Shown one piece after another: positions 1-64,000 of a DNA stretch of 64,000 nt (the stretch's first letter is position 1; every line of letters starts with the position of its first letter). The notes under the pieces were generated by a model. That model saw only the letters and a list, made by a program, of their open reading frames with translations. It had not been told where the DNA came from and ran no database searches. The DNA is from a candidate division FCPU426 bacterium (GTDB lineage: Bacteria; Oederibacteriota; Muellerivitia; Muellerivitales; Muellerivitaceae): the NCBI GenBank assembly GCA_027452205.1, contig DAIDGV010000007.1, positions 1 to 64,000 of the forward strand, given 5' to 3'. Both the position numbers and the translations under genes were made by a program.

Positions 1-297
1 CCCCGACCAAGAGCCGGCTCGGATCTTTGAAAACCGAGCGAAAGGGACCCATTGGGGGATGGGTGGAGCGGGGCTATTGTTTGACCGGACATTATCCCAA
101 ATCGGTGACGGATGGCGGTCTGAGTGGAGAAGGTCGAAAAAATCACTAAACGGAATATTTACGAGGGAATTAAGTGTGTAATTCCCCAAATTAAAGGGTT
201 CCGCATGGAAAAGAGGGTGAAGTTCCTGAACCGTTACGGTCAATTTACATGGTCGAAACAGCTAAATCTTAATCTTTAAGCGGAAAGGAGGACCGTC
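1..297. other. intergenic leader before PAP2 gene
   Basis: No gene is visible in this stretch. It holds a hairpin at 165-186 (arms GGGAATTA and TAATTCCC, loop AGTGTG) that matches the terminal motif of the dispersed repeats found elsewhere in the window, but the repeat's core is absent here. The AAAGGAGG ribosome-binding site for the next gene is at about 284-291. Confidence 0.6.
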
Positions 298-834
298 ATG
301 GTGCAAGTGATCATTCAACAAGTGACCCGTTGGGACGACCGTATGTTCACCCGCATCTTCGGGAACGTCAACCGTAAAACGTGGAAACACTTTTTCTACA
401 TTTTGTCCCGCAGCGCGGACAGTTACTCCTGCGCTTTGGTCGGTCTTCTTTGGGCCTGGGTCAACCCGTCCACTTTGCCCTACGTTCTGGCGGGCGTCAT
501 CGGCTTCGCCATCGAGCTGTCGCTTTATTACCTGGTCAAAAAGAACGTGAAGCGTCCCCGGCCTTTCCGCAAAATGGAAGGCATCTCCTGTTTGATCGTG
601 CCGCCGGACGAATTCAGCTTTCCCTCGGGCCACACCGGCGCCGCCTTTTTGATGGCCATGGTCATGTCGATGGCTTTTCCTATTCTCTGCGTACCGGCCT
701 TGATCTGGGCGGTTTTGGTCGGCTTTTCCCGTATCTACCTGGGTGTTCATTATCCCACCGATGTTCTGGCTGGCATGGCCCTGGGACTTTTTAGCGCGCA
801 GATCGGTCTGTGGGTCGTTCATATTATCCTTTGA
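298..834 (+). CDS. PAP2-family membrane phosphatase
   Basis: This 178-residue integral membrane protein belongs to the PAP2 (type 2 phosphatidic acid phosphatase) family, which removes phosphate from lipid phosphates such as undecaprenyl pyrophosphate or phosphatidate. All three family motifs are visible: KKNVKRPRP near residue 82, PSGHT near 111 with its catalytic His, and SRIYLGVHYPTD near 145, where the His attacks the phosphate. Several hydrophobic segments surround them. The ATG has AAAGGAGG 7 bases upstream. There is no signal peptide, and the length is normal for a compact bacterial PAP2. The substrate cannot be told from sequence. A second, unrelated-looking PAP2 protein is encoded at 12775. 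Confidence 0.92.
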   Translation: MVQVIIQQVTRWDDRMFTRIFGNVNRKTWKHFFYILSRSADSYSCALVGLLWAWVNPSTLPYVLAGVIGFAIELSLYYLVKKNVKRPRPFRKMEGISCLIVPPDEFSFPSGHTGAAFLMAMVMSMAFPILCVPALIWAVLVGFSRIYLGVHYPTDVLAGMALGLFSAQIGLWVVHIIL

Positions 835-842
835 GGTGGTTT

Positions 843-1055
843 GTGGCGAAAAAAGCGAAGCCTTCTGCGGCGCTGAGAACAAAGAATAAAAAAGCCAAGA
901 ACAAAAAAGAATCGGTTGAAAGATCCCCGGCCAGCCGTTTGGCGGGCGTCCTTTCTTTCCGTTGGTTGAAAAGGATGATCCACAGTAAGTTCCGATCCAT
1001 GGATCTTTTGGACCTCTGGATATTGAAAAGGAACTGGGTCAGCCCGCTTCAATAG
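843..1055 (+). CDS. small Lys-rich basic protein, hypothetical
   Basis: A 70-residue open frame starts at GTG, with GAGGTGG just upstream overlapping the PAP2 stop. The N-terminal third is rich in Lys and Ala (AKKAKPSAALRTKNKKAKNKK), followed by a more mixed half with Trp and Leu. The composition resembles small nucleic-acid-binding or histone-like tails, but no family is recognised. The tight spacing after the PAP2 gene suggests co-transcription. It may be a chance frame. Confidence 0.4.
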   Translation: MAKKAKPSAALRTKNKKAKNKKESVERSPASRLAGVLSFRWLKRMIHSKFRSMDLLDLWILKRNWVSPLQ

Positions 1056-1189
1056 GTCTACTGGCTTGTCTACCTCGCTGTCCTCCTTCTGAACGGTAAA
1101 AAAGCATGTTTTTAAACCCTTTTTTATGCAACTTTTCGAAGGGTTATCCCGTCTTATAAGCGTAGTTCAAAACACTGGGGAGAAAGAAT

Positions 1190-1522
1190 ATGAAAAAGTC
1201 ACTGTTAGTTTTGATCGCCTTGATGCTGCTGGGAACCACCGGTTTTTCCTTCGCTCAAGACGCGAACGGCAAGAACCCGAAGATGAGCCCGAAAGCCCGC
1301 TTGGCCCGTCAACACAAGCGCATCAAGAACGGCGTGAAGAGTGGCAAGATCAGCAAGGCCCAGCACAAGCAATTGGCCCAAGAAGGCAAAGATATCAACC
1401 AAGAGCGCAAAGCGGACTTGGCCAAGGACGGCGGTAAGTTGACGAAGTCCGATCGCAAGAACTTGGAATCCCAAGAGAACCTTCGTTCGGAGCAGATCCA
1501 TCAGGACAAGACAGGCAACTAA
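1190..1522 (+). CDS. small secreted helical protein (paralogue of 12173)
   Basis: This 110-residue exported protein has a clear signal peptide (residues 1-22, ending FSFAQ). The mature part is highly charged and predicted all-helical, with a pattern HKRIKNGVKSGKIS...GGKLTKSDRKNLE...SEQIHQDK. That pattern recurs in the protein at 12173, so the two form a local family. It resembles widespread small periplasmic proteins with RI-x-QG-x-x-SG-x-LT and DG-x-x-T-x-x-E/D segments, recalled from general knowledge. No enzyme motif or metal-binding Cys is present. GGGAGAAAG precedes the ATG and a strong terminator follows, so it is probably a single-gene unit. Function is unknown. Confidence 0.82.
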   Translation: MKKSLLVLIALMLLGTTGFSFAQDANGKNPKMSPKARLARQHKRIKNGVKSGKISKAQHKQLAQEGKDINQERKADLAKDGGKLTKSDRKNLESQENLRSEQIHQDKTGN

Positions 1523-1535
1523 GAGTTGAGCGTAG

Positions 1536-1568
1536 AAAAGGGGCGGGCTTCGGCCTCGCCCCTTTTTG
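1536..1568 (+). terminator. rho-independent terminator
   Basis: A GC-rich stem (AAAAGGGGCGGGC with its near-perfect complement around a TTCG loop) is followed by a run of T. It sits 14 bases after the stop of the small secreted protein. Confidence 0.85.
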
Positions 1569-2143
1569 TTTTAGGTTCGGTTGAAAAAGAAACGGTATTT
1601 GCTTAATAATAAGTCCACTTCAGGTCGAAAGGCAGCTCCTTTTGGTTTCCCGTTGGCCGCAAATTTTAAGCCGCTCTATTTTGGCGCTGGCCTTGACGTT
1701 GTTCTCCCTCAAGCCCAGCGTGACCACCCGGCTCGTGCCGCGGTTGTTGGATCATGTCCACCGGACTTTTTTAGCCCACACCACGATGGCTAAAATGCCA
1801 ACCCAGACCGGCCCAAAGGCGACTTGGCGTTCTTCTTTTCAGCGCGACGATGACCGCATGCGGATCGCCCCGGCGGTTTCCGTGGCCAAAGTCTGTCCGA
1901 TCCCTAAAATCCAAGTTGTGTGTGTTGTTACCAGTGGTCCTTGTAAAATACGAGTTTTTCCCCCGCTTAACACTGTCGTCCTTCGTATCTGATCCTTCTT
2001 CCACAATTTAGGCCAGTGCACCGGGTTTCCGGCGTCGCTGGTTCCGGCGAAAGGCCTTTTAGGCCATCGTCTGTTTTTTTGGTTTTCAATATCCCAAAAT
2101 GTGGAAGCCCACCCGCAGGGTTGGGCAATGAAGGAGTTTTAGA
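1569..2143. other. 575-bp gap, no convincing gene
   Basis: Open frames exist on both strands here, but they lack ribosome-binding sites, start at TTG or deep inside, and have odd composition (Arg/Pro/Thr/His-rich). No repeat core is present. The region must hold the promoter of the efflux operon. In particular, no membrane-fusion (adaptor) gene or recognisable remnant of one was found. Confidence 0.6.
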
Positions 2144-5100
2144 ATGAAACGCAAAGTCGCGCCGAAGTTAGAAATAGCGCAGAAGGTATCCCGCGTTGGT
2201 TTGGTCCAGTTGGCCATGCGGCGGCCCATTACCATGATGGTGTTGTGTTTGGCCATTGTGCTGGGGTCGGTCGCCTGTTTGACCAACATGCAGTTTGACA
2301 TTTTTCCCGACCTGGGCACGCCCCAAATTTACGTGGTCGAACCCTATGGGGGTCTCAGCCCCTCGCAGGTCGAAAGCTTTTTGACCTATAACTTCGAGAG
2401 CCAGTTCTTTTACGTGAACGGCATCCAGCATATCGAGTCCAAAAGTATCGCCCAAACCGCCTTGATCAAGCTGGTCTTTTACCCGGGCACCAACATGGCC
2501 TCGGCCATGGCGGAGGTTGTGGCTTATTCCAGCCGTGCGCTCAAGAACATGCCGGCGGGCACCTTGCCGCCGCTCATCCTGCGTTTTGACAGCGGTTCCT
2601 TACCGGTGGGGGATTTGGTCTTTTCCAGTCCGAACCGCGGATTGGGGGATATCGAAGATTACGCCCTCAACTATGTGCGGCCCCTTTTGGCCACCTTGCC
2701 GGGTATTTTGGCGCCAAATCCCTTCGGTTCCTCCCCCCGCACCATCGTCCTGAATGTCGATCCCAAGAAACTCAGCCTCTATAACTTATCGCCCGAGGAT
2801 GTGGCGACGGCCTTGGCTAAGTCCAATCAAATCGTTCCTGCTGGTAATTTGAACATCGGCACCCAATATCCCTTGGTGCCTATGAATTCCATCGTGGAAA
2901 AGATCGATCAACTTTTGACGGTGCCTATCCGGGTAGGGACTTACCCCACGGTTTTCATGAAAGATATCGGAACTGTCACGGATGGCACGGATATTCAAGT
3001 GGGCTACGCATTGCTTAACGGCCACCGGACCATCTATTTGCCGGTCACGAAACATTCGGATGCTTCCACTTTGACGGTCGTCAACGAGGTGAAGAACAGC
3101 ATTCCCTTGTTCAAGAGCGTCCTACCGAATGACATTGACGTCAAATATGAATTCGACCAGTCGGGAACGGTCAAGAATTCCATCAGTTCCTTAGCGACCG
3201 AAGGCATTATCGGCGCCCTTTTGACCGGGCTGATGGTGCTTCTTTTCCTGAACGATTGGCGCAGCGCGCTCATCGTAGTCATCAATATTCCCCTGGCGGT
3301 CATGGGGGCCATTATCAGCCTCAAAACGGCCGGACAGACCATCAACATCATGACTTTGGGCGGCTTGGCCCTTGCTATCGGTATTCTTGTGGATGAAAGT
3401 ACCATCACCATCGAGAACATCCACGTGCGGTTGGAAAAAGGCGAGGATCTGGCGACGGGTTCCATCCATGGGACCAGCGAGATTTTTTCTCCGGCCCTTT
3501 TAACCATGCTTTGTATCCTGGCGGTATTCATCCCGGCCTTCTTCATGGGTGGTATGGCTAAGGCTCTTTTTATTCCCTTGACCCTGGCGGTTGGATTCTC
3601 GATCATTTGGGCATTTTTCCTTTCCATGACGGTGGTCCCCATTTTGGCCACCTGGATCATGAAAAAGGATCACGGTCATTCCAAGGAGAAAAAGACTTCG
3701 GGTGAGCCGTTCCTGGAGAAGTTGAAACGCTTTCATGGCCATGGGTTGGAATATATCTATAAAAACCGGGTTTTGTTCCTGACCGCGTATGGGGTCGGGG
3801 CCCTGGTCATTATTTTGGGCCTAGGGACCTTGATCGGCCGCGAGATATTCCCTCAGGTTGAAAGTCATGAACTGGCCTTGCGTATCCGAGCCCAGACGGG
3901 AAGCTCCATCGATGAAACCGAAAAGGATGTTTTGAAGGTCATCGACCTGATCAAACAGACCGCCGGTCCTGACAATGTGGAAACCACCCTTGGCTATGTG
4001 GGTACTCAGCCAACTCAATACGCCATCAATTCCATTTTTCTTTGGACCTCAGGGCCTCAAGAAGCGGTACTGGAAGTGGCCTTGAACAAGGAAATGAAGA
4101 TGTCTTCGGCGGAGTTGCGCGAAAAATTGAGGCCGATCTTTCAGCAACAACTACCGGATACCGAGGTCACCTTCGAGGCCAGCGGTATGGTGGACAAGGT
4201 GATGAGTGAAGGCTCGCCAAAGCCCATTGAGGTGACATTGAGCGGACACGACCTGGAAAAGAACCGGGATGTGGCTGCCCAAGTCAAAAAGGTCCTAGAA
4301 GGCATTCCGGGTCTGCGGGATGTGGGCTACGGCCAGCCCGTGGATTATCCGGCCATTCAGGTCCAGGTGGATCGGCAAAAGGCGGGTCTCAGGGGTGTGC
4401 AGGTGGAGGATATCGGCAGATCCATCATTCCGGTCACTTCTTCCAGCCGTTTCTCCTTGCTGAACTTCTGGGAAGATACCCGAAGCGGTATCAATTACCA
4501 GGTGCAGGTCCAGGTACCGCAGAATATGGTCACGTCGGTAGACCAGTTCAAAAGAGTTCCCATCTCCATCAATGGAGGGTCCTTGCCTTTGGATAATTTC
4601 GCCACCGTTGAGTCCTCCAAAACCGTGGCGGAATACGACCGTTACAATATGCTTCGCATGGCCACGGTGACCGCCAATCTGGAAGGGATCGATCTGGGGC
4701 ATGCGGCCCAAAAGATCCAGAAAGCCCTGGCTTCGATAAAGGCGGCACTGCCCCGGGGAACTCAGATGTTGGTCAGGGGTCAGGTATCCACTCTGGATAC
4801 GATGATCGGCGGTTTGTCCGCAGGTCTTCTTTTCGCCATCGTCGTTATCTTGCTCCTCCTGGCGGGAAGCTTTGAGTCCTTTCCCATTGCCTTCATCGTC
4901 ATCTCCAACGTGCCGGCGGTGCTGGCGGGTTCGCTGATCGTCCTCTTTTTCACGGGGTCGACCCTGAACATCGAGTCCTTCATGGGAACCATCATGGCCG
5001 TGGGGGTATCGGTCTCCAACTCCATCCTGTTGGTCACCTTCGCGGACCTGACGCGCCGTGGGGGCCACCATTCTTGGTCCGCGGCGGTCTATGGCGCTCA

Positions 5101-5359
5101 AAGCCGTTTAAGACCGGTGCTGATGACGGCCATTGCCATGGTGGTGGGGATGATCCCAATGGCCTTGGGCCTGTCCGAAAGCGGCCAACAAACCGCGCCC
5201 CTGGCCCGGGCGGTCATCGGGGGTTTGACGGGATCGACCATCACCACGTTGCTTATCATGCCGGTCATCTATGCCATCGTTCATCATGACAAACCGGCGC
5301 ATACGGCTTCCCTGGATCCGATCGACCCGCATAGCGCGTTTTACGGTGATAAAAAATGA
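2144..5359 (+). CDS. RND efflux permease, copy 1
   Basis: This 1071-residue inner-membrane proton antiporter belongs to the RND superfamily (AcrB/MdtB-like), which exports drugs, metals or lipids through a TolC-type channel. The layout is classical: TM1 near residue 25 (AMRRPITMMVLCLAIVLG), a large periplasmic loop, TM2-6 around 345-500, a second repeat with TM7 near 545, and TM8-12 near 880-1040. The TM4 proton-relay segment reads LAIGILVDESTITIENI. D417 is kept, but the second acidic residue is Glu418, where AcrB has Asp. The AcrB TM10 Lys is not kept (VTFADLTRR), although the downstream RLRP Arg is. GAAGGAG precedes the ATG. A near-identical permease follows 33 bases downstream, an arrangement like mdtB-mdtC, but without the mdtA-type adaptor. 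Substrate unknown. Confidence 0.95.
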   Translation: MKRKVAPKLEIAQKVSRVGLVQLAMRRPITMMVLCLAIVLGSVACLTNMQFDIFPDLGTPQIYVVEPYGGLSPSQVESFLTYNFESQFFYVNGIQHIESKSIAQTALIKLVFYPGTNMASAMAEVVAYSSRALKNMPAGTLPPLILRFDSGSLPVGDLVFSSPNRGLGDIEDYALNYVRPLLATLPGILAPNPFGSSPRTIVLNVDPKKLSLYNLSPEDVATALAKSNQIVPAGNLNIGTQYPLVPMNSIVEKIDQLLTVPIRVGTYPTVFMKDIGTVTDGTDIQVGYALLNGHRTIYLPVTKHSDASTLTVVNEVKNSIPLFKSVLPNDIDVKYEFDQSGTVKNSISSLATEGIIGALLTGLMVLLFLNDWRSALIVVINIPLAVMGAIISLKTAGQTINIMTLGGLALAIGILVDESTITIENIHVRLEKGEDLATGSIHGTSEIFSPALLTMLCILAVFIPAFFMGGMAKALFIPLTLAVGFSIIWAFFLSMTVVPILATWIMKKDHGHSKEKKTSGEPFLEKLKRFHGHGLEYIYKNRVLFLTAYGVGALVIILGLGTLIGREIFPQVESHELALRIRAQTGSSIDETEKDVLKVIDLIKQTAGPDNVETTLGYVGTQPTQYAINSIFLWTSGPQEAVLEVALNKEMKMSSAELREKLRPIFQQQLPDTEVTFEASGMVDKVMSEGSPKPIEVTLSGHDLEKNRDVAAQVKKVLEGIPGLRDVGYGQPVDYPAIQVQVDRQKAGLRGVQVEDIGRSIIPVTSSSRFSLLNFWEDTRSGINYQVQVQVPQNMVTSVDQFKRVPISINGGSLPLDNFATVESSKTVAEYDRYNMLRMATVTANLEGIDLGHAAQKIQKALASIKAALPRGTQMLVRGQVSTLDTMIGGLSAGLLFAIVVILLLLAGSFESFPIAFIVISNVPAVLAGSLIVLFFTGSTLNIESFMGTIMAVGVSVSNSILLVTFADLTRRGGHHSWSAAVYGAQSRLRPVLMTAIAMVVGMIPMALGLSESGQQTAPLARAVIGGLTGSTITTLLIMPVIYAIVHHDKPAHTASLDPIDPHSAFYGDKK

Positions 5360-5392
5360 CGGGTTCTTTTCCAGTTGATGGGGAGGTAACCA

Positions 5393-8300
5393 ATGAAAGA
5401 AGTTGAACGACTTAAACGAAAATTGATCGATCGGATCCTGCGGGTCTGGATGGTCCGCATGGCCATGCGGCGCCCCATCACCATTATGGTGCTGTGCGTG
5501 GCAATCGCTATAGGAGCGGTGTCGGCGCTTTTCGACATGCAATTCGACATTTTCCCCAATTTGGGAACGCCACAAATTTACGTGGTCGAGCCTTATGGGG
5601 GAATGGATCCGAAGCAGATGGAGAGTTTCATTGCTTATAATTTTGAGAAGCAATTTTCCTATGTGAACGGCATCCAGCATATCGAGTCCAAAAGTATCGG
5701 GGAAACGACGCTGCTCAAATTGCAGTTCTATCCCGATACCAATATGTCCTCGGCAATGGGCGAGGTGGTCGCCCGGTCGACAAGGGCGCTCAAGAACATG
5801 CCGCCAGGTACTTTGCCGCCGCTGATCCTGCGTTTTGACAGCGGCAATTTACCCGTGGGCGACCTGGTCTTTTCCAGCGATACCCGCAGTTTGGGAGAGA
5901 TCGAGGATTACGCCCTCAATTACGTGCGACCGCTGGTGGCGACATTGCCCGGGCTTTTGGTCTCGGATTCCTTCGGTTCCAGTCCCCGGGCCATCGTCAT
6001 CCGTGTGAATCCGAAGAAACTGCGTTCTTTCAACCTATCCCCCCAGGATGTGGTGAACGCCTTAGCGAAGACCAACCAGATCGAACCTTCGGGACATCTC
6101 AAGATAGGCAACTTCTATCCGGCGGTTCCGATCAATTCCATCGTTTCGAATATCGATGAGCTTTTAAAGGTGCCTATCCATGTGGGGACCTATCCCACGG
6201 TCTTTTTGGGGGATATTGCCACGGTCCGGGACGCGACGGACATCCCGGTGGGTTATGCCCTTTTGAACGGCCACCGGACGATATACCTGCCCGTCATTAA
6301 ACGGTCCGATTCCTCGACTTTGACGGTGGTCCGTGAAGTGAAAGACCACATGACACTTTTCCAGAATGTTCTGCCCGACGATATCAAGGTCAGTTACCAA
6401 TTTGACCAGTCGGGTGTGGTAAAGGACTCCATCAAATCCCTTTCCTTCGAAGGGATCGTGGGAGCCCTTCTAACGGGACTGATGGTTCTTTTGTTCCTGA
6501 GGGATTGGAAGAGCGCATTGATCGTCATTATCAACATTCCTTTGGCGATCATGGGGGCGATCGTCAGTTTGAAAGTCGCCCATCAAACGATCAATATCAT
6601 GACGCTAGGTGGACTGGCTTTGGCCATCGGTATCCTGGTGGATGAGAGCACGATCACTATCGAGAATATCCATGTTCGCCTGGAAAAGGGGGAGAGCTTG
6701 GCCGCCGCGGCGCTCAACGGCGCCAGCGAGATCTTCAGCCCGGCGTTACTGACGATGCTTTGCATTTTGTCGGTCTTCATTCCCGCCTTTTTTATGGGGG
6801 GGATGGCCAAGGCGCTCTTCGTTCCTTTGACCTTAGCGGTTGGTTTTTCGATCATATGGGCGTTCTTCCTATCCATGACGCTGGTGCCGATCTTGGCGAC
6901 CTGGCTCTTGAAAAAGGAAAAACACCACGCGAAGAAAGGCGGAACCTTCCTGGACCGAATGAAGGGGGTCCATCTCAGGATCTTGACCCTGGTCTACAAC
7001 CGTCACCGGCTTTTTTTATCGCTCTATGCCGTGCTGGCGGTCTCCCTGGTGACTTTTTTGGGCACTCACATCGGCCGGGAGATATTCCCGCGGGTCGAAA
7101 GTCATGAACTTCAACTTCGGATCAAAGCCCCGGCGGGGACCTATATCGACCAAACCGAGCAGATCCTGCTGAAGGTGATCGACCTTATCAAGCAAACCGC
7201 CGGGCCGGATAGCGTTTCGGCAACCCTGGCTTATGTGGGTACCCAGCCTACCCAATATGCCATCAATACGATCTTCTTGTGGACCGCCGGGCCCCAGGAA
7301 GCGGTGTTGCAGGTGGCGTTCAAAAAGGATTCCTCGGTTTCCACGGCGGACTTGAAAGAAAAACTGAGGGCGGTTTTCAAAAAAGAGTTGCCCGACGTGG
7401 ATGTGTCCTTTGAGGTCAGTGGTATGGTGGACAAGGTCATGAGTTCGGGCGCTCCGACGGAGATCGACATCGACGTGAACGGCCAGGACCTGGACCAAGA
7501 CCGTCAAGTGGCGGCCCAGATCAAACAGGCTTTGGCCGCTTTGCCCGCCGCACGGGATGTTCAATACGGACAGCCCTTGGAGTATCCCACCCTGGATGTG
7601 AACGTGGACCGAAAACAAGCCGGCCTGCGAGGGGTGCATATCACCGATGTGGGGAAAGCGCTGGTTCCGGTCACCTCTTCCAGCCGTTTTACCCTGCCTA
7701 ATTATTGGGAAGATCCCAAGGATGGGGTGAATTATCAGGTGCAGGTCGAGGTGCCTTCCAAGGACATCAAGACCATCGAGGACCTCAAACGGGTGCCGAT
7801 CCCGGTCAATGAAGGGGCCATTCCGCTGGAGGTTTTCGCCCAAGTGAAAGAGGGGACCGAAGTGGCCGAGTATGACCGCTATAACTTGGCCCGGATGGCC
7901 TCGGTCACGGGCAATCTTTTCGGTTTGGACCTAGGTCATTCCATCGGCGCCATCGACCGGATACTGGAGACGGTCCGAAAGACCATGCCGAAGAGCGTTC
8001 AGATCAACGTCCGAGGACAGATCGAGGTGCTTCAACAGATGACCAATGGGCTTATCGCGGGATTGGTTTTCGCGGTGGTGGTCATGTTGTTGCTGCTTTC
8101 GGGCACTTTTGAATCGGTCCCGATCGCTTTGATCGTCATTTCCAACGTACCGGCGGTCCTGTCCGGCTCCTTGGCCGCCCTTTACTTGACCGGGTCGACC
8201 CTGAACATCGAGTCCTTCATGGGAACCATCATGGCGGTGGGGGTATCGGTCTCGAACTCCATCCTTTTGGTCACTTTCGCGGACCTGACCCGCCGGTCGG

Positions 8301-8599
8301 GAAAACATTCCTGGGAAGCGGCGATCTATGGCGCCCAAAGCCGCTTGCGGCCGGTGTTGATGACGGCAATCGCCATGGTCGTGGGAATGATCCCCATGGC
8401 TTCCGGGTTGAGCGATAGCGGACAACAGACCGCGCCGCTGGCCCGGGCGGTCATCGGGGGATTGACGGGATCGACCATCACCACTTTGCTCATCATGCCG
8501 GTCATTTACGCGATCGCGCATAAGAATAAACCGACTTATACAGCTTCGCTGGATCCGCAAGATCCGCATAGCGCCAATTTTGAGGAGAAAGAATCATGA
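5393..8599 (+). CDS. RND efflux permease, copy 2
   Basis: A 1068-residue paralogue of the preceding permease, co-linear over its whole length. Long stretches are identical, notably around the TM4 motif (D417/E418 at the same residue numbers) and the C-terminal SLDPxDPHSA tail. GGGAGG lies 6 bases before the ATG. Two adjacent RND permeases that share one channel are known to form heterotrimers in MdtBC; a similar heteromer is possible here but is inferred. Divergence is concentrated in the periplasmic porter region and the loop after TM6 (KKEKHHAKKGG against KKDHGHSKEKK), consistent with an old tandem duplication. Its stop codon overlaps the start of the outer-membrane channel gene (ATGA). Confidence 0.95.
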   Translation: MKEVERLKRKLIDRILRVWMVRMAMRRPITIMVLCVAIAIGAVSALFDMQFDIFPNLGTPQIYVVEPYGGMDPKQMESFIAYNFEKQFSYVNGIQHIESKSIGETTLLKLQFYPDTNMSSAMGEVVARSTRALKNMPPGTLPPLILRFDSGNLPVGDLVFSSDTRSLGEIEDYALNYVRPLVATLPGLLVSDSFGSSPRAIVIRVNPKKLRSFNLSPQDVVNALAKTNQIEPSGHLKIGNFYPAVPINSIVSNIDELLKVPIHVGTYPTVFLGDIATVRDATDIPVGYALLNGHRTIYLPVIKRSDSSTLTVVREVKDHMTLFQNVLPDDIKVSYQFDQSGVVKDSIKSLSFEGIVGALLTGLMVLLFLRDWKSALIVIINIPLAIMGAIVSLKVAHQTINIMTLGGLALAIGILVDESTITIENIHVRLEKGESLAAAALNGASEIFSPALLTMLCILSVFIPAFFMGGMAKALFVPLTLAVGFSIIWAFFLSMTLVPILATWLLKKEKHHAKKGGTFLDRMKGVHLRILTLVYNRHRLFLSLYAVLAVSLVTFLGTHIGREIFPRVESHELQLRIKAPAGTYIDQTEQILLKVIDLIKQTAGPDSVSATLAYVGTQPTQYAINTIFLWTAGPQEAVLQVAFKKDSSVSTADLKEKLRAVFKKELPDVDVSFEVSGMVDKVMSSGAPTEIDIDVNGQDLDQDRQVAAQIKQALAALPAARDVQYGQPLEYPTLDVNVDRKQAGLRGVHITDVGKALVPVTSSSRFTLPNYWEDPKDGVNYQVQVEVPSKDIKTIEDLKRVPIPVNEGAIPLEVFAQVKEGTEVAEYDRYNLARMASVTGNLFGLDLGHSIGAIDRILETVRKTMPKSVQINVRGQIEVLQQMTNGLIAGLVFAVVVMLLLLSGTFESVPIALIVISNVPAVLSGSLAALYLTGSTLNIESFMGTIMAVGVSVSNSILLVTFADLTRRSGKHSWEAAIYGAQSRLRPVLMTAIAMVVGMIPMASGLSDSGQQTAPLARAVIGGLTGSTITTLLIMPVIYAIAHKNKPTYTASLDPQDPHSANFEEKES

Positions 8600-9915
8600 A
8601 AAAGATCGAATTCAGGAAAATAATTTGGGCAGTGCTTTTGTGGGGTTTCCTGCACCCCGCTCAGGCCAGGGCCCAGGCTTTGACGTTGGAGCAAATATTA
8701 CGGATGGCCGAAAAAGTTAGTCCGCAAGTGCAAGCGCAGTTGGAAAAAGAAACCCAGGCGAAGGCTAACACCGGAATTTTGGGCGCCTACCAATTGCCGC
8801 ATTTTGACGCGTCGGGTGTAGATAGCACGGGGTTCCCGGGTTCGGGTTCGCCTGCGCCTTATGGATTTGGCGGTTTGGTCAATTCGCCCTATCGCTCCGG
8901 TATGGCGGGGGACGTAGACGCGACCTGGACCTTGTTCGACGCCAGCCAGGGTTTTGGGCTTACAGCCGCCCGTTATCAAGAACTTTCGGCCCAGCAACAG
9001 ACTCGCATTGTCCGTTATGAGGTCGATCGTATGGCTCTGACCTTCTACTTCGATGCTTGCCGTTACCAGGGTTTGAAGGCGGTTTGGCAGGGGGTCGTTG
9101 ACAAGATCAAACCCATCGAGGACCAGGTAAAGCACTTCGTTCGGACGGGCCGGTATAACGAGGTCCAGATGCTCTTGCTGCAGGACCAGATGGACCAAGC
9201 CCAATTGAACGTGGATACTTACGAAAAGCGGTATCAAATGGTGATCAAACGTTTGGGGTTCGTCATTGGGGTCAACAGCGATTCGATCCAAGTACCTGAC
9301 TCGAACCAATTGGGGGAATCGGCTTTGTCCGTTTTGCAGGATTCTTCCGAGAACCCCTTCTTGGACCTGGCGACATACGAAATGAAATCAGCTAAGGCCC
9401 TTTCGGATTCAGCCAGTGCGGAAAGGTTGCCCCGGCTTTATGTCGCGGGAAGCGTGGGGTTGATGGATAACTCCCGGTTGGTGTCCGAGAACGACTATTC
9501 GGGCTGGGTGGGTCTTTCTTTCCCCCTCTTCGATGGTTTCCGTATCGAATCGGAAGAGCAGAAGAACCAAGCCCTTTACCGGGAAAAGACCGACCAGATC
9601 TCCGCGGTCCAATTGCGGGTGAACGACCTGAACGCCGAATTCGACGAGGCGATCCAGGTGGCGAAAAGCCAGTTGGGGGTGTTGGGACCCCAGCATGATG
9701 ACGCCTTGAAAAGCTTTGCTTTGGCCAAGGATCGTTATTTGAACTTTTTGGGAAATGTGACCGATCTTGAGGAATCGGTGCGCAACGTGGCGCAGATCGA
9801 GACTGAGACCCAGAACGCCCAAATGGACCTGCTGATCGCGATGGGGTCCCGCAGTCTTTTCAATGGCGGCCATTTGCAAGGTTCGGCCAATGCCGGCGCG
9901 GCGGCGAAACCATGA
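8596..9915 (+). CDS. TolC-like outer-membrane efflux channel
   Basis: This 439-residue protein of the TolC/OMF family forms the periplasm-spanning exit duct of tripartite pumps. It has a signal peptide (residues 1-27, ending ARAQA), then ALTLEQILRMAEKVSPQVQAQLEK, the typical first repeat helix. Long alternating helices follow, with two barrel segments near 95-115 and 285-315 (AGDVDATWTLFDASQG and SGWVGLSFPLFDGFRIESEE). This is the internal duplication expected of OMF proteins. It overlaps the upstream permease by 4 bases, so the channel and both permeases are translationally coupled. No lipobox Cys is seen. It overlaps the next HTH gene by 4 bases as well. Confidence 0.9.
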   Translation: MKKIEFRKIIWAVLLWGFLHPAQARAQALTLEQILRMAEKVSPQVQAQLEKETQAKANTGILGAYQLPHFDASGVDSTGFPGSGSPAPYGFGGLVNSPYRSGMAGDVDATWTLFDASQGFGLTAARYQELSAQQQTRIVRYEVDRMALTFYFDACRYQGLKAVWQGVVDKIKPIEDQVKHFVRTGRYNEVQMLLLQDQMDQAQLNVDTYEKRYQMVIKRLGFVIGVNSDSIQVPDSNQLGESALSVLQDSSENPFLDLATYEMKSAKALSDSASAERLPRLYVAGSVGLMDNSRLVSENDYSGWVGLSFPLFDGFRIESEEQKNQALYREKTDQISAVQLRVNDLNAEFDEAIQVAKSQLGVLGPQHDDALKSFALAKDRYLNFLGNVTDLEESVRNVAQIETETQNAQMDLLIAMGSRSLFNGGHLQGSANAGAAAKP

Positions 9916-10292
9916 GGCCCAAAGGCGATCCAAAACTTTTGGAAGACCGCCGAAAAAAAGCCATCAAGCTTTTGAATGGCGGTATGTTGCCGGTAAAGGT
10001 GGCTCAAATGTTGGGGGTGGACCGGCGCAGTGTGCGGCGGTGGAAATCCGCTTATCGTCACGATGGCTTGAGGGCCTTGAAGGCTCGTCCGGCCATGGGG
10101 CGGCCCAGCCGCTTGACCAAAGATTGTAAAAAAGACATTTTAAAGATGGTCAAGAAGGGCCCCCAGGCGGTCGGGTTCAGGGCGGAAGACTGGACCTATG
10201 ACCTGATCTCGAAAGCCATTCAGAAGAAGTTCGGGGTCGCATACCACCGCAATTATATCGGGCCTTTGATGCGATCCATCAACGAAGGATAA
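9912..10292 (+). CDS. IS630-type HTH/winged-helix protein, no DDE domain
   Basis: This 126-residue protein consists only of the N-terminal DNA-binding half of an IS630/Tc1-type transposase. Residues 15-50 form an HTH (AIKLLNGGMLPVKVAQMLGVDRRSVRRW). A linker with Gly-Arg-Pro-x-Arg-Leu (GRPSRLT) follows. A winged-helix segment near 85-120 reads GFRAEDWTYDLISKAIQKKFGVAYHRNYIGPLMRSI. The catalytic DDE domain that should follow is absent in all frames I examined. Its ATG overlaps the channel gene stop, which is not the position of a fresh insertion. It may be a transposase fragment or a domesticated regulator of the efflux operon; the latter is inference. Confidence 0.8.
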   Translation: MRPKGDPKLLEDRRKKAIKLLNGGMLPVKVAQMLGVDRRSVRRWKSAYRHDGLRALKARPAMGRPSRLTKDCKKDILKMVKKGPQAVGFRAEDWTYDLISKAIQKKFGVAYHRNYIGPLMRSINEG

Positions 10293-10298
10293 ATTGAA

Positions 10299-10658
10299 AT
10301 GGTCAAGTTGAACCACTTTCGCCATAACCTTCTGGTCTTATTCCTGGCAACGGCCTTGGGGCCGTTGATCGGACGCCAGTTGGTGATGTTCATTATTCCG
10401 GCGCGGGCGGTTTACTCCAATGTCGATGGTTCGGTCAGTCGTTCGGTGAAGCGTTCCTTTAGCCGCCTTTTTCTGCATCAGCTCAATTGCCAATCGTTGG
10501 AAATCGAGCCAAAGGTGACGAAACCCAAACCGAAAGCCGTTTTTCTCCAGGATTTTAGCGGGGTCGTTCCTTGTTCCAGGACCGTGGTCCAGATGCCCCG
10601 GGCCATTTTTGGCCAAAATGTCTTTTCCTCAGAAGGCTCTTTACCCCTCCGTATTTGA
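10299..10658 (+). CDS. hypothetical protein, 119 aa
   Basis: An open frame begins 6 bases after the HTH gene, with only AAGGAT upstream. A hydrophobic segment lies near residues 10-36 (NLLVLFLATALGPLIG...LVMFIIPA), so an N-terminal membrane anchor or signal peptide is possible. The rest is Ser/Arg/Lys-rich and then proline-containing. No family is recognised, and no trace of a DDE transposase domain is seen. The position fits the fifth gene of the efflux operon, but coding status is uncertain. Confidence 0.35.
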   Translation: MVKLNHFRHNLLVLFLATALGPLIGRQLVMFIIPARAVYSNVDGSVSRSVKRSFSRLFLHQLNCQSLEIEPKVTKPKPKAVFLQDFSGVVPCSRTVVQMPRAIFGQNVFSSEGSLPLRI

Positions 10659-10760
10659 TCGATCTCCTTTGGATCGAATCGTTCGCTCGAAACGCGAACA
10701 ACCCGTCACGTCCCCGCCCGACAAGAGGCGGCCATCAAAGGACGTCCGTAGGAGGGAAAA

Positions 10761-11030
10761 ATGTCAGTAAAAGTTCTGATCCAAAATGAATCGGGACTCC
10801 CGTCCTGGGCACTGAGGGAGTTGCTGCTCATCGTTCGTCAATTCCGTTGCCACGCCAGCCTTTTGAGCGGTGAAACGGTCATTGACGGTAAAAAAATGCT
10901 GCAGGTCATTTCGGTGATCAAAACAGGCCTTTCGAAGGTGGAATTACGGCTGGAAGGCGAGGACGAGGGAAAGGCCCTGGCCTGCATCCTCCATTCGAAA
11001 ATGGGCCGGTTTATCTCGAAAGATCAATGA
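10761..11030 (+). CDS. HPr-like protein lacking the phosphoryl His
   Basis: This 89-residue protein aligns end to end with the PTS carrier HPr: beta strand SVKVLIQNESG, helix, TVIDGKKMLQVISVIKTGL, and then EGEDEGKALACILHSKM, matching HPr's G-x-DE-x-x-A pattern. The HPr active loop (G-[IL]-H-x-R-P-A) reads GLPSWAL, so His15 is replaced by Pro14 and Arg17 by Trp16. The regulatory Ser46 position is Lys45. It therefore cannot take phosphate from enzyme I in the normal way and is probably a binding or scaffold protein. GGAGGG precedes the ATG. It leads a three-gene operon. No PTS enzymes are seen in the window. Confidence 0.75.
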   Translation: MSVKVLIQNESGLPSWALRELLLIVRQFRCHASLLSGETVIDGKKMLQVISVIKTGLSKVELRLEGEDEGKALACILHSKMGRFISKDQ

Positions 11031-11049
11031 TCTCGAAATGGAGGCCCGG

Positions 11050-11244
11050 ATGGAGTGTCGGGAGGTCGTGATGAAGTACGAAAGTTACCGGCTCGGTAGA
11101 CTTTCGGACCAAGAGTCCGAAAGTATCGCTGAGCATATTCAGGATTGCGAAAAATGCTTCCGCATGGACGAAAACAACCGGGGGCCCAGCCCGAGCGAAG
11201 CGGAGGAACGTTTTGTCGCAAACGATCAGGAGGTACACGAATGA
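11050..11244 (+). CDS. mini zf-HC2 (anti-sigma-type) zinc-finger protein
   Basis: This 64-residue soluble protein has the putative zinc-finger pattern of anti-sigma factors: an early Cys (MECREVV), then HIQDCEKC (H-x3-C-x2-C) near residue 32-39. In zf-HC2 domains these residues bind zinc and grip an ECF sigma factor. No transmembrane segment follows, so if it is an anti-sigma factor it is a soluble one. The ATG at 11050 is chosen because GGAGG lies 5 bases upstream; an earlier in-frame ATG at 11038 has no such site. It overlaps the next gene by 4 bases. No sigma factor gene is adjacent, so the partner is unknown. Confidence 0.65.
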   Translation: MECREVVMKYESYRLGRLSDQESESIAEHIQDCEKCFRMDENNRGPSPSEAEERFVANDQEVHE

Positions 11245-11930
11245 ATTTCTATCTGATGTTCTATCAATTGTTGGAGAACGTTGAAAGGATCGAGGCGGGG
11301 GCCGGGTATTTAGCGGCCCACGCGAACCGGATCAGCCCGAGGGATGGCCAGGCCAACCGGGAGCTTCTGGAAGAGTGCGGGAAAAAGCTCCGCGAGGTCA
11401 AAAAACTGATGGGCGTCAAATCGCACGTCAGCAAGGTCCATCTCCGAAGGACGGCGACGATCTTTCAGGCGCTGGACCTGGCCCATCGCCGGGTGTTGAA
11501 CCTTTCGGGGGTTTCAAATCCCTCGGGTGATGATGGGGACGATTTTTGGGAAATTTTCAGCAGGAGCCGCCAGGATTACGCGCTTTTGGCCGATCTTTTG
11601 AGCGCCCGGATGGGGTTTCCGATTCTCGCGCCGGTGCATCCGTTGGAGCCGATCGAAAGCCTCGCGGCGATCGCCCAAAGGGAACGCAGGTTGCGGGATG
11701 AGTTGATCCGGTCGATCGAGAAGGGGATCGAGATCTTTGACGAAGAAAGGGAACTGACCGAGAAGCTGATCGTCGTTAGGAAAAGCCTGCTTGAGTCCAA
11801 GAAGTACACCAAACGGCTGTTGGTTGGTCACTTTGAGCCGACAATCCAGTCTTCCTTGCCCCATGAAAAAACCGGGGCGGAGGAGCCGATCCATTCGCTG
11901 GAAACGCGTGAAAGCGTGGCGATGCGGTGA
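11241..11930 (+). CDS. helical hypothetical protein, operon partner of HPr-like gene
   Basis: This 229-residue soluble protein has no signal peptide and is rich in Leu, Arg and Glu. Long amphipathic helices are likely throughout (for example AAIAQRERRLRDELIRSIEKG...ELTEKLIVVRKSLLESKKY), with a coiled-coil tendency near residues 150-205. The ATG at 11241 has AGGAGGT 7 bases upstream and overlaps the zinc-finger gene stop (ATGA), which indicates translational coupling. No family is recognised. Together with the HPr-like and zinc-finger proteins it may form a small regulatory complex; this is inference from coupling only. A terminator follows at about 12013. Confidence 0.7.
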   Translation: MNFYLMFYQLLENVERIEAGAGYLAAHANRISPRDGQANRELLEECGKKLREVKKLMGVKSHVSKVHLRRTATIFQALDLAHRRVLNLSGVSNPSGDDGDDFWEIFSRSRQDYALLADLLSARMGFPILAPVHPLEPIESLAAIAQRERRLRDELIRSIEKGIEIFDEERELTEKLIVVRKSLLESKKYTKRLLVGHFEPTIQSSLPHEKTGAEEPIHSLETRESVAMR

Positions 11931-12012
11931 TCGAGCCGAAAGAGCGCGCGGTGGCCCCCGGACGAGAGGCCCGGGGAGGCGCTCACGGCCATCGGTTCGA
12001 GTGTGAGGATCC

Positions 12013-12043
12013 GGGGAGCGGTCAAAACGCTCCCCCTCTTTTT
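12013..12043 (+). terminator. rho-independent terminator
   Basis: The stem GGGGAGCG/CGCTCCCC with a 7-base loop is followed by CTCTTTTTT. It ends the HPr-like operon. Confidence 0.85.
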
Positions 12044-12172
12044 TAAAAATACCATGAACGCCTGTGTTTTTGCCCGTTTTCGCGAGGTGAAAAACAAAAA
12101 AAGGGGGTAGCGTTCCAGGGGCGCGAGGCGGTATTTTTTGTACGCTGTCATTCAAAATCCTGGGAGGGTTTC

Positions 12173-12589
12173 ATGAAGAAGACTAGTTTGTTGGTCGCCG
12201 CTTTTTTTGCGGGAACGTTAGGTTTGGCCGGGGCCCAAAACACGCCAACCGTTTCGGGGACAACGACCCCCAGCGTTCCGGCTAAGATGGAAGCGCATCC
12301 GCGTATTTTTGAGGTAAAGGACCGGGTTAAGAACCAGCGCGAACGGATCGAGCAGGGGCTGAAGAACAAGACCTTGACGGACGCCCAAGCGAAGGCTTGC
12401 CGCGATGTTTTGAAATCCGTGAAAACCCAAATGGAAGCGGATTATAAAACGAACGGTTCGAAAAAGTTGACTGAGGACCAGACGACGGTCTTGAACAAAC
12501 TGTTGAACGTCAATTCGGATATTTTGCACGAGGAAAAAGCGGCTTCGACGGAAGCCACCGCGGTGCCGACCACCGGAAGTTCGATGTAA
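12173..12589 (+). CDS. small secreted helical protein (paralogue of 1190)
   Basis: This 138-residue exported protein has a signal peptide ending LAGAQ at about residue 22, then a Thr/Pro-rich linker, then a charged helical domain. The domain pattern QRERIEQGLKNKTLTDAQ...SKKLTEDQTTVLNKLLNVNSDILHEEK aligns with the protein at 1190 (HKRIKNGVKSGKISKAQ...GGKLTKSDRKNLE...SEQIHQDK). A Thr/Ser-rich C-terminal tail is extra. GGGAGG lies before the ATG and a terminator follows, again a single-gene unit. Function is unknown; a periplasmic chaperone-like or cation-binding role would be speculation. Confidence 0.82.
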   Translation: MKKTSLLVAAFFAGTLGLAGAQNTPTVSGTTTPSVPAKMEAHPRIFEVKDRVKNQRERIEQGLKNKTLTDAQAKACRDVLKSVKTQMEADYKTNGSKKLTEDQTTVLNKLLNVNSDILHEEKAASTEATAVPTTGSSM

Positions 12590-12613
12590 TTTCGAACGGA
12601 TCGGCGATGCTTG

Positions 12614-12648
12614 AAAAAGGCGGGAATGACCTTCCCGCCTTTTATTTT
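12614..12648 (+). terminator. rho-independent terminator
   Basis: The stem AAAAGGCGGGAA/TTCCCGCCTTTT around a short loop is followed by ATTTT, 25 bases after the stop of the small secreted protein. Confidence 0.88.
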
Positions 12649-12774
12649 GTCGGGTTTGATTTTAAAACCATGAGATCGCTGATGCGGGTATAGTACGTCC
12701 GCCTTCCCCAGGAGGGTGCCGTAAGGCCGTTGAATGTGTAAATGTCCCAATACTATGGATCGTAAGGAAGCGAT

Positions 12775-13515
12775 ATGTCCCGATGCATGATGCTTTTTTT
12801 GGCCCTTCTTTTCTTGTTCCCGGCGGCGTCTTGTTTCGCGGATGGGCAAAACGACCTGTCGACCGATTCGGACACCTCCTTCGCCCATTTTCCCGTCAAG
12901 TTGGTCGATGACATCCCGAATTTATTGACCCCGGAAAACGCGGCTCCCTTCGCGATCGGCGGCGCCGCGGCGGCGGTGGACTGGATATTTTTCGACCAGC
13001 AAAATGCCTTGGCCAAAAACCTGCAAACTTGGAATGTCTCTTTTTGGGGATTGGGCGATTTTTATGGGCAGGGATGGGTTGAAGGTTTTGGCGCCCTCGG
13101 AAGCTGGGTCGGAGGCTCTTTGGTCCGGGATCAGCGGATGCAAGAATTCGGGCGGGACGCGGGGGAGTCCCTGGTCTTGGCGACGGTGGTGGTGACCGGT
13201 CTTAAATTCACCGTGGGGCGTGAACGACCGGATGGTTCCAATAACCTTTCTTTCCCCTCCGGGCACACGATCACGGCCTTTTGTATCGGGCCCGTAGTCA
13301 CGAAATATTGGGGTTGGGGCGCCGGCGGTATTGCCTATGCCTTGGGCACTTTTACCGCGCTTTCCAGGGTCGAAGGTTATCATCATTATTTGTCCGATTG
13401 TATCGCCGGGGCGACACTCGGGATCCTGATCGGGAACGCGGTGGTTTATACGCCCAAGGATGTTTCGGTCGGTTTGGGGCCGGATGGGGTGCAAATGAAA
13501 TTGGCTTTTAACTGA
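12775..13515 (+). CDS. secreted/periplasmic PAP2-family phosphatase
   Basis: This 246-residue PAP2 protein begins with a signal peptide (residues 1-23, ending SCFAD). The catalytic motifs are KFTVGRERPDGSNNLSFPSGHT near residue 143-164 and SRVEGYHHYLSDCIAGA near 200-216. In them, Lys, Arg-Pro, Ser-Gly-His, Arg and the second His form the phosphatase site. Moderately hydrophobic segments suggest a membrane-embedded or outer-membrane-associated enzyme, like lipid A or phosphatidylglycerol-phosphate phosphatases of this class. GGAAGCG lies before the ATG. It is convergent with the next gene. It differs from the PAP2 at 298 in having a signal peptide. Substrate unknown. Confidence 0.88.
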   Translation: MSRCMMLFLALLFLFPAASCFADGQNDLSTDSDTSFAHFPVKLVDDIPNLLTPENAAPFAIGGAAAAVDWIFFDQQNALAKNLQTWNVSFWGLGDFYGQGWVEGFGALGSWVGGSLVRDQRMQEFGRDAGESLVLATVVVTGLKFTVGRERPDGSNNLSFPSGHTITAFCIGPVVTKYWGWGAGGIAYALGTFTALSRVEGYHHYLSDCIAGATLGILIGNAVVYTPKDVSVGLGPDGVQMKLAFN

Positions 13516-13651
13516 CCGGGGCGTTGTTAAAAGATCGGTTCGATCCGGGGACCTTGTCCTTGGATCTTTAAAGGGCTTGTTTGCCCCAGGCAAAAAGCCT
13601 TTCGGGGTGGCCTAAAAAACGGAAGAGTAAAAGCGTCCGGACCATGTTTTA

Positions 13652-14392
13652 TCAGTTCTCGATAGCCGACTTGTATAGCTCAAGCCAGGTTTTTTCTTTC
13701 GGTGGGTTCTTTCGGTTGGCCAGCCAATCCGTATAAGCGTTATCGCCATCCAGGTAATCCTTGTCCAGGTGGACCAGGTAAGCGGCCTTGAAGGCCCCGG
13801 TGGTCAATCGATATAGCTCATAACCCGTAAAGTAATAAAGCTCATTTTCGTAATAGCCGGTCACCTCGACCAGAGCTAGCTGGGTCGTGGGGCTTTCGTT
13901 ATAGAGGCTCACGTGAAAAAAGGTGCGGAAGGACCCGTTGGGATCGCTGAAATCGTTCGGGCTTTCATAAAGGGTGTATTTCAACAGGTGGTATTGGGTC
14001 TTTAACTTTTTTTCCGTGTCTTGAAAATCCTTCAGCGGGACCGGCTCGGCGACCATGCGCAATTTGTCCCTATAGAAAAAATAGAACGTTGGGTCATCCT
14101 GGACCGCTTGAACCGAAAAGAACGGCTGACGGGCGGGGTCTTCCTTGTCGATCTCGTGATAGTTCATGAAAAGATAATCCATGGCCCGGGCTTCCATAGG
14201 CGGCACCGAAAAGGTGACCTTCGACCCCTTAAGCGCGCGAAAGTCCGCTAAGGGCATGGCCCAGGTCAGGTCGGGGTGGCTTTCAGCCCAGGTTGGGATC
14301 GTTGGGAGGCCGGCGCTCAGCGCGGGAACTGTCCAAACGCAAAAGAAGAGGAACGTCATCCAGGGTAGATGGTTTTTTCCATTAAGGCGCAT
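13652..14392 (-). CDS. secreted hypothetical protein, 246 aa
   Basis: The protein has a signal peptide (residues 1-27: MTFLFFCVWTVPALSAG), followed by an aromatic-rich mature domain with many Tyr, Phe and Trp (for example FFHVSLYNESPTTQLALVEVTGYYENELYYFTGYELYRLTTG). That suggests a beta-rich periplasmic or surface fold. The start at 14392 is preferred because GGGAGG lies 6 bases upstream; a longer frame to 14446 has no such site. No catalytic motif or lipobox was found and no family is recognised. It is transcribed divergently from the P-type ATPase. Confidence 0.78.
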   Translation of the reverse strand: MRLNGKNHLPWMTFLFFCVWTVPALSAGLPTIPTWAESHPDLTWAMPLADFRALKGSKVTFSVPPMEARAMDYLFMNYHEIDKEDPARQPFFSVQAVQDDPTFYFFYRDKLRMVAEPVPLKDFQDTEKKLKTQYHLLKYTLYESPNDFSDPNGSFRTFFHVSLYNESPTTQLALVEVTGYYENELYYFTGYELYRLTTGAFKAAYLVHLDKDYLDGDNAYTDWLANRKNPPKEKTWLELYKSAIEN

Positions 14393-14760
14393 GAACGACC
14401 TCCCTTGGTTGAAGCGTTGATCGTGGAAATGAACGTTAGTGCCCATCCCACGGTCAAACGGTAAGGCTTTTTGCCGAGTGAAATCAATTAGGACATTTTG
14501 GTCCGTGCCTTCGATCTTCTTCGATCCCCAAAGGGCCCTCTTTCGGGGCGTTATCCAAGGGTTTTGTCGTAGACGGCAAGGTCTGGTCCGCCTACTAGGA
14601 AGTTAAGGTGTCAATGGCTGGCCATTGCCGGATGTTTCGGATCGGACGTTCCGGCATCATTCCTCCGGCTAGCTATTTTTTTGTCCAGAGGCCTATACTG
14701 AAAATCGAAAGTGAAACGTCGAGATCCGGTCGAAGGCCGATCTTCTTGAAAGGTCCTGTG
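14393..14760. other. divergent promoter region, no gene seen
   Basis: This 368-bp stretch lies between the minus-strand secreted protein and the P-type ATPase. It must carry both promoters. I found no strong consensus boxes, repeats or small gene. The frame of the ATPase stays open back to 14608, but without a ribosome-binding site or family similarity. Confidence 0.5.
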
Positions 14761-17202
14761 ATGCCCACCGATCAACCCCTCCATGACATTCCGCCCGACA
14801 TTACCGCGAAGACGGTGCCGGAGACCTTAGCGGCCTTGGGGGTCGATCCCCAAACCGGCCTGGCGAACGCCGATGTGGAAGCCCGGCGGAAAGAGAACGG
14901 CTACAACGAAGTCGCCGATAAAAAAGAACGTCCCTTTCTGCAATTTCTTGGAAAGTTTTGGGGCCTTTCCGCCTGGATGCTTGAAGCGATCATGGTCCTT
15001 TCGGCGGTGTTGGGCAAGATGCCCGACTTGATCGTGGTCAGCGCTCTTTTGGTGGTGAACGCGGTCGTCGGTTTTACCCAGGAACACCGGGCCGCCGGGG
15101 TGGTCGAAACCCTCCGAAAGCGCCTACAAGTGAGCGCGCGGGTCTTGCGGGGATCGGTTTGGACGGTCATTCCGTCCCGGGAATTGGTCCCGGGCGACAT
15201 TCTCCGGGTGCGCCCCGGCGACATCGTTCCGGCGGATGTGAAGCTCCTGGATGGGCAAGTCAGCGTGGACGAGTCGGCTTTGACCGGCGAATCCAAGGAC
15301 GCGGACAAGGATCCGGGGGGGATCCTTTCCTCGGGCTCCCTGGTGCGCCGGGGTGAAGGCAACGGGGTCGTCCTGCTGACGGGTTCTAAAACTTTTTTTG
15401 GCCGCACCACCGAACTGGTCCGCGAGGCCAAACCCAAACTGCACATCGAAGCGGTGGTGGCCAAGGTGGTGTGGTGGCTTCTCCTGGTGGTCGGCGTTTT
15501 GCTGGCTGTGGTGGCGGCGCTTTCGCTGTCGCGGGGCGTTCCTCTCTTGACCATCGTTCCGCTCCTGTTGATCCTGCTGATGTCGGCGATCCCGGTGGCC
15601 CTTCCGGTGATGTTCGCGGTCAGCATGGCGTTCGGCTCCAAGGAATTGGCCAAGCGGGGTGTGCTGGTCACCCGCCTCAGCGCCACCGAGGACGCGGCCA
15701 CCATGGACGTGCTTTGCGTGGATAAGACCGGCACCATCACCCTCAATCAATTGGCGGTGACGGGGGTCATCCCGCTCAAGGCCGGCGAGGCCGATGTGCT
15801 TTGGGCCGGCGCCCTGGCTTCGCAAGCCGCCAACCAGGACCCCATTGACCTGGCTTTTCTCAAAGCGGCCGCGGACCGGCATCTTCAGGATGGAAGACCG
15901 GCGGTCACCCCGGTCTCTTTTTCGCCTTTCGACGCGAAGAACCGCCGCACCGAGGCGGTCGTGGAGCAAGGCGGACAAAGGCTGAGGCTGATGAAGGGCG
16001 CGGTAGAGACCATCGCCCAGGCTTGCGCGCTTACCCCGCCCGAGATCGCGGCGTTGCAAGAGCGGGTCGGCGAGTCGGCCTTGAAGGGCTATCGAACCCT
16101 GGCCGTGGCCCAAGGGCCCGAAAAGGGCCCGCTGGTCTTAACGGGCCTGGTGACTCTTTATGACCCGCCCCGGCCCGACGCGAAAGAATTGATCAGCCAA
16201 TTACGGGGACTCGGCGTCTCGGTGAAAATGCTCACCGGCGACGCCCTGGCGGTGGCCAATGAAACGGCCCGGGGTGTGGGACTTCTTAATATCCGGCTCA
16301 TGTCCGACCTCAAGGCGGCGGGCGATCCAGCCCGGCATGGCCGGATGGACCTCTTGGCGGACGCCGATGGATTCGCCCAGGTCTATCCCGAAGATAAATA
16401 TATAGTGGTCCAGCATCTTCAGGCAGGCGGCCATGTGACCGGCATGACGGGCGATGGCGTGAACGACGCGCCGGCCTTGCGGCAGGCCGAGGTAGGCATC
16501 GCGGTAAGCAGCGCCACGGATGTGGCCAAAGGGGCCGCCAGCGTCGTGCTGACCGAGCCAGGTTTGACCAACATTGTGGCCCTGGTGGAGCAGGGAAGGA
16601 CCATCTACCAGCGTATCCTGACCTGGATCATCAATAAGATCAGCCGGGGTCTTTTGAAAGCGTCTTTTGTCGCCATTGCTTTCGTGATAACGGGTCAATT
16701 CGTGGTCTCGGCCTTGGCGATGCTTTTGCTGGTCTTTGTCCTGGATTTTTCCACCATCGCCCTGGCCACGGACCGGGTCAGGCCCTCGCCCAAACCGGAA
16801 ACCTGGGCCATCGGCGGTTTTATCCGGGTCGCGGTGATCCTGGGCTTGGCGATGCTTTTCGAGACCCTTTTCCTTTTGTGGATCGGCTGGTCGCGTTTTG
16901 GCCTGGCGGCAAACCCGGACGCCCTTTGCACTTTTAGTTTTCTCACGCTGCTTTACTTCAGTGTTTTTTCCAGCGTATCCCAGCGGGAACGGCGCTGGTT
17001 CGGGGCTACCTTGCCCAGCAAACCCTTCATGGCGTCCCTGGCGGCGGGGGCCCTGGCGGGCACATTGCTGACTTACATGGGGATACCCGGGCTTCCGGCC
17101 TTGCCTGGCTGGCAGACGCCGGCTTTGGCCCTTTGTTCCATGATCTGTTGTTTGGGCCTGAATGACGCCGTGAAAGTTCTGATGATCAAGGAGAAAGCAT
17201 GA
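14761..17202 (+). CDS. plasma-membrane H+-type P-type ATPase (P3A)
   Basis: This 813-residue ATPase resembles the archaeal/plant proton-pump class (P3A), which exports H+ at the cost of ATP. The order is: N-terminal actuator segment with [15 protein letters not shown] near 22, TM1-2 near 75-115, TGES (residues 175-178), TM3-4 with the PVALPVM motif near 275-285, the phosphorylation site DKTGTIT (Asp321), the nucleotide domain, MLTGDAL near 490 and the hinge TGDGVNDAP (Asp565). Six more TM helices include [23 protein letters not shown], typical of this class. No N-terminal metal-binding Cys or CPC motif is present, which excludes P1B. The ATG at 14761 opens at the usual N-terminus; its ribosome site (AAAGGT) is weak. 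It is coupled by ATGA to ppk2. Confidence 0.92.
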
Positions 17203-18101
17203 AGATCGATCCAAAGGATTACCGGGTCAAGGAAGGCGAAGCGGTCGAGCTGAAAAAATGGCCTACGGAGATCGAACCCCTTTACAGCTCCAAGGAGGAT
17301 TACCAAAAGGCCTTGGCGGAGCATGTTGAGGAACTGAGCTCCCTGCAAAGCCTTCTCTACGCGGATAACCACTATTCGGTCCTTTTGATCTTTCAGGCCA
17401 TGGACGCCGCTGGAAAAGACGGGGCCATCAAGCATGTCATGTCGGGCGTCAATCCCCAGGGTTGCCAGGTTTACAGTTTCAAGCATCCCAGCGCCGAGGA
17501 ACTTCAGCATGATTTTCTTTGGCGCACCACCCGCGACCTGCCGGAACGGGGAAAGATCGGTATTTTCAACCGTTCCTATTACGAGGAAGTGCTGATCGCC
17601 AAGGTCCATCCCGAGATCCTCAAAGGGGAAGGGATCCAAAAAGACATTCTGGACCAAAAGACCGTTTGGAAAGAACGGTACCGGTCGATCGTGGACCTGG
17701 AAGAACATCTCCACCGCAACGGCACGAAGATCATCAAGTTCTTCCTCCATCTCTCCAAGGAAGAGCAGAGAAAAAGGTTCTTGAAGCGTTTGGACAGGCC
17801 GGACAAGAACTGGAAGTTCAGCCTGAACGACATCCAGGAACGGGCCTATTGGAAGGATTACCGCAGGTCCTACGAGGCTTGCCTAAGCGCGACCAGCACC
17901 CAAAAGAACCCTTGGTACGTGGTCCCGGCGGACGACAAGAAGGATGCCCGGTTGATCATTTCCGGGATATTGCTCGATACGATGCGGCAGTTAAAGATGA
18001 GCTACCCCAAGGCGGATAAGACGCGGCGGAAGGAATTGGAAACCGCCCGGAAAATCCTGCTCAAACAAGCCAAGCATCAAGAAGAAGCGGATGTTGAATG
18101 A
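17199..18101 (+). CDS. ppk2: polyphosphate kinase 2 family (PPK2)
   Basis: This 300-residue cytosolic PPK2-family phosphotransferase moves phosphate between polyphosphate and nucleotides. The P-loop is [10 protein letters not shown] (residues 66-75), the Walker-B/lid element [12 protein letters not shown] is at 121-132, and a lid-like [24 protein letters not shown] follows near 205-228. The length fits the single-domain PPK2 class that tends to act on AMP or ADP using polyphosphate. Its ATG overlaps the stop of the proton-ATPase gene, implying coupled synthesis. The plausible logic is polyphosphate-driven ATP supply for proton export under stress; this is inference. The subclass cannot be settled by eye. 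Confidence 0.9.
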
Positions 18102-18136
18102 AACTTGGGCCGCCAAGGCGTTGTCCAATAATCCCT

Positions 18137-18290
18137 CGATGAAGACGGATGGGCTTGCCCGCGCCGATAAAACCTTGGTTTTTTCAAATCTTCTGTATCG
18201 GCGTTTATCGGACGTGATCGGCGGTTAAAGAATTCTTTTCTTTAAGATAAGACCGTTTTTTGTTTTAGGGAATTAAGTATGTAAATTCCT
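18137..18290 (+). repeat. MITE-like palindromic repeat, degenerate copy
   Basis: A left arm similar to GAAGACGGATGG...CGATAAAA is followed by the right arm TATCGGCGTTTATCGGACG, GATCGGCGGTTAAA, and then the terminal motif GGGAATTAAGTATGTAAATTCC. The 3' half closely matches the copy at 51284-51454 (TTTCTTTAAGA, TTTTTGTT, TAGGGAATTAAGTATGTAAAT). Confidence 0.75.
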
Positions 18291-18417
18291 TGTTTTAACC
18301 TTGGATAGTGATTTTAGGGTCTATCGGCGAAATGGCCGACAAGTGGTGCCGGTTGCCATGCCGGATCGACCCGGGTAATTCCTGGGTTGGTTGTCTGCGA
18401 TGGGGACCATGTCGGGT

Positions 18418-18456
18418 GGACAAATTGGTAATTACGTTTACAAATTGTCCAATTTG
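18418..18456. promoter_or_regulatory. imperfect palindrome before DUF4143 gene
   Basis: GGACAAATTGG is followed after 12 bases by CAAATTGTCC, forming an inverted repeat with one mismatch. AATTTG follows immediately and adds a third related half-site. It ends 16 bases before the ATG at 18472, where a repressor would block transcription or translation. It may be an autoregulatory operator. Confidence 0.4.
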
Positions 18457-18471
18457 CCTTAGGCTACTACC

Positions 18472-19641
18472 ATGATCCCGCGTCTTCTTGCCTCGGCCAT
18501 ACGGCAATCCGCCCGAAAATTTCCATTGGTGGCTATCCTTGGACCGCGTCAGTCCGGCAAAACGACACTTGTCCAAAATCTTTTTCCGTCCAAGCCCTAC
18601 GTATCCTTGGAGGATCCGGACAAGCGGGCATTCGCCCAGTCGGATCCCCGGGGTTTCCTCGCGGGATACGCTAAAGGGGCCTTGCTGGATGAGGTTCAGC
18701 GGGTTCCGGAGTTGTTTTCCTACCTCCAAGGCGTTGTGGACCGTGTCCGCAAACCTGGTTTATTCATCCTCACGGGTTCCCAGAATTTTCTCTTGATGCA
18801 GCATCTTTCTCAAAGTCTGGCGGGACGTGTAAGGCTCCTGACGTTGCTTCCGCTTGACCTAGAGGAAGCGGGAACCGCATATCCGAGCACGGGACAGGTG
18901 GGGCCCGAACATTGGATTTTTAAAGGTTTCTATCCCCCGCTTTACGATCGCACAATCCATCCACGGGATTGGTATCCGTCTTACATTCAAACTTACTTGG
19001 AAAGGGATGTCCGGCAGATCAAGAATATCGACAACTTGGCGTTGTTCCAGAAGTTCCTGAAACTTTGCGCGGCCCGCACGGGACAATTGTTGAACCTTTC
19101 TTCATTGGCGGTTGAGTGCGGCATCACGCACAACACCGCCCGCTCCTGGATCGGCATCCTGGAGGCGAGTTTCCTGATCCATTTATTGAAACCCTACCAT
19201 GAGAATTTTAATAAACGGGTGGTTAAAACGCCGAAGTTATATTTCTACGACACAGGATTAGCCTGTTCTCTTTTGGAAATCGAGAAGCAACAGCAATTAA
19301 CCACTCACCCCTTACGGGGCAGCCTTTTTGAAACCCTTGTGGTGTCGGAAATGGTGAAAGCCCGGATGAACCTTGGAAGGCCGCCGAACCTTTATTTTTG
19401 GAGGGATAAGACGGGACACGAGGTAGATGTTTTGGCGGTACAAGGCGGAAATATTAATACAGTGGAAATCAAATCTGGATTAACGGTTACAGAAGACACT
19501 TTTAAAGGGCTGGATTATTGGAAAAAAACCTCCAAAAAACCAGGTAAGAGTTTCTTGGTTTACGGCGGTCATGAAGGCCAAAAGCGGGATCGCGTGTCCG
19601 TGATCGGATGGGAACGGTCAGCTGAAACCGTAAGGGAATAA
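18472..19641 (+). CDS. AAA_14/DUF4143 ATPase with PD-(D/E)XK-like C-terminus
   Basis: This 389-residue protein combines an AAA+ ATPase domain with a C-terminal DUF4143 domain. The P-loop GPRQSGKTT is at residues 24-32, LLDEVQR (Walker B) near 70, and the sensor-like LTGSQN near 103. The central part resembles a winged helix (LNLSSLAVECGITHNTARSWIGILEASFLI). The C-terminal segment has GSLFETLVVSEM, then YFWRDKTGHEVDVLA and VEIKSG, the E...D...ExK pattern of a PD-(D/E)XK nuclease fold. Such proteins are common, often patchily distributed, and of unknown function. No obvious partner gene is adjacent. Flanking repeats and the separate promoter make lateral acquisition plausible. Confidence 0.9.
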   Translation: MIPRLLASAIRQSARKFPLVAILGPRQSGKTTLVQNLFPSKPYVSLEDPDKRAFAQSDPRGFLAGYAKGALLDEVQRVPELFSYLQGVVDRVRKPGLFILTGSQNFLLMQHLSQSLAGRVRLLTLLPLDLEEAGTAYPSTGQVGPEHWIFKGFYPPLYDRTIHPRDWYPSYIQTYLERDVRQIKNIDNLALFQKFLKLCAARTGQLLNLSSLAVECGITHNTARSWIGILEASFLIHLLKPYHENFNKRVVKTPKLYFYDTGLACSLLEIEKQQQLTTHPLRGSLFETLVVSEMVKARMNLGRPPNLYFWRDKTGHEVDVLAVQGGNINTVEIKSGLTVTEDTFKGLDYWKKTSKKPGKSFLVYGGHEGQKRDRVSVIGWERSAETVRE

Positions 19642-19761
19642 AAGAAAATAGCTGTCCGCGACGGGGAGCCGGAGTGGACAAGCCGTACAATTAAATCGCG
19701 CAACTTGGCTCGTAGTCGGGTCACAAGAGCTTGTGCCTTGTTGCGGGGAAGGCCGTATTTC

Positions 19762-21624
19762 ATGGTGGAATTAGTCAAAGCCCCGGCCGCGGAAACGGAT
19801 TTGGACGCGGCGCGTCCCCTGACGAGTCTCTTTAAACTGGCTATGCGGCAGCGCGGGTTGTTTTTTAGCATTCTGACCCTGGCCGGTCTTTCCAGTTTGC
19901 TGCTTTTGGTGCAACCCCTGTTGTACCGGGAGGCGGTAAACGACGTCGCCGGGGTTTTCGTGACGGGCGGCGCCGCCGAAGGTTCCATTGAAACGGTCGA
20001 AACTTCCTTGTTTCAAGCCTGGGAAACCAAAACGCCGCACACCCGGCACAAAGTGGCGCACCGCACGCCCAAGCAGGCCATGGCCACTTTGATCGTGGTC
20101 GTGTTCCTGCTTTTACTGATCTCATTATTGGCTTCTTTCATGTCGGCCTGGGCCGAGATACAAACCAGCCGTGTGGGGCACGGCATGGAAAGAGCGGTGA
20201 TACTGGCCGCTTTCAGCAAAGCCCTTCGCCTGCCCTTGAACCGTGACAGCGCCGACCGGGCCTCGTTCTTGACCAAGCAGGTGGATCAGGTAGAACAGGT
20301 CGAACCGGTGGTGACCATGCTGGCCTTAAGGGTGGGGCCGGAAGTGATCACCCTGGTGGGCATTCTGGCGATCATGCTTTCCCAAAGCCGCTTACTGGCG
20401 ATGTTGTCTTTGGCCCCCTTGCCCTTTTACGCCTGGGTGGCGGTGGCTTCGACCCGGCGGTTGGGCGTGAACCTGGATTCTTACTATCAGCAGTGGCAAT
20501 CCATCTCGGGCCGAATTTCCGAAAGCATGGCCGGTTTAAAAACGGTCCGGGCCAGCGGGGCGATCGAGCGTGAGTTAAAGGCCCTGGGTAAGGAAACCTA
20601 TAGCGCCTATGCGGGAGCCGTACAAAGGGACCGGTTGGGAGCCTGGACCCTTTTCGGCCAGAATTTTTTCGTGCAGGTCAGTAAGGCCCTGGTGTTACTG
20701 GTGGGCGGATGGCGGGCCTTTGAAAGGCAATTAACTCCGGGGGATGTGGTGATGCTGGTGGCTTATATCGACCAGGTTTATGACCCGCTGGATTCGCTTT
20801 CGGGCATGGCTGTGGTGATTCAGGAACACCTGGGGTCTTTCCGCCGGGGTTTGAGATTGGCGGTGCGCAAGCCCGAACATTTCGGCAAGGACACCCTGAA
20901 GCCCGGGCCGGGGCGGATCGTCGTTGAGGGACTGGACTATCATTACGGCCATAGCGCGCAAGTACTGCATCACGTGAATTTTGCGCTTCTTCCTGGAAAG
21001 GTAAACGCGTTGGTGGGGCCTTCGGGCTCGGGAAAGAGCACCCTGGCGGAGCTGATATTGGGACTGCGGCCGCCGTCCCATGGCCGCATTCTCCTGGACG
21101 GGCAGGACCTTCGTGACCTGGCTGAGGAGGATTTGCGCCAAGCGACCTCGCTGGTTTCGGCGGACGGCGTTTTGTTCAGCGCTACGTTGAAAGAAAACCT
21201 CCTGTACCAGATGCCGGAGGCCAGTGAGCGCCAAGCCTGGGAAGCCCTGGAGGCGGCGGGGTTGGCGGAAGTCGTCCGGCGTTTACCCCAAAAGTTGGAT
21301 ACTTTTTTGGCGGATGGGCACGGCCCTTTGTCGTTGGGCGAAAGACAGCGGCTTCAGATCGCCCGGTCCTTGCTGGCCAAGCCCCGGCTGATGGTGCTGG
21401 ATGAGGCCACGGCCAACCTGGATAAGACCAATGAAGAGCGGATCTTAAAAGTGCTCCAGGGGCTTCGGAACCGCTGCACCGTTCTGGCCTTGACCCATCA
21501 CCCGGCCCTGGCCCGGGGCGCGGACCAGGTGATCGTGATCGAGAAGGGCAGGATCCAAACCATAGGTTCACCCGCCACCCTGGCCCGCAAGAATGCCTAT
21601 TACCGGCGCATGATGAAAATTTAA
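19762..21624 (+). CDS. ABC exporter, fused membrane and ATPase domains
   Basis: This 620-residue half-transporter carries one six-helix membrane domain (TM1 near residue 35, an unusually long loop of about 80 residues before TM2 near 120) and one ATPase domain. The Walker A GPSGSGKST is near 419-427, the signature reads LSLGERQRLQIARSLL instead of LSGGQ, and the Walker B LMVLDEATANLD is near 543. It should work as a homodimer exporting lipids, drugs or peptides. The ATG at 19762 gives the more natural N-terminus; a TTG at 19705 is possible but lacks a ribosome site. No partner gene or accessory protein is nearby, so the substrate is unknown. Confidence 0.9.
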   Translation: MVELVKAPAAETDLDAARPLTSLFKLAMRQRGLFFSILTLAGLSSLLLLVQPLLYREAVNDVAGVFVTGGAAEGSIETVETSLFQAWETKTPHTRHKVAHRTPKQAMATLIVVVFLLLLISLLASFMSAWAEIQTSRVGHGMERAVILAAFSKALRLPLNRDSADRASFLTKQVDQVEQVEPVVTMLALRVGPEVITLVGILAIMLSQSRLLAMLSLAPLPFYAWVAVASTRRLGVNLDSYYQQWQSISGRISESMAGLKTVRASGAIERELKALGKETYSAYAGAVQRDRLGAWTLFGQNFFVQVSKALVLLVGGWRAFERQLTPGDVVMLVAYIDQVYDPLDSLSGMAVVIQEHLGSFRRGLRLAVRKPEHFGKDTLKPGPGRIVVEGLDYHYGHSAQVLHHVNFALLPGKVNALVGPSGSGKSTLAELILGLRPPSHGRILLDGQDLRDLAEEDLRQATSLVSADGVLFSATLKENLLYQMPEASERQAWEALEAAGLAEVVRRLPQKLDTFLADGHGPLSLGERQRLQIARSLLAKPRLMVLDEATANLDKTNEERILKVLQGLRNRCTVLALTHHPALARGADQVIVIEKGRIQTIGSPATLARKNAYYRRMMKI

Positions 21625-21753
21625 CGGGGAACCCGACCGGCCTCGGTCCCCTTGATGGCCGTCATCGGCACCGCGATCCCCGCGACGAAGGTCCCCATGC
21701 CGCCGGGTTGGTTTTCCTGTTTCTGGGAGGATCCGGCCTGGAAAACCGGTCAT

Positions 21754-22080
21754 TAGCCACGGATGCAGGGGATGAAAGCAAAAGATTAAAAGCAACCGCC
21801 GATCAAGGCCGATAAACGCCGATAAAGCTGAATAGCCTATTCCATATTGGCGTCTATCTGCGTTCATCGGCGGCTAAAAAGATATACTTTTCACGGCTGT
21901 CCTAAATATCCATAGCCACGGATGCAGGGGATGAAAGCAAAAGATTAAAAGCAACCGCCGATCAAGGCCGATAAACTGGATAAGTGATTCTGTATCGGCC
22001 TCGATCTGCGTTCATCGGCGGCTAAAAGATTCGTTTTTGACGTTGTTTGTTGTGTTTCAGGGAGTTAAGTATATAAATCC
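21754..22080 (+). repeat. two tandem copies of the GATAAACGCCGATAAA repeat
   Basis: Two copies with a period of about 159 bp start at TAGCCACGGATGCAGGGGATG. Each has a left arm (CAACCGCCGATCAAGGCCGATAAA) and a right arm (ATCTGCGTTCATCGGCGGCTAAAA) that pair imperfectly as a hairpin. The second copy runs on into the terminal motif GGGAGTTAAGTATATAAATCC at 22060-22080. Confidence 0.85.
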
Positions 22081-22105
22081 AAAAACGGACCGAAGGAGTA
22101 AGAAA

Positions 22106-22825
22106 TTGAAAAAGAAAAACTGGGCAAAATTTATTGGCGTGGCGCTGGGGTTGTGTTTGCTGGAAATGACGCTGGTGGACCGGGCTTCCGCGTTTTGGCT
22201 CTTGGGTTTTTCCACGGCGGATACCCAGGCGCCAGGAACGGCCAGTTTCATCGGAGGCACGGGCGGGCAATTGACCAGCGTCGGATCGGGGGGCGGTGAT
22301 TCCACGAACTTTACGCCCTACCTGGCCCACGCCGGCATCCGGTTCGGGTTGTGGGACGGTTTCGACCTGGGTTACCGGTTGTGCACGGTCGCTTTGCCTT
22401 ATAACAGCGGCGGGCCTTCCTTGGGCGGCGAAGTCGATATCAAATACCGCCTGTCTTCCGCCAAGGAATCTTGGCGTTTCGCCATCGGGGGCGGCTTCGC
22501 CGATTCATTCCTGGACGACATGAATGCCACCGCCGCGGCATGGAGCCCGGGCGTCTTTTTCATCGCGACCACTGCCTTGACCGATAAGGTCGATCTCTCC
22601 CTGGAGTCCCGCTATGTCTATACGTGGGTCGATAAATTCAATGGCTCAGGCAACAACACGCTGAACGCTTTCGGGGAAAGCCTGGGTTTGAAGATCGGTC
22701 TTATCCCGGGCTTGTCCGTCCGGCCCGAAGCGGGGTTGTTCCGTTTTGTCGGTACGCTGGCGGGCCAGGAAATGGATGGTTGGGGATTCCAATATGGCGT
22801 TGTCCTTGCCGCGCAGGCATGGTGA
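22106..22825 (+). CDS. outer-membrane beta-barrel protein, 239 aa
   Basis: This exported protein has a signal peptide (KFIGVALGLCLLEM...ASAF) and then repeating amphipathic strands (AHAGIRFGLWDGFDLGYRL, EVDIKYRL, WRFAIGGGFADSF, VDLSLESRYVYTW, LGLKIGLIPGLSVRPEAGLFRF). That is typical of an 8- to 10-strand OmpW/OmpA-like barrel. The C-terminus ends in hydrophobic Trp (VVLAAQAW), as barrel signals do. The TTG at 22106 is chosen because AGGAG lies 7 bases upstream; earlier in-frame starts fall inside the palindromic repeat. The whole 5' leader is repeat-derived, so the gene may be driven from the repeat. Function unknown. Confidence 0.75.
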   Translation: MKKKNWAKFIGVALGLCLLEMTLVDRASAFWLLGFSTADTQAPGTASFIGGTGGQLTSVGSGGGDSTNFTPYLAHAGIRFGLWDGFDLGYRLCTVALPYNSGGPSLGGEVDIKYRLSSAKESWRFAIGGGFADSFLDDMNATAAAWSPGVFFIATTALTDKVDLSLESRYVYTWVDKFNGSGNNTLNAFGESLGLKIGLIPGLSVRPEAGLFRFVGTLAGQEMDGWGFQYGVVLAAQAW

Positions 22826-23116
22826 GGCGGGCTAGCCGCTTCAGGATGCCTTGGTGGTTTTGGGTAGTGGAGAGGGATCCGGGCCGATGTCTTGGGTCCG
22901 CTGGCCGTTCGGTATTTGGGTGTAGGGAGACGAAGAGAAGCGTGTAAATATTTACCAGTGTACAAATACGACTGCCTAAAACGGCAAGGGATCCACGGCC
23001 TCAAAGATCCTTGATAAGTCACCTTATGACCTTTCGTGGGTGTTTTTGTTTGTTATAGGATTTATGATCATTGTACTTACTGTGGTTGGGCGATTCAGCG
23101 AATGTCGGAGAGGATC

Positions 23117-24247
23117 ATGGTCAAGCATTTCAGCTCTTTTTCGCGCTTTTCAGCGGCGGCAATCGTCCTGTTTTCACTGCTGGGCGCCGCGCCCCAGCCA
23201 TCCGTTCCTCCGACGCCGGTGATCTCTCCCGCGGTGATGGCTTCGCCTTTACCGAAGTCCAGGTCAAAAAAACACAGGCTATATACCCTGGACAAGATAT
23301 GGACTTCCAACAGGGTCGGCGGTGACATGCTGAATGACCCCGAGGCCGTCAGCGTCGCGCCGGACGACACTGTTTATATCGCCGACACGGGAAATAACCG
23401 GATCGTGGTTTGGGATCAGGATGGGAAACCTTTAAGGACCATCGGCAGTTTTGGGACCCAGGCGAATTGGCGGGACGCGCCCCAGTTCGACGGGCCTTGC
23501 GGCGTGTTGATCGTTCCTTCGGGTCTTATCTATGTGGCGGACACCCTGAACCAGCGGATCGTGGTGCTGGACCACAACGGGACGGTCAATACCAGTTGGG
23601 GAACACAGGGGACGGATGACGGCCAGTTCAACGAACCCCGTTCCGTGGCGGAGGACCATTTCGGCAATATCTGGGTCTTGGATTCGGGAAATTCCCGGGT
23701 CGAAATTTTTAGTCCCCTGGGCGAATTTAACTCGACGTGGGGTTCTTTTGGCACGGACGATTATCTGCTCAACAATCCGCTGGGAATGGCGGTGAACCAT
23801 ATCGACCAGGCCATCGTCGCGGATACGGGTAATTTTCGGTTCGAGGTATTTAACGACGGCGCCGTGCCGGTGACCCAGCAAGGTTGGTTCGGCGAAGGGC
23901 CCTATCAATTCAAGGACCCGACCGGCGCGGCGCAAACGCCCACCGGGGTGATCGCGGTGGCCGACGGGAAGACGGGTTCCGTGGATTTTTATGACGCCGA
24001 CGACGGGGAATATGAATACATCGGAAGATGGAAGGCGCCGGTTCCTTGGAACGGCGCGAAACGGGGACCGGAATTTCGAGGGATAGCCTGTGACCGGCAG
24101 GACCGGATCTATTTGACGGACATCCGCCATAATTGGGTCGTCCGGTTAAGGCCCCTGGGACCTACGGAACAGCCTTTTCCCATCCAGCCGACGCCGACCC
24201 CGCAGGATATTGCGCCTTATGGCGGGGCCGATTATCCCATTCGGTGA
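23117..24247 (+). CDS. secreted NHL-repeat beta-propeller protein
   Basis: This 376-residue exported protein has a signal peptide (residues 1-28) and a Pro-rich linker (PQPSVPPTPVIS), followed by six NHL-type blades. They are marked by DTVYIADTGNNRIVVWDQDG, GLIYVADTLNQRIVVLDHNG, GNIWVLDSGNSRVEIFSPLG, QAIVADTGNFRFEVFNDG, and two weaker ones. NHL propellers are protein- or ligand-binding platforms; no catalytic residues are apparent. It ends with a Pro/Thr-rich tail. The ATG at 23117 has GGAG 6 bases upstream; another ATG 15 bases earlier is possible. It is bordered by repeat arrays. A lipoprotein relative with the same fold is at 53229. Confidence 0.85.
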   Translation: MVKHFSSFSRFSAAAIVLFSLLGAAPQPSVPPTPVISPAVMASPLPKSRSKKHRLYTLDKIWTSNRVGGDMLNDPEAVSVAPDDTVYIADTGNNRIVVWDQDGKPLRTIGSFGTQANWRDAPQFDGPCGVLIVPSGLIYVADTLNQRIVVLDHNGTVNTSWGTQGTDDGQFNEPRSVAEDHFGNIWVLDSGNSRVEIFSPLGEFNSTWGSFGTDDYLLNNPLGMAVNHIDQAIVADTGNFRFEVFNDGAVPVTQQGWFGEGPYQFKDPTGAAQTPTGVIAVADGKTGSVDFYDADDGEYEYIGRWKAPVPWNGAKRGPEFRGIACDRQDRIYLTDIRHNWVVRLRPLGPTEQPFPIQPTPTPQDIAPYGGADYPIR

Positions 24248-24285
24248 TCTTGAATATTTTCGGGAAGTAAAGACCGAACCTCTTG

Positions 24286-24880
24286 AAGACAAGCCAACCG
24301 CCGATCAAGGCCGATAAACCTGGATAAGTAATTCCGTATCGGCGTTCATCTGCGTTCATCGGCGGCTAAAAAGATATTCTTTTCACGGCCGTCTTAAATG
24401 ATCCGTAGCCACGGATGCAGGGGATGAAAGCGAAAGATTGAAAGCAACCGCCGATCAAGACCGATAAACCTGGATAAGTGATTCCGTATCGGCGTTCATC
24501 TGCATTCATCGGCGGCCAAAAAAGACATACTTTTCACGGCTGTCCAAAATGATCCTTAGCCACGGATGCAGGGGATACAGGGGATGAAAGCAAAAGATTA
24601 AAAGCAACCGCCGATCAAGGCCGATAAACGCTGATAAACCCGGATAAGTGATTCTGTATCGGCGTCGATCTGCGTTCATCGGTGGCTAAAAAGATTTTCT
24701 TTTCACATCAGTTCAAAATAATCATCAGCCACGGATGCAGGGGATACAGGGGATGAAAGCAAAAGATTAAAAGCAACCGCCGATCAAGGCCGATAAACCT
24801 GGATAAGTAATTCCGTATTGGCGTTCATCTGCGTTCATCGGCGGCTAAAAAGATATTCTTTTCACGCTGTCCTAAATGAT
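24286..24880 (+). repeat. array of four palindromic repeat units
   Basis: Four head-to-tail copies; the first lacks the TAGCCACGGATGCAGG leader, and later units start near 24406, 24557 and 24726 (spacing 151 and 169 bp). Two units contain an extra GGGGATACAG. Each unit has CAACCGCCGATCAAG-type left and CATCGGCGGCTAAAA-type right arms separated by an AT-rich centre (TGGATAAGTGATTCTGTATC), able to form a long imperfect hairpin, followed by TTCTTTTCACG. The array fills the gap between the NHL gene and the porin gene. Confidence 0.88.
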
Positions 24881-24948
24881 CCCAAAGAGTGTTTTTTTAT
24901 GTGCTATTGGTTTTATGTCTTTAAATAGGCCTTTTTTCTTAGTGAGTG

Positions 24949-24982
24949 TTAAGAACCTAAAAATCTTAACCTTGATTTTACA
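24949..24982 (+). promoter_or_regulatory. possible Pho box before porin
   Basis: TTAACC (24966-24971) and TTTACA (24977-24982) are two TT-x-ACA-like half-sites with the 11-bp period of PhoB/PhoP boxes. TTAAGA at 24949 could be a third, off-period. It lies about 140 bp before the porin ATG. Weaker than the pstS site. Confidence 0.4.
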
Positions 24983-25120
24983 TTGTCGAAACAGCCCTAC
25001 CGGGGCTTGGACTGTACATTTCCCCCGCAATTCTACGAGTCGGGTCTTTTTACTTTTCAACACCGACCTTTGTTTTCGAAGTACCCGATTCGTGGGGTTA
25101 AAAAAAATCAAGGAGAAGCT

Positions 25121-26536
25121 ATGAAGAAGCTATGGCTGTTGGCTTTGGTAGCGGCGTTGGCGTCCCTGAATATGCCAGCGTTTGCCGATGATTCGATGGA
25201 AGATGTGAATTCGGCCATCGGTGCGTTGACCAGCAAGGTCAATGATTTGGCGAAGAAGGGGCCGTCGGTTGAGATCCATGGGTTTGCCCAATCGGATTAC
25301 ATCAACACCACGTCTGGTTCTTTTGCTGAAACCGTGGGTGATGGTCAGGTTCTGCGTCCGGGCACTTCGAGTGCTACCGGTAACTTGAATGCTGGCAACA
25401 ATGGTCAATCGATGTTCTCGATCCGCAACTCTCGGATCGACGCGTTGTCCAAAGAGACCGCGGCTGACTGGACTTTCAAGGGTTATTTAGAGTTTGACTT
25501 GTTGGGTGAAGCCAACGGGAGTGCTGACTATGGCAGCGAATACAAATACTTTACCCAGCCGACCCTTCGTCTTCGTCATGCTTATGTGCAAGGCGATACG
25601 ACCGATGGTTGGGAGATCTTGGCCGGTCAATATTGGAGCTTATTCGGCTGGGACATGGACTATGTGTTGTCCACCGTTGCTGAAGCGCCGGTTATGGGTA
25701 CCTTGTACGAACGCATTCCCCAATTGAAGATCCAAAAGACCATGGGTGATGATAAGGGTGTCCAAGTGCAAGTGGCTGTTGCTGCTGAAAAGCCGGATCA
25801 GATCCAAGCCCAAATGCCGAACTTCATTGGTGGCGTTCGTTTGGTCATGAACGACATCAAGGGTTACTTTTGTGCGGCGACGGGTGGAACCAAACTCCAA
25901 CCCTTGAGCTTAGGTATCGCTGAACGTAACGCTCAATATGCTTGGGCGGACGGTAACTCCAACGGCACGTTCAATAACTCCGAATGGGGCAGCTCAGTTG
26001 CCGCCGACGTTCTCTTGCCGATCTTGCCGGGTTCTGAAGGCAAAGACGACATAAGCATGGTGGCTACGGGTGAGTGGACCTATGGCGCTGGTGATACTCT
26101 GGGCTATAACGGTGGTGGTTTTGGTACTGCCTCGTTAGGTAGTTTCCCGAACGTCAGCAAAGAAACCTATGCTTCTGGAACTGAATTGGATGGTGGCGAA
26201 GGCGCTTTCGTTCCTGGAAACATCGCCCTGCAACTGGTTCAGCTGACCGGCTATAACGCTCAGCTCCAAATCACCTTGCCGCGTAGCATTGGCACGATCA
26301 TCACGGGTGGCTATGGCGAATTGTTCGCCTCTAACGCTAAGGTGCTTGGCATGGCTTATGATGACGATACCAACTGGTTCGTCAACGTGATGCAAGATGT
26401 GTCCAAGAACGTTCGCGTGGGTGTTGAGTATTCGCAATACTACACGAATTACATTACGGCTTCGGCTACGCCTGGCGCGACCATTGGCACGTTTGAAGAC
26501 AATCGTCTCCAAGTTACGACTTGGTACCGGTTCTAA
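25121..26536 (+). CDS. outer-membrane porin, phosphate-locus associated
   Basis: This 471-residue exported protein has a signal peptide (residues 1-22, ending PAFAD) and a short helical segment (DSMEDVNSAIGALTSKVNDLAKK) like the periplasmic coiled-coil of DcaP-type or OprP/O-type trimeric porins. A long barrel with alternating strands follows, ending in the classic C-terminal aromatic (QVTTWYRF). AAGGAG lies 5 bases before the ATG at 25121; upstream in-frame ATG codons lack a ribosome site. Codon use is noticeably different from neighbours (many GGT, GCT, AAC), suggesting high expression. Its place directly before pstS and a candidate Pho box suggest phosphate or phosphate-ester uptake under starvation; this is inference. 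Confidence 0.85.
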   Translation: MKKLWLLALVAALASLNMPAFADDSMEDVNSAIGALTSKVNDLAKKGPSVEIHGFAQSDYINTTSGSFAETVGDGQVLRPGTSSATGNLNAGNNGQSMFSIRNSRIDALSKETAADWTFKGYLEFDLLGEANGSADYGSEYKYFTQPTLRLRHAYVQGDTTDGWEILAGQYWSLFGWDMDYVLSTVAEAPVMGTLYERIPQLKIQKTMGDDKGVQVQVAVAAEKPDQIQAQMPNFIGGVRLVMNDIKGYFCAATGGTKLQPLSLGIAERNAQYAWADGNSNGTFNNSEWGSSVAADVLLPILPGSEGKDDISMVATGEWTYGAGDTLGYNGGGFGTASLGSFPNVSKETYASGTELDGGEGAFVPGNIALQLVQLTGYNAQLQITLPRSIGTIITGGYGELFASNAKVLGMAYDDDTNWFVNVMQDVSKNVRVGVEYSQYYTNYITASATPGATIGTFEDNRLQVTTWYRF

Positions 26537-26575
26537 TTCGAGGGTAGGTTTAGTTTAAGGAAATGGCATCATTGC

Positions 26576-26619
26576 AAGGGGCCGCCGCTAGTCATCAGGG
26601 AAGCGGTTGGCCCCTTTTT
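26576..26619 (+). terminator. rho-independent terminator
   Basis: AAGGGGCC...GGCCCCTTTTT with an inner CCGCT/AGCGG stem follows the porin stop and separates it from the pst operon. Confidence 0.85.
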
Positions 26620-26642
26620 CCTTATAAATCGACGTTTTTCTT

Positions 26643-26686
26643 TTAACACAGCTTTAACAGGACAACCCTAGTCCTGGCTTTAGAAT
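26643..26686 (+). promoter_or_regulatory. Pho-box-like promoter of pst operon
   Basis: Two perfect TTAACA half-sites at 26643-26648 and 26654-26659 are spaced exactly 11 bp apart, as in PhoP/PhoB boxes. They lie 21 bp before a -10-like TAGAAT (26681-26686). No good -35 box is present, as expected for an activator-dependent promoter. The pstS start is 44 bp further on. Confidence 0.65.
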
Positions 26687-26729
26687 CACACGACTTCAGA
26701 AGTGCAAATAAACAGTCTCAGGAGCAGAC

Positions 26730-27746
26730 ATGAAAAACATCAAGAAACTAGTGTTAGCGGGCTTCGCCGGCATGGTCATGATGGGCGCCAGCATGGCCCA
26801 TGCGGTTGACCTGAACGGCGCGGGTTCGACTTTCGACAACCCGATCTTTCAAAAGTGGTTCCACGAATATTACACGGCGAACCAGATCCAAGTGAACTAC
26901 CAGTCGATCGGTTCGGGCGGCGGTATTCAACAATGGCTGGCCAAGACCGTGGATTTCGGCGCGACCGACGCTTATTTGACCGACGATGAAGCCAAGAAGG
27001 CGAACGGCCCTTCGTTGAACCTGCCGGTGGTGTTGGGCGCGGTTTGCGTGACCTATAACATCCCGGGCGTGGATTCGGGTTTGAAGCTGACCCCGAAAAT
27101 TTTGGTCGATATCTACCGCGGCAAGATCACCAACTGGAATGATCCGGCCATCGCGGAGATCAATCCGGGCGTCACTTTGCCGGACCTGAAGATCACCGTG
27201 GCCCATCGTTCGGATGGAAGCGGCACCACCAACATTTTCACCAGCTATTTGAGCAAGGTCAGCACCGCCTGGTCCACTGAAGTGGGTTGGGGCAAGTCGG
27301 TCAACTTCCCGGTGGGAGTTGGCGGCAAAGGCAATGAAGGCGTGGCCGGTATCGTTGAGCAGGTTTCGGGCTCCATCGGTTACGTTGAATTGGCCTATTG
27401 CGTGCAGAACAAAATGGCCGTCGCCAAGCTGAAGAACAAAGCCGGCAATTATGTCGAGGCCAGCGTGGCCACCACCACGGCCGCCGCCAAGGGCGCGAAG
27501 ATGCCCTCTAGTTTCAAGATCATGATCACCAACGCCTCGGGTGAAGACGCCTATCCCATTTGCGGTTTCTCTTGGGTTGTGGTGCGTGTGAACCAAGACG
27601 ATCCCGTCAAGGGCAAGAAGTTGGTCGATCTTTTGAACTGGATCTTGGACAAGGGTAACGCCGAGGCGGGCGATCTTTATTACGCCCCGCTGCCGGATAG
27701 CCTGGTCGAGAAGGTCAAGGGTGCTGTCGCGACGATCAAGTACTAA
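26730..27746 (+). CDS. pstS: phosphate-binding protein PstS
   Basis: This 338-residue periplasmic phosphate receptor belongs to the high-affinity Pst ABC importer. It has a signal peptide (residues 1-25, ending AHAVD), then LNGAGSTF, the phosphate-contacting loop at the mature N-terminus, YQSIGSGGGIQQW, DFGATDAYL and HRSDGSGTTNIF. All are standard phosphate-binding segments. The length is normal for the family, and no lipobox is seen. It is the first gene of pstSCAB-phoU, with tight spacing throughout, and sits behind an 11-bp-periodic TTAACA box. The chain supplies the inner-membrane importer encoded directly downstream. Confidence 0.97.
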   Translation: MKNIKKLVLAGFAGMVMMGASMAHAVDLNGAGSTFDNPIFQKWFHEYYTANQIQVNYQSIGSGGGIQQWLAKTVDFGATDAYLTDDEAKKANGPSLNLPVVLGAVCVTYNIPGVDSGLKLTPKILVDIYRGKITNWNDPAIAEINPGVTLPDLKITVAHRSDGSGTTNIFTSYLSKVSTAWSTEVGWGKSVNFPVGVGGKGNEGVAGIVEQVSGSIGYVELAYCVQNKMAVAKLKNKAGNYVEASVATTTAAAKGAKMPSSFKIMITNASGEDAYPICGFSWVVVRVNQDDPVKGKKLVDLLNWILDKGNAEAGDLYYAPLPDSLVEKVKGAVATIKY

Positions 27747-27763
27747 GTTCTGAAGAGGTAGCT

Positions 27764-28765
27764 GTGAGTTCAATGGAAAATCAGCAACCAGTCGCGGGGA
27801 ACGAGGGAGCCGTCAAACCGGCTCTCTCGTTCTTGTTTTTTGGAAAATTGAGCGAGGTCGGGATCGGCGATAAGATCTTCCGGGCCGTCACCGGTTTTTT
27901 CGCCTTTCTCATCCTGCTGTTGGCCGTCCTTACTTTCGTGGCTTTGTTCATCAATTCGATTCCCTCGATCAAGGCGATCGGGTGGAAATTCCTGGTCTCC
28001 TCCGAATGGGACCCGATCCGCCAGGTTTTCGGCGCCGTCCCTTATGTTTATGGAACACTGGTTTCGTCCTTTATCGCCCTCGTTATCGCGGTGCCCCTGG
28101 GTTTGGGGATCGCCCTTTTCTTGACCGAATTGGCCCCCATGCATTTGCGCGCTCCGGTCGCTTTTGTGGTCGATATTTTGGCCGCCATTCCCAGCGTGGT
28201 TTATGGCCTGTGGGGTATGTTCGTTTTGGCCCCGATCATGGCCCGTTATATCAACCCCGTGATGGCTAAATTGATCGGCGCTCCGTTTTTCGTGAATACC
28301 TCCATTGGGTTGTCCTTCTTTTCGGCGGGGGTCATCCTTTCCATCATGATCCTGCCGACGATCATTTCGATCAGCCGTGATGTTTTCGAGGCGGTTCCGA
28401 ACGTTTACCGTGAATCGGCGAAGGCCTTGGGAGCGACCGATTGGGAAACTATCCAGCTTTCCGTCCTGAAGTCCTCCAAGCCGGGTGTGGTGGGCGCCAT
28501 TATGCTGGGTTTGGGCCGGGCTTTGGGCGAGACCATGGCGGTGACCATGGTGATCGGCAACAACCCCCAAGTGACCGCGAACCTTTTAGCGCCGGGGCAC
28601 AGCATGGCCGCGGTGATCGCGAATGAATTTACGGAAGCCACGGGGGATGTTTACCTGGCGGCACTTTCGGAGATCGGCCTTTTGCTGATGGTCATCACCT
28701 TCTTCTTGAACGTCGGAGCCCACTTGTTAGTTTGGTTCACGACGCGTAATTACGGGAGAAATTAA
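27764..28765 (+). CDS. pstC: phosphate ABC permease PstC
   Basis: This 333-residue inner-membrane permease has six TM segments and the ABC-coupling EAA loop (EAVPNVYRESAKALGATDWETIQLSVLKSSKPGVVGAIMLGLGRALGETMAV near 205-260). GAGG lies 5 bases before the GTG start; an ATG at 27773 is an alternative with worse spacing. It pairs with PstA, whose ATG overlaps the stop by one base. Confidence 0.96.
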   Translation: MSSMENQQPVAGNEGAVKPALSFLFFGKLSEVGIGDKIFRAVTGFFAFLILLLAVLTFVALFINSIPSIKAIGWKFLVSSEWDPIRQVFGAVPYVYGTLVSSFIALVIAVPLGLGIALFLTELAPMHLRAPVAFVVDILAAIPSVVYGLWGMFVLAPIMARYINPVMAKLIGAPFFVNTSIGLSFFSAGVILSIMILPTIISISRDVFEAVPNVYRESAKALGATDWETIQLSVLKSSKPGVVGAIMLGLGRALGETMAVTMVIGNNPQVTANLLAPGHSMAAVIANEFTEATGDVYLAALSEIGLLLMVITFFLNVGAHLLVWFTTRNYGRN

Positions 28766-29619
28766 TGCTCAACTTTGATTATCAAACGCGCCGAAGCTTT
28801 ACCAATAAGATGATGGTTTTTTTGTGCGGTTTTTCCGCGTTCCTGGCTTTTATTCCTTTGGCGAGCTTGTTGATCTATGTGGTCTCCCAGGGGTTGAAGG
28901 ATTTTAACATCGGCTTTTTCACCCACTTGCCGACCGCGGTAGGCATGCCTGATGGCGGCATGGCCAACGCGATCGTCGGGACCTTGCAGTTGATCGTGAT
29001 CTCTTCGTTGGTCGGCCTTCCGGTGGGTATTTTCGCGGGGGTTTATTTGTCCGAGTTCGGCAAAAAAAGCAAGTTCGCTTGGTTCGTCCGGTTCGTGGCG
29101 GACGTGCTTTCGGGTGTGCCCTCCATCGTGACGGGTATCGTGGCTTATACCCTGATCGTCAAGCCGATGGGGCACTTTTCGGCCATCGCGGGCGGCGTGG
29201 CTTTGGGTTTCATGATGATCCCCATCGTGACCCGCACGACCGAAGAACTGGTCAAACTGGTCCCTCATTCGCTTCGGGAGGCCTCTTGGGCCTTGGGTAT
29301 CCCGGAATGGAAGACCATTCTCAGCATCATCATGCGTACCGCGAAGAACGGCATCTTGACGGGCGTGCTCCTTTCCATCGCGCGGGTGGCAGGGGAAACG
29401 GCTCCCTTGTTGTTCACCTCCTTTAACAACCAGTTCTGGGCCGGGCCCAACGAACCGACCGCTTCCTTGACGGTGCAGATATTCACTTACGCGGTCTCGC
29501 CGTTCGCCGATTGGCGCGCGCAAGCCTGGACGGGGGCGTTGGTCCTGCTCCTCGTGGTCTTGACCATCAATATTTTCGCCAAGATGTTCTTTAAAGACGC
29601 AAGAAGCGCGCTTCGCTAA
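28765..29619 (+). CDS. pstA: phosphate ABC permease PstA
   Basis: This 284-residue permease is the partner of PstC. It has six hydrophobic segments and the coupling loop LVPHSLREASWALGIPEWKTILSIIMRTAKNGILTGVLLSIARVAGETAPL near residues 167-217; the GETAPLL motif is typical of PstA. The TAATG overlap with pstC shows translational coupling. No unusual insertions. Confidence 0.96.
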   Translation: MLNFDYQTRRSFTNKMMVFLCGFSAFLAFIPLASLLIYVVSQGLKDFNIGFFTHLPTAVGMPDGGMANAIVGTLQLIVISSLVGLPVGIFAGVYLSEFGKKSKFAWFVRFVADVLSGVPSIVTGIVAYTLIVKPMGHFSAIAGGVALGFMMIPIVTRTTEELVKLVPHSLREASWALGIPEWKTILSIIMRTAKNGILTGVLLSIARVAGETAPLLFTSFNNQFWAGPNEPTASLTVQIFTYAVSPFADWRAQAWTGALVLLLVVLTINIFAKMFFKDARSALR

Positions 29620-29666
29620 AGGCGGGCGGGTAATCTTCTAAAATGCGGAAGTTAGAGGTGGGTGTT

Positions 29667-30551
29667 ATGATCGACGAAGTGATGGAAAAGAGCAAAAAAA
29701 TGGAGAAGACGAAAATGGAATCGACTCATCACAAAGGGGAAGCGGTCAAGGTGGAGGTTCCTCGTCAAGAAGTCGATCCGAACGCCCCCAACAAGAAGAT
29801 CAAAATGAAGATCGAGGGGGTTTGCGCTTGGTTCGGCCAAAAGCAAGCTTTGTTCGATGTGAACATGAACGTGAATGAAAAAGAAGTGACCGCGATCATC
29901 GGTCCTTCGGGCTGCGGCAAATCGACCCTGATCCGCACCTTCAACCGGATGCACGAGACCGTTCCGGGTTCCCGTTTCGCGGGGGACATCATGTTGGAGG
30001 ACACCAGCATCTTCGATCCGCGCATCGACCCGGTCGTGGTTCGCCGCCGCATCGGAATGGTCTTCCAAAAACCCACTCCCTTTCCGACCCTTTCGATCTA
30101 TGAGAATGTGGTGGTCGGCTTACGCCTGAACGGCATACATGACAAAAAGACCCTGGATATGATCGCTGAAAAGAGTCTTCGGAAGGCCGCCTTGTGGGAC
30201 GAGGTAAAGGATAACCTACAGAAGCCGGGCGGCGCTTTGTCCGGCGGTCAACAGCAGCGTCTTTGTATCGCCCGCGCTTTGGCGGTGGAACTGGAAGTCC
30301 TTCTGATGGACGAGCCTTGCTCGGCCTTGGACCCCATCTCGACCTCGAAAGTCGAGGAATTGATCCATGAACTGCGCGAAAATTACACCATCATCATCGT
30401 GACCCATAACATGCAACAGGCCGCCCGCGTTTCCCAGAAAACGGCTTTCATGCTCAATGGAAAGTTGATCGAATACGACGCCACGGATAAGGTGTTCACC
30501 AACCCGGGGAATAAATTGACGGAAGATTACATCACCGGAAGGTTTGGGTGA
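29667..30551 (+). CDS. pstB: phosphate ABC ATPase PstB
   Basis: This 294-residue ATPase energises PstCA. It has Walker [10 protein letters not shown], the Q-loop [16 protein letters not shown], signature [15 protein letters not shown], Walker [13 protein letters not shown] and the switch His in VTHNMQQA. All match PstB, including the long [17 protein letters not shown] segment. About 45 extra charged residues (Lys/Glu/Met-rich) precede the core, longer than most PstB proteins. The ATG at 29667 has GAGG 8 bases upstream; another ATG at 29643 would add 8 residues. It ends shortly before phoU. Confidence 0.96.
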
Positions 30552-30579
30552 TAATATGGAAAATACCGAGGTAAAAAGA

Positions 30580-31236
30580 ATGCAGACTTCGTTCGATGAC
30601 GAGTTGTCGACGTTGAAAGAAAAGATCCTCCTGATGGGTAGCAAGGTGGAGGAATCGATCCGTTTATCCATGAAATCCATCGTGGACCGCGACTCGCGTT
30701 TGGCCAAAAAGGTCATTCAGTCCGACCGGGACATCAACGATCTTCAGATCGAAGTGGACGAGGTTTGTCACCGCTTGTTGGCGCTGCATCAGCCGATGGC
30801 GGGGGATATGCGCTTTATCACCAGCGCCATGAAGATCAACTCGGACCTGGAGCGCCAAGGCGACCTGGCCGTCAATATCGCCGAACGGGCCCTGACCCTG
30901 AATGAAGTGGCCCCCCTGAAGCCTTTTATCGACATTCCCCGGATGGCCGCGGTTACCCAGGAAATGGTAAAGGTTTCGCTAGATTCCTTGGTCAACCGTG
31001 ACCCGAAGATGGCCCGCCAAGTCTGCGAACGCGATGACGAGGTGGACAACCTGAACGATCAGATCATCCGTGAGCTTATCAGCTACATGCTGGAAGACCG
31101 CGCGAACATCAAGCGCGCCTTGGACCTGATCCTGGTCTCCCGCTATCTGGAACGCATCGCCGACCATGCCACGAACGTGGGCGAGGATGTGATCTACATG
31201 GTCGAAGGCAAGGATATCCGCCACAGCCGCGGATAA
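30580..31236 (+). CDS. phoU: phosphate signalling protein PhoU
   Basis: This 218-residue helical protein consists of two three-helix repeats. It links the Pst transporter to the PhoR kinase and represses the Pho regulon when phosphate is plentiful. The metal-binding PhoU signatures appear as DLERQGDLAVNIAERAL near residue 85 and YLERIADHATNVGEDVIYM near 190. The ATG at 30580 is chosen because GAGGT lies 7 bases upstream and the product then begins MQTSFDDELSTLKEKIL, the standard PhoU start. An ATG at 30556 is an alternative. No phoR/phoB pair is within the window. A terminator follows. Confidence 0.95.
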   Translation: MQTSFDDELSTLKEKILLMGSKVEESIRLSMKSIVDRDSRLAKKVIQSDRDINDLQIEVDEVCHRLLALHQPMAGDMRFITSAMKINSDLERQGDLAVNIAERALTLNEVAPLKPFIDIPRMAAVTQEMVKVSLDSLVNRDPKMARQVCERDDEVDNLNDQIIRELISYMLEDRANIKRALDLILVSRYLERIADHATNVGEDVIYMVEGKDIRHSRG

Positions 31237-31249
31237 GTTTTGGATCCGT

Positions 31250-31283
31250 AAAGGCCTGGGGCAAGCGCCTTGGGCCTTTTTTA
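31250..31283 (+). terminator. rho-independent terminator of pst operon
   Basis: A hairpin with AAAGGCC and GGGCCTTTTTT arms around GCAAGCGC lies just after phoU. Pairing is imperfect in the middle of the stem. Confidence 0.7.
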
Positions 31284-31286
31284 TGT

Positions 31287-31507
31287 GACTTACATGCTTA
31301 AGTCCATTACGGCAAAGCAACCGCCGATCACGGCGGATAAACGCCGATAAAGCTGAATAACCTATTCCATATCGGGGTCCATCTGCGTTTATGCCGATCC
31401 TCTTTGTTGAAGCTTTCTAAGGAGATTGGTATTACCCCGTCTGGCGGGGTATTTCGGCTAAAAAGATTCGTTTTTGATGTTGTTTGAGGGAGTTAAGTGT
31501 ATAAATC
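31287..31507 (+). repeat. full-length MITE-like element with internal insert
   Basis: The left end GACTTACATGCTTAAGTCC (31287-31305) and the reverse complement of the right end (31489-31507, GGAGTTAAGTGTATAAATC) agree at 14 of 19 positions, forming terminal inverted repeats. Between them are the usual CAACCGCCGATCACGGCGGATAAA and CCATCTGCGTTTAT arms. The right arm is split by roughly 60 extra bases that contain a perfect TACCCCG/CGGGGTA hairpin (31433-31451). Confidence 0.75.
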
Positions 31508-31561
31508 CACTTTTTTTGGGTGTCTATTCGGTAGGTGCCGGGCGAGTGCTAAACTGACGCC

Positions 31562-32359
31562 ATGGCTTCCATCCACTTAACGGTTCTCAGTGACGATTTC
31601 GGCATGTGTCCGGCGGTGAACGAGGGCATTGCCCAGGCCTTTACCCAAGGCGTTCTGACCGATACCAACCTGATGGCGCCTTGCCCTTCTTTTGACGAGG
31701 CGGTACAGCTTGCCAAAGCCCACCGGATCCCCGTGGGCATCCATAACACCTTTACCGCTGAATGGGACTATTGGCGCTGGAAGCCCCTAACCCCAGCCAA
31801 GTCCATGGTCCGTCCGGACGGCACCTTTCACACCACGGTGGCCGAAGCCTGGGAGAAGGCGGAGATCCAAGAAGCGGAAACCGAGTTCCTGGCGCAGTTG
31901 GAAAAAATAGAAGCTTCGGGTCTTTCGATCACCCATGCTTGCGAGCACATGGGCGCGGAAATGAAGTTGGCCGGTCTTTTTAGCCGTCTTTTAAAGCTGA
32001 AAAAGGTCCCTTACCGTAATTTCACCCTGAATGGGGAAGCGTACCGGATCCCGCGTTTGATCTGGGATTCGGTCTTCGCATCCAGCGAAGTAGGGTTGGA
32101 TATCCGTACCCGAAAGGCCAAATTAAAAGAATGGCTCCATTCCATCGGGCCGGGCCACCATATTTGGGCAACCCACTGCGCCGTGGACCATCATTCGCTG
32201 GAACAATTGACCGCGCCGACCCATGGGGCCTTTAACTGGACCCGTCTTTACCGGGTCTTGGACCAAAGCTTGGTTTTGGACCCCGAAGTTCGTCATTGGA
32301 TCGAAAGCCGGGGCATCCAGCTGACCCCCATGAGCCGTTGCCCGGTTGCCGGGTTTTAA
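31562..32359 (+). CDS. YdjC/ChbG-family carbohydrate deacetylase-like protein
   Basis: This 265-residue protein belongs to the YdjC/ChbG/HpnK family of metal-dependent deacetylases acting on sugars or glycolipids. LSDDFGM (Asp11-Asp12) carries the catalytic and metal Asp, GIHNTF (His61) matches the family GIHLxL motif, and ITHACEHMG and IWATHCAVDHHS supply further His residues. ITHACEHMG departs from the usual D-x-H-x-H, so metal binding may differ. No signal peptide. The start is set by the DDFG position at the N-terminus; a good ribosome site is lacking. It stands alone between a repeat and the cold-shock gene. Confidence 0.82.
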   Translation: MASIHLTVLSDDFGMCPAVNEGIAQAFTQGVLTDTNLMAPCPSFDEAVQLAKAHRIPVGIHNTFTAEWDYWRWKPLTPAKSMVRPDGTFHTTVAEAWEKAEIQEAETEFLAQLEKIEASGLSITHACEHMGAEMKLAGLFSRLLKLKKVPYRNFTLNGEAYRIPRLIWDSVFASSEVGLDIRTRKAKLKEWLHSIGPGHHIWATHCAVDHHSLEQLTAPTHGAFNWTRLYRVLDQSLVLDPEVRHWIESRGIQLTPMSRCPVAGF

Positions 32360-32528
32360 ATAGCCTCCCAGCATTGAAAAAGCCGGGTTCTTGGTATTAC
32401 ACTTAACTTACATCGATTTGAACGATGGCAGCCCGGTTGGCGGCATCTTTTCGGTATCCCTGCAAGGAACACCACAAGGGGAAGCCACTAGGACCGAGCC
32501 GAGAGATGAACGAAAGAAAGGATCAGAA

Positions 32529-32732
32529 ATGCCCACTGGTCGCGTGAAATGGTTCAACGCTGGTAAGGGATACGGCTTTTTGGAACAAGATGGCGGGGAA
32601 GACGTGTTCGTGCATTTTTCCGCGATCGAGGGTGACGGGTTCAAGACCCTGACCGCCGGCCAAGAGGTGACCTTTGAGATCGTTCAAGGCGCCAAAGGTA
32701 AACAAGCCGCGAACGTGAAAAAACTCAACTGA
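32529..32732 (+). CDS. cold-shock domain protein
   Basis: This 67-residue single cold-shock domain protein binds single-stranded nucleic acid as an RNA chaperone. It has [30 protein letters not shown] with both RNP motifs (KGYGFL and DVFVHF), and it ends after [11 protein letters not shown]. Length and sequence are canonical CspA. The ATG at 32529 has AAAGGA about 8 bases upstream. A leader of up to about 150 bases precedes it, the kind of long 5' UTR that controls cspA-type mRNAs by temperature; that role is inferred. A near-perfect terminator follows. Confidence 0.96.
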
Positions 32733-32746
32733 TCGACACAAACGCA

Positions 32747-32777
32747 AAGGCCTTCCTTCGGGAAGGCCTTTTTTATT
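32747..32777 (+). terminator. rho-independent terminator
   Basis: The perfect 10-bp stem AAGGCCTTCC/GGAAGGCCTT with a TTCG loop is followed by TTTTATTT, just after the cold-shock gene. Confidence 0.93.
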
Positions 32778-32796
32778 TAGAGCTTCTAACAAAAAC

Positions 32797-32935
32797 CTAT
32801 TTCACCACGAAAGGCACGGACACCAAGAACGACAAAAGACAATAATGTTTAAAAGCCCTTTAAATCCAATCTTGTCTTGGCCTTTCTTGGTGATCTTAGT
32901 GTCCTTAGTGGTTCAAACGGTCTTTGTTTTTGATC
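32797..32935 (+). repeat. second repeat family (CACCACGAAAGGCACGGACACC)
   Basis: The left part CACCACGAAAGGCACGGACACC and right part CTTGGTGATCTTAGTGTCC, TTAGTGGTT form an imperfect inverted repeat around an AT-rich centre. It is distinct in sequence from the GATAAACGCCGATAAA family but built on the same plan. One copy only in this window. Confidence 0.65.
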
Positions 32936-32972
32936 TTTGTTAGAGCCTCTTAAAACGTCAATGATTTAAAAT

Positions 32973-33052
32973 AAGTGACCGCTGATGAATGGAAAAATCC
33001 AAACAAAAATCTTTGTCGGCGTCCATCCGTCTTGATTGGCGGTTAAGAGATC
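32973..33052 (+). repeat. palindromic repeat remnant overlapping a frame
   Basis: TGACCGCTGATGAATGGA on the left pairs imperfectly with TCGGCGTCCATCCGTC, TTGATTGGCGGTTAA on the right. This is a short copy of the GATAAACGCC family. The reading frame of the downstream deacetylase stays open through it, which gives a false N-terminal extension. Confidence 0.65.
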
Positions 33053-33060
33053 CAAAAAAT

Positions 33061-33807
33061 ATGAGACCCAAAAAGAAGATACAGACCTTTGAGACCTTGG
33101 CCACCGGCGGCGCGGCAGTTGGCGCTGAAGTTGATGTATTGGCCTTTGGGGCCCACCCAGATGACGTCGAGATCGCCATGGGCGGCACGCTTAGCTCCCT
33201 CAAGGCCCAAGGCGCCAAGGTGGTGGTCTGTCATTTGACCGATGGGGAACCGACCCCTTTTGGCAGCCATTCAATCCGCTTAAAAGAAGCCGCTAAGGCC
33301 GCGCGCACCTTAGGTTTTGACGATTATCTCATCCTGCCCCTGAGAAATCGGGAGCTTCAAGACACATTGCCTGCCCGCCGCAAGGTGGCTGAGGTCATCC
33401 GTAAATATAAACCCGCGACCATCTTCGCGCCTTATTGGGTGGACGCTCATCCGGACCATTGGAACGCCTGCCAATTGGTCGAAGCCGCCCGCTTCTGGGC
33501 TAAGTTGGTCAAGACGGACATGAAGGGCGACCCCTGGTATCCCTCTAAACTTTATTACCACTTATGCTCCCATTTGCGCCCCAATGTGCAGCCTTCGTTC
33601 GTTGTGGATACCACCGGTTTTCATGAAAAGAAAATGGCGGCCATTCGCTGCTATGAAAGCCAATTCATCAAGAAACGCAGCAGCAAGGCGCTGGAACATA
33701 TCGAAGTCATCAATCGGTTCTTCGGCACCATGATCGGCACCCAGACCGGAGAGCCCTTTTTCTCCAAAGAGAACATCGGCGTGAAGGATCTCCGGGTGCT
33801 TTTCTAG
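33061..33807 (+). CDS. PIG-L/BshB1-like N-deacetylase
   Basis: This 248-residue zinc-dependent deacetylase belongs to the PIG-L/LmbE family. AHPDD (residues 31-35) and DAHPDH (129-133) supply the metal ligands and catalytic Asp. The segments LTDGEPTPFGS, LPLRNRELQDT and PYWVDAHPDH are close to BshB1, which deacetylates GlcNAc-malate in bacillithiol synthesis. The ATG at 33061 is chosen because upstream sequence is repeat-derived; it has no strong ribosome site. No bshA or bshC is within the window, so a thiol-biosynthesis role is unproven and another amino-sugar substrate is possible. Confidence 0.85.
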   Translation: MRPKKKIQTFETLATGGAAVGAEVDVLAFGAHPDDVEIAMGGTLSSLKAQGAKVVVCHLTDGEPTPFGSHSIRLKEAAKAARTLGFDDYLILPLRNRELQDTLPARRKVAEVIRKYKPATIFAPYWVDAHPDHWNACQLVEAARFWAKLVKTDMKGDPWYPSKLYYHLCSHLRPNVQPSFVVDTTGFHEKKMAAIRCYESQFIKKRSSKALEHIEVINRFFGTMIGTQTGEPFFSKENIGVKDLRVLF

Positions 33808-33839
33808 CCGCAAAACCCTTCTTTTCACCCAGGTAAAAG

Positions 33840-33871
33840 GTATACGGCTGTATTGGTATACGGCCGTATAC
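33840..33871. promoter_or_regulatory. 16-bp palindrome before recA, candidate SOS operator
   Basis: GTATACGGCCGTATAC (33856-33871) is a perfect palindrome. An imperfect copy, GTATACGGCTGTATTG, abuts it directly at 33840-33855. It ends 7 bp before the recA -35 box. It matches neither the E. coli CTGT-N8-ACAG box nor the Bacillus GAAC-N4-GTTC box. Confidence 0.6.
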
Positions 33872-33878
33872 TTTTTTC

Positions 33879-33907
33879 TTGACTCCTGCTTTTTTCGCCT
33901 TTAGGAT
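33879..33907 (+). promoter_or_regulatory. sigma-70-type promoter of recA
   Basis: TTGACT (33879-33884), 17-bp spacer, TAGGAT (33902-33907), then a 42-base leader to the recA ATG. Confidence 0.78.
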
Positions 33908-33949
33908 GCAGTTATTAACTACTGACGCATAAATTCAAGGAGAGACGAT

Positions 33950-35098
33950 ATGGCGAACGAGAAGCAAAAAGCGCTGGATGTGGCCTTACTGCAGATCCGC
34001 AAGGATCACGGCGAAGGGGCCATCATGAAACTAGGGGAGGCCAAGGTCCAGGACGTTAAGTCCATCTCCACTGGCGCTATCTCGTTGGATATCGCCACCG
34101 GCATCGGGGGTGTTCCCCGGGGCCGTATCATTGAGATCTATGGCCCGGAATCCTCAGGTAAGACCACCTTGACCCTGCATATTGTCGCCGAGGCGCAAAG
34201 GGCGGGCGGAACGGCCGTTTTCATCGACGCGGAACACGCTATGGACCCGGTTTACGCCAAGAAATTGGGCGTTAATGTGGATGAATTGCTCATTTCCCAG
34301 CCGGACTCGGCGGAAGAAGCCCTTCAAATTGCTGATACCCTCATCCGCTCCGGCGCGATCGACGTCCTGGTCATCGACTCGGTGGCTGCTTTGGCCCCCC
34401 GGGCCGAGTTGGAAGGCGAAATGGGCGATGCCCACGTGGGTCTCCAAGCCCGCTTGATGAGCCAAGCCCTTCGTAAATTGACCGCTTTATTATCCAAGTC
34501 CCATACCAGCGCTATCTTCATCAACCAGATCCGCGAGAAGATCGGCGTGATGTTCGGTAACCCTGAAACTACCCCGGGTGGCCGGGCCTTGAAGTTCTAC
34601 TCCTCCATGCGTCTCGATGTGCGCCGTGTGGAAGCCATCAAGAGCGGCGACCAGAACATCGGCAATAAAGTGAAGGTCAAGGTGGTCAAGAACAAGACCG
34701 CCCAACCGTTCCGGGAAGGTTTCTTCGATATCATCTTCGGCGAGGGGATCTCGTCCCAAGGGTCGCTCATCGATGTCGCTGTTGAAATGAACATCGTGGA
34801 TAAGGCCGGTACATGGTTGAGCTTCGGCGAAACCAAATTGGGTCAAGGCCGCGAAGCCGCGAAGGCTTTCTTGAAAGAACATCCGGAAGTGTTCGCCCAG
34901 ATCGAAAAGCTGGTCAAGCAAAAGGCCGGGTTGATCCCGTCCGATGCTAAACCGTCTGAAGCCAAGCCTGCGGAAGGCAAACCGGAAGCCAAGTCCGCTC
35001 CGGCGGGTGCCAGCGCTTTGGCGGCGGTCCCGGCCCCCATCAAGAAGGACGCGGGGTTAGTCCTGACCGACAAGGCCAAGGTCGCTCTGCGTAAGTAA
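33950..35098 (+). CDS. recA: recombinase RecA
   Basis: This 382-residue RecA forms filaments on single-stranded DNA for homologous recombination and triggers LexA cleavage. Walker [10 protein letters not shown] is at residues 65-73, [13 protein letters not shown] follows, and Walker B is LVIDSVAAL. The L1/L2 DNA loops contain [19 protein letters not shown] and [29 protein letters not shown]. The core is canonical; the C-terminal 50 residues are Ala/Pro/Lys-rich ([16 protein letters not shown]...) rather than acidic as in E. coli. AAGGAGAG precedes the ATG. It is monocistronic with its own promoter and terminator. It is not next to cinA-thpR, its common partners, which lie 26 kb away. Confidence 0.98.
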
Positions 35099-35113
35099 GT
35101 CGGTTCCTGATCG

Positions 35114-35147
35114 AAAGGGAGGCGGGGAAACCTGCCTCCCTTTTTTT
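35114..35147 (+). terminator. rho-independent terminator of recA
   Basis: The stem AAAGGGAGGC/GCCTCCCTTT around a 10-base loop is followed by TTTT. Confidence 0.9.
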
Positions 35148-35288
35148 ATGTCTAGGGGCAGTTTGAATGGGTTTTAGCCCGGATGTTCGCGCTCATTTAC
35201 TTCAAAAGCCACCGGGGTTTGCCTACAATGGGTGCCGTTTCAAGCCTTGGCCTCGCCAATGGCTTTCATTCCACCCTGGGAGTGTTTC

Positions 35289-37490
35289 ATGGGCAAGTTC
35301 TTCAAGTTCATCCTGTTGGCTGCTGGGTTCATCGCCGCGTTGGTCATTGTTCTGGCGGTAGGAGCCTGGATCTATATCTCCATCAATTATCCCCCGGCCA
35401 AGCTCAAGGCCATCGCCACCCAAAAGCTGTCCGAGACCCTCAAACACAAGGTCAGCATCGGCGATGTGCGGTTCAATATCCTGAACGGCTTCGAGATCAC
35501 GGACCTGCACATCGGCAACCGCGCCGGCTGGACCGCCCAAGACATGGTCGTCGCCAAGGATATTTCCATCTCTTATGACCTCTTTCCCTTGTTGTGGGGC
35601 AAGATCTCTTTAGGGGAGATCAAACTCAACGCGCCGCAGATCCTCATCGAGCGCCGGGGCCTGAACGAATTCAACTTCAGTGACATGACCGGTTCCGCCG
35701 CCGCGGCTTGGATGCCCCGGCCGGGTGGTTCTTTTGATCTGGTGGCTCCGGCGGAGGCCGCGACGGCCCCGGCCGCCACCGCGCCAGCCAGCAAGACAAT
35801 GTTGCTTTTGTCGGTGAAGGACGTGAGGATCATCCGTGGAAAAATGACCTATGTGGATGAAACGGCTAAACCGGTCCAACGCTATGACACGGACAATTTG
35901 AATTTCACCGTCAGTAACATCTCGCTCTTGGGCGGCAAATCCAACTTCAGCCTGGATACGCCTTTTAGCTACAACAATTTGACCTATCAATTGTCCTTGA
36001 AGGGTTCCTACCGCTATTTCTACACCAGCCAAAGCCTGAAAGAACTTTCGGTCGACGGTACGGTCAACGACCTGGGTTTTGGGTTCTCGGGGGATGTTTT
36101 GAACATGAACACGACCTGTGACCTGAACATTGACGGTCAAGCCAGCCTGGATATGCTCAAGTTTTCCGGTTTAGTTCCAGGTTCCCTGGCTTCCATGCCG
36201 AAGGGTCTTAGCTTGTCCGGCCCCGCGGATGTGAAGTTCCATCTCTCGGGCAGCCCTAAGTCGGGTATCGAGCTGAAGGGCACGGCGGACGCTTCCAGCT
36301 TGGCTATTCAATACCAGGATGTGTTCGTGAAGTCCCCGAAGGCCGCTTGCAAGGTCGATTTTGACGCCATCAATTCCGGGAACGCCTATAACGTGAAAAA
36401 CTTCCGCGTGGTCTATCGGGATTGGACGGTGGACGGCTCCTTCCTATATAAGAACGGTGTTTCTTATTCGGGTGAGGTCCACTCCAAGGACTTGCCTTTG
36501 TCGGGCCTTACCAATGACATTCCCCGGTTGAAGAACGACAAGATCGACGGGACCGTGGCCATGGACCTGACCTATTCGCAGCTCTTGAACAAGCCATCCT
36601 CCCTCAAGGCTAACGGCCAGATCGTCTTGAAGAACATCGGGTTCTCGCTTCCGAACGAGCCTTACTTGCAGAATTTGAACAGTGTCATCACGGTGGCCTA
36701 TCCTAACTTCAAGACCATCAACGCGACCTTCAATGGTTTTGACGGGTCGGGCGTCGCCAGCTTGTCCATCAACGCGGGAAAGACCCTTTCTTACGCCTAC
36801 GCTTTCGACCTCAAAAGCGTGAATGTGCAAAAATTAATCGATTCCAGTGTGGATGCCTATGTGGTGAAGAATCCTGAAAAATACAAGGACAAGCTCTTTG
36901 GTTCGGCCAATATGAACTATAAGGGAACGGGTCACGGCACCAGTTCGGAAGAAATGATGGCCAGCGCCAATGGGTCGGGTAATTACTCGATCGCCAACGG
37001 CAAAGTCAAAGGCTATGACGCTATCAGCTATCTCAATAAGTTCTTCGGCCAGCAGAGCGATGAGATCGACTTTGAGACCATTTCGGGCACTTTGGCGATG
37101 AAGAACAAGATCGCCTCTTATACCGTCAATACCACCGGAAAGGTGGGCGCGGTCAAGGCTGTCGGCGCCATCAATGTGGTCACCTATTTCTACGCGCCTG
37201 AAATGAACGTGAATTGCGACATCCACAAGGAATTCTTGAATTCGGACGCCATCAAGTCCCAATTGCCGGACAGTGTGAGGGATAAATACGATGTGAACCG
37301 CTTGGCGGATTCGAACGGCAATGTTCCGTTGGATTTCCACTTTACGGGCGACGCCACCAAGGTGCCGGGAGCGGATTGTTTGAACGTGAACCGCCTGGTG
37401 AATAACCTTCTCAATAGCTACGCGGGTGAAGTGACACAGCAGGTTCAGCAACAGGGACAAAACATATTAAAAGGTTTGTTCGGTAAGTAA
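35289..37490 (+). CDS. AsmA-family envelope protein
   Basis: This 733-residue protein is anchored by one N-terminal TM (FILLAAGFIAALVIVLAVGAWIYI) with the rest periplasmic. The start of the mature domain (KLKAIATQKLSETLKHKVSIGDVRFNILNGFEITDLHIGNRAGW) is the AsmA/VPS13-type chorein-like beginning found in lipid-transfer bridges. The body is beta-rich with Ser/Asn/Gly. A C-terminal domain near 500-650 (GTSSEEMMASANGSGNYSIANGKVKGYDAISYLNKFF) matches the AsmA_2-type region. The ATG has GGGAG 6 bases upstream; an earlier in-frame TTG at 35232 lacks one. AsmA proteins move or organise phospholipids between membranes, which is the likely role here. Confidence 0.85.
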   Translation: MGKFFKFILLAAGFIAALVIVLAVGAWIYISINYPPAKLKAIATQKLSETLKHKVSIGDVRFNILNGFEITDLHIGNRAGWTAQDMVVAKDISISYDLFPLLWGKISLGEIKLNAPQILIERRGLNEFNFSDMTGSAAAAWMPRPGGSFDLVAPAEAATAPAATAPASKTMLLLSVKDVRIIRGKMTYVDETAKPVQRYDTDNLNFTVSNISLLGGKSNFSLDTPFSYNNLTYQLSLKGSYRYFYTSQSLKELSVDGTVNDLGFGFSGDVLNMNTTCDLNIDGQASLDMLKFSGLVPGSLASMPKGLSLSGPADVKFHLSGSPKSGIELKGTADASSLAIQYQDVFVKSPKAACKVDFDAINSGNAYNVKNFRVVYRDWTVDGSFLYKNGVSYSGEVHSKDLPLSGLTNDIPRLKNDKIDGTVAMDLTYSQLLNKPSSLKANGQIVLKNIGFSLPNEPYLQNLNSVITVAYPNFKTINATFNGFDGSGVASLSINAGKTLSYAYAFDLKSVNVQKLIDSSVDAYVVKNPEKYKDKLFGSANMNYKGTGHGTSSEEMMASANGSGNYSIANGKVKGYDAISYLNKFFGQQSDEIDFETISGTLAMKNKIASYTVNTTGKVGAVKAVGAINVVTYFYAPEMNVNCDIHKEFLNSDAIKSQLPDSVRDKYDVNRLADSNGNVPLDFHFTGDATKVPGADCLNVNRLVNNLLNSYAGEVTQQVQQQGQNILKGLFGK

Positions 37491-37509
37491 TTCGAAACAA
37501 AGGGTTAAA

Positions 37510-38175
37510 ATGATCTACGCCATCGGTGATATCCACGGTTGTTTAGCGCCATTGAAAGAGCTCATGGCGCAGATCGCCCCCAAGCCCGAGGATGAGGTCG
37601 TTTTTTTAGGGGATTATATCGACCGAGGACCGGACAGCAAGGGCGTGCTGGATTATCTGGTGGCCAACCATAAGCCCAATTGGCATTATTTGCGCGGTAA
37701 TCACGAACAAATGCTGTTGGAGTGGCTGGGGACGCCCAATCCCCTAGCGGCGGCCAATTGGCTGCTCAATGGCGGGCATCAGACCCTGCAATCTTATGTG
37801 CCCCGTGAAAAGCTGGACGAAGTGCGTGGGGAAGGGGCCCATATCCTGCTTCAGTCCTACATCCCGCATACCCATGTGGAACTCTTGAATAGCCTGCCTT
37901 TGTTCTATGAAACGGCCGATTATTACTTCTGCCACGCGGGGATCAATCTGGACCGGTCTTTGGCCGACCAGGAACAGGATGACCTGCTTTGGATCCGGCG
38001 CAAGTTCTTACAAGATCCCCGGCCTACTCCGAAACTGGTCGTTCACGGTCATACACCGGTCGATAAGACCGATATTTCAAAGGACCGCATCAACTTGGAT
38101 ACGGGTTGTGTTTATGGCGGCTCGTTGACGGCGATCGCCCTGCCGGAAAAAAAGTTGATCCAAGTGAAGGCCTGA
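37510..38175 (+). CDS. PPP-family metallophosphatase
   Basis: This 221-residue calcineurin-like phosphoesterase is of the bacterial PrpA/ApaH type. The metal motifs are GDIHGC (6-11), GDYIDRGPDS near 34, LRGNHE near 60, and VVHGHTPV near 178, all in PPP order. Activity could be protein serine/threonine phosphatase or diadenosine tetraphosphate hydrolase; the length and the GDYIDRGPDS/GHT pair favour the former. No signal peptide. It follows the AsmA gene by 19 bases and is convergent with mazG one base away, so a terminator cannot lie between them. Confidence 0.88.
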   Translation: MIYAIGDIHGCLAPLKELMAQIAPKPEDEVVFLGDYIDRGPDSKGVLDYLVANHKPNWHYLRGNHEQMLLEWLGTPNPLAAANWLLNGGHQTLQSYVPREKLDEVRGEGAHILLQSYIPHTHVELLNSLPLFYETADYYFCHAGINLDRSLADQEQDDLLWIRRKFLQDPRPTPKLVVHGHTPVDKTDISKDRINLDTGCVYGGSLTAIALPEKKLIQVKA

Positions 38176-38176
38176 A

Positions 38177-38902
38177 CTACTTCCGGTTTTTGGATGTCTT
38201 TTGGGTGCTGGTCTTGTTGCCCTGTTTTTCCCAAGCGTTGAACTGTTTTTCAAATTCCCGGTTGGTCCAGCTGAGGGTTGTTTCCGCGTTCAAGTTCTCC
38301 ATGTGGGCCAAATAAGACAAACGGAACAGAAGTTCCCCTAAATGGGCCTCGACCTGGGCTTTTTTCTTCTTCCCAAGGTTCCTTTTCAGTTTTTGCCACT
38401 CTTCTTCGATGGCCTTTTGGGCTTCTGAAGCGTTCTGGGGAAGGAATCCGTGGCGGGAGACCTTATCCTGCATCCTTTGGGCCCTCAAAAGGGAAGGGAG
38501 TGATTTAGGCAGGCCATCCAGGGCGGACTGGCGTTCGGGTTTTTCCTCCCGTTTCAGCTCTTCCCATTTCTTCAGGATGCTGTCCATTTTGCGGCTGGCC
38601 TTGCCGAAAACATGGGGATGGCGGCGAACTAATTTGTCCGAGATGGTCTGGGCCACGTCCTCGAAGTCGAATAAGCTTTTTTCTTTTGCTAATTGGGCAT
38701 GAAAGACCACTTGAAGCAATAGGTCCCCCAACTCCTCCCGAAGATGCTCGGGATCTTTGCTGTCGATGGCGTCCAAGACCTCGTGCGCTTCCTCGATCAG
38801 GTAAGGTTTCAGGCTTTGGTGTGTCTGCTTTTTGTCCCAGGGACAGCCATTCTTTGCCCTCAACCGGGCCATCAGCTTTTGAAGTCGCTTGGTTTGGTCC
38901 AT
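38177..38902 (-). CDS. mazG: nucleoside triphosphate pyrophosphohydrolase MazG
   Basis: This 241-residue MazG-type hydrolase converts nucleoside triphosphates to monophosphates and helps clear abnormal nucleotides. The core MazG fold is LMARLRAKNGCPWDKKQTHQSLKPYLIEEAHEVLDAI...LREELGDLLLQVVFHAQLA, with the EE-x-x-E and E-x-x-D magnesium motifs near residues 36-70, and CPWD is the usual N-terminal signature. The second, inactive-like MazG repeat begins after about residue 115. The tail is Lys/Thr/Ser-rich. The ATG at 38902 is chosen because AGGAGG lies 4 bases upstream; a frame to 38941 is longer but unsupported. Confidence 0.94.
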   Translation of the reverse strand: MDQTKRLQKLMARLRAKNGCPWDKKQTHQSLKPYLIEEAHEVLDAIDSKDPEHLREELGDLLLQVVFHAQLAKEKSLFDFEDVAQTISDKLVRRHPHVFGKASRKMDSILKKWEELKREEKPERQSALDGLPKSLPSLLRAQRMQDKVSRHGFLPQNASEAQKAIEEEWQKLKRNLGKKKKAQVEAHLGELLFRLSYLAHMENLNAETTLSWTNREFEKQFNAWEKQGNKTSTQKTSKNRK

Positions 38903-39026
38903 GATGCCTCCTAGGCGTGAGGACTCTAACATGAAAGGCAAGGGCTGCCAATTGGCCCGATTGTATCCAGTTGGTAAACGACGCGGATCGGTGGGATACT
39001 GGTGACCAGGTTATTTTTCGCAGCCC

Positions 39027-39055
39027 TTGACAGATATCGGGGGCCGAAGTATTTA
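39027..39055 (+). promoter_or_regulatory. sigma-70-type promoter of acidic protein gene
   Basis: TTGACA (39027-39032), 17-bp spacer, TATTTA (39050-39055), then a 29-base leader to the GTG at 39085 with AGGAGGGT at 39073-39080. Confidence 0.75.
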
Positions 39056-39084
39056 TGGGTTAACTTTTCCCCAGGAGGGTCCCC

Positions 39085-39522
39085 GTGCCTCGCAAAAGCC
39101 GCCATGAAGATAATGATGAAATGAACGAAGACGATGATGTGAGGGCTGGTGGCAGCCGTAATAACGATGATGACGACGATGACGTGGATGATGATGACGA
39201 CGAAGATACCATCGACCTCGATACCGCCGAGGATGAGGAAGAGGACGATGACGACGTCGATGATGATGAAGACGATGACGATGATGACGCCGATAGCGTC
39301 GATGATATCGAACGCCGCCGGCTCTTCCAGGTCGAGGCCGAGGAGATCCTTGAGCATTTGACCCTGGATGATGTTCGCGAGGTCCTCAGTGAGAACGAGA
39401 TGGACGTGAACTTGGCCGCCAAGTTGAAGAAGTTCCTGACCGAGGTTGTCCGTGAGGGCGAAGTGGATAATATGGACGACGCCTGGGAAGAAGCCATGGA
39501 GCGTCTTGAAGAGGAAGTTTGA
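39085..39522 (+). CDS. extremely acidic Asp-rich protein
   Basis: This 145-residue protein starts at GTG after AGGAGGGT. Residues 8-75 are almost entirely Asp and Glu (for example DDDDDDVDDDDDED and DDDEDDDDDD), coded by GAT/GAC triplet runs. The C-terminal 70 residues form a separate helical region (RRRLFQVEAEEILEHLTLDDVREVLSENEMDVNLAAKLKKFLTEVVREG). The acidic tail could act as a DNA mimic, histone-like chaperone or RNA polymerase delta-like factor; none is shown by the sequence. A strong promoter and perfect terminator mark it as a separate, probably well-expressed gene. Confidence 0.8.
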   Translation: MPRKSRHEDNDEMNEDDDVRAGGSRNNDDDDDDVDDDDDEDTIDLDTAEDEEEDDDDVDDDEDDDDDDADSVDDIERRRLFQVEAEEILEHLTLDDVREVLSENEMDVNLAAKLKKFLTEVVREGEVDNMDDAWEEAMERLEEEV

Positions 39523-39539
39523 ACCGAAAGCCGTTTCGA

Positions 39540-39572
39540 CCCCTAGAAAGGAAACTTTCTAGGGGTTTTTTT
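39540..39572 (+). terminator. rho-independent terminator
   Basis: The perfect 11-bp stem CCCCTAGAAAG/CTTTCTAGGGG with GAAA loop is followed by seven T. Confidence 0.95.
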
Positions 39573-39643
39573 ATTATCCGCCGCCGTCAGTGGTGTCTTT
39601 TGCCGGTCCATTCGCCCGAAGGGATATGTTAAACTCTAGCCCC

Positions 39644-40174
39644 ATGTTCACCGAATATTTCGACCAATTACGCTCTTTATGGCTCCGTCCTTCCGTGTTC
39701 TTCGAAACGACCGCCAAAAAGAACGACGAGAAACTGGCCTCCCGTTTCGTCGTCCGGACCAGTCTGTTGGTGGCGCTCGAATTAGGCCTGTCCGAAGCCC
39801 TTGGCGGGGGCGACCTGCGCATCATCGCTTTTGTGACGCTGGTCTTGGTCCTTGTGATGCCTTTCGTGTTGGCGATGTGGGTCTCGCTTTGGTCCCGGTT
39901 CATCGCTTTATGCGCCCAGCTTTTGGGTGAAAAGGTGCCGTTGGATAAGGTCCGCCTAGTGGTCTCTTATTCCGCCGGTGGTTGGATCACTCTGGTCCTG
40001 GGTTTTGGGTGGGGCGCCCTGCTTTCCACCATCATGGTGTTTTTCCAAGCTTTGGGTTTTGAGAAGGTGTTAGGCTATTCCCGGTGGAGTTCCCGGGTTT
40101 ACGTGGGCTTTCCCTTCGCTTTGATGCTGGTGTTGGCGCTGATCTTTACTCTCTTGTTCAAGGTGTTCAAATGA
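39644..40174 (+). CDS. Yip1-like membrane protein
   Basis: This 176-residue integral membrane protein has five hydrophobic segments after an N-terminal cytosolic stretch MFTEYFDQLRSLWLRPSVFFETTAKK. That opening (LRPSVFF) resembles the YIP1 domain family of small bacterial membrane proteins of unknown function. No catalytic residues stand out. It overlaps the next membrane-protein gene by 4 bases (ATGA), so the two are coupled. The pair leads into the fatty-acid/biotin gene run but is not obviously connected to it. Confidence 0.65.
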   Translation: MFTEYFDQLRSLWLRPSVFFETTAKKNDEKLASRFVVRTSLLVALELGLSEALGGGDLRIIAFVTLVLVLVMPFVLAMWVSLWSRFIALCAQLLGEKVPLDKVRLVVSYSAGGWITLVLGFGWGALLSTIMVFFQALGFEKVLGYSRWSSRVYVGFPFALMLVLALIFTLLFKVFK

Positions 40175-40482
40175 GCCCGGTCAGATCACGCAGTGCCTCC
40201 CAAAAACAAGCCGCTATCCAGGTGGAAGAACGGAACGCCATCACTTCCTACCGTTGGGCCTGGTACGCCCTGGCCCTGTTGGTGCCCTTTTCAGGCATCC
40301 TCATGGGGCTCTTTCTGTACGACCAGGACTCGAAAGAGGTCCGCAAGGTCGGCCGGAACAGCCTTTTCATCGGGTTCGTCGTTTGGGTGGTCTTTCCGCT
40401 TTTCGTCGCGATGGTGGTCGGCATTTTCCTGCTCGCGGCGGCGGCCAGTTGGGTGGCTCAAATGCTACCCGCCGCGGACTAA
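40171..40482 (+). CDS. small two-TM membrane protein
   Basis: This 103-residue protein has two TM helices (YALALLVPFSGILMGLFLY and LFIGFVVWVVFPLFVAMVVGIFLLA) separated by a charged loop DQDSKEVRKVGR. The start overlaps the stop of the Yip1-like gene. The N-terminus is Gln/Ser/Arg-rich. No family is recognised; a partner of the upstream protein is the simplest guess. The gene ends 30 bases before the ketoreductase start. Confidence 0.7.
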   Translation: MSPVRSRSASQKQAAIQVEERNAITSYRWAWYALALLVPFSGILMGLFLYDQDSKEVRKVGRNSLFIGFVVWVVFPLFVAMVVGIFLLAAAASWVAQMLPAAD

Positions 40483-40512
40483 AGGTCTCCCTTGCCCGGG
40501 CGGGGTTGATCC

Positions 40513-41247
40513 GTGACATCCTCTATCCTTATCACCGGCGGCACCCGGGGTATTGGGTTGGCCCTTTGCAAGGCGTTCCTTCATAACGGCTGGCAGGTCA
40601 CCACTTCTTATCATCAAGACGAATCGGACGCGCAAAAGGCCAAGGAAGAACTTTCGGCCATTGGGTCCTTGTTCTCGATCGTCAAAAGCGACATCACCCA
40701 GGAAGCTGCGGTAGCTGAATTGGTCCAAGGGGCCCTGGGGCAGTGGGGCAAATTGGATTGCGTCATCCATAACGCCGGTTCGACCCATAATGCCCGGCTC
40801 GTGAACGTGGAAGAAACCGATTGGAAAGAGACCTTGGACGTCCATTTGAAAGGGGCCTTTTGGCTTTCAAAGGCCTGCCTACGCCCCATGATGAAACAGA
40901 AGAACGGGCACCTCATTTTCATCTCCTCGGTCGTCGCCACCACCGGCAATATCGGCCAAGCCAGCTATACGGCGGCTAAGGCGGGGCTTTTGGGGTTGGC
41001 CCGCAGTACCGCCCAGGAATATGGCGGCAAGAATATCCGGGTCAATGTGGTCTTTCCAGGTTTTCATAAGACCCGGCTTTCGGGCAATCTTTCAACCGAA
41101 GCCGAAGAAGCCATCCGGCAAAAGCATCTGTTGTCCACCACGACCGATCTTCAAGAGGTCGCCGGCTTCCTGCTGTGGCTGGCTTCGACGCGAACCATTT
41201 CTGGTCAAACCTTCAATCTCGATTCCCGTTTACCGGGTTGGTTATGA
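40513..41247 (+). CDS. FabG-like 3-oxoacyl-ACP reductase (SDR), biotin-locus copy
   Basis: This 244-residue NAD(P)H-dependent short-chain dehydrogenase has the Rossmann motif TGGTRGIG (8-15), NAG at 87-89, and the catalytic Ser138/139, Tyr152 and Lys156 (SYTAAK), in FabG order. GTG start. Its stop overlaps the ketosynthase ATG, and bioF and bioD follow, so its likely work is reducing the beta-keto group while the pimeloyl chain of biotin is built. It is probably not the only fabG of the cell, since main fatty-acid genes are not here. Enzyme class is clear; pathway role is inference from position. Confidence 0.88.
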   Translation: MTSSILITGGTRGIGLALCKAFLHNGWQVTTSYHQDESDAQKAKEELSAIGSLFSIVKSDITQEAAVAELVQGALGQWGKLDCVIHNAGSTHNARLVNVEETDWKETLDVHLKGAFWLSKACLRPMMKQKNGHLIFISSVVATTGNIGQASYTAAKAGLLGLARSTAQEYGGKNIRVNVVFPGFHKTRLSGNLSTEAEEAIRQKHLLSTTTDLQEVAGFLLWLASTRTISGQTFNLDSRLPGWL

Positions 41248-42422
41248 GATCACGCATTGTCGTGACCGGCTGGGGTGTGGTTACCCCTTTGGGGTTCAAT
41301 GCCCAACACACTTGGAAATACCTGATGGAAGGGGAATCGGCCCGGCATCCTTTGGCTGGGCCGGAATGGAAGGCTTTTGACCGCCCCTATGCCGCCCAAT
41401 CGACCGACACCTGGATACCGGATAATCTCCTGCGCCGGGACCGTTCCATCCAGTTCGCCCTCTTGGCCGCCCAGGAAGCCTGGACCCACTCGAACCTTTA
41501 TCAAGTCGATCCGCTCAGGATCGGGACGACCTTTTCTTCCAGCAAAGGCGGGGTTGTGAGTTTGATCAACGCGATGGAAGACTCGGAAACCGATGAGGAT
41601 TTTTTGTCGGAATTCTTTCCCCATGCGGCGGGCCGGCTTATTCAAAAAAGCTTTGCCTTGGGCGGGCCCGCCTTGTCCGTGGCCTCGGCTTGCTCCACAG
41701 GGGTAGGGAGTCTCTCGGCAGGCGCTCGGTTGTTGCTGGATGGAGAATGCGACGCGGTCATTACAGGCAGCACCGAGGCTTCCATCCATCCCTTGATCTA
41801 TGCCGGGTTCCGGAACATGGGGGTCCTCAGCGAAAAGCCGGGAGGTCCTTCCGCTTTTGATATTGAACGGGATGGATTCATTATGGGAGAAGGGGCGGCG
41901 GCCATGATCCTGGAGACCGAAAAGTCCGCCAAGGCCCGCAAGGCGCCTATCCTGGCCCGGCTTTCGGGATGGGCCATGGGAGCGGACGCTTATGGGGCCC
42001 TGGAGATGGAACCTAATGGGCAAACCATCGTTCCGGTCATTGAAAGAGCTCTTCAAAAGGCCCGGTTGAAACCCAAAGACATCGGATATATCAACGCCCA
42101 TGGAACGGGCACCCGTTTGAACGATTCAGTGGAATCCAAAGCCATCTATCAGGTCTTTGGTGACAAGACCGCTTGGGTCAGTTCCACCAAGGGTGCGACG
42201 GGCCATCTTTTGGGGGCGGCGGGCAGTGTGGAGGCGGTCCTATCAGCGATCGCGCTTCAAAAAGGGGAATTGCCGGACACCCACAACCTGAACAACCCGG
42301 ACCCGGATTGCCCGATCCGGCATGTGCCCAAGGGTGGCCTGAAACGAAAGGTGAAGCATGTCCTATCCCTTTCCTATGGATTTGGGGGACAATTAGGGGC
42401 TGTTATCTTTTCAAAAGCCTGA
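41244..42422 (+). CDS. KAS II/FabF-like ketosynthase, biotin-locus copy
   Basis: This 392-residue beta-ketoacyl-ACP synthase has the complete Cys-His-His triad: Cys150 in SVASACSTGVGS, His286 in NAHGTGTRLND and His321 in GATGHLLGAAGSVE, plus the late FGFGG-like motif reading YGFGGQ. It is slightly shorter than E. coli FabF (about 412). Coupled to the ketoreductase upstream (ATGA) and only 7 bases from bioF downstream, it probably extends a dicarboxylate-derived acyl-ACP to pimeloyl-ACP. It is KAS II-type rather than the KAS III-like BioZ known from other biotin loci, which makes the arrangement noteworthy. Role is inferred. Confidence 0.88.
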   Translation: MRSRIVVTGWGVVTPLGFNAQHTWKYLMEGESARHPLAGPEWKAFDRPYAAQSTDTWIPDNLLRRDRSIQFALLAAQEAWTHSNLYQVDPLRIGTTFSSSKGGVVSLINAMEDSETDEDFLSEFFPHAAGRLIQKSFALGGPALSVASACSTGVGSLSAGARLLLDGECDAVITGSTEASIHPLIYAGFRNMGVLSEKPGGPSAFDIERDGFIMGEGAAAMILETEKSAKARKAPILARLSGWAMGADAYGALEMEPNGQTIVPVIERALQKARLKPKDIGYINAHGTGTRLNDSVESKAIYQVFGDKTAWVSSTKGATGHLLGAAGSVEAVLSAIALQKGELPDTHNLNNPDPDCPIRHVPKGGLKRKVKHVLSLSYGFGGQLGAVIFSKA

Positions 42423-42429
42423 CCGATAG

Positions 42430-44273
<1,844 letters not shown>

Positions 44274-44287
44274 AAGGAGGGCCGTGC

Positions 44288-45499
44288 ATGAGAATGATTT
44301 ATTGGGTCATCGGCTTCCTCTTTTTGACCACTTCCATGGCTTTTGCTGCTCCCAAGACCGCCTCGGATTATTTTTCCTTGGGGACGAGGCTCTATAACGC
44401 CAAGGATTTTGAGGGCGCCTATTACGCTTTCGAAGCGGGGCTGGTGCTCAATCCTAAGAGCGCGGCTGGATATCAAGGCTTGGGGGATAGTCTCTATTTT
44501 TCAGGCCATCAGTACGACGCCATGAAGGCCTACCAAAAGTCCCTGGCCTTGAATCCAAACAATCCAAAATTGACCGCTTTTGTGAAGGACTTCAAACCCA
44601 ATGACATACCAACGGTGACCGTGACGCCTTCCGCGACTGGGGAAGACCGCGTCGTCGTTTCGGGACAAGACCTCGGGGCGACCGGCAATAAGACCGCTTC
44701 CCAAGGACCGACGGCGGTCAGTACGCCGGACCTGCGCCTGGCCTTGGACAAAAATACCTGGGTCAGGGGTTACGTCGGTTACGACTTCGCTCTTTTAAGC
44801 GACCTGACAACAAGCCTTAATGTTTTAGGTTCTTCTTTGGCCGCTAGCTCAGGCGTGACGGGAACGACCAGTTCGGGGAGTAACGGTATCTTGGCGGGGG
44901 TGGAATTCGGCGTGGCGGTGGACCCGGGCAACGCCTTCTCGATCTGTATCGAGAACGTTTGGACACAAACCGAAAGCTTCAACAGCGGGGTGAGCAATGT
45001 GTCGGACCCGAACGCGACCTTTCAGCCGTCTTTCTCGCCCAGCCTGACCTCCGTGGCGTTGAATTACTATGCCTTCATTCCCAATGACAAAGGCTCCCGG
45101 ACCTATTTCCAATTTGGCGCGGGTCTTTATCAGGCGGTCGTGGGCTTTACCGGATGGGATCCGGCCACGATCTTGAGCAGCCCCCAAGAATCGGGCTCTT
45201 TTTCCGCCGTCGGTCTTGGAGGCACTTTTGGCATCGGCGAAACAATGGTCCTCGACAAATCCTTTGCCTTGGATATCGTCGGCCGGGGACGGATCGTTTC
45301 TTTTGGGCAGATGACCGCGGACCAGATCACCCGGGGAGGGGCGGCCACGACGGACGGGCCTTATGCCATCGCCGTCAATTCCACCACCGGCGCCATCGCG
45401 GTGGTGCCGGTAGGCAACAATATCGGCGGCGCTTACCGCTACGCGGTAGTGGACTATTCGGGCTTCGACGTCAATTTTGCGTTGACCTATTTTTTCTAG
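44288..45499 (+). CDS. TPR-plus-barrel outer-membrane protein
   Basis: This 403-residue exported protein has a signal peptide (residues 1-20, ending AFAA). Two TPR-like repeats follow (DYFSLGTRLYNAKDFEGAYYAFEAGLVLNP and GYQGLGDSLYFSGHQYDAMKAYQKSLALNPNN), then a Thr/Val linker. From about 150 there is a beta-barrel domain with alternating strands, ending in DVNFALTYFF, the terminal-Phe barrel signal. AAGGAGG lies 7 bases before the ATG. The mix of periplasmic TPR and barrel suggests an assembly or docking role at the outer membrane; function unknown. Spacing to bioD is 14 bases, so it may be co-transcribed. Confidence 0.8.
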   Translation: MRMIYWVIGFLFLTTSMAFAAPKTASDYFSLGTRLYNAKDFEGAYYAFEAGLVLNPKSAAGYQGLGDSLYFSGHQYDAMKAYQKSLALNPNNPKLTAFVKDFKPNDIPTVTVTPSATGEDRVVVSGQDLGATGNKTASQGPTAVSTPDLRLALDKNTWVRGYVGYDFALLSDLTTSLNVLGSSLAASSGVTGTTSSGSNGILAGVEFGVAVDPGNAFSICIENVWTQTESFNSGVSNVSDPNATFQPSFSPSLTSVALNYYAFIPNDKGSRTYFQFGAGLYQAVVGFTGWDPATILSSPQESGSFSAVGLGGTFGIGETMVLDKSFALDIVGRGRIVSFGQMTADQITRGGAATTDGPYAIAVNSTTGAIAVVPVGNNIGGAYRYAVVDYSGFDVNFALTYFF

Positions 45500-45512
45500 T
45501 TTGGAATAACGA

Positions 45513-46133
45513 ATGCGATCTTCCTTCATCCTATGTTTTTTGTCCGTCCTTATCGGTTTGACGGTGGTTTCATGCGGCAATAAAACCCCGCCGCCGGATT
45601 GGGAAACCTATACCAGCAAGGACCATCTCTACCGGATCCAATATCCCGTTGGATGGCAGACCGCGTTGAACGGACACGCTTTCACCATTAGTACGCCGGA
45701 CAAGACTGGACTTATCACCGTGACCGGTTATGTCCATGACGCCCCGGTCTTTGATCAAGAGGCCTTCCGGAAAATGGTCATGTTGGATTTTGTGGAATGC
45801 CGGGAGGTGACCCCGTTCAAACCGGTGACCCTGAATAACTGGGTGGGGGAAGACGCCGTTTATACGCGTTGGGTCAACGGACTTCGGATCAATTACCTTT
45901 TCCGTATCGCTCACCGGGACCAGGTAGGTGTCTTCATCGCCATTAGCGAGATTGACGCGCATTTACAAAACCGCACGCCTAATTTCAAACAAACCATGGA
46001 TTCGTTGGTCTTGCTCACCCCGCCGGTGGAAAAATACATCGGCAAATACGGGCAATTGGGAACGGCCACGCCGACCCCCAAAAAGCGTCCCTGGCAGGAA
46101 ACCCTGATCGATCTCATTCGGGCCACCGAATGA
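45513..46133 (+). CDS. lipoprotein with PsbP/DcrB-like domain
   Basis: This 206-residue lipoprotein has a lipobox at about residue 21 (TVVSC). The mature domain opens DHLYRIQYPVGWQ, the beginning seen in PsbP/Mog1/DcrB-like alpha-beta folds. It continues with ISTPDKTGLITVTGYVHD and ends in a Pro/Lys tail. No enzyme residues are known for such domains; they often act as assembly or sensing accessory proteins. It lies 13 bases after the TPR-barrel gene and is probably its partner. Confidence 0.75.
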   Translation: MRSSFILCFLSVLIGLTVVSCGNKTPPPDWETYTSKDHLYRIQYPVGWQTALNGHAFTISTPDKTGLITVTGYVHDAPVFDQEAFRKMVMLDFVECREVTPFKPVTLNNWVGEDAVYTRWVNGLRINYLFRIAHRDQVGVFIAISEIDAHLQNRTPNFKQTMDSLVLLTPPVEKYIGKYGQLGTATPTPKKRPWQETLIDLIRATE

Positions 46134-46146
46134 CCCTTTGAACCCA

Positions 46147-46174
46147 AAAAGCGCCCCCCTTGGGGAGCGCTTTT
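46147..46174. terminator. bidirectional terminator
   Basis: AAAAGCGCCCCCC/GGGGAGCGCTTTT forms a hairpin with T-runs on both strands, placed between the convergent lipoprotein and cytochrome b genes. Confidence 0.82.
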
Positions 46175-46196
46175 GAGCGAGTTCCTGTTTAACGAC

Positions 46197-47840
46197 TTAT
46201 TTACCCTGTTGGGCCAAATAGTTCGCCACATCTTTGATCTGGTCCGGCGTTAAAGCTTCCGCCAAGCTTTGCATAGCCGCATCGGGATTCATCTTCTGCG
46301 GATCCGTCACATAACTGGCGATATAAGCGGCATCCCGCACGGAACCGATGTGCGACAGGTCGGGGCCTATTTCCTCGCCGACCCCGTGGAATTTGTGACA
46401 AACCGTACAGTTCTCCTCGAAAATGCGGGGAGCCTTGGCGGTAAAACTTCCGCCACCCAAGCTGCTCATGTAAGCCACCAAACATTCGACCTCGCTGTCC
46501 AAAAGGTTGAAGTTGGGCATTTTGGTGCCCGGGCTGATTTTTTCGGGGTTCTTAAAGTGGTTGGCCAGCCAATTGTGGTCCCGGCGCATGCCCACGCCGT
46601 CCAAGGCGGGGCCTACCGTTCCGCCGTGTCCGTTCAAGCTATGACAATATTCGCAGTGTAGATCGGTAAAGAGCCGTTTGCCTTCCATGATCAACGGGTC
46701 TTTTTCCACTACCGGATTGGTCAGGGGCGACCTTCCGCCTTGGACGGTCAGGACGATCACGCCTAACAGGCCGGCCCATCCGGCCAATACCAGCCACTTG
46801 CGGTCCATCGGATGCCGTTTGGGTCCCTTGTCGAAAAAAGGAAGGCCCAAGAGTATCCCGACCACGATCAAGGGAAGGAGCACGATGGCGAAAGCTTCCA
46901 AGGAACCCGGGAAGTATTTCAACAACTGGAAAACGGACAAGAAATACCATTCGGGCCGGGGATTATAAGTGGTGTCCGTGGGGTTGGCTAGGTCTTCCAA
47001 ATCCGCGCCCTTCCAGATGGCCACCGCGGCGACGATGATGAACACGATGGTGATGGCGACAGTGTCCTTGAAAATGATGTAAGGCCAGAAAGATTTACCC
47101 TGATGTTTCAGTTCCAGATAACGGGCCTTCACTTTTTCTTTCCAATTCGGATCTTTGTCCGTCAAGGGGACGTCCCCAGAGCGGGAAGTCCGTTCGGGAG
47201 GCGCTGAGATGCCGTGCCAGACCACCAGGAACAAATGGAATGCCATGAAAAGAAGGGTCAAGGCAGGTAACACCAATACGTGGATGGCATAGAACCTGGT
47301 GAGGGTAATGGCGCCCAGGTCCTCGCCACCTTTGAGGATGCTACCCAGGTATTGGCCGACCATCGGGACTTGTTCGACCATTTTGGAACCGACCGTAGTG
47401 GCCCAATAGGCCTTTTGGTCCCAAGGAAGCAGGTAGCCGGTGAAACCGAATCCGATGACCAAAAAGAACAAAAAGACGCCGGATAACCAGGTGACTTCCC
47501 GGGGGAATTTATAAGATCCCATAAAAAAGACCCGGAGCATATGAAGGAACACCGAGACCACCATACCTGTGGCACCCCATTTGTGTAGGCCCCGTAAAAA
47601 GGCACCCATTGGAACGTTGTTGGAGATGAATTTTACCGAGTCATAGGCATGATCCGGTGAAGGGGAATAGTGCATGGCCAGCAAAATGCCTGTAGTGACC
47701 TGCAGGATGAAGAAGAAAAGGGTGATGCTACCCAGGGTGTAACGCCAGTCCACGCCCTTCGGGATGAGGCGGTCAAAGATGACTTCCTTGATCTTGCGCC
47801 AGCCTACCCGTTCATCCAACCAATCGAGGATCGTTTTCAT
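46197..47840 (-). CDS. cytochrome b fused to two cytochrome c domains
   Basis: This 547-residue protein is the core of a quinol:cytochrome c oxidoreductase (bc/b6f type). Residues 30-210 form the four-helix heme b part with His86/His100 and His187/His202; 14 residues separate the second pair, as in cytochrome b6. Helices near 260-365 correspond to subunit IV with the quinol-site RPEWYF (295-300). Then come two cytochrome c domains with CEYCH (396-400) and CTVCH (478-482), each with a likely Met ligand downstream (KMPNF; KMNPD). The fused diheme tail replaces cytochrome c1 or f. ATGA overlap with the Rieske gene. Confidence 0.95.
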   Translation of the reverse strand: MKTILDWLDERVGWRKIKEVIFDRLIPKGVDWRYTLGSITLFFFILQVTTGILLAMHYSPSPDHAYDSVKFISNNVPMGAFLRGLHKWGATGMVVSVFLHMLRVFFMGSYKFPREVTWLSGVFLFFLVIGFGFTGYLLPWDQKAYWATTVGSKMVEQVPMVGQYLGSILKGGEDLGAITLTRFYAIHVLVLPALTLLFMAFHLFLVVWHGISAPPERTSRSGDVPLTDKDPNWKEKVKARYLELKHQGKSFWPYIIFKDTVAITIVFIIVAAVAIWKGADLEDLANPTDTTYNPRPEWYFLSVFQLLKYFPGSLEAFAIVLLPLIVVGILLGLPFFDKGPKRHPMDRKWLVLAGWAGLLGVIVLTVQGGRSPLTNPVVEKDPLIMEGKRLFTDLHCEYCHSLNGHGGTVGPALDGVGMRRDHNWLANHFKNPEKISPGTKMPNFNLLDSEVECLVAYMSSLGGGSFTAKAPRIFEENCTVCHKFHGVGEEIGPDLSHIGSVRDAAYIASYVTDPQKMNPDAAMQSLAEALTPDQIKDVANYLAQQGK

Positions 47841-48343
47841 GCTTTGGCTCCTTCGGGGAGGATATAAAGCGTGCTGTTTTCGATCTTGGTCGGATACCGC
47901 ATAAGAGGCTTAGGAGGCGGCCCGGAAACGACGTTGCCGTCCTTAGAGAAAACACCTCCGTGACAAGGGCAAATGAAGGCCTTTTTATTGGCGTCCCAGC
48001 GGTAAGGGCATCCTAAATGGGTGCAATGGGGGTCGTAGGCAACCCATTCTCCCTTTTGCAGGACGACCCAGACAGAACTGGGGCTTTGGATGACGTTCCA
48101 ACCGTCCATTTTTCTTTGAACGAAATCGATCTTGATGGGATCACCTTCTTTCAAGCCGCTAATGGGGCCTACAGCCACCCAGTTCTCTTTTCTGCCCCGC
48201 CAAGCGGGGGACAGGAAATACAAGGCTCCACTGCCGCCAAGGACCAATGTGATGAAACTCACCATCGCGGCGATCAGACCTATCAGAAATGTTCGGCGTT
48301 GTGGATCTTCTGGCGCTCCTGAGTTGTGCTTGGTGTCTTTCAT
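47837..48343 (-). CDS. Rieske iron-sulfur protein
   Basis: This 168-residue Rieske subunit has an N-terminal Arg-Arg (PQRRTF) and one TM helix (LIGLIAAMVSFITLVLGGSGALYFL), a Tat-type anchor. The 2Fe-2S cluster boxes are CTHLGC (107-112) and CPCHGG (125-130), with two Cys and two His ligands. It takes an electron from quinol and hands it to the fused c domains. It is the first gene of the operon, with a TATGA-N6-TCATA palindrome 69-84 bp before its ATG. Confidence 0.96.
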   Translation of the reverse strand: MKDTKHNSGAPEDPQRRTFLIGLIAAMVSFITLVLGGSGALYFLSPAWRGRKENWVAVGPISGLKEGDPIKIDFVQRKMDGWNVIQSPSSVWVVLQKGEWVAYDPHCTHLGCPYRWDANKKAFICPCHGGVFSKDGNVVSGPPPKPLMRYPTKIENSTLYILPEGAKA

Positions 48344-48411
48344 GGTTCTTTGTTTTTTCCTTTTAGTGATCTTAAATCGGAATGATTTTAGGTAAGCGGT
48401 CTTTTTTTATT

Positions 48412-48427
48412 TATGAGTCGGATCATA
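48412..48427. promoter_or_regulatory. TATGA-N6-TCATA site 1 (Rieske/cyt b operon)
   Basis: TATGA GTCGGA TCATA, perfect 5-bp arms, centre 76 bp upstream of the Rieske start (minus strand). One of four such sites before the redox genes. Confidence 0.72.
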
Positions 48428-48443
48428 GAATTTAGCGGTCCTG

Positions 48444-48482
48444 AAAATAAAAAGGGCCAGCCTCCCTGAAGACCGGCCCTTC
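48444..48482 (-). terminator. terminator of cytochrome-porin operon
   Basis: On the minus strand, AAGGGCC...GGCCCTTTTTATTTTC follows the cytochrome c gene, separating it from the Rieske promoter. Confidence 0.75.
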
Positions 48483-48505
48483 ACAACTAAGGGGGTGATG
48501 AAAAA

Positions 48506-48874
48506 CTATTCTTCTTTTTTCTTCTGTATCCCTTTGAGATAAGTGGCCACAGCCTGGATCTGATCGTCGGTCATTTTGCCTTTGTAACCCGGCATCTTTT
48601 TCTTACCGTTGGTTATTTGGGTAACTACCGCGTCAGAGGTCATGGAGACCGCTTCGGCTTTGGTCAGATCCAAGGCGGTTGGTTCCACTTTCAATAACTT
48701 GGCCATCTTCGGGTTGCCTTTCGCGTCTTTGCCGTGGCATTGAGCGCATTTGGCGTCGAAGAGTTTTTTGCCTGAAACCGGTTCATCCCCGCCGATGGCG
48801 TAGGTTGAAACGAACAGGAAAAGAGCGGCGAGGATCACCCCGTAGCCTATCCCGAAACGTAATGTTTGTTTCAT
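48506..48874 (-). CDS. periplasmic monoheme cytochrome c
   Basis: This 122-residue class I cytochrome c has a signal peptide (about residues 1-28), one heme site CAQCH (43-47) and the typical C-terminal helix MTDDQIQAVATYLKGI with a probable axial Met in KKKMPGY (about 94). A Lys-rich surface (KGIQKKKEE) would suit docking to an acidic partner. It follows the Cyc2-like gene after 18 bases, so the two are one operon. It is the obvious soluble carrier between the outer-membrane cytochrome-porin and the fused c domains of the bc-type complex; this is inference from placement. Confidence 0.93.
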   Translation of the reverse strand: MKQTLRFGIGYGVILAALFLFVSTYAIGGDEPVSGKKLFDAKCAQCHGKDAKGNPKMAKLLKVEPTALDLTKAEAVSMTSDAVVTQITNGKKKMPGYKGKMTDDQIQAVATYLKGIQKKKEE

Positions 48875-48892
48875 GATGCGTTCTCCTTTCCG

Positions 48893-50161
48893 TTAAAAGA
48901 ACAGGTTCAGCGACGAAGACAAGGCGTGGGCGTAAGTGTAACCCGCCGCGGAATTCGTCATGATCAACGCGTATTGTGGATTCAGATAGATGTTTTGCAC
49001 GAATGGCGTTAAAGCGCCGAACGTGATCTTTTCCGTGTCGACATTTGAGGCGCTGATGTTAGTGGAGGTCGAATCCCAACGGATCGCCACTGGTGTCAGG
49101 TCATCGAGAGCATAATCCAATTCCCCAAAGAACCCGCCGCTGGCGGGGTTGTTAACACCCGCGACCCCGAAAATGCCGGCGTTGGTTTGACCAATCTCCG
49201 CCCCGGCCTTGATATCTAAGTTTTTCAAAGGTAAAGGGGCGTTCGCGAACAGAGCGCCATAATAATATTCTTGGCCCGTCGAATCGCCGGTGCCGGCGCC
49301 GTTCGCGACCGAAGGAATGGGTGAACCTGGGGCGGCAACGGAACCGTTAAAGCCGTTGTAGTAAGTGGCGTTGATGGCCGCTCCATCATCGCCAATGAAT
49401 TGATTGACGAAGATCTGGATGTCCTTTGCGTTATTGCTGTCGGAGGTAGGGGCGGTTTGCGCGGTTGTGGCACCCAGAGAGGAAGTGTCCAACCCTGAGT
49501 AGACGGGGGCTTGGATACCATCATAGAAAGCCAAGGTGACCCGAGTATCGTCGTGGGTATAGCCCAATTCCAACCCTGTGCCGGTCGGACGGACAGTACC
49601 GGCGATCGTGGCATTGCCCACGGGACCGCGGTCCGAACCGGCATAGCCGTCGGCCCCGAATTTACCGATTCGGACGGTGAAAAAGTCGTTCTCGCTCCCG
49701 GTCACATAGCCCAATTTGGCGTCGGAAAGGCTGGGAGATGAACCGGGGAACACACCCGTTCCGTTTCCTAAACCTAATTCCGAGTAGGCGAAGAAATTCT
49801 TGCTGAGACCGCCGCCCAAAAAGATGCTTGAGCCACCCAAGGTGAAACTTCCGTTATCCGGTGTAGCGGATCCATTGGCGTTGGTTTGCGTGGAGGCTTT
49901 TACCCCGGCGGAAAAACGCGCCGCGATGTAATTGGTCCAATCGACCTTTCCGCCGTTCATTTCTTTTCCAATGTCGGAAGGGATACGGTAACCGGCGGCA
50001 CGGAAGTTGTAACCGAACTTATTCAACTGGCCATAACCAGGGTAATGGCACATCGTACAATTGTAATTGTACATTCTCGCGAACGACGGGATCGCCCACG
50101 CCGATGGTGATCCGATCAGGCACGCGACCGCCGTCAGTAGAATTAAAGACAGTTTTTTCAT
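48893..50161 (-). CDS. Cyc2-like cytochrome-porin
   Basis: This 422-residue exported protein fuses an N-terminal heme site to an outer-membrane barrel. The signal peptide ends SAWA at residue 23. Then PSFARMYNYNCTMCHYPG gives one CxxCH (Cys35-His39) in a short N-terminal plug, with GYGQLNKFGYNFRAAGYR directly after it. From about residue 75 the rest is beta strands, ending in SSLNLFF, the barrel-closing signal. This plan and the P-x-FAR...C-x-x-CH...LN-x-FG-x-x-F-x-x-x-GY pattern are those of Cyc2, the Fe(II)-oxidising outer-membrane cytochrome, and related porin-cytochromes. The co-encoded cytochrome c and nearby bc complex support an extracellular electron-transfer role. Substrate not proven. 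Confidence 0.8.
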   Translation of the reverse strand: MKKLSLILLTAVACLIGSPSAWAIPSFARMYNYNCTMCHYPGYGQLNKFGYNFRAAGYRIPSDIGKEMNGGKVDWTNYIAARFSAGVKASTQTNANGSATPDNGSFTLGGSSIFLGGGLSKNFFAYSELGLGNGTGVFPGSSPSLSDAKLGYVTGSENDFFTVRIGKFGADGYAGSDRGPVGNATIAGTVRPTGTGLELGYTHDDTRVTLAFYDGIQAPVYSGLDTSSLGATTAQTAPTSDSNNAKDIQIFVNQFIGDDGAAINATYYNGFNGSVAAPGSPIPSVANGAGTGDSTGQEYYYGALFANAPLPLKNLDIKAGAEIGQTNAGIFGVAGVNNPASGGFFGELDYALDDLTPVAIRWDSTSTNISASNVDTEKITFGALTPFVQNIYLNPQYALIMTNSAAGYTYAHALSSSLNLFF

Positions 50162-50240
50162 TTTTCCAGCTCCTTAAAAATAGAATTTACTCAGCGGCAA
50201 TAACTTGGCGCTTAAGGTAATCAAATGTCCCCAAAAGACT

Positions 50241-50256
50241 TATGTGAGATGTCATA
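50241..50256. promoter_or_regulatory. TATGA-N6-TCATA site 2 (Cyc2-like operon)
   Basis: TATGT GAGATG TCATA, one mismatch in the left arm, centre 87 bp upstream of the Cyc2-like start (minus strand). Confidence 0.6.
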
Positions 50257-50312
50257 GACCGAAGAAATAATAGGACCTGTTTTTTGTGTTGGGTGCGGCC
50301 AGTGATCCTGAA

Positions 50313-50328
50313 TATGATTCCTGTCATA
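50313..50328. promoter_or_regulatory. TATGA-N6-TCATA site 3 (ferritin-like gene)
   Basis: TATGA TTCCTG TCATA, perfect 5-bp arms, centre 79 bp upstream of the ferritin-like start (plus strand). Confidence 0.72.
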
Positions 50329-50398
50329 AAAGTTCGGCCGCTCTTGGGATATGTTGCGCGCGGGGAAGTAACCCTTTATCTCGACCCAAGGAGCCAAT

Positions 50399-51235
50399 AT
50401 GCCGGTGCAAGTCATTGAGAAAGCCGTGCCAGTCATTCATGAGGATGTAGATGTTGATGTGGAACTTCGCAAACCCAGCGCCAAAACCTGGGAAGGCCTC
50501 TCTCAAATGGCCTTTGCCGCCAATTGGGACCCGGAAAAGGCCATCAATTGGAACCAGTCGATCGAACTGGGAGCTGTTCGGGATGGATGGGTCAATATCC
50601 TTCATTATTTTTATGAGGGCGAGTGGCAGGGCTTGGAGATCATCGAGCGATTGATGAACAAAGCCGCCCACATCTATAACATTCCCGAGATGGTCACTTA
50701 TTACTCGACCCAATGTTTCGACGAAGCCAAACATCTTTATGTTTTTCGCCGGTATTTGGAAAAACTCCAATCCCCGCCCTCGAAGCAAAGGGCATTCGAT
50801 CCGCTGGTTTGGCTGGCCACCTCGGGTCCGATGCCGGTGGAACGCTGGATATTCGGCACCTTCTTTACTGAGACTATGGCGGGGGCCATTTTTCAACGCA
50901 CTTTAGAATTACCGGCCATCGATCCTTTGGGTAAGGAAATGATCAAGTGGCAACTGAAGGATGAATCCCGCCATATCGCGGGGACCAAGCTGGGTGTTCA
51001 GACCATGATGGACCACGCGGGTCCGGTCAAGACCTGGTTCCTCAAGATGTGGTTCCGTTTGTTCTGCCAGTTGGCGGTGAAAGAAGTCCGCAACCTGAAA
51101 CCTTATGGGGACCAGGTTGGCATGGACCCCGAATATATCCTGCGTAAGTGCTTTAACAAGATGGCGGAAATGCCGGAATTCAAACAAAAATTCTTGGATT
51201 TTCCCTTAGCGGAATCTTTCCTCAAGACCGCCTAA
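50399..51235 (+). CDS. diiron ferritin-like protein
   Basis: This 278-residue soluble helical protein has the two-fold carboxylate-bridged diiron motif of the ferritin/R2 superfamily. Glu80 then DEAKH (Glu109, His112), and Glu158 (FFTETMAG) then DESRH (Glu189, His192), give the expected E...ExxH twice, about 30 residues apart. Length and order fit R2-like oxidases and AurF-type oxygenases better than iron-storing ferritin. Substrate is unknown. It is divergent from the Cyc2-like gene and carries its own TATGA-N6-TCATA site, which ties it to the redox regulon. A role in oxygen or NO handling or in cofactor maturation with the radical SAM protein is speculative. Confidence 0.82.
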   Translation: MPVQVIEKAVPVIHEDVDVDVELRKPSAKTWEGLSQMAFAANWDPEKAINWNQSIELGAVRDGWVNILHYFYEGEWQGLEIIERLMNKAAHIYNIPEMVTYYSTQCFDEAKHLYVFRRYLEKLQSPPSKQRAFDPLVWLATSGPMPVERWIFGTFFTETMAGAIFQRTLELPAIDPLGKEMIKWQLKDESRHIAGTKLGVQTMMDHAGPVKTWFLKMWFRLFCQLAVKEVRNLKPYGDQVGMDPEYILRKCFNKMAEMPEFKQKFLDFPLAESFLKTA

Positions 51236-51254
51236 GGGATCGTTGTTTTGACCT

Positions 51255-51281
51255 GAAAGGGCGCCTTCTTGCGCCCTTTTT
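51255..51281 (+). terminator. rho-independent terminator
   Basis: AAAGGGCGC(C)/GCGCCCTTT hairpin with TTCTT loop and T-run, 19 bases after the ferritin-like gene. Confidence 0.88.
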
Positions 51282-51283
51282 AG

Positions 51284-51454
51284 GGAATCATATCTTTAAA
51301 TCTCTCAAGACAAAGCAACCGCCGATCAAGACGGATGGACGCTGATAAAAAATTGTTTTTTCTGTTCTTCCACATCGGCGTTTATCTGACGTGATCGGCG
51401 GTTAAAAATATTTTCTTTAAGACTTTTTGTTATAGGGAATTAAGTATGTAAATC
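51284..51454 (+). repeat. MITE-like palindromic element
   Basis: The left end GGAATCATATCTTTAAATC and the right end GGGAATTAAGTATGTAAATC (51435-51454) are partly inverted copies. Inside are CAACCGCCGATCAAGACGGATGG and the right arm CATCGGCGTTTATCTGACG, GATCGGCGGTTAAA. It sits between the convergent ferritin-like and radical SAM genes. Confidence 0.8.
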
Positions 51455-51460
51455 CATCTT

Positions 51461-52591
51461 TTATGCCTGGGCTTTCGTAAGGTTTTTCTTTTCCCGAAGC
51501 GCCACGGGTTGATAAGCGCAGAAGGGGTCCGCGCCCATGATGCTGCCGCTCATGGCAAATCCCCGGGCCCTGGAACCGCCACAAATCTGGCGGTATTCAC
51601 ATTGACCGCATTTTCCCTGAAGCTTGTCCGGCTCCCGTAACATCTTGAAAAGGGGACTTTCTTGATAGACACGGGCCAGGGAATCGGTCTTAACGTTGCC
51701 GCCGGGGATTGGCAGGAAGCCGCTGGGGCAAACATCCCCAGTGTGGGAAATGAAAACAAAGCCACGGCCATCGCTGACACCCCGGGCGGCCCTTAACAGA
51801 CTGGTGGAAGGGTTCATGACCTCGCCCCTTTCCAACTCGCCGGCGGTCACTTCGTTACGTTGAAGGATGATCCGGCGGAAGTGGTGAGCCTCGGTTGTCT
51901 TCACGTCGTACCAGCCTTGGCTGAGAATGTCATAAAGCTGGTTCAGGACCGCTTCGGTCTCTTTAGCGTTCAAAGCTTGGTCTTTTGTGGCCCGGCCGGT
52001 CGGCACGAGGAAAAAGACCGACCAGAGGTCAATGGAAAACTTACGGATCAACTGGGCGATCTCCCAAACCTGGAACTTGTTGTGACGGCCGATGGTGGTG
52101 TTGATCTGCAGCTTGATGTCGAGCTCCCGGATGGTTTGCGCGACCTCCATGAAACGGTCAAAAGTGCCGGGAACACCCCGGAAATTATCAAAGCTCGGGG
52201 CGTCGGACCCGTCCAAGGACAAGGAAATACGGTGCACTCCGGCTTTCTTAAGCTCGATGAGCCGTTCTTTGGTCAATAAAGGGGTGATCGAGGGGGCCAA
52301 AGCGAAATTCATCCCTCTCTTCGAGCATTCCCGCACCAACAGCGGCAGGTCATCGCGCTTTAAGGGGTCGCCGCCGGTCATTACGAACAAAGGAACGGAC
52401 CAATCGGCGACTTGGTTGATCAAGTTCAAGGCTTGTTGGGTGTTCAATTCGCCAGGATAGCGTTTTGACTCCGCCGAGGCCCGGCAATGCACGCAGGCAA
52501 GGTCACAAGCCCGGGTCACTTCCCAGATGGCGATATAAGGCCGTTCGGCATAGCGAAATTGGGGCAGGTTGGGCGCAGCGGATGGACACAT
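51461..52591 (-). CDS. radical SAM/SPASM protein, AhbD/NirJ-like
   Basis: This 376-residue radical SAM enzyme has the CDLACVHC cluster motif (Cys29, Cys33, Cys36) and TGGDPL, with a C-terminal SPASM-type Cys set including CPSGFLP and CGQCEYRQICGGSRARGFAMSG...DPFC, which binds a second Fe-S cluster. CxxxCxxCRASA and GGSRARA-type signatures resemble the heme-modifying AhbD and NirJ proteins (heme b or d1 branch), and also a sporadic NirJ-related subfamily. GGAGG precedes the ATG, and TATGA-N6-TCATA lies 59-74 bp upstream. Its company with c- and b-type cytochrome genes suggests tetrapyrrole or peptide modification for this system. Exact reaction unknown. Confidence 0.86.
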   Translation of the reverse strand: MCPSAAPNLPQFRYAERPYIAIWEVTRACDLACVHCRASAESKRYPGELNTQQALNLINQVADWSVPLFVMTGGDPLKRDDLPLLVRECSKRGMNFALAPSITPLLTKERLIELKKAGVHRISLSLDGSDAPSFDNFRGVPGTFDRFMEVAQTIRELDIKLQINTTIGRHNKFQVWEIAQLIRKFSIDLWSVFFLVPTGRATKDQALNAKETEAVLNQLYDILSQGWYDVKTTEAHHFRRIILQRNEVTAGELERGEVMNPSTSLLRAARGVSDGRGFVFISHTGDVCPSGFLPIPGGNVKTDSLARVYQESPLFKMLREPDKLQGKCGQCEYRQICGGSRARGFAMSGSIMGADPFCAYQPVALREKKNLTKAQA

Positions 52592-52649
52592 GGTTTCCTC
52601 CGGGGTTTGAAGCGGTAATTGGAAGATAACCGAGGGGTCTTGAAAGTTT

Positions 52650-52665
52650 TATGACGAATGTCATA
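52650..52665. promoter_or_regulatory. TATGA-N6-TCATA site 4 (radical SAM gene)
   Basis: TATGAC GAAT GTCATA, a perfect palindrome with 6-bp arms, centre 66 bp upstream of the radical SAM start (minus strand). Confidence 0.75.
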
Positions 52666-52688
52666 CGGCGAACGTCTAACAAAAAAGT

Positions 52689-53051
52689 TCAGTTGATCGT
52701 AGCTGAAAATTGGCCGTTGCTGCTTGTGCAAGGATTATAAACGGACATGTAATGGCTATTGTTGTTGACGGTTACGGTGCCAGAGGCGCTTCGGTTGATC
52801 TGTTGGGCCCAGATTGAGACGGAATGGACGCCGTTGGTGACTTGGGCATAATTAGTGTAAGTTCCCGAATCGAACGTGGACACGGGCCGGCCGCCATCCA
52901 AATAGGAAACGACCGTGCAACCGCTGTTGTCCCCATTGACGTCCACGTAGATGGTGTTGTTAAGCGCGGTTGTATTATTGTTACAGGAAAGAGCGGTCAG
53001 GGTCAGGATGCTCCAGGCCAGCAACGCGATGATGGACAACTTTTTCTTCAT
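52689..53051 (-). CDS. small lipoprotein, 120 aa
   Basis: This 120-residue lipoprotein has its lipobox at about residue 23 (LTALSC). The mature part is Asn/Thr/Ser-rich and beta-like: TIYVDVNGDNSGCTVVSYLDGGRPVSTFDSGTYTNYAQVTNGVHSVSIWAQ. Two further Cys residues (SGCTV and YNPCTS) could form a disulfide. The look is that of an immunoglobulin-like or DUF4397-type beta domain, but no family is certain. It lies beyond the radical SAM promoter and is probably transcribed on its own. Confidence 0.72.
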   Translation of the reverse strand: MKKKLSIIALLAWSILTLTALSCNNNTTALNNTIYVDVNGDNSGCTVVSYLDGGRPVSTFDSGTYTNYAQVTNGVHSVSIWAQQINRSASGTVTVNNNSHYMSVYNPCTSSNGQFSATIN

Positions 53052-53228
53052 GAATTTCCTCGGCTTTAAAGTTTACCCCTTAAATTATATCGAATTAGAC
53101 GCATTTCAAGGGCGTAATGGGTTGCTGAACTTTCGGTCAGAAAAGAAAAACGGATTTTTAACGGGTTTTGAGCCGATCTTTCGGGGAAAATAGGTCGTTC
53201 TTCAACCCTTTTCGATAAAGAGCCCCGT

Positions 53229-54494
53229 GTGAAAAGATCGTCCGTCCTTTTCTTCATCCTCGTTGGTCCCATTGTCCTGTCCTTGGCTTGCGGGGGAAGC
53301 ACGACAGCACCAACCGCGCCCAGCGCCCCGACCACGGCTTCATCGAATGGCACATTGACGCCAACCGGCCCTTTTAATACACCCACGATCACGCCGACCT
53401 TTGGGAACGGAAGCGAAGTGATCACTTTGTCCGGGCAGGCGGGCGTGACAGGCGTCTTCAACGGCGCGGCAGTCACGGTGTTCGCGAAACCCGCGGTTCC
53501 CGCTCCCGCCACGGGTACGGTCACGCCGAACCCCCGGCCCGAGAGTGTCAGCCTAAGCCCGACGGTGGTACAGACGCCGGCCCAATACAACGATCCGAGT
53601 GCGATAGCGGTGGATGGTCTGGGTGATATCTTTGTGATGGACACGGGAAACTATGTTGTCCGGGAGATCGATGACAGCGGATTGGTTTCCATTTTGGCCG
53701 GACAGGCCGGGGTTCCGGGCCTGCGTAACGGACCTGTTACACAGGCCGATTTCCGCAAGGCCTACGGTATAGCGGTGGATGATAAGGGCGATCTTTACGT
53801 GGCTGATAGCGAGAATAACGTTATTCGTGAGATCACGAAAAACAAAAAGGTCATTTCGCTCGCCGGGTCGGGGGTGGCGGGCGGGACTAACGGCGTCGGC
53901 ACGGAGGCCACTTTTTGGGGTCCCCGGGGGGTGGCTGTCGACCGTTCAGGAAACGTTTATGTGGCCGATACGAACAACCATATGATCCGGAAGATCGACA
54001 ACGAGGGACGGGTCAAGACTTTGGCGGGTTCAGGAGTGGTGGGATCCGATGACGGACGGGGTGTTACCGCTTCGTTCAATGGGCCGACGGGGATAGCCCT
54101 GGATGAAGATGGGAACGTCTATGTCGCCGATCGGGAGAACGAACTGATCCGCAAGATCGATGGGGATGGCAGGGTCACGACCTTGGCGGGGCAAGAAGGG
54201 CGCAAAGGCTCCATTGATGGGCCGGTGACCATGGCCTTGTTTAACCACCCGACGGGTATTTCGGTCGACCCGGCGGGGAATGTCTATGTCGCCGATGAGG
54301 GAAATCACACGGTCCGAAAGATAAGCCGGTCCGGCGTGGTTTCGACCCTGGCGGGGAAGGCCGGCAAGCCTGGCGCGGTCAACGCGACCGGGCAGGACGC
54401 CTCTTTTCGGGGACCCATGGGTGTCGCGGCGAACGCCTGGGGTAACGTGATCGTGGCGGATACGGGGAATCAACTGATAAGGATGATAAGATAA
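53229..54494 (+). CDS. NHL-repeat beta-propeller lipoprotein
   Basis: This 421-residue lipoprotein (lipobox LSLAC near residue 21; GTG start) has a Thr/Pro/Ser-rich linker and then six NHL blades, each marked GxVYVADxxNxxIRKID and ending LAGxxGxxG. The first blade segment GNGSEVITLSGQAGVTG before the main set looks like the strand that closes the ring with the last blade (velcro closure), which would make a complete six-blade propeller. Such propellers bind proteins or sugars at the cell surface. A paralogue with a signal peptide is at 23117. Next to the small ParB-like gene. Confidence 0.85.
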   Translation: MKRSSVLFFILVGPIVLSLACGGSTTAPTAPSAPTTASSNGTLTPTGPFNTPTITPTFGNGSEVITLSGQAGVTGVFNGAAVTVFAKPAVPAPATGTVTPNPRPESVSLSPTVVQTPAQYNDPSAIAVDGLGDIFVMDTGNYVVREIDDSGLVSILAGQAGVPGLRNGPVTQADFRKAYGIAVDDKGDLYVADSENNVIREITKNKKVISLAGSGVAGGTNGVGTEATFWGPRGVAVDRSGNVYVADTNNHMIRKIDNEGRVKTLAGSGVVGSDDGRGVTASFNGPTGIALDEDGNVYVADRENELIRKIDGDGRVTTLAGQEGRKGSIDGPVTMALFNHPTGISVDPAGNVYVADEGNHTVRKISRSGVVSTLAGKAGKPGAVNATGQDASFRGPMGVAANAWGNVIVADTGNQLIRMIR

Positions 54495-54528
54495 ATGCCG
54501 GTTGGATCTTGTTCAGGAGGGATGGACC

Positions 54529-54900
54529 ATGGGTGACGCGATCGAGATCAAATGGTTGGCCGAGCCGGAAGACAAGGATTATCCCGCCGCGCAGTCCTAT
54601 CTGAGTTTGCTCCATACCGAGACCGAGGTCATCGGGTTGGTGCGCAAGTTGAAGGACACCCGGATCATTCAATTCAAGGCCAAGGATATTTTCCGGGCTT
54701 CGGGGCTGTCGCTTTTGGGGGTCAGTAATTTCCATGTTGAGAAAGACTTAAAGAGGGTCAAAGAAGGGACGGCCTTGTCACCCATTCTCTTGGTGCGGGA
54801 CCCCCAGAATGGAAAAGTGGTGATCGCCGACGGGTACCACCGCCTCTGCGCGGTCTATTCAGTGAATGAGGACGCGCAAGTCCCTTGTAAAATTGTATAG
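54529..54900 (+). CDS. ParB/sulfiredoxin-like small protein
   Basis: This 123-residue soluble protein contains LSPILLVRDPQNGKVVIADGYHRLCAVYSVNEDAQVPCKIV. This matches the D-G-x-H-R-x-x-A nucleotide-binding box of the ParB/Srx fold, in which DGxHR coordinates nucleotide. It lacks the HTH of true ParB, so chromosome partitioning is unlikely. The ATG at 54529 is preferred (AGGAGG 8 bases upstream). Short single-domain proteins of this type are common and uncharacterised. Confidence 0.7.
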   Translation: MGDAIEIKWLAEPEDKDYPAAQSYLSLLHTETEVIGLVRKLKDTRIIQFKAKDIFRASGLSLLGVSNFHVEKDLKRVKEGTALSPILLVRDPQNGKVVIADGYHRLCAVYSVNEDAQVPCKIV

Positions 54901-54928
54901 AAGTTGGCCTCAGGGCCCGAAAAAACTT

Positions 54929-56512
54929 TTACTCGACTTTGGTCGATTTGTAACGGATGGCCTCTTTGGCCACTTCGGCTTTATCGCCCTTGTCAGATTT
55001 AACGGATTTGCTGGAAGAACCGGTCTTGAGCGGACCGACCTTCACTTCGCCGTCCAATGCGGTCAGGGTACAGAACTTCAATTCCTCCGAAATTTGACGC
55101 ATGACCTTGTTGATGACCACTTTGACCCCCGGGAAGATGGTGCCGGTGCAGTTCAACCGGGACAGGCCTTTTTCGGCCTGGGCGTCCTTTTCCCGGATCT
55201 CCAACTCCCGCTTTTGCTCCTGCATCATCTTCTGGTCGGCGGTCAGTTTGAAGTAAACACGGCTCAACTTGGTCAGCATTTCCTTCTTATCAGCGGGTAA
55301 ATTGCCGCCGGATTTGGTGTGAAGGTCCTTCAGGAAAGCCAAGCCTTTCTTGGTCTTGTCCATATTGGCGTTGATCTCCTTAAGTTCGGTCTCCAATTTT
55401 TGGAGGGCTTCCCGCAGGCCCACCATTTCTCCCACGATGATCTCGGTTTGGGTGCCGAAGTTACTGCCGATGAGGGCCGCTTCAACCTCTTGCCCGGCCA
55501 CCACTTGGCCGCCGACGATGGTGCCTTTTTGGCCTGAAACAGTGATCTTGCCTTCGCAGGAGATCTTGGAATGCATGATGGCCTGGGTCAAGGTCAGGTT
55601 CTTGCCGACCTGGACCGTGGCATTACGGATGTATTTGATATTGGCGTCGCCTTTGCAAACGATGACAGCCTTGTCGTTACCGCTGACCCCGCCATTGATG
55701 GTGAGGTTGCCGCCCGCATGGACCTCGGCGCCTTCGACGACGCCGTTGATCACGACGTCCTCGCCGGCGTTGATCTTGAAACCATCCTTGACGTCCCCTT
55801 TGACGATGACCGTGCCGACGAACTCGATGTTACCGGTGGAAAGATTCACGTCCCCGTTGATCTCGTAGATGGATTGGACAGAAATCTTGTTGTCCTTCAA
55901 GATGACTTGGCCGTCCGTATCGGCGATATACTCGTTCGGGTTCTCGGGATTGGTGATGACCCCTTTATTGGCGGTCAAGGTGACATCTTTGCCTTCGGTG
56001 GCGGGAATGTCGACACCGGTCACGGTCTTTCCGGGGTTGCCCTTGGTAGCGGGTATCTTGCGCACCAGTAAGGACCCTTTGGCCACGTTCTCGATCCGGT
56101 GGGCGGCGCGGTAATCGACCCGGCCTTCGGTTTCCTCGGGATGGGCTTCGGGGGTCGGTTCGTTCTTCTTATATAGAAGCTCCAACTGGGCATCTTGACC
56201 GTTGACTACTGGGATGCCCCGGGCGACCTCGGCCTCGGTCATTTCATTGTGGTCCTTGGAGGCGGCATAGTGGGCCAGTTTTACGCCCATTTCGTTCAGG
56301 GCGTTGGCATCAATGCCGAAAACCACCCGGTTCTTGGACAAAGCGGCTTTCACGTCATCCAGGGTCAAAAATTTATCGTCGCCGGGCTGAGGGGGAAGGA
56401 CGGTGACTTTGGCGGACATCTCATCGGCTGAGACTTCCACGAATATCTGTCTGGGTTCGTCTGTTTTGGGGACCGAAGGTTTACCTGAGTTCGGGATCGC
56501 GCTTGTGGCCAT
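54929..56512 (-). CDS. FapA/DUF342 polymer-forming protein
   Basis: This 527-residue protein of the FapA (DUF342) family starts VSADEMSAKVTVLPPQPGDDKFLTLDDVKAALSKNRVVFGID and has the central beta-helix DLSTGNIEFVGTVIVKGDVKDGFKINAGEDVVINGVVEGAEVHAGGNLTINGGVSG, typical of DUF342. A coiled coil follows near 370-450 (REALQKLETELKEINANMDKTKKGLAFLKD...QKMMQEQKRELEIREKDAQAEKG) and a Lys/Ser-rich tail. FapA was described as a flagellar assembly factor, yet no flagellar genes are in the window; many DUF342 proteins function otherwise. The ATG has GGAGG 5 bases upstream; a GTG directly before is possible. Confidence 0.85.
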   Translation of the reverse strand: MATSAIPNSGKPSVPKTDEPRQIFVEVSADEMSAKVTVLPPQPGDDKFLTLDDVKAALSKNRVVFGIDANALNEMGVKLAHYAASKDHNEMTEAEVARGIPVVNGQDAQLELLYKKNEPTPEAHPEETEGRVDYRAAHRIENVAKGSLLVRKIPATKGNPGKTVTGVDIPATEGKDVTLTANKGVITNPENPNEYIADTDGQVILKDNKISVQSIYEINGDVNLSTGNIEFVGTVIVKGDVKDGFKINAGEDVVINGVVEGAEVHAGGNLTINGGVSGNDKAVIVCKGDANIKYIRNATVQVGKNLTLTQAIMHSKISCEGKITVSGQKGTIVGGQVVAGQEVEAALIGSNFGTQTEIIVGEMVGLREALQKLETELKEINANMDKTKKGLAFLKDLHTKSGGNLPADKKEMLTKLSRVYFKLTADQKMMQEQKRELEIREKDAQAEKGLSRLNCTGTIFPGVKVVINKVMRQISEELKFCTLTALDGEVKVGPLKTGSSSKSVKSDKGDKAEVAKEAIRYKSTKVE

Positions 56513-56877
56513 CACAGCCTCCAGTTCAGCGGGGAATAGATCGGGTTAAAAAACGTTTTTAATTTCCTTGGGATCAAGAATCAAAAGGAAATCTCATCCA
56601 CATTAGTTGTTGGTTACGGGACGGAACAAGACCTGTGAGGGCAGTCACCGAAGGCGTTGAAAAGCGTGGTCAACTAACAACTCTTTATGTAGGCAGTATA
56701 ACAAGAAAAGGGAAGGGTGGATTCGAAGGTGCCCATTTTGCCTTAATCGATTACCTGAAATATGGGTTTTTATTGAGATTAATGTCAGGAATGGCAAAAA
56801 ATGATATGGGCCGTGACAAAATACAGGTGTTTTAAACCGATTTGATCTTTGGCCGCGACAACTGGTTTAAATTCTGG

Positions 56878-57014
56878 GATTTATATACTTAACGCCCTCA
56901 AACAACATCAAAAACGAATCTTTTAGCCGCCGATAAACACCGATGGACGCCGATAAGAAATAGATTATTCAGTTTTATCGGGGTTGCTTTGTCGTAAGAG
57001 ACTTATGTAATTCC
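56878..57014 (-). repeat. MITE-like palindromic element, reverse orientation
   Basis: On the minus strand it reads from GAATTACATAAGTC through AAAGCAACCCCGATAAAACTG and GCCGATAAGA-type arms to the terminal GGGCGTTAAGTATATAAATC (reverse of 56878-56897). The GATTCGTTTTTGATGTTG segment before that end is shared with the copy at 31287-31507. Confidence 0.78.
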
Positions 57015-57146
57015 CTAAATTCTTCCCAGGGGAACTCCAACCTGACCTCGGCCAACGACCCGGTGAGCGGGTTATTTCCATATCTCCAATAAAGGCAATG
57101 GCCACATCCTGAAACTTCAGTAAACTTCAAACGGTTGACCCTCACC

Positions 57147-57183
57147 AGCGTTCCCTTTACCCGGTATAAGGGAACGCTATAAT
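57147..57183 (+). promoter_or_regulatory. bioA promoter with overlapping palindrome
   Basis: Arms AGCGTTCCCTT (57147-57157) and AAGGGAACGCT (57168-57178) are perfectly complementary over 11 bp, separated by 10 bases. The right arm runs into a consensus -10 box TATAAT (57178-57183). The palindrome covers where the -35 should be, so a bound protein would block or activate transcription. It differs from the E. coli BirA operator (TTGTAAACC half-sites). Confidence 0.6.
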
Positions 57184-57214
57184 CCTCCGCAGTGATCCAT
57201 CCAAGGTGAGGTCC

Positions 57215-58570
57215 ATGTCCTATCAAGAATTAGCCGTGAAAGACAAAAAATACATCTGGCATCCCTTTACCCAGCAGCAAGAGTGGGAAAAGGACGAGGA
57301 CCTGACCATCATCACGAAGGGTAAGGGTACTTATCTTTACGACGCCAAGGGAAAACGCTATTTGGACGGCGTTTCCAGCCTTTGGTGCAATGTTCACGGT
57401 CATCAAGTGCCGGCCATCGACCAGGCCATCAAGAAACAGCTCAAGAAGATCGCGCACTCCACCATGCTGGGGTCCTCCAATGAACCGGCTATCCTGCTGG
57501 CGGAACGGTTGGTGAAAATGGCCCCCAAGGGCCTGAAGCGGGTTTTTTATTCCGACTCAGGATCCGAGGCTAATGAGATCGCGGCCAAGATGGCCTTTCA
57601 GTTCTGGAAACAGACAAGTCCCGCCAGACCGAAGAAGAATCTTTTCCTGACCGTGCGGGAAGGTTATCACGGAGACACAATTGGGTCCGTCAGCCTCGGC
57701 GGGGTGGATCTCTTTCATCAGATCTTCGGTGACCTGCTTTTCGAGACCCTCAAGGTGAAAAGTCCGCTGGATTATCCGAGCCGAAAAGTCTCGAACGAAA
57801 AGTGGCTCAAGGATTGTGTTAGAGAAGCGGAAGCGGTTTTCCGCAAGTACGGATCCCGCTTGGCGGCGGTACATATGGAGCCGCTCATCGAAGGCGCTGG
57901 CGGTATGTTGATCCACCCCTGGGGATACCTGAAGGCTATCCGCCGTTTGTGCGATAAATACGATGTACTGCTCATCTTGGATGAGGTGGCCACCGGCTTT
58001 GGCCGGACCGGCACCATGTTCGCTTGTGAGCAGGAAGGTGTCTCGCCGGATATCCTTTGCGTGGCAAAGAACCTGACGGGTGGCTACCTGCCCGTGGCGG
58101 CAACCCTGACCACTGAACGGGTCTACAAGGCCTTTCTGGGCAGTTTTGAATCGACCCGCACTTTTTACCACGGCCATACTTTTACCGGCAATCAATTGGG
58201 TTGCGCGGCGGCCCTGGCGAACCTGGACCTGATCGAGGATAAGGCCTTCCTCAAAGGCATTGAGGAGAAAAGTCAAATGCTGCAAGAGTTCCTAGAACCC
58301 CTGGTGGCGCATCCCCATGTGTCCGACGTAAGGCTAAGGGGCATGATGGGTGGTATCGAGTTGATCAGGGACAAGAAAAAGAACGTTCCCTACGGCTATG
58401 GCGAGAAAATGGGTTATCAGGTCTGTGCTTTGGCCAAGCAGGTCGGGGTCTTGCTGCGGCCTTTGGGCAACGTGATCGTGGTGATGCCGCCCTTGGCCAT
58501 CTCGAAAAAGGACCTGTCTTATTTAATAGAGGTCATTTCGATGAGTATTGATCAAGCAACGGAAAGGTAA
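57215..58570 (+). CDS. bioA: adenosylmethionine-8-amino-7-oxononanoate aminotransferase BioA
   Basis: This 451-residue class III PLP aminotransferase uses S-adenosylmethionine as amino donor to make 7,8-diaminononanoate in biotin synthesis. It has HPFTQQQEWEKDEDL near residue 16, the N-terminal segment diagnostic of BioA, SLWCNVHGHQVPAID, YSDSGSEANE, HMEPLIEGAGGM, LDEVATGFGRTG, and Lys285 in CVAKNLTGGYLP as Schiff base. It follows the palindromic TATAAT promoter. It is unlinked from the bioF/bioD run by about 13 kb. Confidence 0.95.
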   Translation: MSYQELAVKDKKYIWHPFTQQQEWEKDEDLTIITKGKGTYLYDAKGKRYLDGVSSLWCNVHGHQVPAIDQAIKKQLKKIAHSTMLGSSNEPAILLAERLVKMAPKGLKRVFYSDSGSEANEIAAKMAFQFWKQTSPARPKKNLFLTVREGYHGDTIGSVSLGGVDLFHQIFGDLLFETLKVKSPLDYPSRKVSNEKWLKDCVREAEAVFRKYGSRLAAVHMEPLIEGAGGMLIHPWGYLKAIRRLCDKYDVLLILDEVATGFGRTGTMFACEQEGVSPDILCVAKNLTGGYLPVAATLTTERVYKAFLGSFESTRTFYHGHTFTGNQLGCAAALANLDLIEDKAFLKGIEEKSQMLQEFLEPLVAHPHVSDVRLRGMMGGIELIRDKKKNVPYGYGEKMGYQVCALAKQVGVLLRPLGNVIVVMPPLAISKKDLSYLIEVISMSIDQATER

Positions 58571-58577
58571 GGGAGCT

Positions 58578-58784
58578 ATGGCGCTTTTTGAGATATGCAA
58601 ACACGAGGACCATGACGCCCGGATGCTGTTGACCACCTCCTGGAAGGACCAAGAGGGCGAACGGACCCAAATGTGGCGCTGCGAGGAATGTCACAAGGTG
58701 AAGGTGACGACTACCTTCGATCCGGTCGAGGATGTGCGCAAAATGCCGGGTGGGATGGACACAAAGAGCAATCCTTTCGAGTGA
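58578..58784 (+). CDS. small CxxC zinc-ribbon-like protein
   Basis: This 68-residue protein has an N-terminal ALFEICKHEDHD with Cys and His, and a C-terminal half MWRCEECHKVKVTTTFDP (CxxC). A C-x-H plus CxxC set could bind one zinc as a ribbon. GGGAG lies just before the ATG and the gene is 7 bases after bioA, so they are co-transcribed. Function unknown; DNA, RNA or protein binding is typical for such ribbons. Confidence 0.7.
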   Translation: MALFEICKHEDHDARMLLTTSWKDQEGERTQMWRCEECHKVKVTTTFDPVEDVRKMPGGMDTKSNPFE

Positions 58785-58854
58785 TGAATGCCCTGAAAAG
58801 CCTTGTTATCGCCTGTTTCTATCGCCGCGGGACTTGTGTTACAGTAACCGCCTT

Positions 58855-60267
58855 ATGACCTCGAAGACCCCCGTGAAAGACCCAAAAACCAACAAAACCG
58901 TGGCTGTTATCAGCCTGGGTTGCCCCAAGAACACCGTCGATTCCGAGGTGATGCTTGGCAAGTTGGCTAAAGACAATTATGTCCTCGTCAAAGACCCGTC
59001 CGAAGCCGAAGTAGTCATCGTTAATACCTGCGGTTTCATTGAGGCCTCCAAGAAGGAATCCATCGATACCATCCTGGGGGTGGCCAAGCTGCGCAAGACC
59101 GGCCAGCTTAAATCCCTGGTGGTGGGGGGCTGTCTGGCCCATCGCTATGGGGATGAATTGAAAAAAGAACTGCCCGAGATCGACATCCTGTTCGGTTTGA
59201 ACGACGTCGAGAATGTGGCGACCCAGATCAAGGGCAAACCCGAACCTCTGGCTTTTTCCACGGCGCCTACCGCCGAGGAGATGAAAAAGCCCCTCTTGCC
59301 GAACTCCTTAAATGAGGCTACCTACGTTTATGATGCCTCCTCGCCCCGCCTACTTTCGACCCCGAAGCATTTTGCCTATGTGAAGATCTCCGAGGGCTGC
59401 GACCTGCCCTGCACCTTTTGCATCATCCCCAAGATCCGCGGCCATTACCGTAGCCGTTCTATCGAAGATATCGAAAAAGAAGCCCGCCAACTGGCCGCCC
59501 AAGGGGTGAAAGAGCTTTGCCTGGTGGCTCAGGACAGCACTTGGTATGGCGCGGACCGTTATGGCAAACCCAAGATCGCCGAGCTGTTGGCGGCCTTGGC
59601 GAAGATCGAAGAGATCGAATGGGTCCGCCTTCATTATCTATACCCCAGCCGGGTCAGCGATGAGATGTTGCAAGTCATCGCGGACAATCCCCGGATCACC
59701 CCTTACTTCGACGTACCGCTCCAGCACGCCAGCAACAAGATCCTTAAGTCCATGCAGCGCATCGGCGACCGGGCCTTGCTCGACAAACTGATCCACCGGA
59801 TCAAGGCCAAGGTGCCCCATTCGTCCATCCGTTCGACCTTTATCGTGGGTTTTCCAGGCGAGACCGATCAAGATTTCGAGGAGCTTCTCGACTTTTTAAA
59901 ACAGTCCCAATTGGATTACGTCGGCTTTTTCGCTTATTCCCAGGAAGAGAACACCCCGGCGGGGGTGATGGGCGATCAAGTGCCTGAAAAGACCAAACAA
60001 GCCCGTTTGGCCAAGGCTTACCAAGTGCAGGAAGAGATCGCCGAAAAATCCCACCAACGCTGGGTGGGTCAAAAGCTAATGGCGGTCGTCGAGAACGTCG
60101 AGAATGGGGAAGTGCAAGGCCGCACCCAGTACCAAGCGCCCGAAGTGGATGGGGTCGTGTTGATCGAAGGTCTGAAAGACCCGCGGCCCGGCCAATGGGT
60201 GCCGATCGAGATCACCCACGCTTTCCAGCAAGACCTGGTCGGCCGGGTCATTTCCAAGGGAATGTAA
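58855..60267 (+). CDS. rimO: ribosomal protein S12 methylthiotransferase RimO
   Basis: This 470-residue radical SAM methylthiotransferase modifies an Asp of ribosomal protein S12. The N-terminal UPF0004 cluster uses Cys23 (LGCPKNTVDSE), Cys59 and Cys93. The radical SAM motif CDLPCTFC gives Cys182, Cys186 and Cys189 (SEGCDLPCTFCIIP), and a TRAM domain ends the protein. LGCPKN and the GCDLPCTFCIIP form are typical of RimO over MiaB. The ATG at 58855 is chosen because the open extension upstream has no family similarity. It leads a conserved run with pgsA, pgpA, cinA and thpR, all in one direction with small gaps or overlaps. Confidence 0.95.
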   Translation: MTSKTPVKDPKTNKTVAVISLGCPKNTVDSEVMLGKLAKDNYVLVKDPSEAEVVIVNTCGFIEASKKESIDTILGVAKLRKTGQLKSLVVGGCLAHRYGDELKKELPEIDILFGLNDVENVATQIKGKPEPLAFSTAPTAEEMKKPLLPNSLNEATYVYDASSPRLLSTPKHFAYVKISEGCDLPCTFCIIPKIRGHYRSRSIEDIEKEARQLAAQGVKELCLVAQDSTWYGADRYGKPKIAELLAALAKIEEIEWVRLHYLYPSRVSDEMLQVIADNPRITPYFDVPLQHASNKILKSMQRIGDRALLDKLIHRIKAKVPHSSIRSTFIVGFPGETDQDFEELLDFLKQSQLDYVGFFAYSQEENTPAGVMGDQVPEKTKQARLAKAYQVQEEIAEKSHQRWVGQKLMAVVENVENGEVQGRTQYQAPEVDGVVLIEGLKDPRPGQWVPIEITHAFQQDLVGRVISKGM

Positions 60268-60270
60268 CCC

Positions 60271-60927
60271 ATGGCTAACGAAAGTCCGCAACCTTCCCGT
60301 TGGAACATCGCCAATCTCCTCACCCTGTCGCGTATCTTTGTGACGCCGCTCTATCTCATCTTCATCTTCCGGCCCGAACTGTGGGCCAAATGGACCGCCG
60401 GGCTTTTGTTCGCCTGGGGCGCCATCAGCGATTATTTGGACGGTTATTTTGCCCGTAAATACAACCTCAAGTCCGGCTTTGGCGCCTTGATGGACCCTTT
60501 GGCCGACAAGATCCTCATCCTTTCGGTCTTCGCTTCCTTTATCCAGCTCAACCTGGCCCCGGCTTGGATGGTTGCCATCATCGCCGCCCGGGAATTCCTT
60601 ATTACGGGACTCCGGCAGATCGCCCAGAGCCGTAATGTCATCATTGCCGCCAGCCGCAGCGGTAAACATAAGACCATCTCGCAGATCGTGGCCATCTCCT
60701 TCATCCTGGCCATCCTTTGTGCCCGGGCCACCGCGGCTGCTTACCAAGTGAATTGGGGCGGTTTTATTAACGGCTTGGGGGCTTGGGGCCCCTGGTTGGA
60801 TGGTTTCATTCAATTTGGGCCTTACTGGTTGATGTTCTACGCGACCTTCATGTCGGTCTGGTCGGGCGTGGATTTTTTCATCCGCAATCGCGAGGTCCTT
60901 CAAGGGTACAGCCATGCGAAACATTAA
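60271..60927 (+). CDS. pgsA: CDP-diacylglycerol-glycerol-3-phosphate phosphatidyltransferase
   Basis: This 218-residue inner-membrane enzyme makes phosphatidylglycerolphosphate. The CDP-alcohol phosphotransferase motif is complete: SDYLDGYFARKYNLKSGFGALMDPLADK (D-x2-DG-x2-AR-x8-G-x3-D-x3-D) near residues 53-80, with about six TM segments around it. NIANLLTLSRIFVTPLYL opens it, as in PgsA. It follows rimO by 3 bases and overlaps pgpA by 14, which joins two successive steps of phosphatidylglycerol synthesis. Confidence 0.94.
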   Translation: MANESPQPSRWNIANLLTLSRIFVTPLYLIFIFRPELWAKWTAGLLFAWGAISDYLDGYFARKYNLKSGFGALMDPLADKILILSVFASFIQLNLAPAWMVAIIAAREFLITGLRQIAQSRNVIIAASRSGKHKTISQIVAISFILAILCARATAAAYQVNWGGFINGLGAWGPWLDGFIQFGPYWLMFYATFMSVWSGVDFFIRNREVLQGYSHAKH

Positions 60928-61372
60928 TTTTTTGATCTCCACCTTTTTCGGCATCGGCAAGATGCCCTTCGCGCCGGGCACTTGGGCTTCTTTTGCGGCG
61001 GCACCCTGTTTTTGGTTCCTGGTGGACAAGCCGATGGTATTGGTGGGTGTCCTGGTGGTCATTTATTTCGGCGGGGTCTATTTCACCGGTCAGTACGAAA
61101 AACAGATCGGCGAAAAGGATCCGTCCAGCGCGGTCATCGACGAGGTCTTGGGCGTAGGCGTGGCTATGGTGGGCATTCCTCAACAAATGCCTTTCGTCAT
61201 CATGGCTGTCATCCTGTTCCGTTTGTTCGATATTTGGAAACCCTATCCCATTCGGCGCCTGGAAAAACTGCCGAACGGCTGGGGCATCATGACCGATGAT
61301 CTTTTGGCCGGGGTCTACGCCAACGCTTGGATCCAGGTTGGGGTCTTCGTGGTCTTCACTATCCTTCGCTAG
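60914..61372 (+). CDS. pgpA: phosphatidylglycerophosphatase A
   Basis: This 152-residue membrane enzyme of the PgpA family removes the phosphate from phosphatidylglycerolphosphate, the product of PgsA. Family motifs are GIGKMPFAPGTWAS near 13-26, DPSSAVIDEVLGVG near 69-82, and FRLFDIWKPYPIRRLEKLPNGWGIMTDDLLAGVYAN near 102-137 with conserved acidic residues. The 14-base overlap with pgsA ensures joint synthesis. Length is normal. Confidence 0.94.
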   Translation: MRNINFLISTFFGIGKMPFAPGTWASFAAAPCFWFLVDKPMVLVGVLVVIYFGGVYFTGQYEKQIGEKDPSSAVIDEVLGVGVAMVGIPQQMPFVIMAVILFRLFDIWKPYPIRRLEKLPNGWGIMTDDLLAGVYANAWIQVGVFVVFTILR

Positions 61373-61388
61373 ATCCGTCAGGGGCTTC

Positions 61389-62642
61389 ATGAACGCTGAA
61401 ATCGTCGCTATCGGCACCGAACTTTTACTGGGGCAGAATGTGGATACCAACTCCTCCTGGATCGCCCGGCAACTGGCGCTTTTGGGGGTGGATGTTTACG
61501 CTTTCCAGCAGGTTGGGGATAACGAAAAGCGCATGGAAGAGGCCCTGAAGCTGGCCTGTGGCCGAAGCCAGGTGGTTATCACGACCGGTGGTTTGGGGCC
61601 CACGGTGGATGACCTGACCCGCAAAGTGGCCGCCAAGGTCGGCCAAAAGACCCTGGTCTATTACGAACATATCGTCAAAGAAATGGAAGCCCGGTTCTTT
61701 CGCTCAGGCCGGCCATTCCCAAAGTCCAACTTGAACCAAGCCTTTATTCCTCAAACGGCCACTATTGTTTCTAATCCGGTCGGCACCGCGCCTGGATTCA
61801 TCCTTAAAGTCGGCAAAAGCCACTTGATCTGCCTGCCGGGCGTGCCCCGTGAAATGAAGGCCATGTTCGAGGCGACCGTGAAGCCCTTTTTGAAGGGTCT
61901 GGAGCCGGCGACCGGCATCATCAAGTCCCGGGTCTATCGCACAACGGGCATTTCCGAATCCCGGTTGAACGAGGTCATCGCGGATATCTTCGAAAGCTCG
62001 ACCAATCCCACCATCGGGGTATTGGCCCATCCAGAAGGGGTCGATGTGCGTTTGACGGCCAAGACCGCGACCGAGGAAGAGGCGGATAAACTTATCGACG
62101 AGTTGGGCAAGATCCTCATCACCCGGTTGCCCAACACCATTTATGGTTTGAATGAAGAAGAACTCGAGAGCATTGTGGGTCAAATGCTGACCACCCGCCA
62201 CATGACCCTTGCCACTGCTGAATCCTGCACGGGCGGCCTCATCAGCAGCCGCATTACCAAGGTGCCGGGTAGTTCCAATTATTTCCTTCGGGGATATGTG
62301 GTCTATAGCAATGAGGGTAAAAGCGATATGTTGAAGGTCGATCCGAAACTCATCGAAAAGAAAGGCGCGGTCAGCGCGGAAGTTTGTAAAGCCCTGGCGG
62401 AAAATGCCCGCACCCAAAGCGGGGCCTCGGTGGCCCTTTCCACGACCGGCGTGGCCGGGCCCTCGGGGGGTAGCGCCGAAAAACCCGTGGGGTTGGTCTA
62501 TATCGGTCTTTCGGATGAAAGTTCCACCCAGACCTTCAAGTTCCTTTTTACGGGCGAAAGGGAAGTGGTGCAGATGAAAGCAAGCCAAGCGGCCTTGGAA
62601 TTGCTCCGACGCCATTGCTTGGGATTGCCCCTGGGGGACTAG
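61389..62642 (+). CDS. cinA: CinA-type nucleotide pyrophosphatase/NMN amidase
   Basis: This 417-residue CinA protein has an N-terminal MoaB-like domain (EIVAIGTELLLGQNVDTNSSWIARQLALLGVDV, GGLGPTVDDLTRKVAA) that hydrolyses ADP-ribose, and a C-terminal PncC domain (TAESCTGGLISSRITKVPGSSNYFLRGYVVYSNEGK, VALSTTGVAGPSGG) with NMN deamidase activity. The SCTGG segment supplies the catalytic Ser. The ATG at 61389 matches the standard CinA start; upstream frame is not similar. It often sits before thpR and recA; here thpR follows but recA does not. Confidence 0.95.
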   Translation: MNAEIVAIGTELLLGQNVDTNSSWIARQLALLGVDVYAFQQVGDNEKRMEEALKLACGRSQVVITTGGLGPTVDDLTRKVAAKVGQKTLVYYEHIVKEMEARFFRSGRPFPKSNLNQAFIPQTATIVSNPVGTAPGFILKVGKSHLICLPGVPREMKAMFEATVKPFLKGLEPATGIIKSRVYRTTGISESRLNEVIADIFESSTNPTIGVLAHPEGVDVRLTAKTATEEEADKLIDELGKILITRLPNTIYGLNEEELESIVGQMLTTRHMTLATAESCTGGLISSRITKVPGSSNYFLRGYVVYSNEGKSDMLKVDPKLIEKKGAVSAEVCKALAENARTQSGASVALSTTGVAGPSGGSAEKPVGLVYIGLSDESSTQTFKFLFTGEREVVQMKASQAALELLRRHCLGLPLGD

Positions 62643-62643
62643 C

Positions 62644-63198
62644 TTGCGTCTTTTTACGGCGGTCCGGCTGTCGGAAAGTTTGCTGAAAGACGCCACCGTT
62701 TTGTTGGAGAAGGCGCCACGAACATCCAAAGTAAAATGGGTCCGGCCCCAAGATACCCATGTGACCTTACGGTTCTTGGGTGATTATGAAGAGGCTTGGT
62801 TGCCAGCCTTAAGGGAAGCGCTCCGGGAAGCTATGTTCGGTCTTCAGCCTTTTGAGCTATCTTGTTGGGGCATCGGCGCCTTTCCAGATCTCCAAAGGCC
62901 CCGGGTGTTATTCATGTCGGTAGAAAAGGGACTGCCTGAACTGGGCCGCTGGGCCGGGGCTGTTTCGGAACAGTTAAAGGCTCGGGACCTGCCTTTTGAC
63001 GCCAAGCCTTTCCAGGCCCATGTGACCTTGGGCCGGGTCAAGGAAGGTCAAAGGGTCGAAGAGGTGGTTGAGATCCTCCGCCGGACGGATTTCAGCCATT
63101 GGCGGGCCTTGTGGGTGGATGGTTTCGAGCTGATCGAAAGCCAACTGACCCAAGAGGGGCCTGTTTATAAGACTTTAGAGGTGTTTAACTTAGGTTGA
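62644..63198 (+). CDS. thpR: RNA 2',3'-cyclic phosphodiesterase ThpR
   Basis: This 184-residue 2H-phosphodiesterase of the LigT/ThpR family opens 2',3'-cyclic phosphates on RNA. The two HxTL motifs are HVTLRFLG near residue 39 and HVTLGRVK near 127, and the start MRLFTAVRLSE is standard. A TTG start is used, one base after the cinA stop, with no separate ribosome site of note, so translation is likely coupled. Length is normal. Confidence 0.92.
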   Translation: MRLFTAVRLSESLLKDATVLLEKAPRTSKVKWVRPQDTHVTLRFLGDYEEAWLPALREALREAMFGLQPFELSCWGIGAFPDLQRPRVLFMSVEKGLPELGRWAGAVSEQLKARDLPFDAKPFQAHVTLGRVKEGQRVEEVVEILRRTDFSHWRALWVDGFELIESQLTQEGPVYKTLEVFNLG

Positions 63199-63268
63199 CC
63201 GGTTGGGCTTGCGGCGGGTTTCAATTATCATTTGTTTTAGAGGGATTTCAAATACCGAGGAGGAGCCT

Positions 63269-63760
63269 ATGAAGCGAGTAAATCAGTCCTGGTTGGTTTT
63301 GTTGGTGCTGGCAGCTTTCTTGTTCATGCCGAAGGTGGTCAAGGCGGATAGCTCTCCCATTTCGAATGGCAGTCTTTTTGGCTTAGGTTTGGAATTAGGG
63401 GATCCGGGCAGTTGGGGCGCTTCGGGCAAAATTTGGTTGGATGACACCAACGCGTTCCAACCGGTTGTCAAGTTGGGCGCAAACTCGGCCATTCTGCAGT
63501 TGGATTATCTCTACCACAACTACACCATCATTCACCCAAAGAAGGGTAAGTTGCCTCTCTATATTGGTTTTGGCGGCGACTTGGCCTTGCAAAGCACTGT
63601 GGCAATAGCTCCTCGCGGCGTTGTGGGTATTTCCTATATTTTCGATAACCCTAACGTGCCGGTGGATATCTATGTTCAGGTAGCCCCGACCCTTTGGCTC
63701 TATACGGGTGGTACGCAGTTCGACGTGTATGGTGAGCTCGGCTCCCGCTATTACTTCTAA
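63269..63760 (+). CDS. small outer-membrane beta-barrel protein, 163 aa
   Basis: This exported protein has a signal peptide (residues 1-26, ending VKADS). The mature part is of alternating strands (GSLFGLGLELGDPGSWGASGKIWL, FQPVVKLGANSAILQLDYLYHNYTI, LYIGFGGDLALQSTVAIAPRGVVGISYIF, DVYGELGSRYYF) ending in Phe. Eight short strands fit an OmpX/OmpA-like barrel. A strong GAGGAGG precedes the ATG, so it is well translated. Function unknown. Confidence 0.78.
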   Translation: MKRVNQSWLVLLVLAAFLFMPKVVKADSSPISNGSLFGLGLELGDPGSWGASGKIWLDDTNAFQPVVKLGANSAILQLDYLYHNYTIIHPKKGKLPLYIGFGGDLALQSTVAIAPRGVVGISYIFDNPNVPVDIYVQVAPTLWLYTGGTQFDVYGELGSRYYF

Positions 63761-63782
63761 AATAAGGAACAAGGGGAAAGAT

Positions 63783-64000
63783 ATGGCCGCCAAGAACAGC
63801 CCGCCGGACCTGATGATCTATGCGGCGAGTGAATATGACTCTAATCTGTATTATGCCGTCAAATTCGTGGTGCCGGACCCTTTCCCCTTTTTCCAGATCA
63901 AAGGCAAAAAGATCATCCTCATGAGCGATCTAGAGTTGGGGCGCTCACAAAAACAGGCCAAGGCTGATGAGATCCTTTCTTATTCCGATATCCAGGTCAA
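63783..64000 (+). CDS. M24 (Xaa-Pro aminopeptidase-like) peptidase, N-terminal part
   Basis: The frame opens with ATG at 63783 (AAGGGGAAAG upstream) and runs off the window end after 72 residues. The start MAAKNSPPDLMIYAASEYDSN, then LYYAVKFVVPDPFPFF...KIILMSDLELGRSQKQAKADEIL, matches the creatinase-type N-terminal domain of M24 aminopeptidases (D-x-N-x-x-Y, S-D-L-E-x-x-R). The catalytic pita-bread domain lies outside the window. Confidence 0.75.
   Translation, partial: MAAKNSPPDLMIYAASEYDSNLYYAVKFVVPDPFPFFQIKGKKIILMSDLELGRSQKQAKADEILSYSDIQV

Follow-up and report, generated by a model that had tools for sequence, protein, structure and literature searches.

The described systems closest to the one analyzed here are regulators of the CRP/FNR superfamily and one hypoxia regulon of another type. 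FNR of E. coli recognizes TTGAT-N4-ATCAA and has an N-terminal cysteine cluster that binds [4Fe-4S]. Of 23 FNR-activated E. coli promoters with known starts, 19 carry the site at -41.5 (±4) (PMC3688515). CRP recognizes TGTGA-N6-TCACA, and DNR/NnrR, which senses NO in a haem-dependent manner, recognizes TTGAC-N4-GTCAA. In Dinoroseobacter shibae, CRP/FNR paralogues control one another in low-oxygen adaptation (PMC5398030).

The operator and candidate regulator described below share with FNR the superfamily, the class II position at -41.5 (PMC3688515), a V-E-T-x-x-R recognition helix and a respiratory regulon. In contrast to FNR, the operator contains ATGA rather than TTGA, with TATGAC-N4-GTCATA in place of TTGAT-N4-ATCAA, and the cysteines lie in the region of the nucleotide pocket rather than in an N-terminal cluster. 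Half-site size, spacing and overall fold (Foldseek) are those of CRP, whereas the second half-site base is A instead of G, the position of CRP R180 is V, and E72, R82 and S83 are replaced. The DNR/NnrR operator is one base per core half-site away from TATGAC-N4-GTCATA, and NO and Fe-S repair targets are common to both; the core half-site here, however, starts with A, not T, and has an extra outer T, and neither the DNR operator nor a denitrification regulon is found, with no nir, nor, nos or other denitrification genes among the identified targets. We know of no cysteine cluster as a DNR feature. The FnrL/Dnr cascade of D. shibae is alike in its several CRP/FNR paralogues, but FnrL relies on an Fe-S cluster of the FNR type and uses TTGA-type sites. 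The DosR hypoxia/NO regulon of M. tuberculosis resembles the present one in its kinds of genes, for example a cation-transporting ATPase and, presumably, others, but is governed by a two-component response regulator rather than a CRP/FNR protein. The ATPase gene ctpF is on the DosR list (PMC3095998).

Operators in the window, the genome and its relatives

In the window, the whole 64,000-nucleotide stretch that was analyzed, perfect copies of the palindrome TATGA-N6-TCATA lie at 48412, 50313 and 52650, and a copy with one mismatch lies at 50241; these coordinates were given in the initial annotation and re-checked here. All four operators lie outside open reading frames, 66–87 bp ahead of a start codon. 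The operators and the genes behind them are as follows.

48412–48427, minus strand: perfect operator, TATGATCCGACTCATA on the minus strand, upstream of the Rieske/cytochrome b operon; centre 76 bp from the start codon
50241–50256, minus strand: one-mismatch operator, TATGACATCTCACATA on the minus strand, upstream of the Cyc2-like/cytochrome c operon; centre 87 bp from the start codon
50313–50328, plus strand: perfect operator TATGATTCCTGTCATA, upstream of the AurF-like gene; centre 78 bp from the start codon
52650–52665, minus strand: perfect operator TATGACATTCGTCATA, upstream of the radical SAM gene; centre 66 bp from the start codon
46197–47840, minus strand: cytochrome b fused to two cytochrome c domains (PF00033, PF00034), with a 4-bp overlap with the Rieske gene
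47837–48343, minus strand: Rieske [2Fe-2S] protein gene (Pfam PF00355, E 8e-15)
48506–48874, minus strand: c-type cytochrome gene (PF13442, PF00034)
48893–50161, minus strand: secreted protein, Cyc2-like by inspection only; it has a single CxxCH haem motif and probably an outer-membrane barrel
50399–51235, plus strand: AurF-type di-iron oxygenase homologue of the ferritin-like superfamily (PF11583, 40.6 bits against a cut-off of 29.6)
51461–52591, minus strand: TIGR04053 radical SAM/SPASM protein gene (434 bits against a cut-off of 395)

The distances proposed for the Rieske, radical SAM and Cyc2-like units stand, and that for the AurF-like gene is corrected from 79 to 78 bp. The gene annotated as ferritin-like does belong to that superfamily and is more exactly an AurF-type oxygenase homologue, and the radical SAM gene proves to be of the TIGR04053 family, with the same operator upstream of its homologues in four relatives (G001, G003, G005 and G006). 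The TIGR04053 protein is related to the haem b synthase AhbD. The label Cyc2-like agrees with the signal peptide, the single CxxCH motif and the probable barrel but is not confirmed, as no Pfam or NCBIfam model matches; a homologue in G001 has a perfect operator 225 bp upstream. The Rieske orthologue in G005 has the same operator and -10 element, and the operator is present at related cytochromes in G001 and G005.

The initial annotation held that such a cluster is unlikely by chance. Within the window alone this is the weaker case: 0.036 perfect matches are expected from base frequencies, but different 5-mer palindromes are also seen 3 to 5 times with other spacings, which speaks for a chance reading (a handful of palindromes in AT-rich spacers), and with up to two mismatches the 19 matches are only mildly high against 11.4 ± 3.7. 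The argument is carried by the genome and its relatives. A genome-wide scan, which the initial annotation had proposed along with a comparison of relatives and a search for a CRP/FNR gene carrying its own site, returned 16 perfect sites against 0 for a reversed-pattern control, with 1.6 expected from base frequencies in the 2.89-Mb genome; with one mismatch allowed there are 90 sites against 15 for the control. The perfect sites are not spread evenly, 13 of the 16 being upstream of genes, 2 inside genes and 1 unclear (P about 4e-10 for the upstream bias, given 12% non-coding DNA). The two intragenic sites, C12:139740 and C24:191206, were treated as chance matches. The motif is likewise enriched in members of the same family (20 versus 1, 15 versus 0, 8 versus 0 and 22 versus 0 for the control). 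The spacer is strict: 81 perfect sites have N6, and all other spacers from 0 to 16 together give 1. These counts come from 472 kb of sequence around the sites; as the stretches were selected for N6 sites, the count is unbiased for the other spacers only. The extended core reads TATGAC-N4-GTCATA.

These sequence statistics confirm the operator. The genome-wide count, the conserved targets and the fixed -10 spacing refute a chance origin, to which we assign a negligible probability. No match to the operator strings tried, and no regulon of the candidate phylum FCPU426, was found in the literature searched, in line with the proposal of an undescribed regulon, which is much larger than the four units first noticed.

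A fixed distance between the operator and the -10 element

In 45 of 182 site-strands, a TANNNT hexamer begins exactly 21 nt past the palindrome; other offsets average ~1.5 (P about 6e-49). About half of the sites have no TANNNT at this position. No other conserved block is present between the operator and the -10 element. All four window sites carry it.

48385–48390, minus strand: predicted -10 TAAAAT, 21 nt past the Rieske operator; predicted transcription start near 48378
50214–50219, minus strand: predicted -10 TACCTT, 21 nt past the Cyc2-like operator; predicted start near 50207
50350–50355, plus strand: predicted -10 TATGTT, 21 nt past the AurF-like operator; predicted start near 50362
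52623–52628, minus strand: predicted -10 TATCTT, 21 nt past the radical SAM operator; predicted start near 52616

The fixed spacing, the decisive observation, had been overlooked in the initial annotation. With it the operator is centred at -41.5, where FNR and CRP sit as class II activators, such that the promoters combine a site at -41.5 with a -10 element, relative to predicted starts. Many protein families use inverted repeats of this size, and the helix-turn-helix of the candidate regulator scores weakly, below cut-off, with Rrf2, so that the 16-bp palindrome could in principle belong to a repressor or to a protein outside the CRP family, for example of the Rrf2/NsrR type. However, a -41.5 spacing to a -10 element that has no accompanying -35 typifies class II activation and not repression, TGA-N6-TCA is the core of the CRP/FNR superfamily, and the presence of the signature across families tracks a CRP/FNR homologue; we consider binding by such a protein very unlikely.

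A candidate regulator with cysteines in the nucleotide pocket

The lead candidate regulator is a 219-amino-acid protein (G000:C22:28276-28932) that belongs to the CRP/FNR superfamily by its domains (a cNMP-binding-like beta-roll, PF00027, E 2e-20; a Crp-type helix-turn-helix, PF13545, E 1e-14) and has a CRP fold, with Foldseek matches to CRP-family structures. Its recognition helix is TVETCIR, compared with TVETISR in FNR. Cysteines C72, C83, C84 and C93 are invariant and are located in the former nucleotide pocket, where the CRP cAMP contacts E72, R82 and S83 become T, A or P, and C; no cysteine precedes C72, and the N-terminal cluster of FNR is absent. The protein falls below every NCBIfam cut-off for the NtcA, CRP, FixK, FNR, FnrL and FtrB equivalogs, and a literature search for comparable cysteine-pocket regulators returned nothing relevant. 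Chloroflexi homologues (L135–L142) lack the cysteines and were set aside. The gene of this regulator carries its own site in G000, G001, G004 and G005; in G000, two one-mismatch operators lie upstream of it.

Of the genomes that have a regulator homologue, 17 of 18 show the promoter signature; of those that lack one, 2 of 21 do (Fisher P 6e-8, and 3e-6 outside the family). As the genomes are related, these counts are not wholly independent. A NifU-domain gene adjoining the position of the regulator homologue has a one-mismatch operator with a -10 at +21 in 8/8 of the genomes examined from two other families. In one 84%-complete genome (G007) no regulator was found, yet 5 sites are present, 3 of them matching the signature. 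The CRP/FNR reading offered in the initial annotation is supported: the genome scan, the comparison of relatives and the search for a CRP/FNR gene with its own site each turned out favourably, as did the -41.5 geometry and this co-occurrence.

Six CRP/FNR paralogues in G000 exceed the Pfam cut-off; in five of them the helix is of the ETxxR type, and these five could also bind the operator. The main reader might be one or more of the paralogues that lack the cysteine cluster (G000:C17, C8, C3), or the second cysteine-type copy, acting in a cascade of which the lead protein is only one member. Homologues without the cluster adjoin the operator in families f4 and f12, and some paralogue genes in G001 have one-mismatch sites upstream, both in keeping with such a cascade; against it, a profile search of G004 (97% complete) recovers only two cysteine-type copies although the genome has 8 perfect sites against 0, and the conserved sites before a regulator's own gene belong to the cysteine-type copy. 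We regard a different main reader as possible, at clearly less than even odds.

Considered together, the operator, the -10 spacing, the recurring targets and the co-occurrence with this regulator type, all demonstrated statistically, lead us to favor, with a probability of roughly 0.8, an operator of a class II activator of the CRP/FNR superfamily that governs a redox regulon, with the cysteine-pocket, FNR-like protein at G000:C22 as lead candidate and under its own control. A dimer would bind both half-sites of TATGA-N6-TCATA, centred at -41.5 and adjoining a TANNNT -10 without a -35, and would recruit RNA polymerase in the class II manner. We infer that the C22 paralogue is the main reader and that it activates these promoters; it would be expected to bind TATGACNNNNGTCATA in preference to TTGAT-N4-ATCAA or TGTGA-N6-TCACA. 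It would control its own gene and respiratory, oxygen-using, Fe-S or NO-repair genes, and the four invariant cysteines would sense O2, NO or a redox-labile metal centre.

Predicted targets and what they suggest

Targets recur in 3 to 5 genomes. Among the predicted targets are cytochrome c oxidase, fatty-acid desaturases, BluB, the AurF-like oxygenase, the RIC repair protein and hemerythrins, and cytochrome bd is a target in a relative. A protoporphyrinogen oxidase gene at C11, with the nearest site 248 bp off and no -10, is not a firm target. The term redox regulon was right, and many recurring targets are more exactly oxygen-using or NO/Fe-S repair proteins. They suggest control by oxygen, NO or Fe-S status, and would be compatible with induction at low oxygen as well as with induction by oxygen or NO. 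With the regulator and operator as proposed, the signal may be an excess of O2 or NO that switches on oxygen-using and repair genes, as the oxidase, desaturase, BluB, AurF-like, RIC, hemerythrin and cytochrome bd targets would suggest; FNR/ANR-type activators, however, usually act at low oxygen, and polarity is not readable from sequence. FNR/ANR-type activators also control oxidases and some oxygen-using enzymes. We give induction by excess somewhat less than an even chance.

The regulator is likely a previously undescribed FNR relative with cysteines in the usual signal-binding pocket. More tentatively, and with somewhat less than even confidence, it may represent a new CRP/FNR sensor design, in which the nucleotide pocket is rebuilt as a four-cysteine site, either an Fe-S cluster or another centre of the thiol, metal or NO kind. 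This site would control a class II activator that uses a new operator and governs oxygen-related metabolism throughout one family of FCPU426 bacteria. Such a cysteine-based sensor would be unlike FNR, with its N-terminal cluster. To our knowledge, A at the second half-site base is absent from the operator types of the superfamily; here it accompanies an I in the recognition helix where FNR has S. Little is known of the TIGR04053 radical SAM family, which gains a regulatory context common to five genomes. For the uncultured FCPU426, the analysis provides a regulon together with its operator, the layout of its promoters, a regulator candidate and dozens of start-site predictions, all testable in E. 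coli, and the make-up of the regulon indicates oxygen use and repair systems in the family.

Operator sites and promoter geometry

The TATGA-N6-TCATA palindromes reported in the initial annotation all lie where it placed them, in non-coding DNA, with centres 66 to 87 bp before the start codons of the Rieske/cytochrome b, Cyc2-like/cytochrome c, AurF-like and radical SAM units:

48412, perfect palindrome
50241, one-mismatch copy
50313, perfect palindrome
52650, perfect palindrome

By itself the window is no more than suggestive, because other 5-mer palindromes are equally recurrent there; the genome-wide counts are decisive. Across the 2.89 Mb, 28-contig genome (G000), there are 16 perfect sites versus 0 for a reversed-pattern control, and 90 versus 15 sites with one mismatch. 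Perfect sites concentrate upstream of genes (13/16), and the extended consensus is TATGAC-N4-GTCATA.

Sites collected by the palindrome only, and scored for TANNNT afterwards, carry this hexamer starting exactly 21 nt after the palindrome (+21) in 45 of 182 site-strands (42/91 sites), where other offsets average 1.5 (P about 6e-49); G000 by itself gives 8/32 strands (P about 2e-10). The predicted -10 hexamers of the four window promoters, all at +21, are TAAAAT, TACCTT, TATGTT and TATCTT. Taking TANNNT as the -10 element (-12 to -7) places the operator centre at a predicted -41.5, the class II activator position of E. coli FNR-activated promoters; among those with known start sites, the FNR site lies there (within 4 nt) in 19 of 23 (PMC3688515). 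No further conserved block was found between operator and -10 in the collected sites, as expected if an activator replaces the -35 element. The hexamer is missing at +21 from about half of the operator sites, which may act differently or be inactive.

A candidate regulator with a cysteine cluster

Six CRP/FNR genes in G000 exceed the Pfam cut-off. The lead candidate, a 219-aa protein (G000:C22:28276-28932), is closely preceded by two one-mismatch operators, of which one lies 89 bp ahead of its start and has a -10 at +21; orthologues in the relatives G001, G004 and G005 each have a perfect operator upstream with a -10 at +21. A second copy of this Cys-type regulator lies about 2 kb away.

Its AlphaFold model (mean pLDDT 83) matches CRP-family structures, and its recognition helix reads TVETCIR, versus TVETISR in E. 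coli FNR. C72, C83, C84 and C93 are invariant in 10/10 aligned Cys-type regulators and fall in the segment forming the cAMP pocket in E. coli CRP, whose E72, R82 and S83 correspond to T, A or P, and C. The first cysteine of the lead protein is C72, so it lacks the N-terminal arrangement of FNR. Judged from its conservation, the cluster, which is missing from paralogues and from homologues in families f4 and f12, may hold a metal, Fe-S or NO-reactive centre.

In a comparison of 39 genomes from the phylum, 17/18 with a homologue (E below 1e-30) show the promoter signature (operator plus -10 at +21), versus 2/21 without (Fisher P 6e-8); outside the window genome's family, f1, the figures are 10/11 versus 1/20 (P 3e-6). 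Both P values disregard the relatedness of the genomes. The match is clean in f1, f2, f4, f10 and f12 and unclear in f11. The regulator was not found in G007 (84% complete), although operator sites are present.

In G001, CRP/FNR paralogues that lack the cysteine cluster (L085, L134) are preceded by one-mismatch operators, which hints at a cascade of regulators. G000 also contains a second CRP-like palindrome, TGTGAAA-N2-TTTCACA, in two tight pairs (C19:6247 and C19:6309; C24:337093 and C24:337176); it may be bound by the sixth CRP/FNR paralogue, whose helix, SVREVVSR, is CRP-like.

Targets among relatives

Kinship labels group eight genomes, including G000, in f1, where the operator is enriched over control in G001 (20 v 1), G003 (15 v 0), G004 (8 v 0) and G005 (22 v 0), and more weakly in genus g3 (3, 6 and 5 sites). 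Counts in the rest of the phylum are mostly near control level, with a few exceptions such as f11. Lead-regulator homologues occur in MAGs named candidate division FCPU426 (an NCBI candidate phylum). One MAG titled 'Proteobacteria bacterium' (JAJPJW010000039.1, L131) encodes a regulator of this FCPU426 family (60% identical); the title looks wrong.

The same kinds of target return in these relatives.

Operator targets, sampled from stretches fetched around perfect and some one-mismatch sites, with start codons chosen by rule
5 genomes: TIGR04053 radical SAM; cupredoxin-like operon; cation P-type ATPase; histidine kinase (one weak)
4 genomes: RIC/ScdA Fe-S repair proteins; hemerythrin; the lead regulator's own gene
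3 genomes: fatty-acid desaturases; cytochrome c oxidase subunit II; AAA/kinase-like protein; nitronate monooxygenase-like
2 genomes: c-type cytochromes; Rieske; PEP carboxykinase-like
Single cases include: BluB; cytochrome bd subunit I (G006); membrane pyrophosphatase

A second AurF-like gene in G000 (L028:903-1727, contig C20), a paralogue of the window copy, adjoins a cytochrome c oxidase operon.

These targets fit low-oxygen induction, as by FNR/ANR, and also fit induction by O2 or NO; the signal and paralogue questions are independent of that of the operator. In all eight f4 and f12 genomes examined (L185-L192), a NifU-domain (Nfu-like) gene after the regulator homologue has a one-mismatch operator with a -10 at +21, which suggests an Fe-S link that predates f1. 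Four f4 genomes (L158-L161) have a perfect operator and -10 ahead of a CoA-disulfide-reductase-like gene, encoding an 816-aa CoA-disulfide reductase/rhodanese/TusA/DsrE fusion. We propose that the operator, with its new half-site, is read by a CRP/FNR-superfamily protein acting as a class II activator, which would work inside a network of paralogues and govern oxygen- and NO-related respiration and repair.
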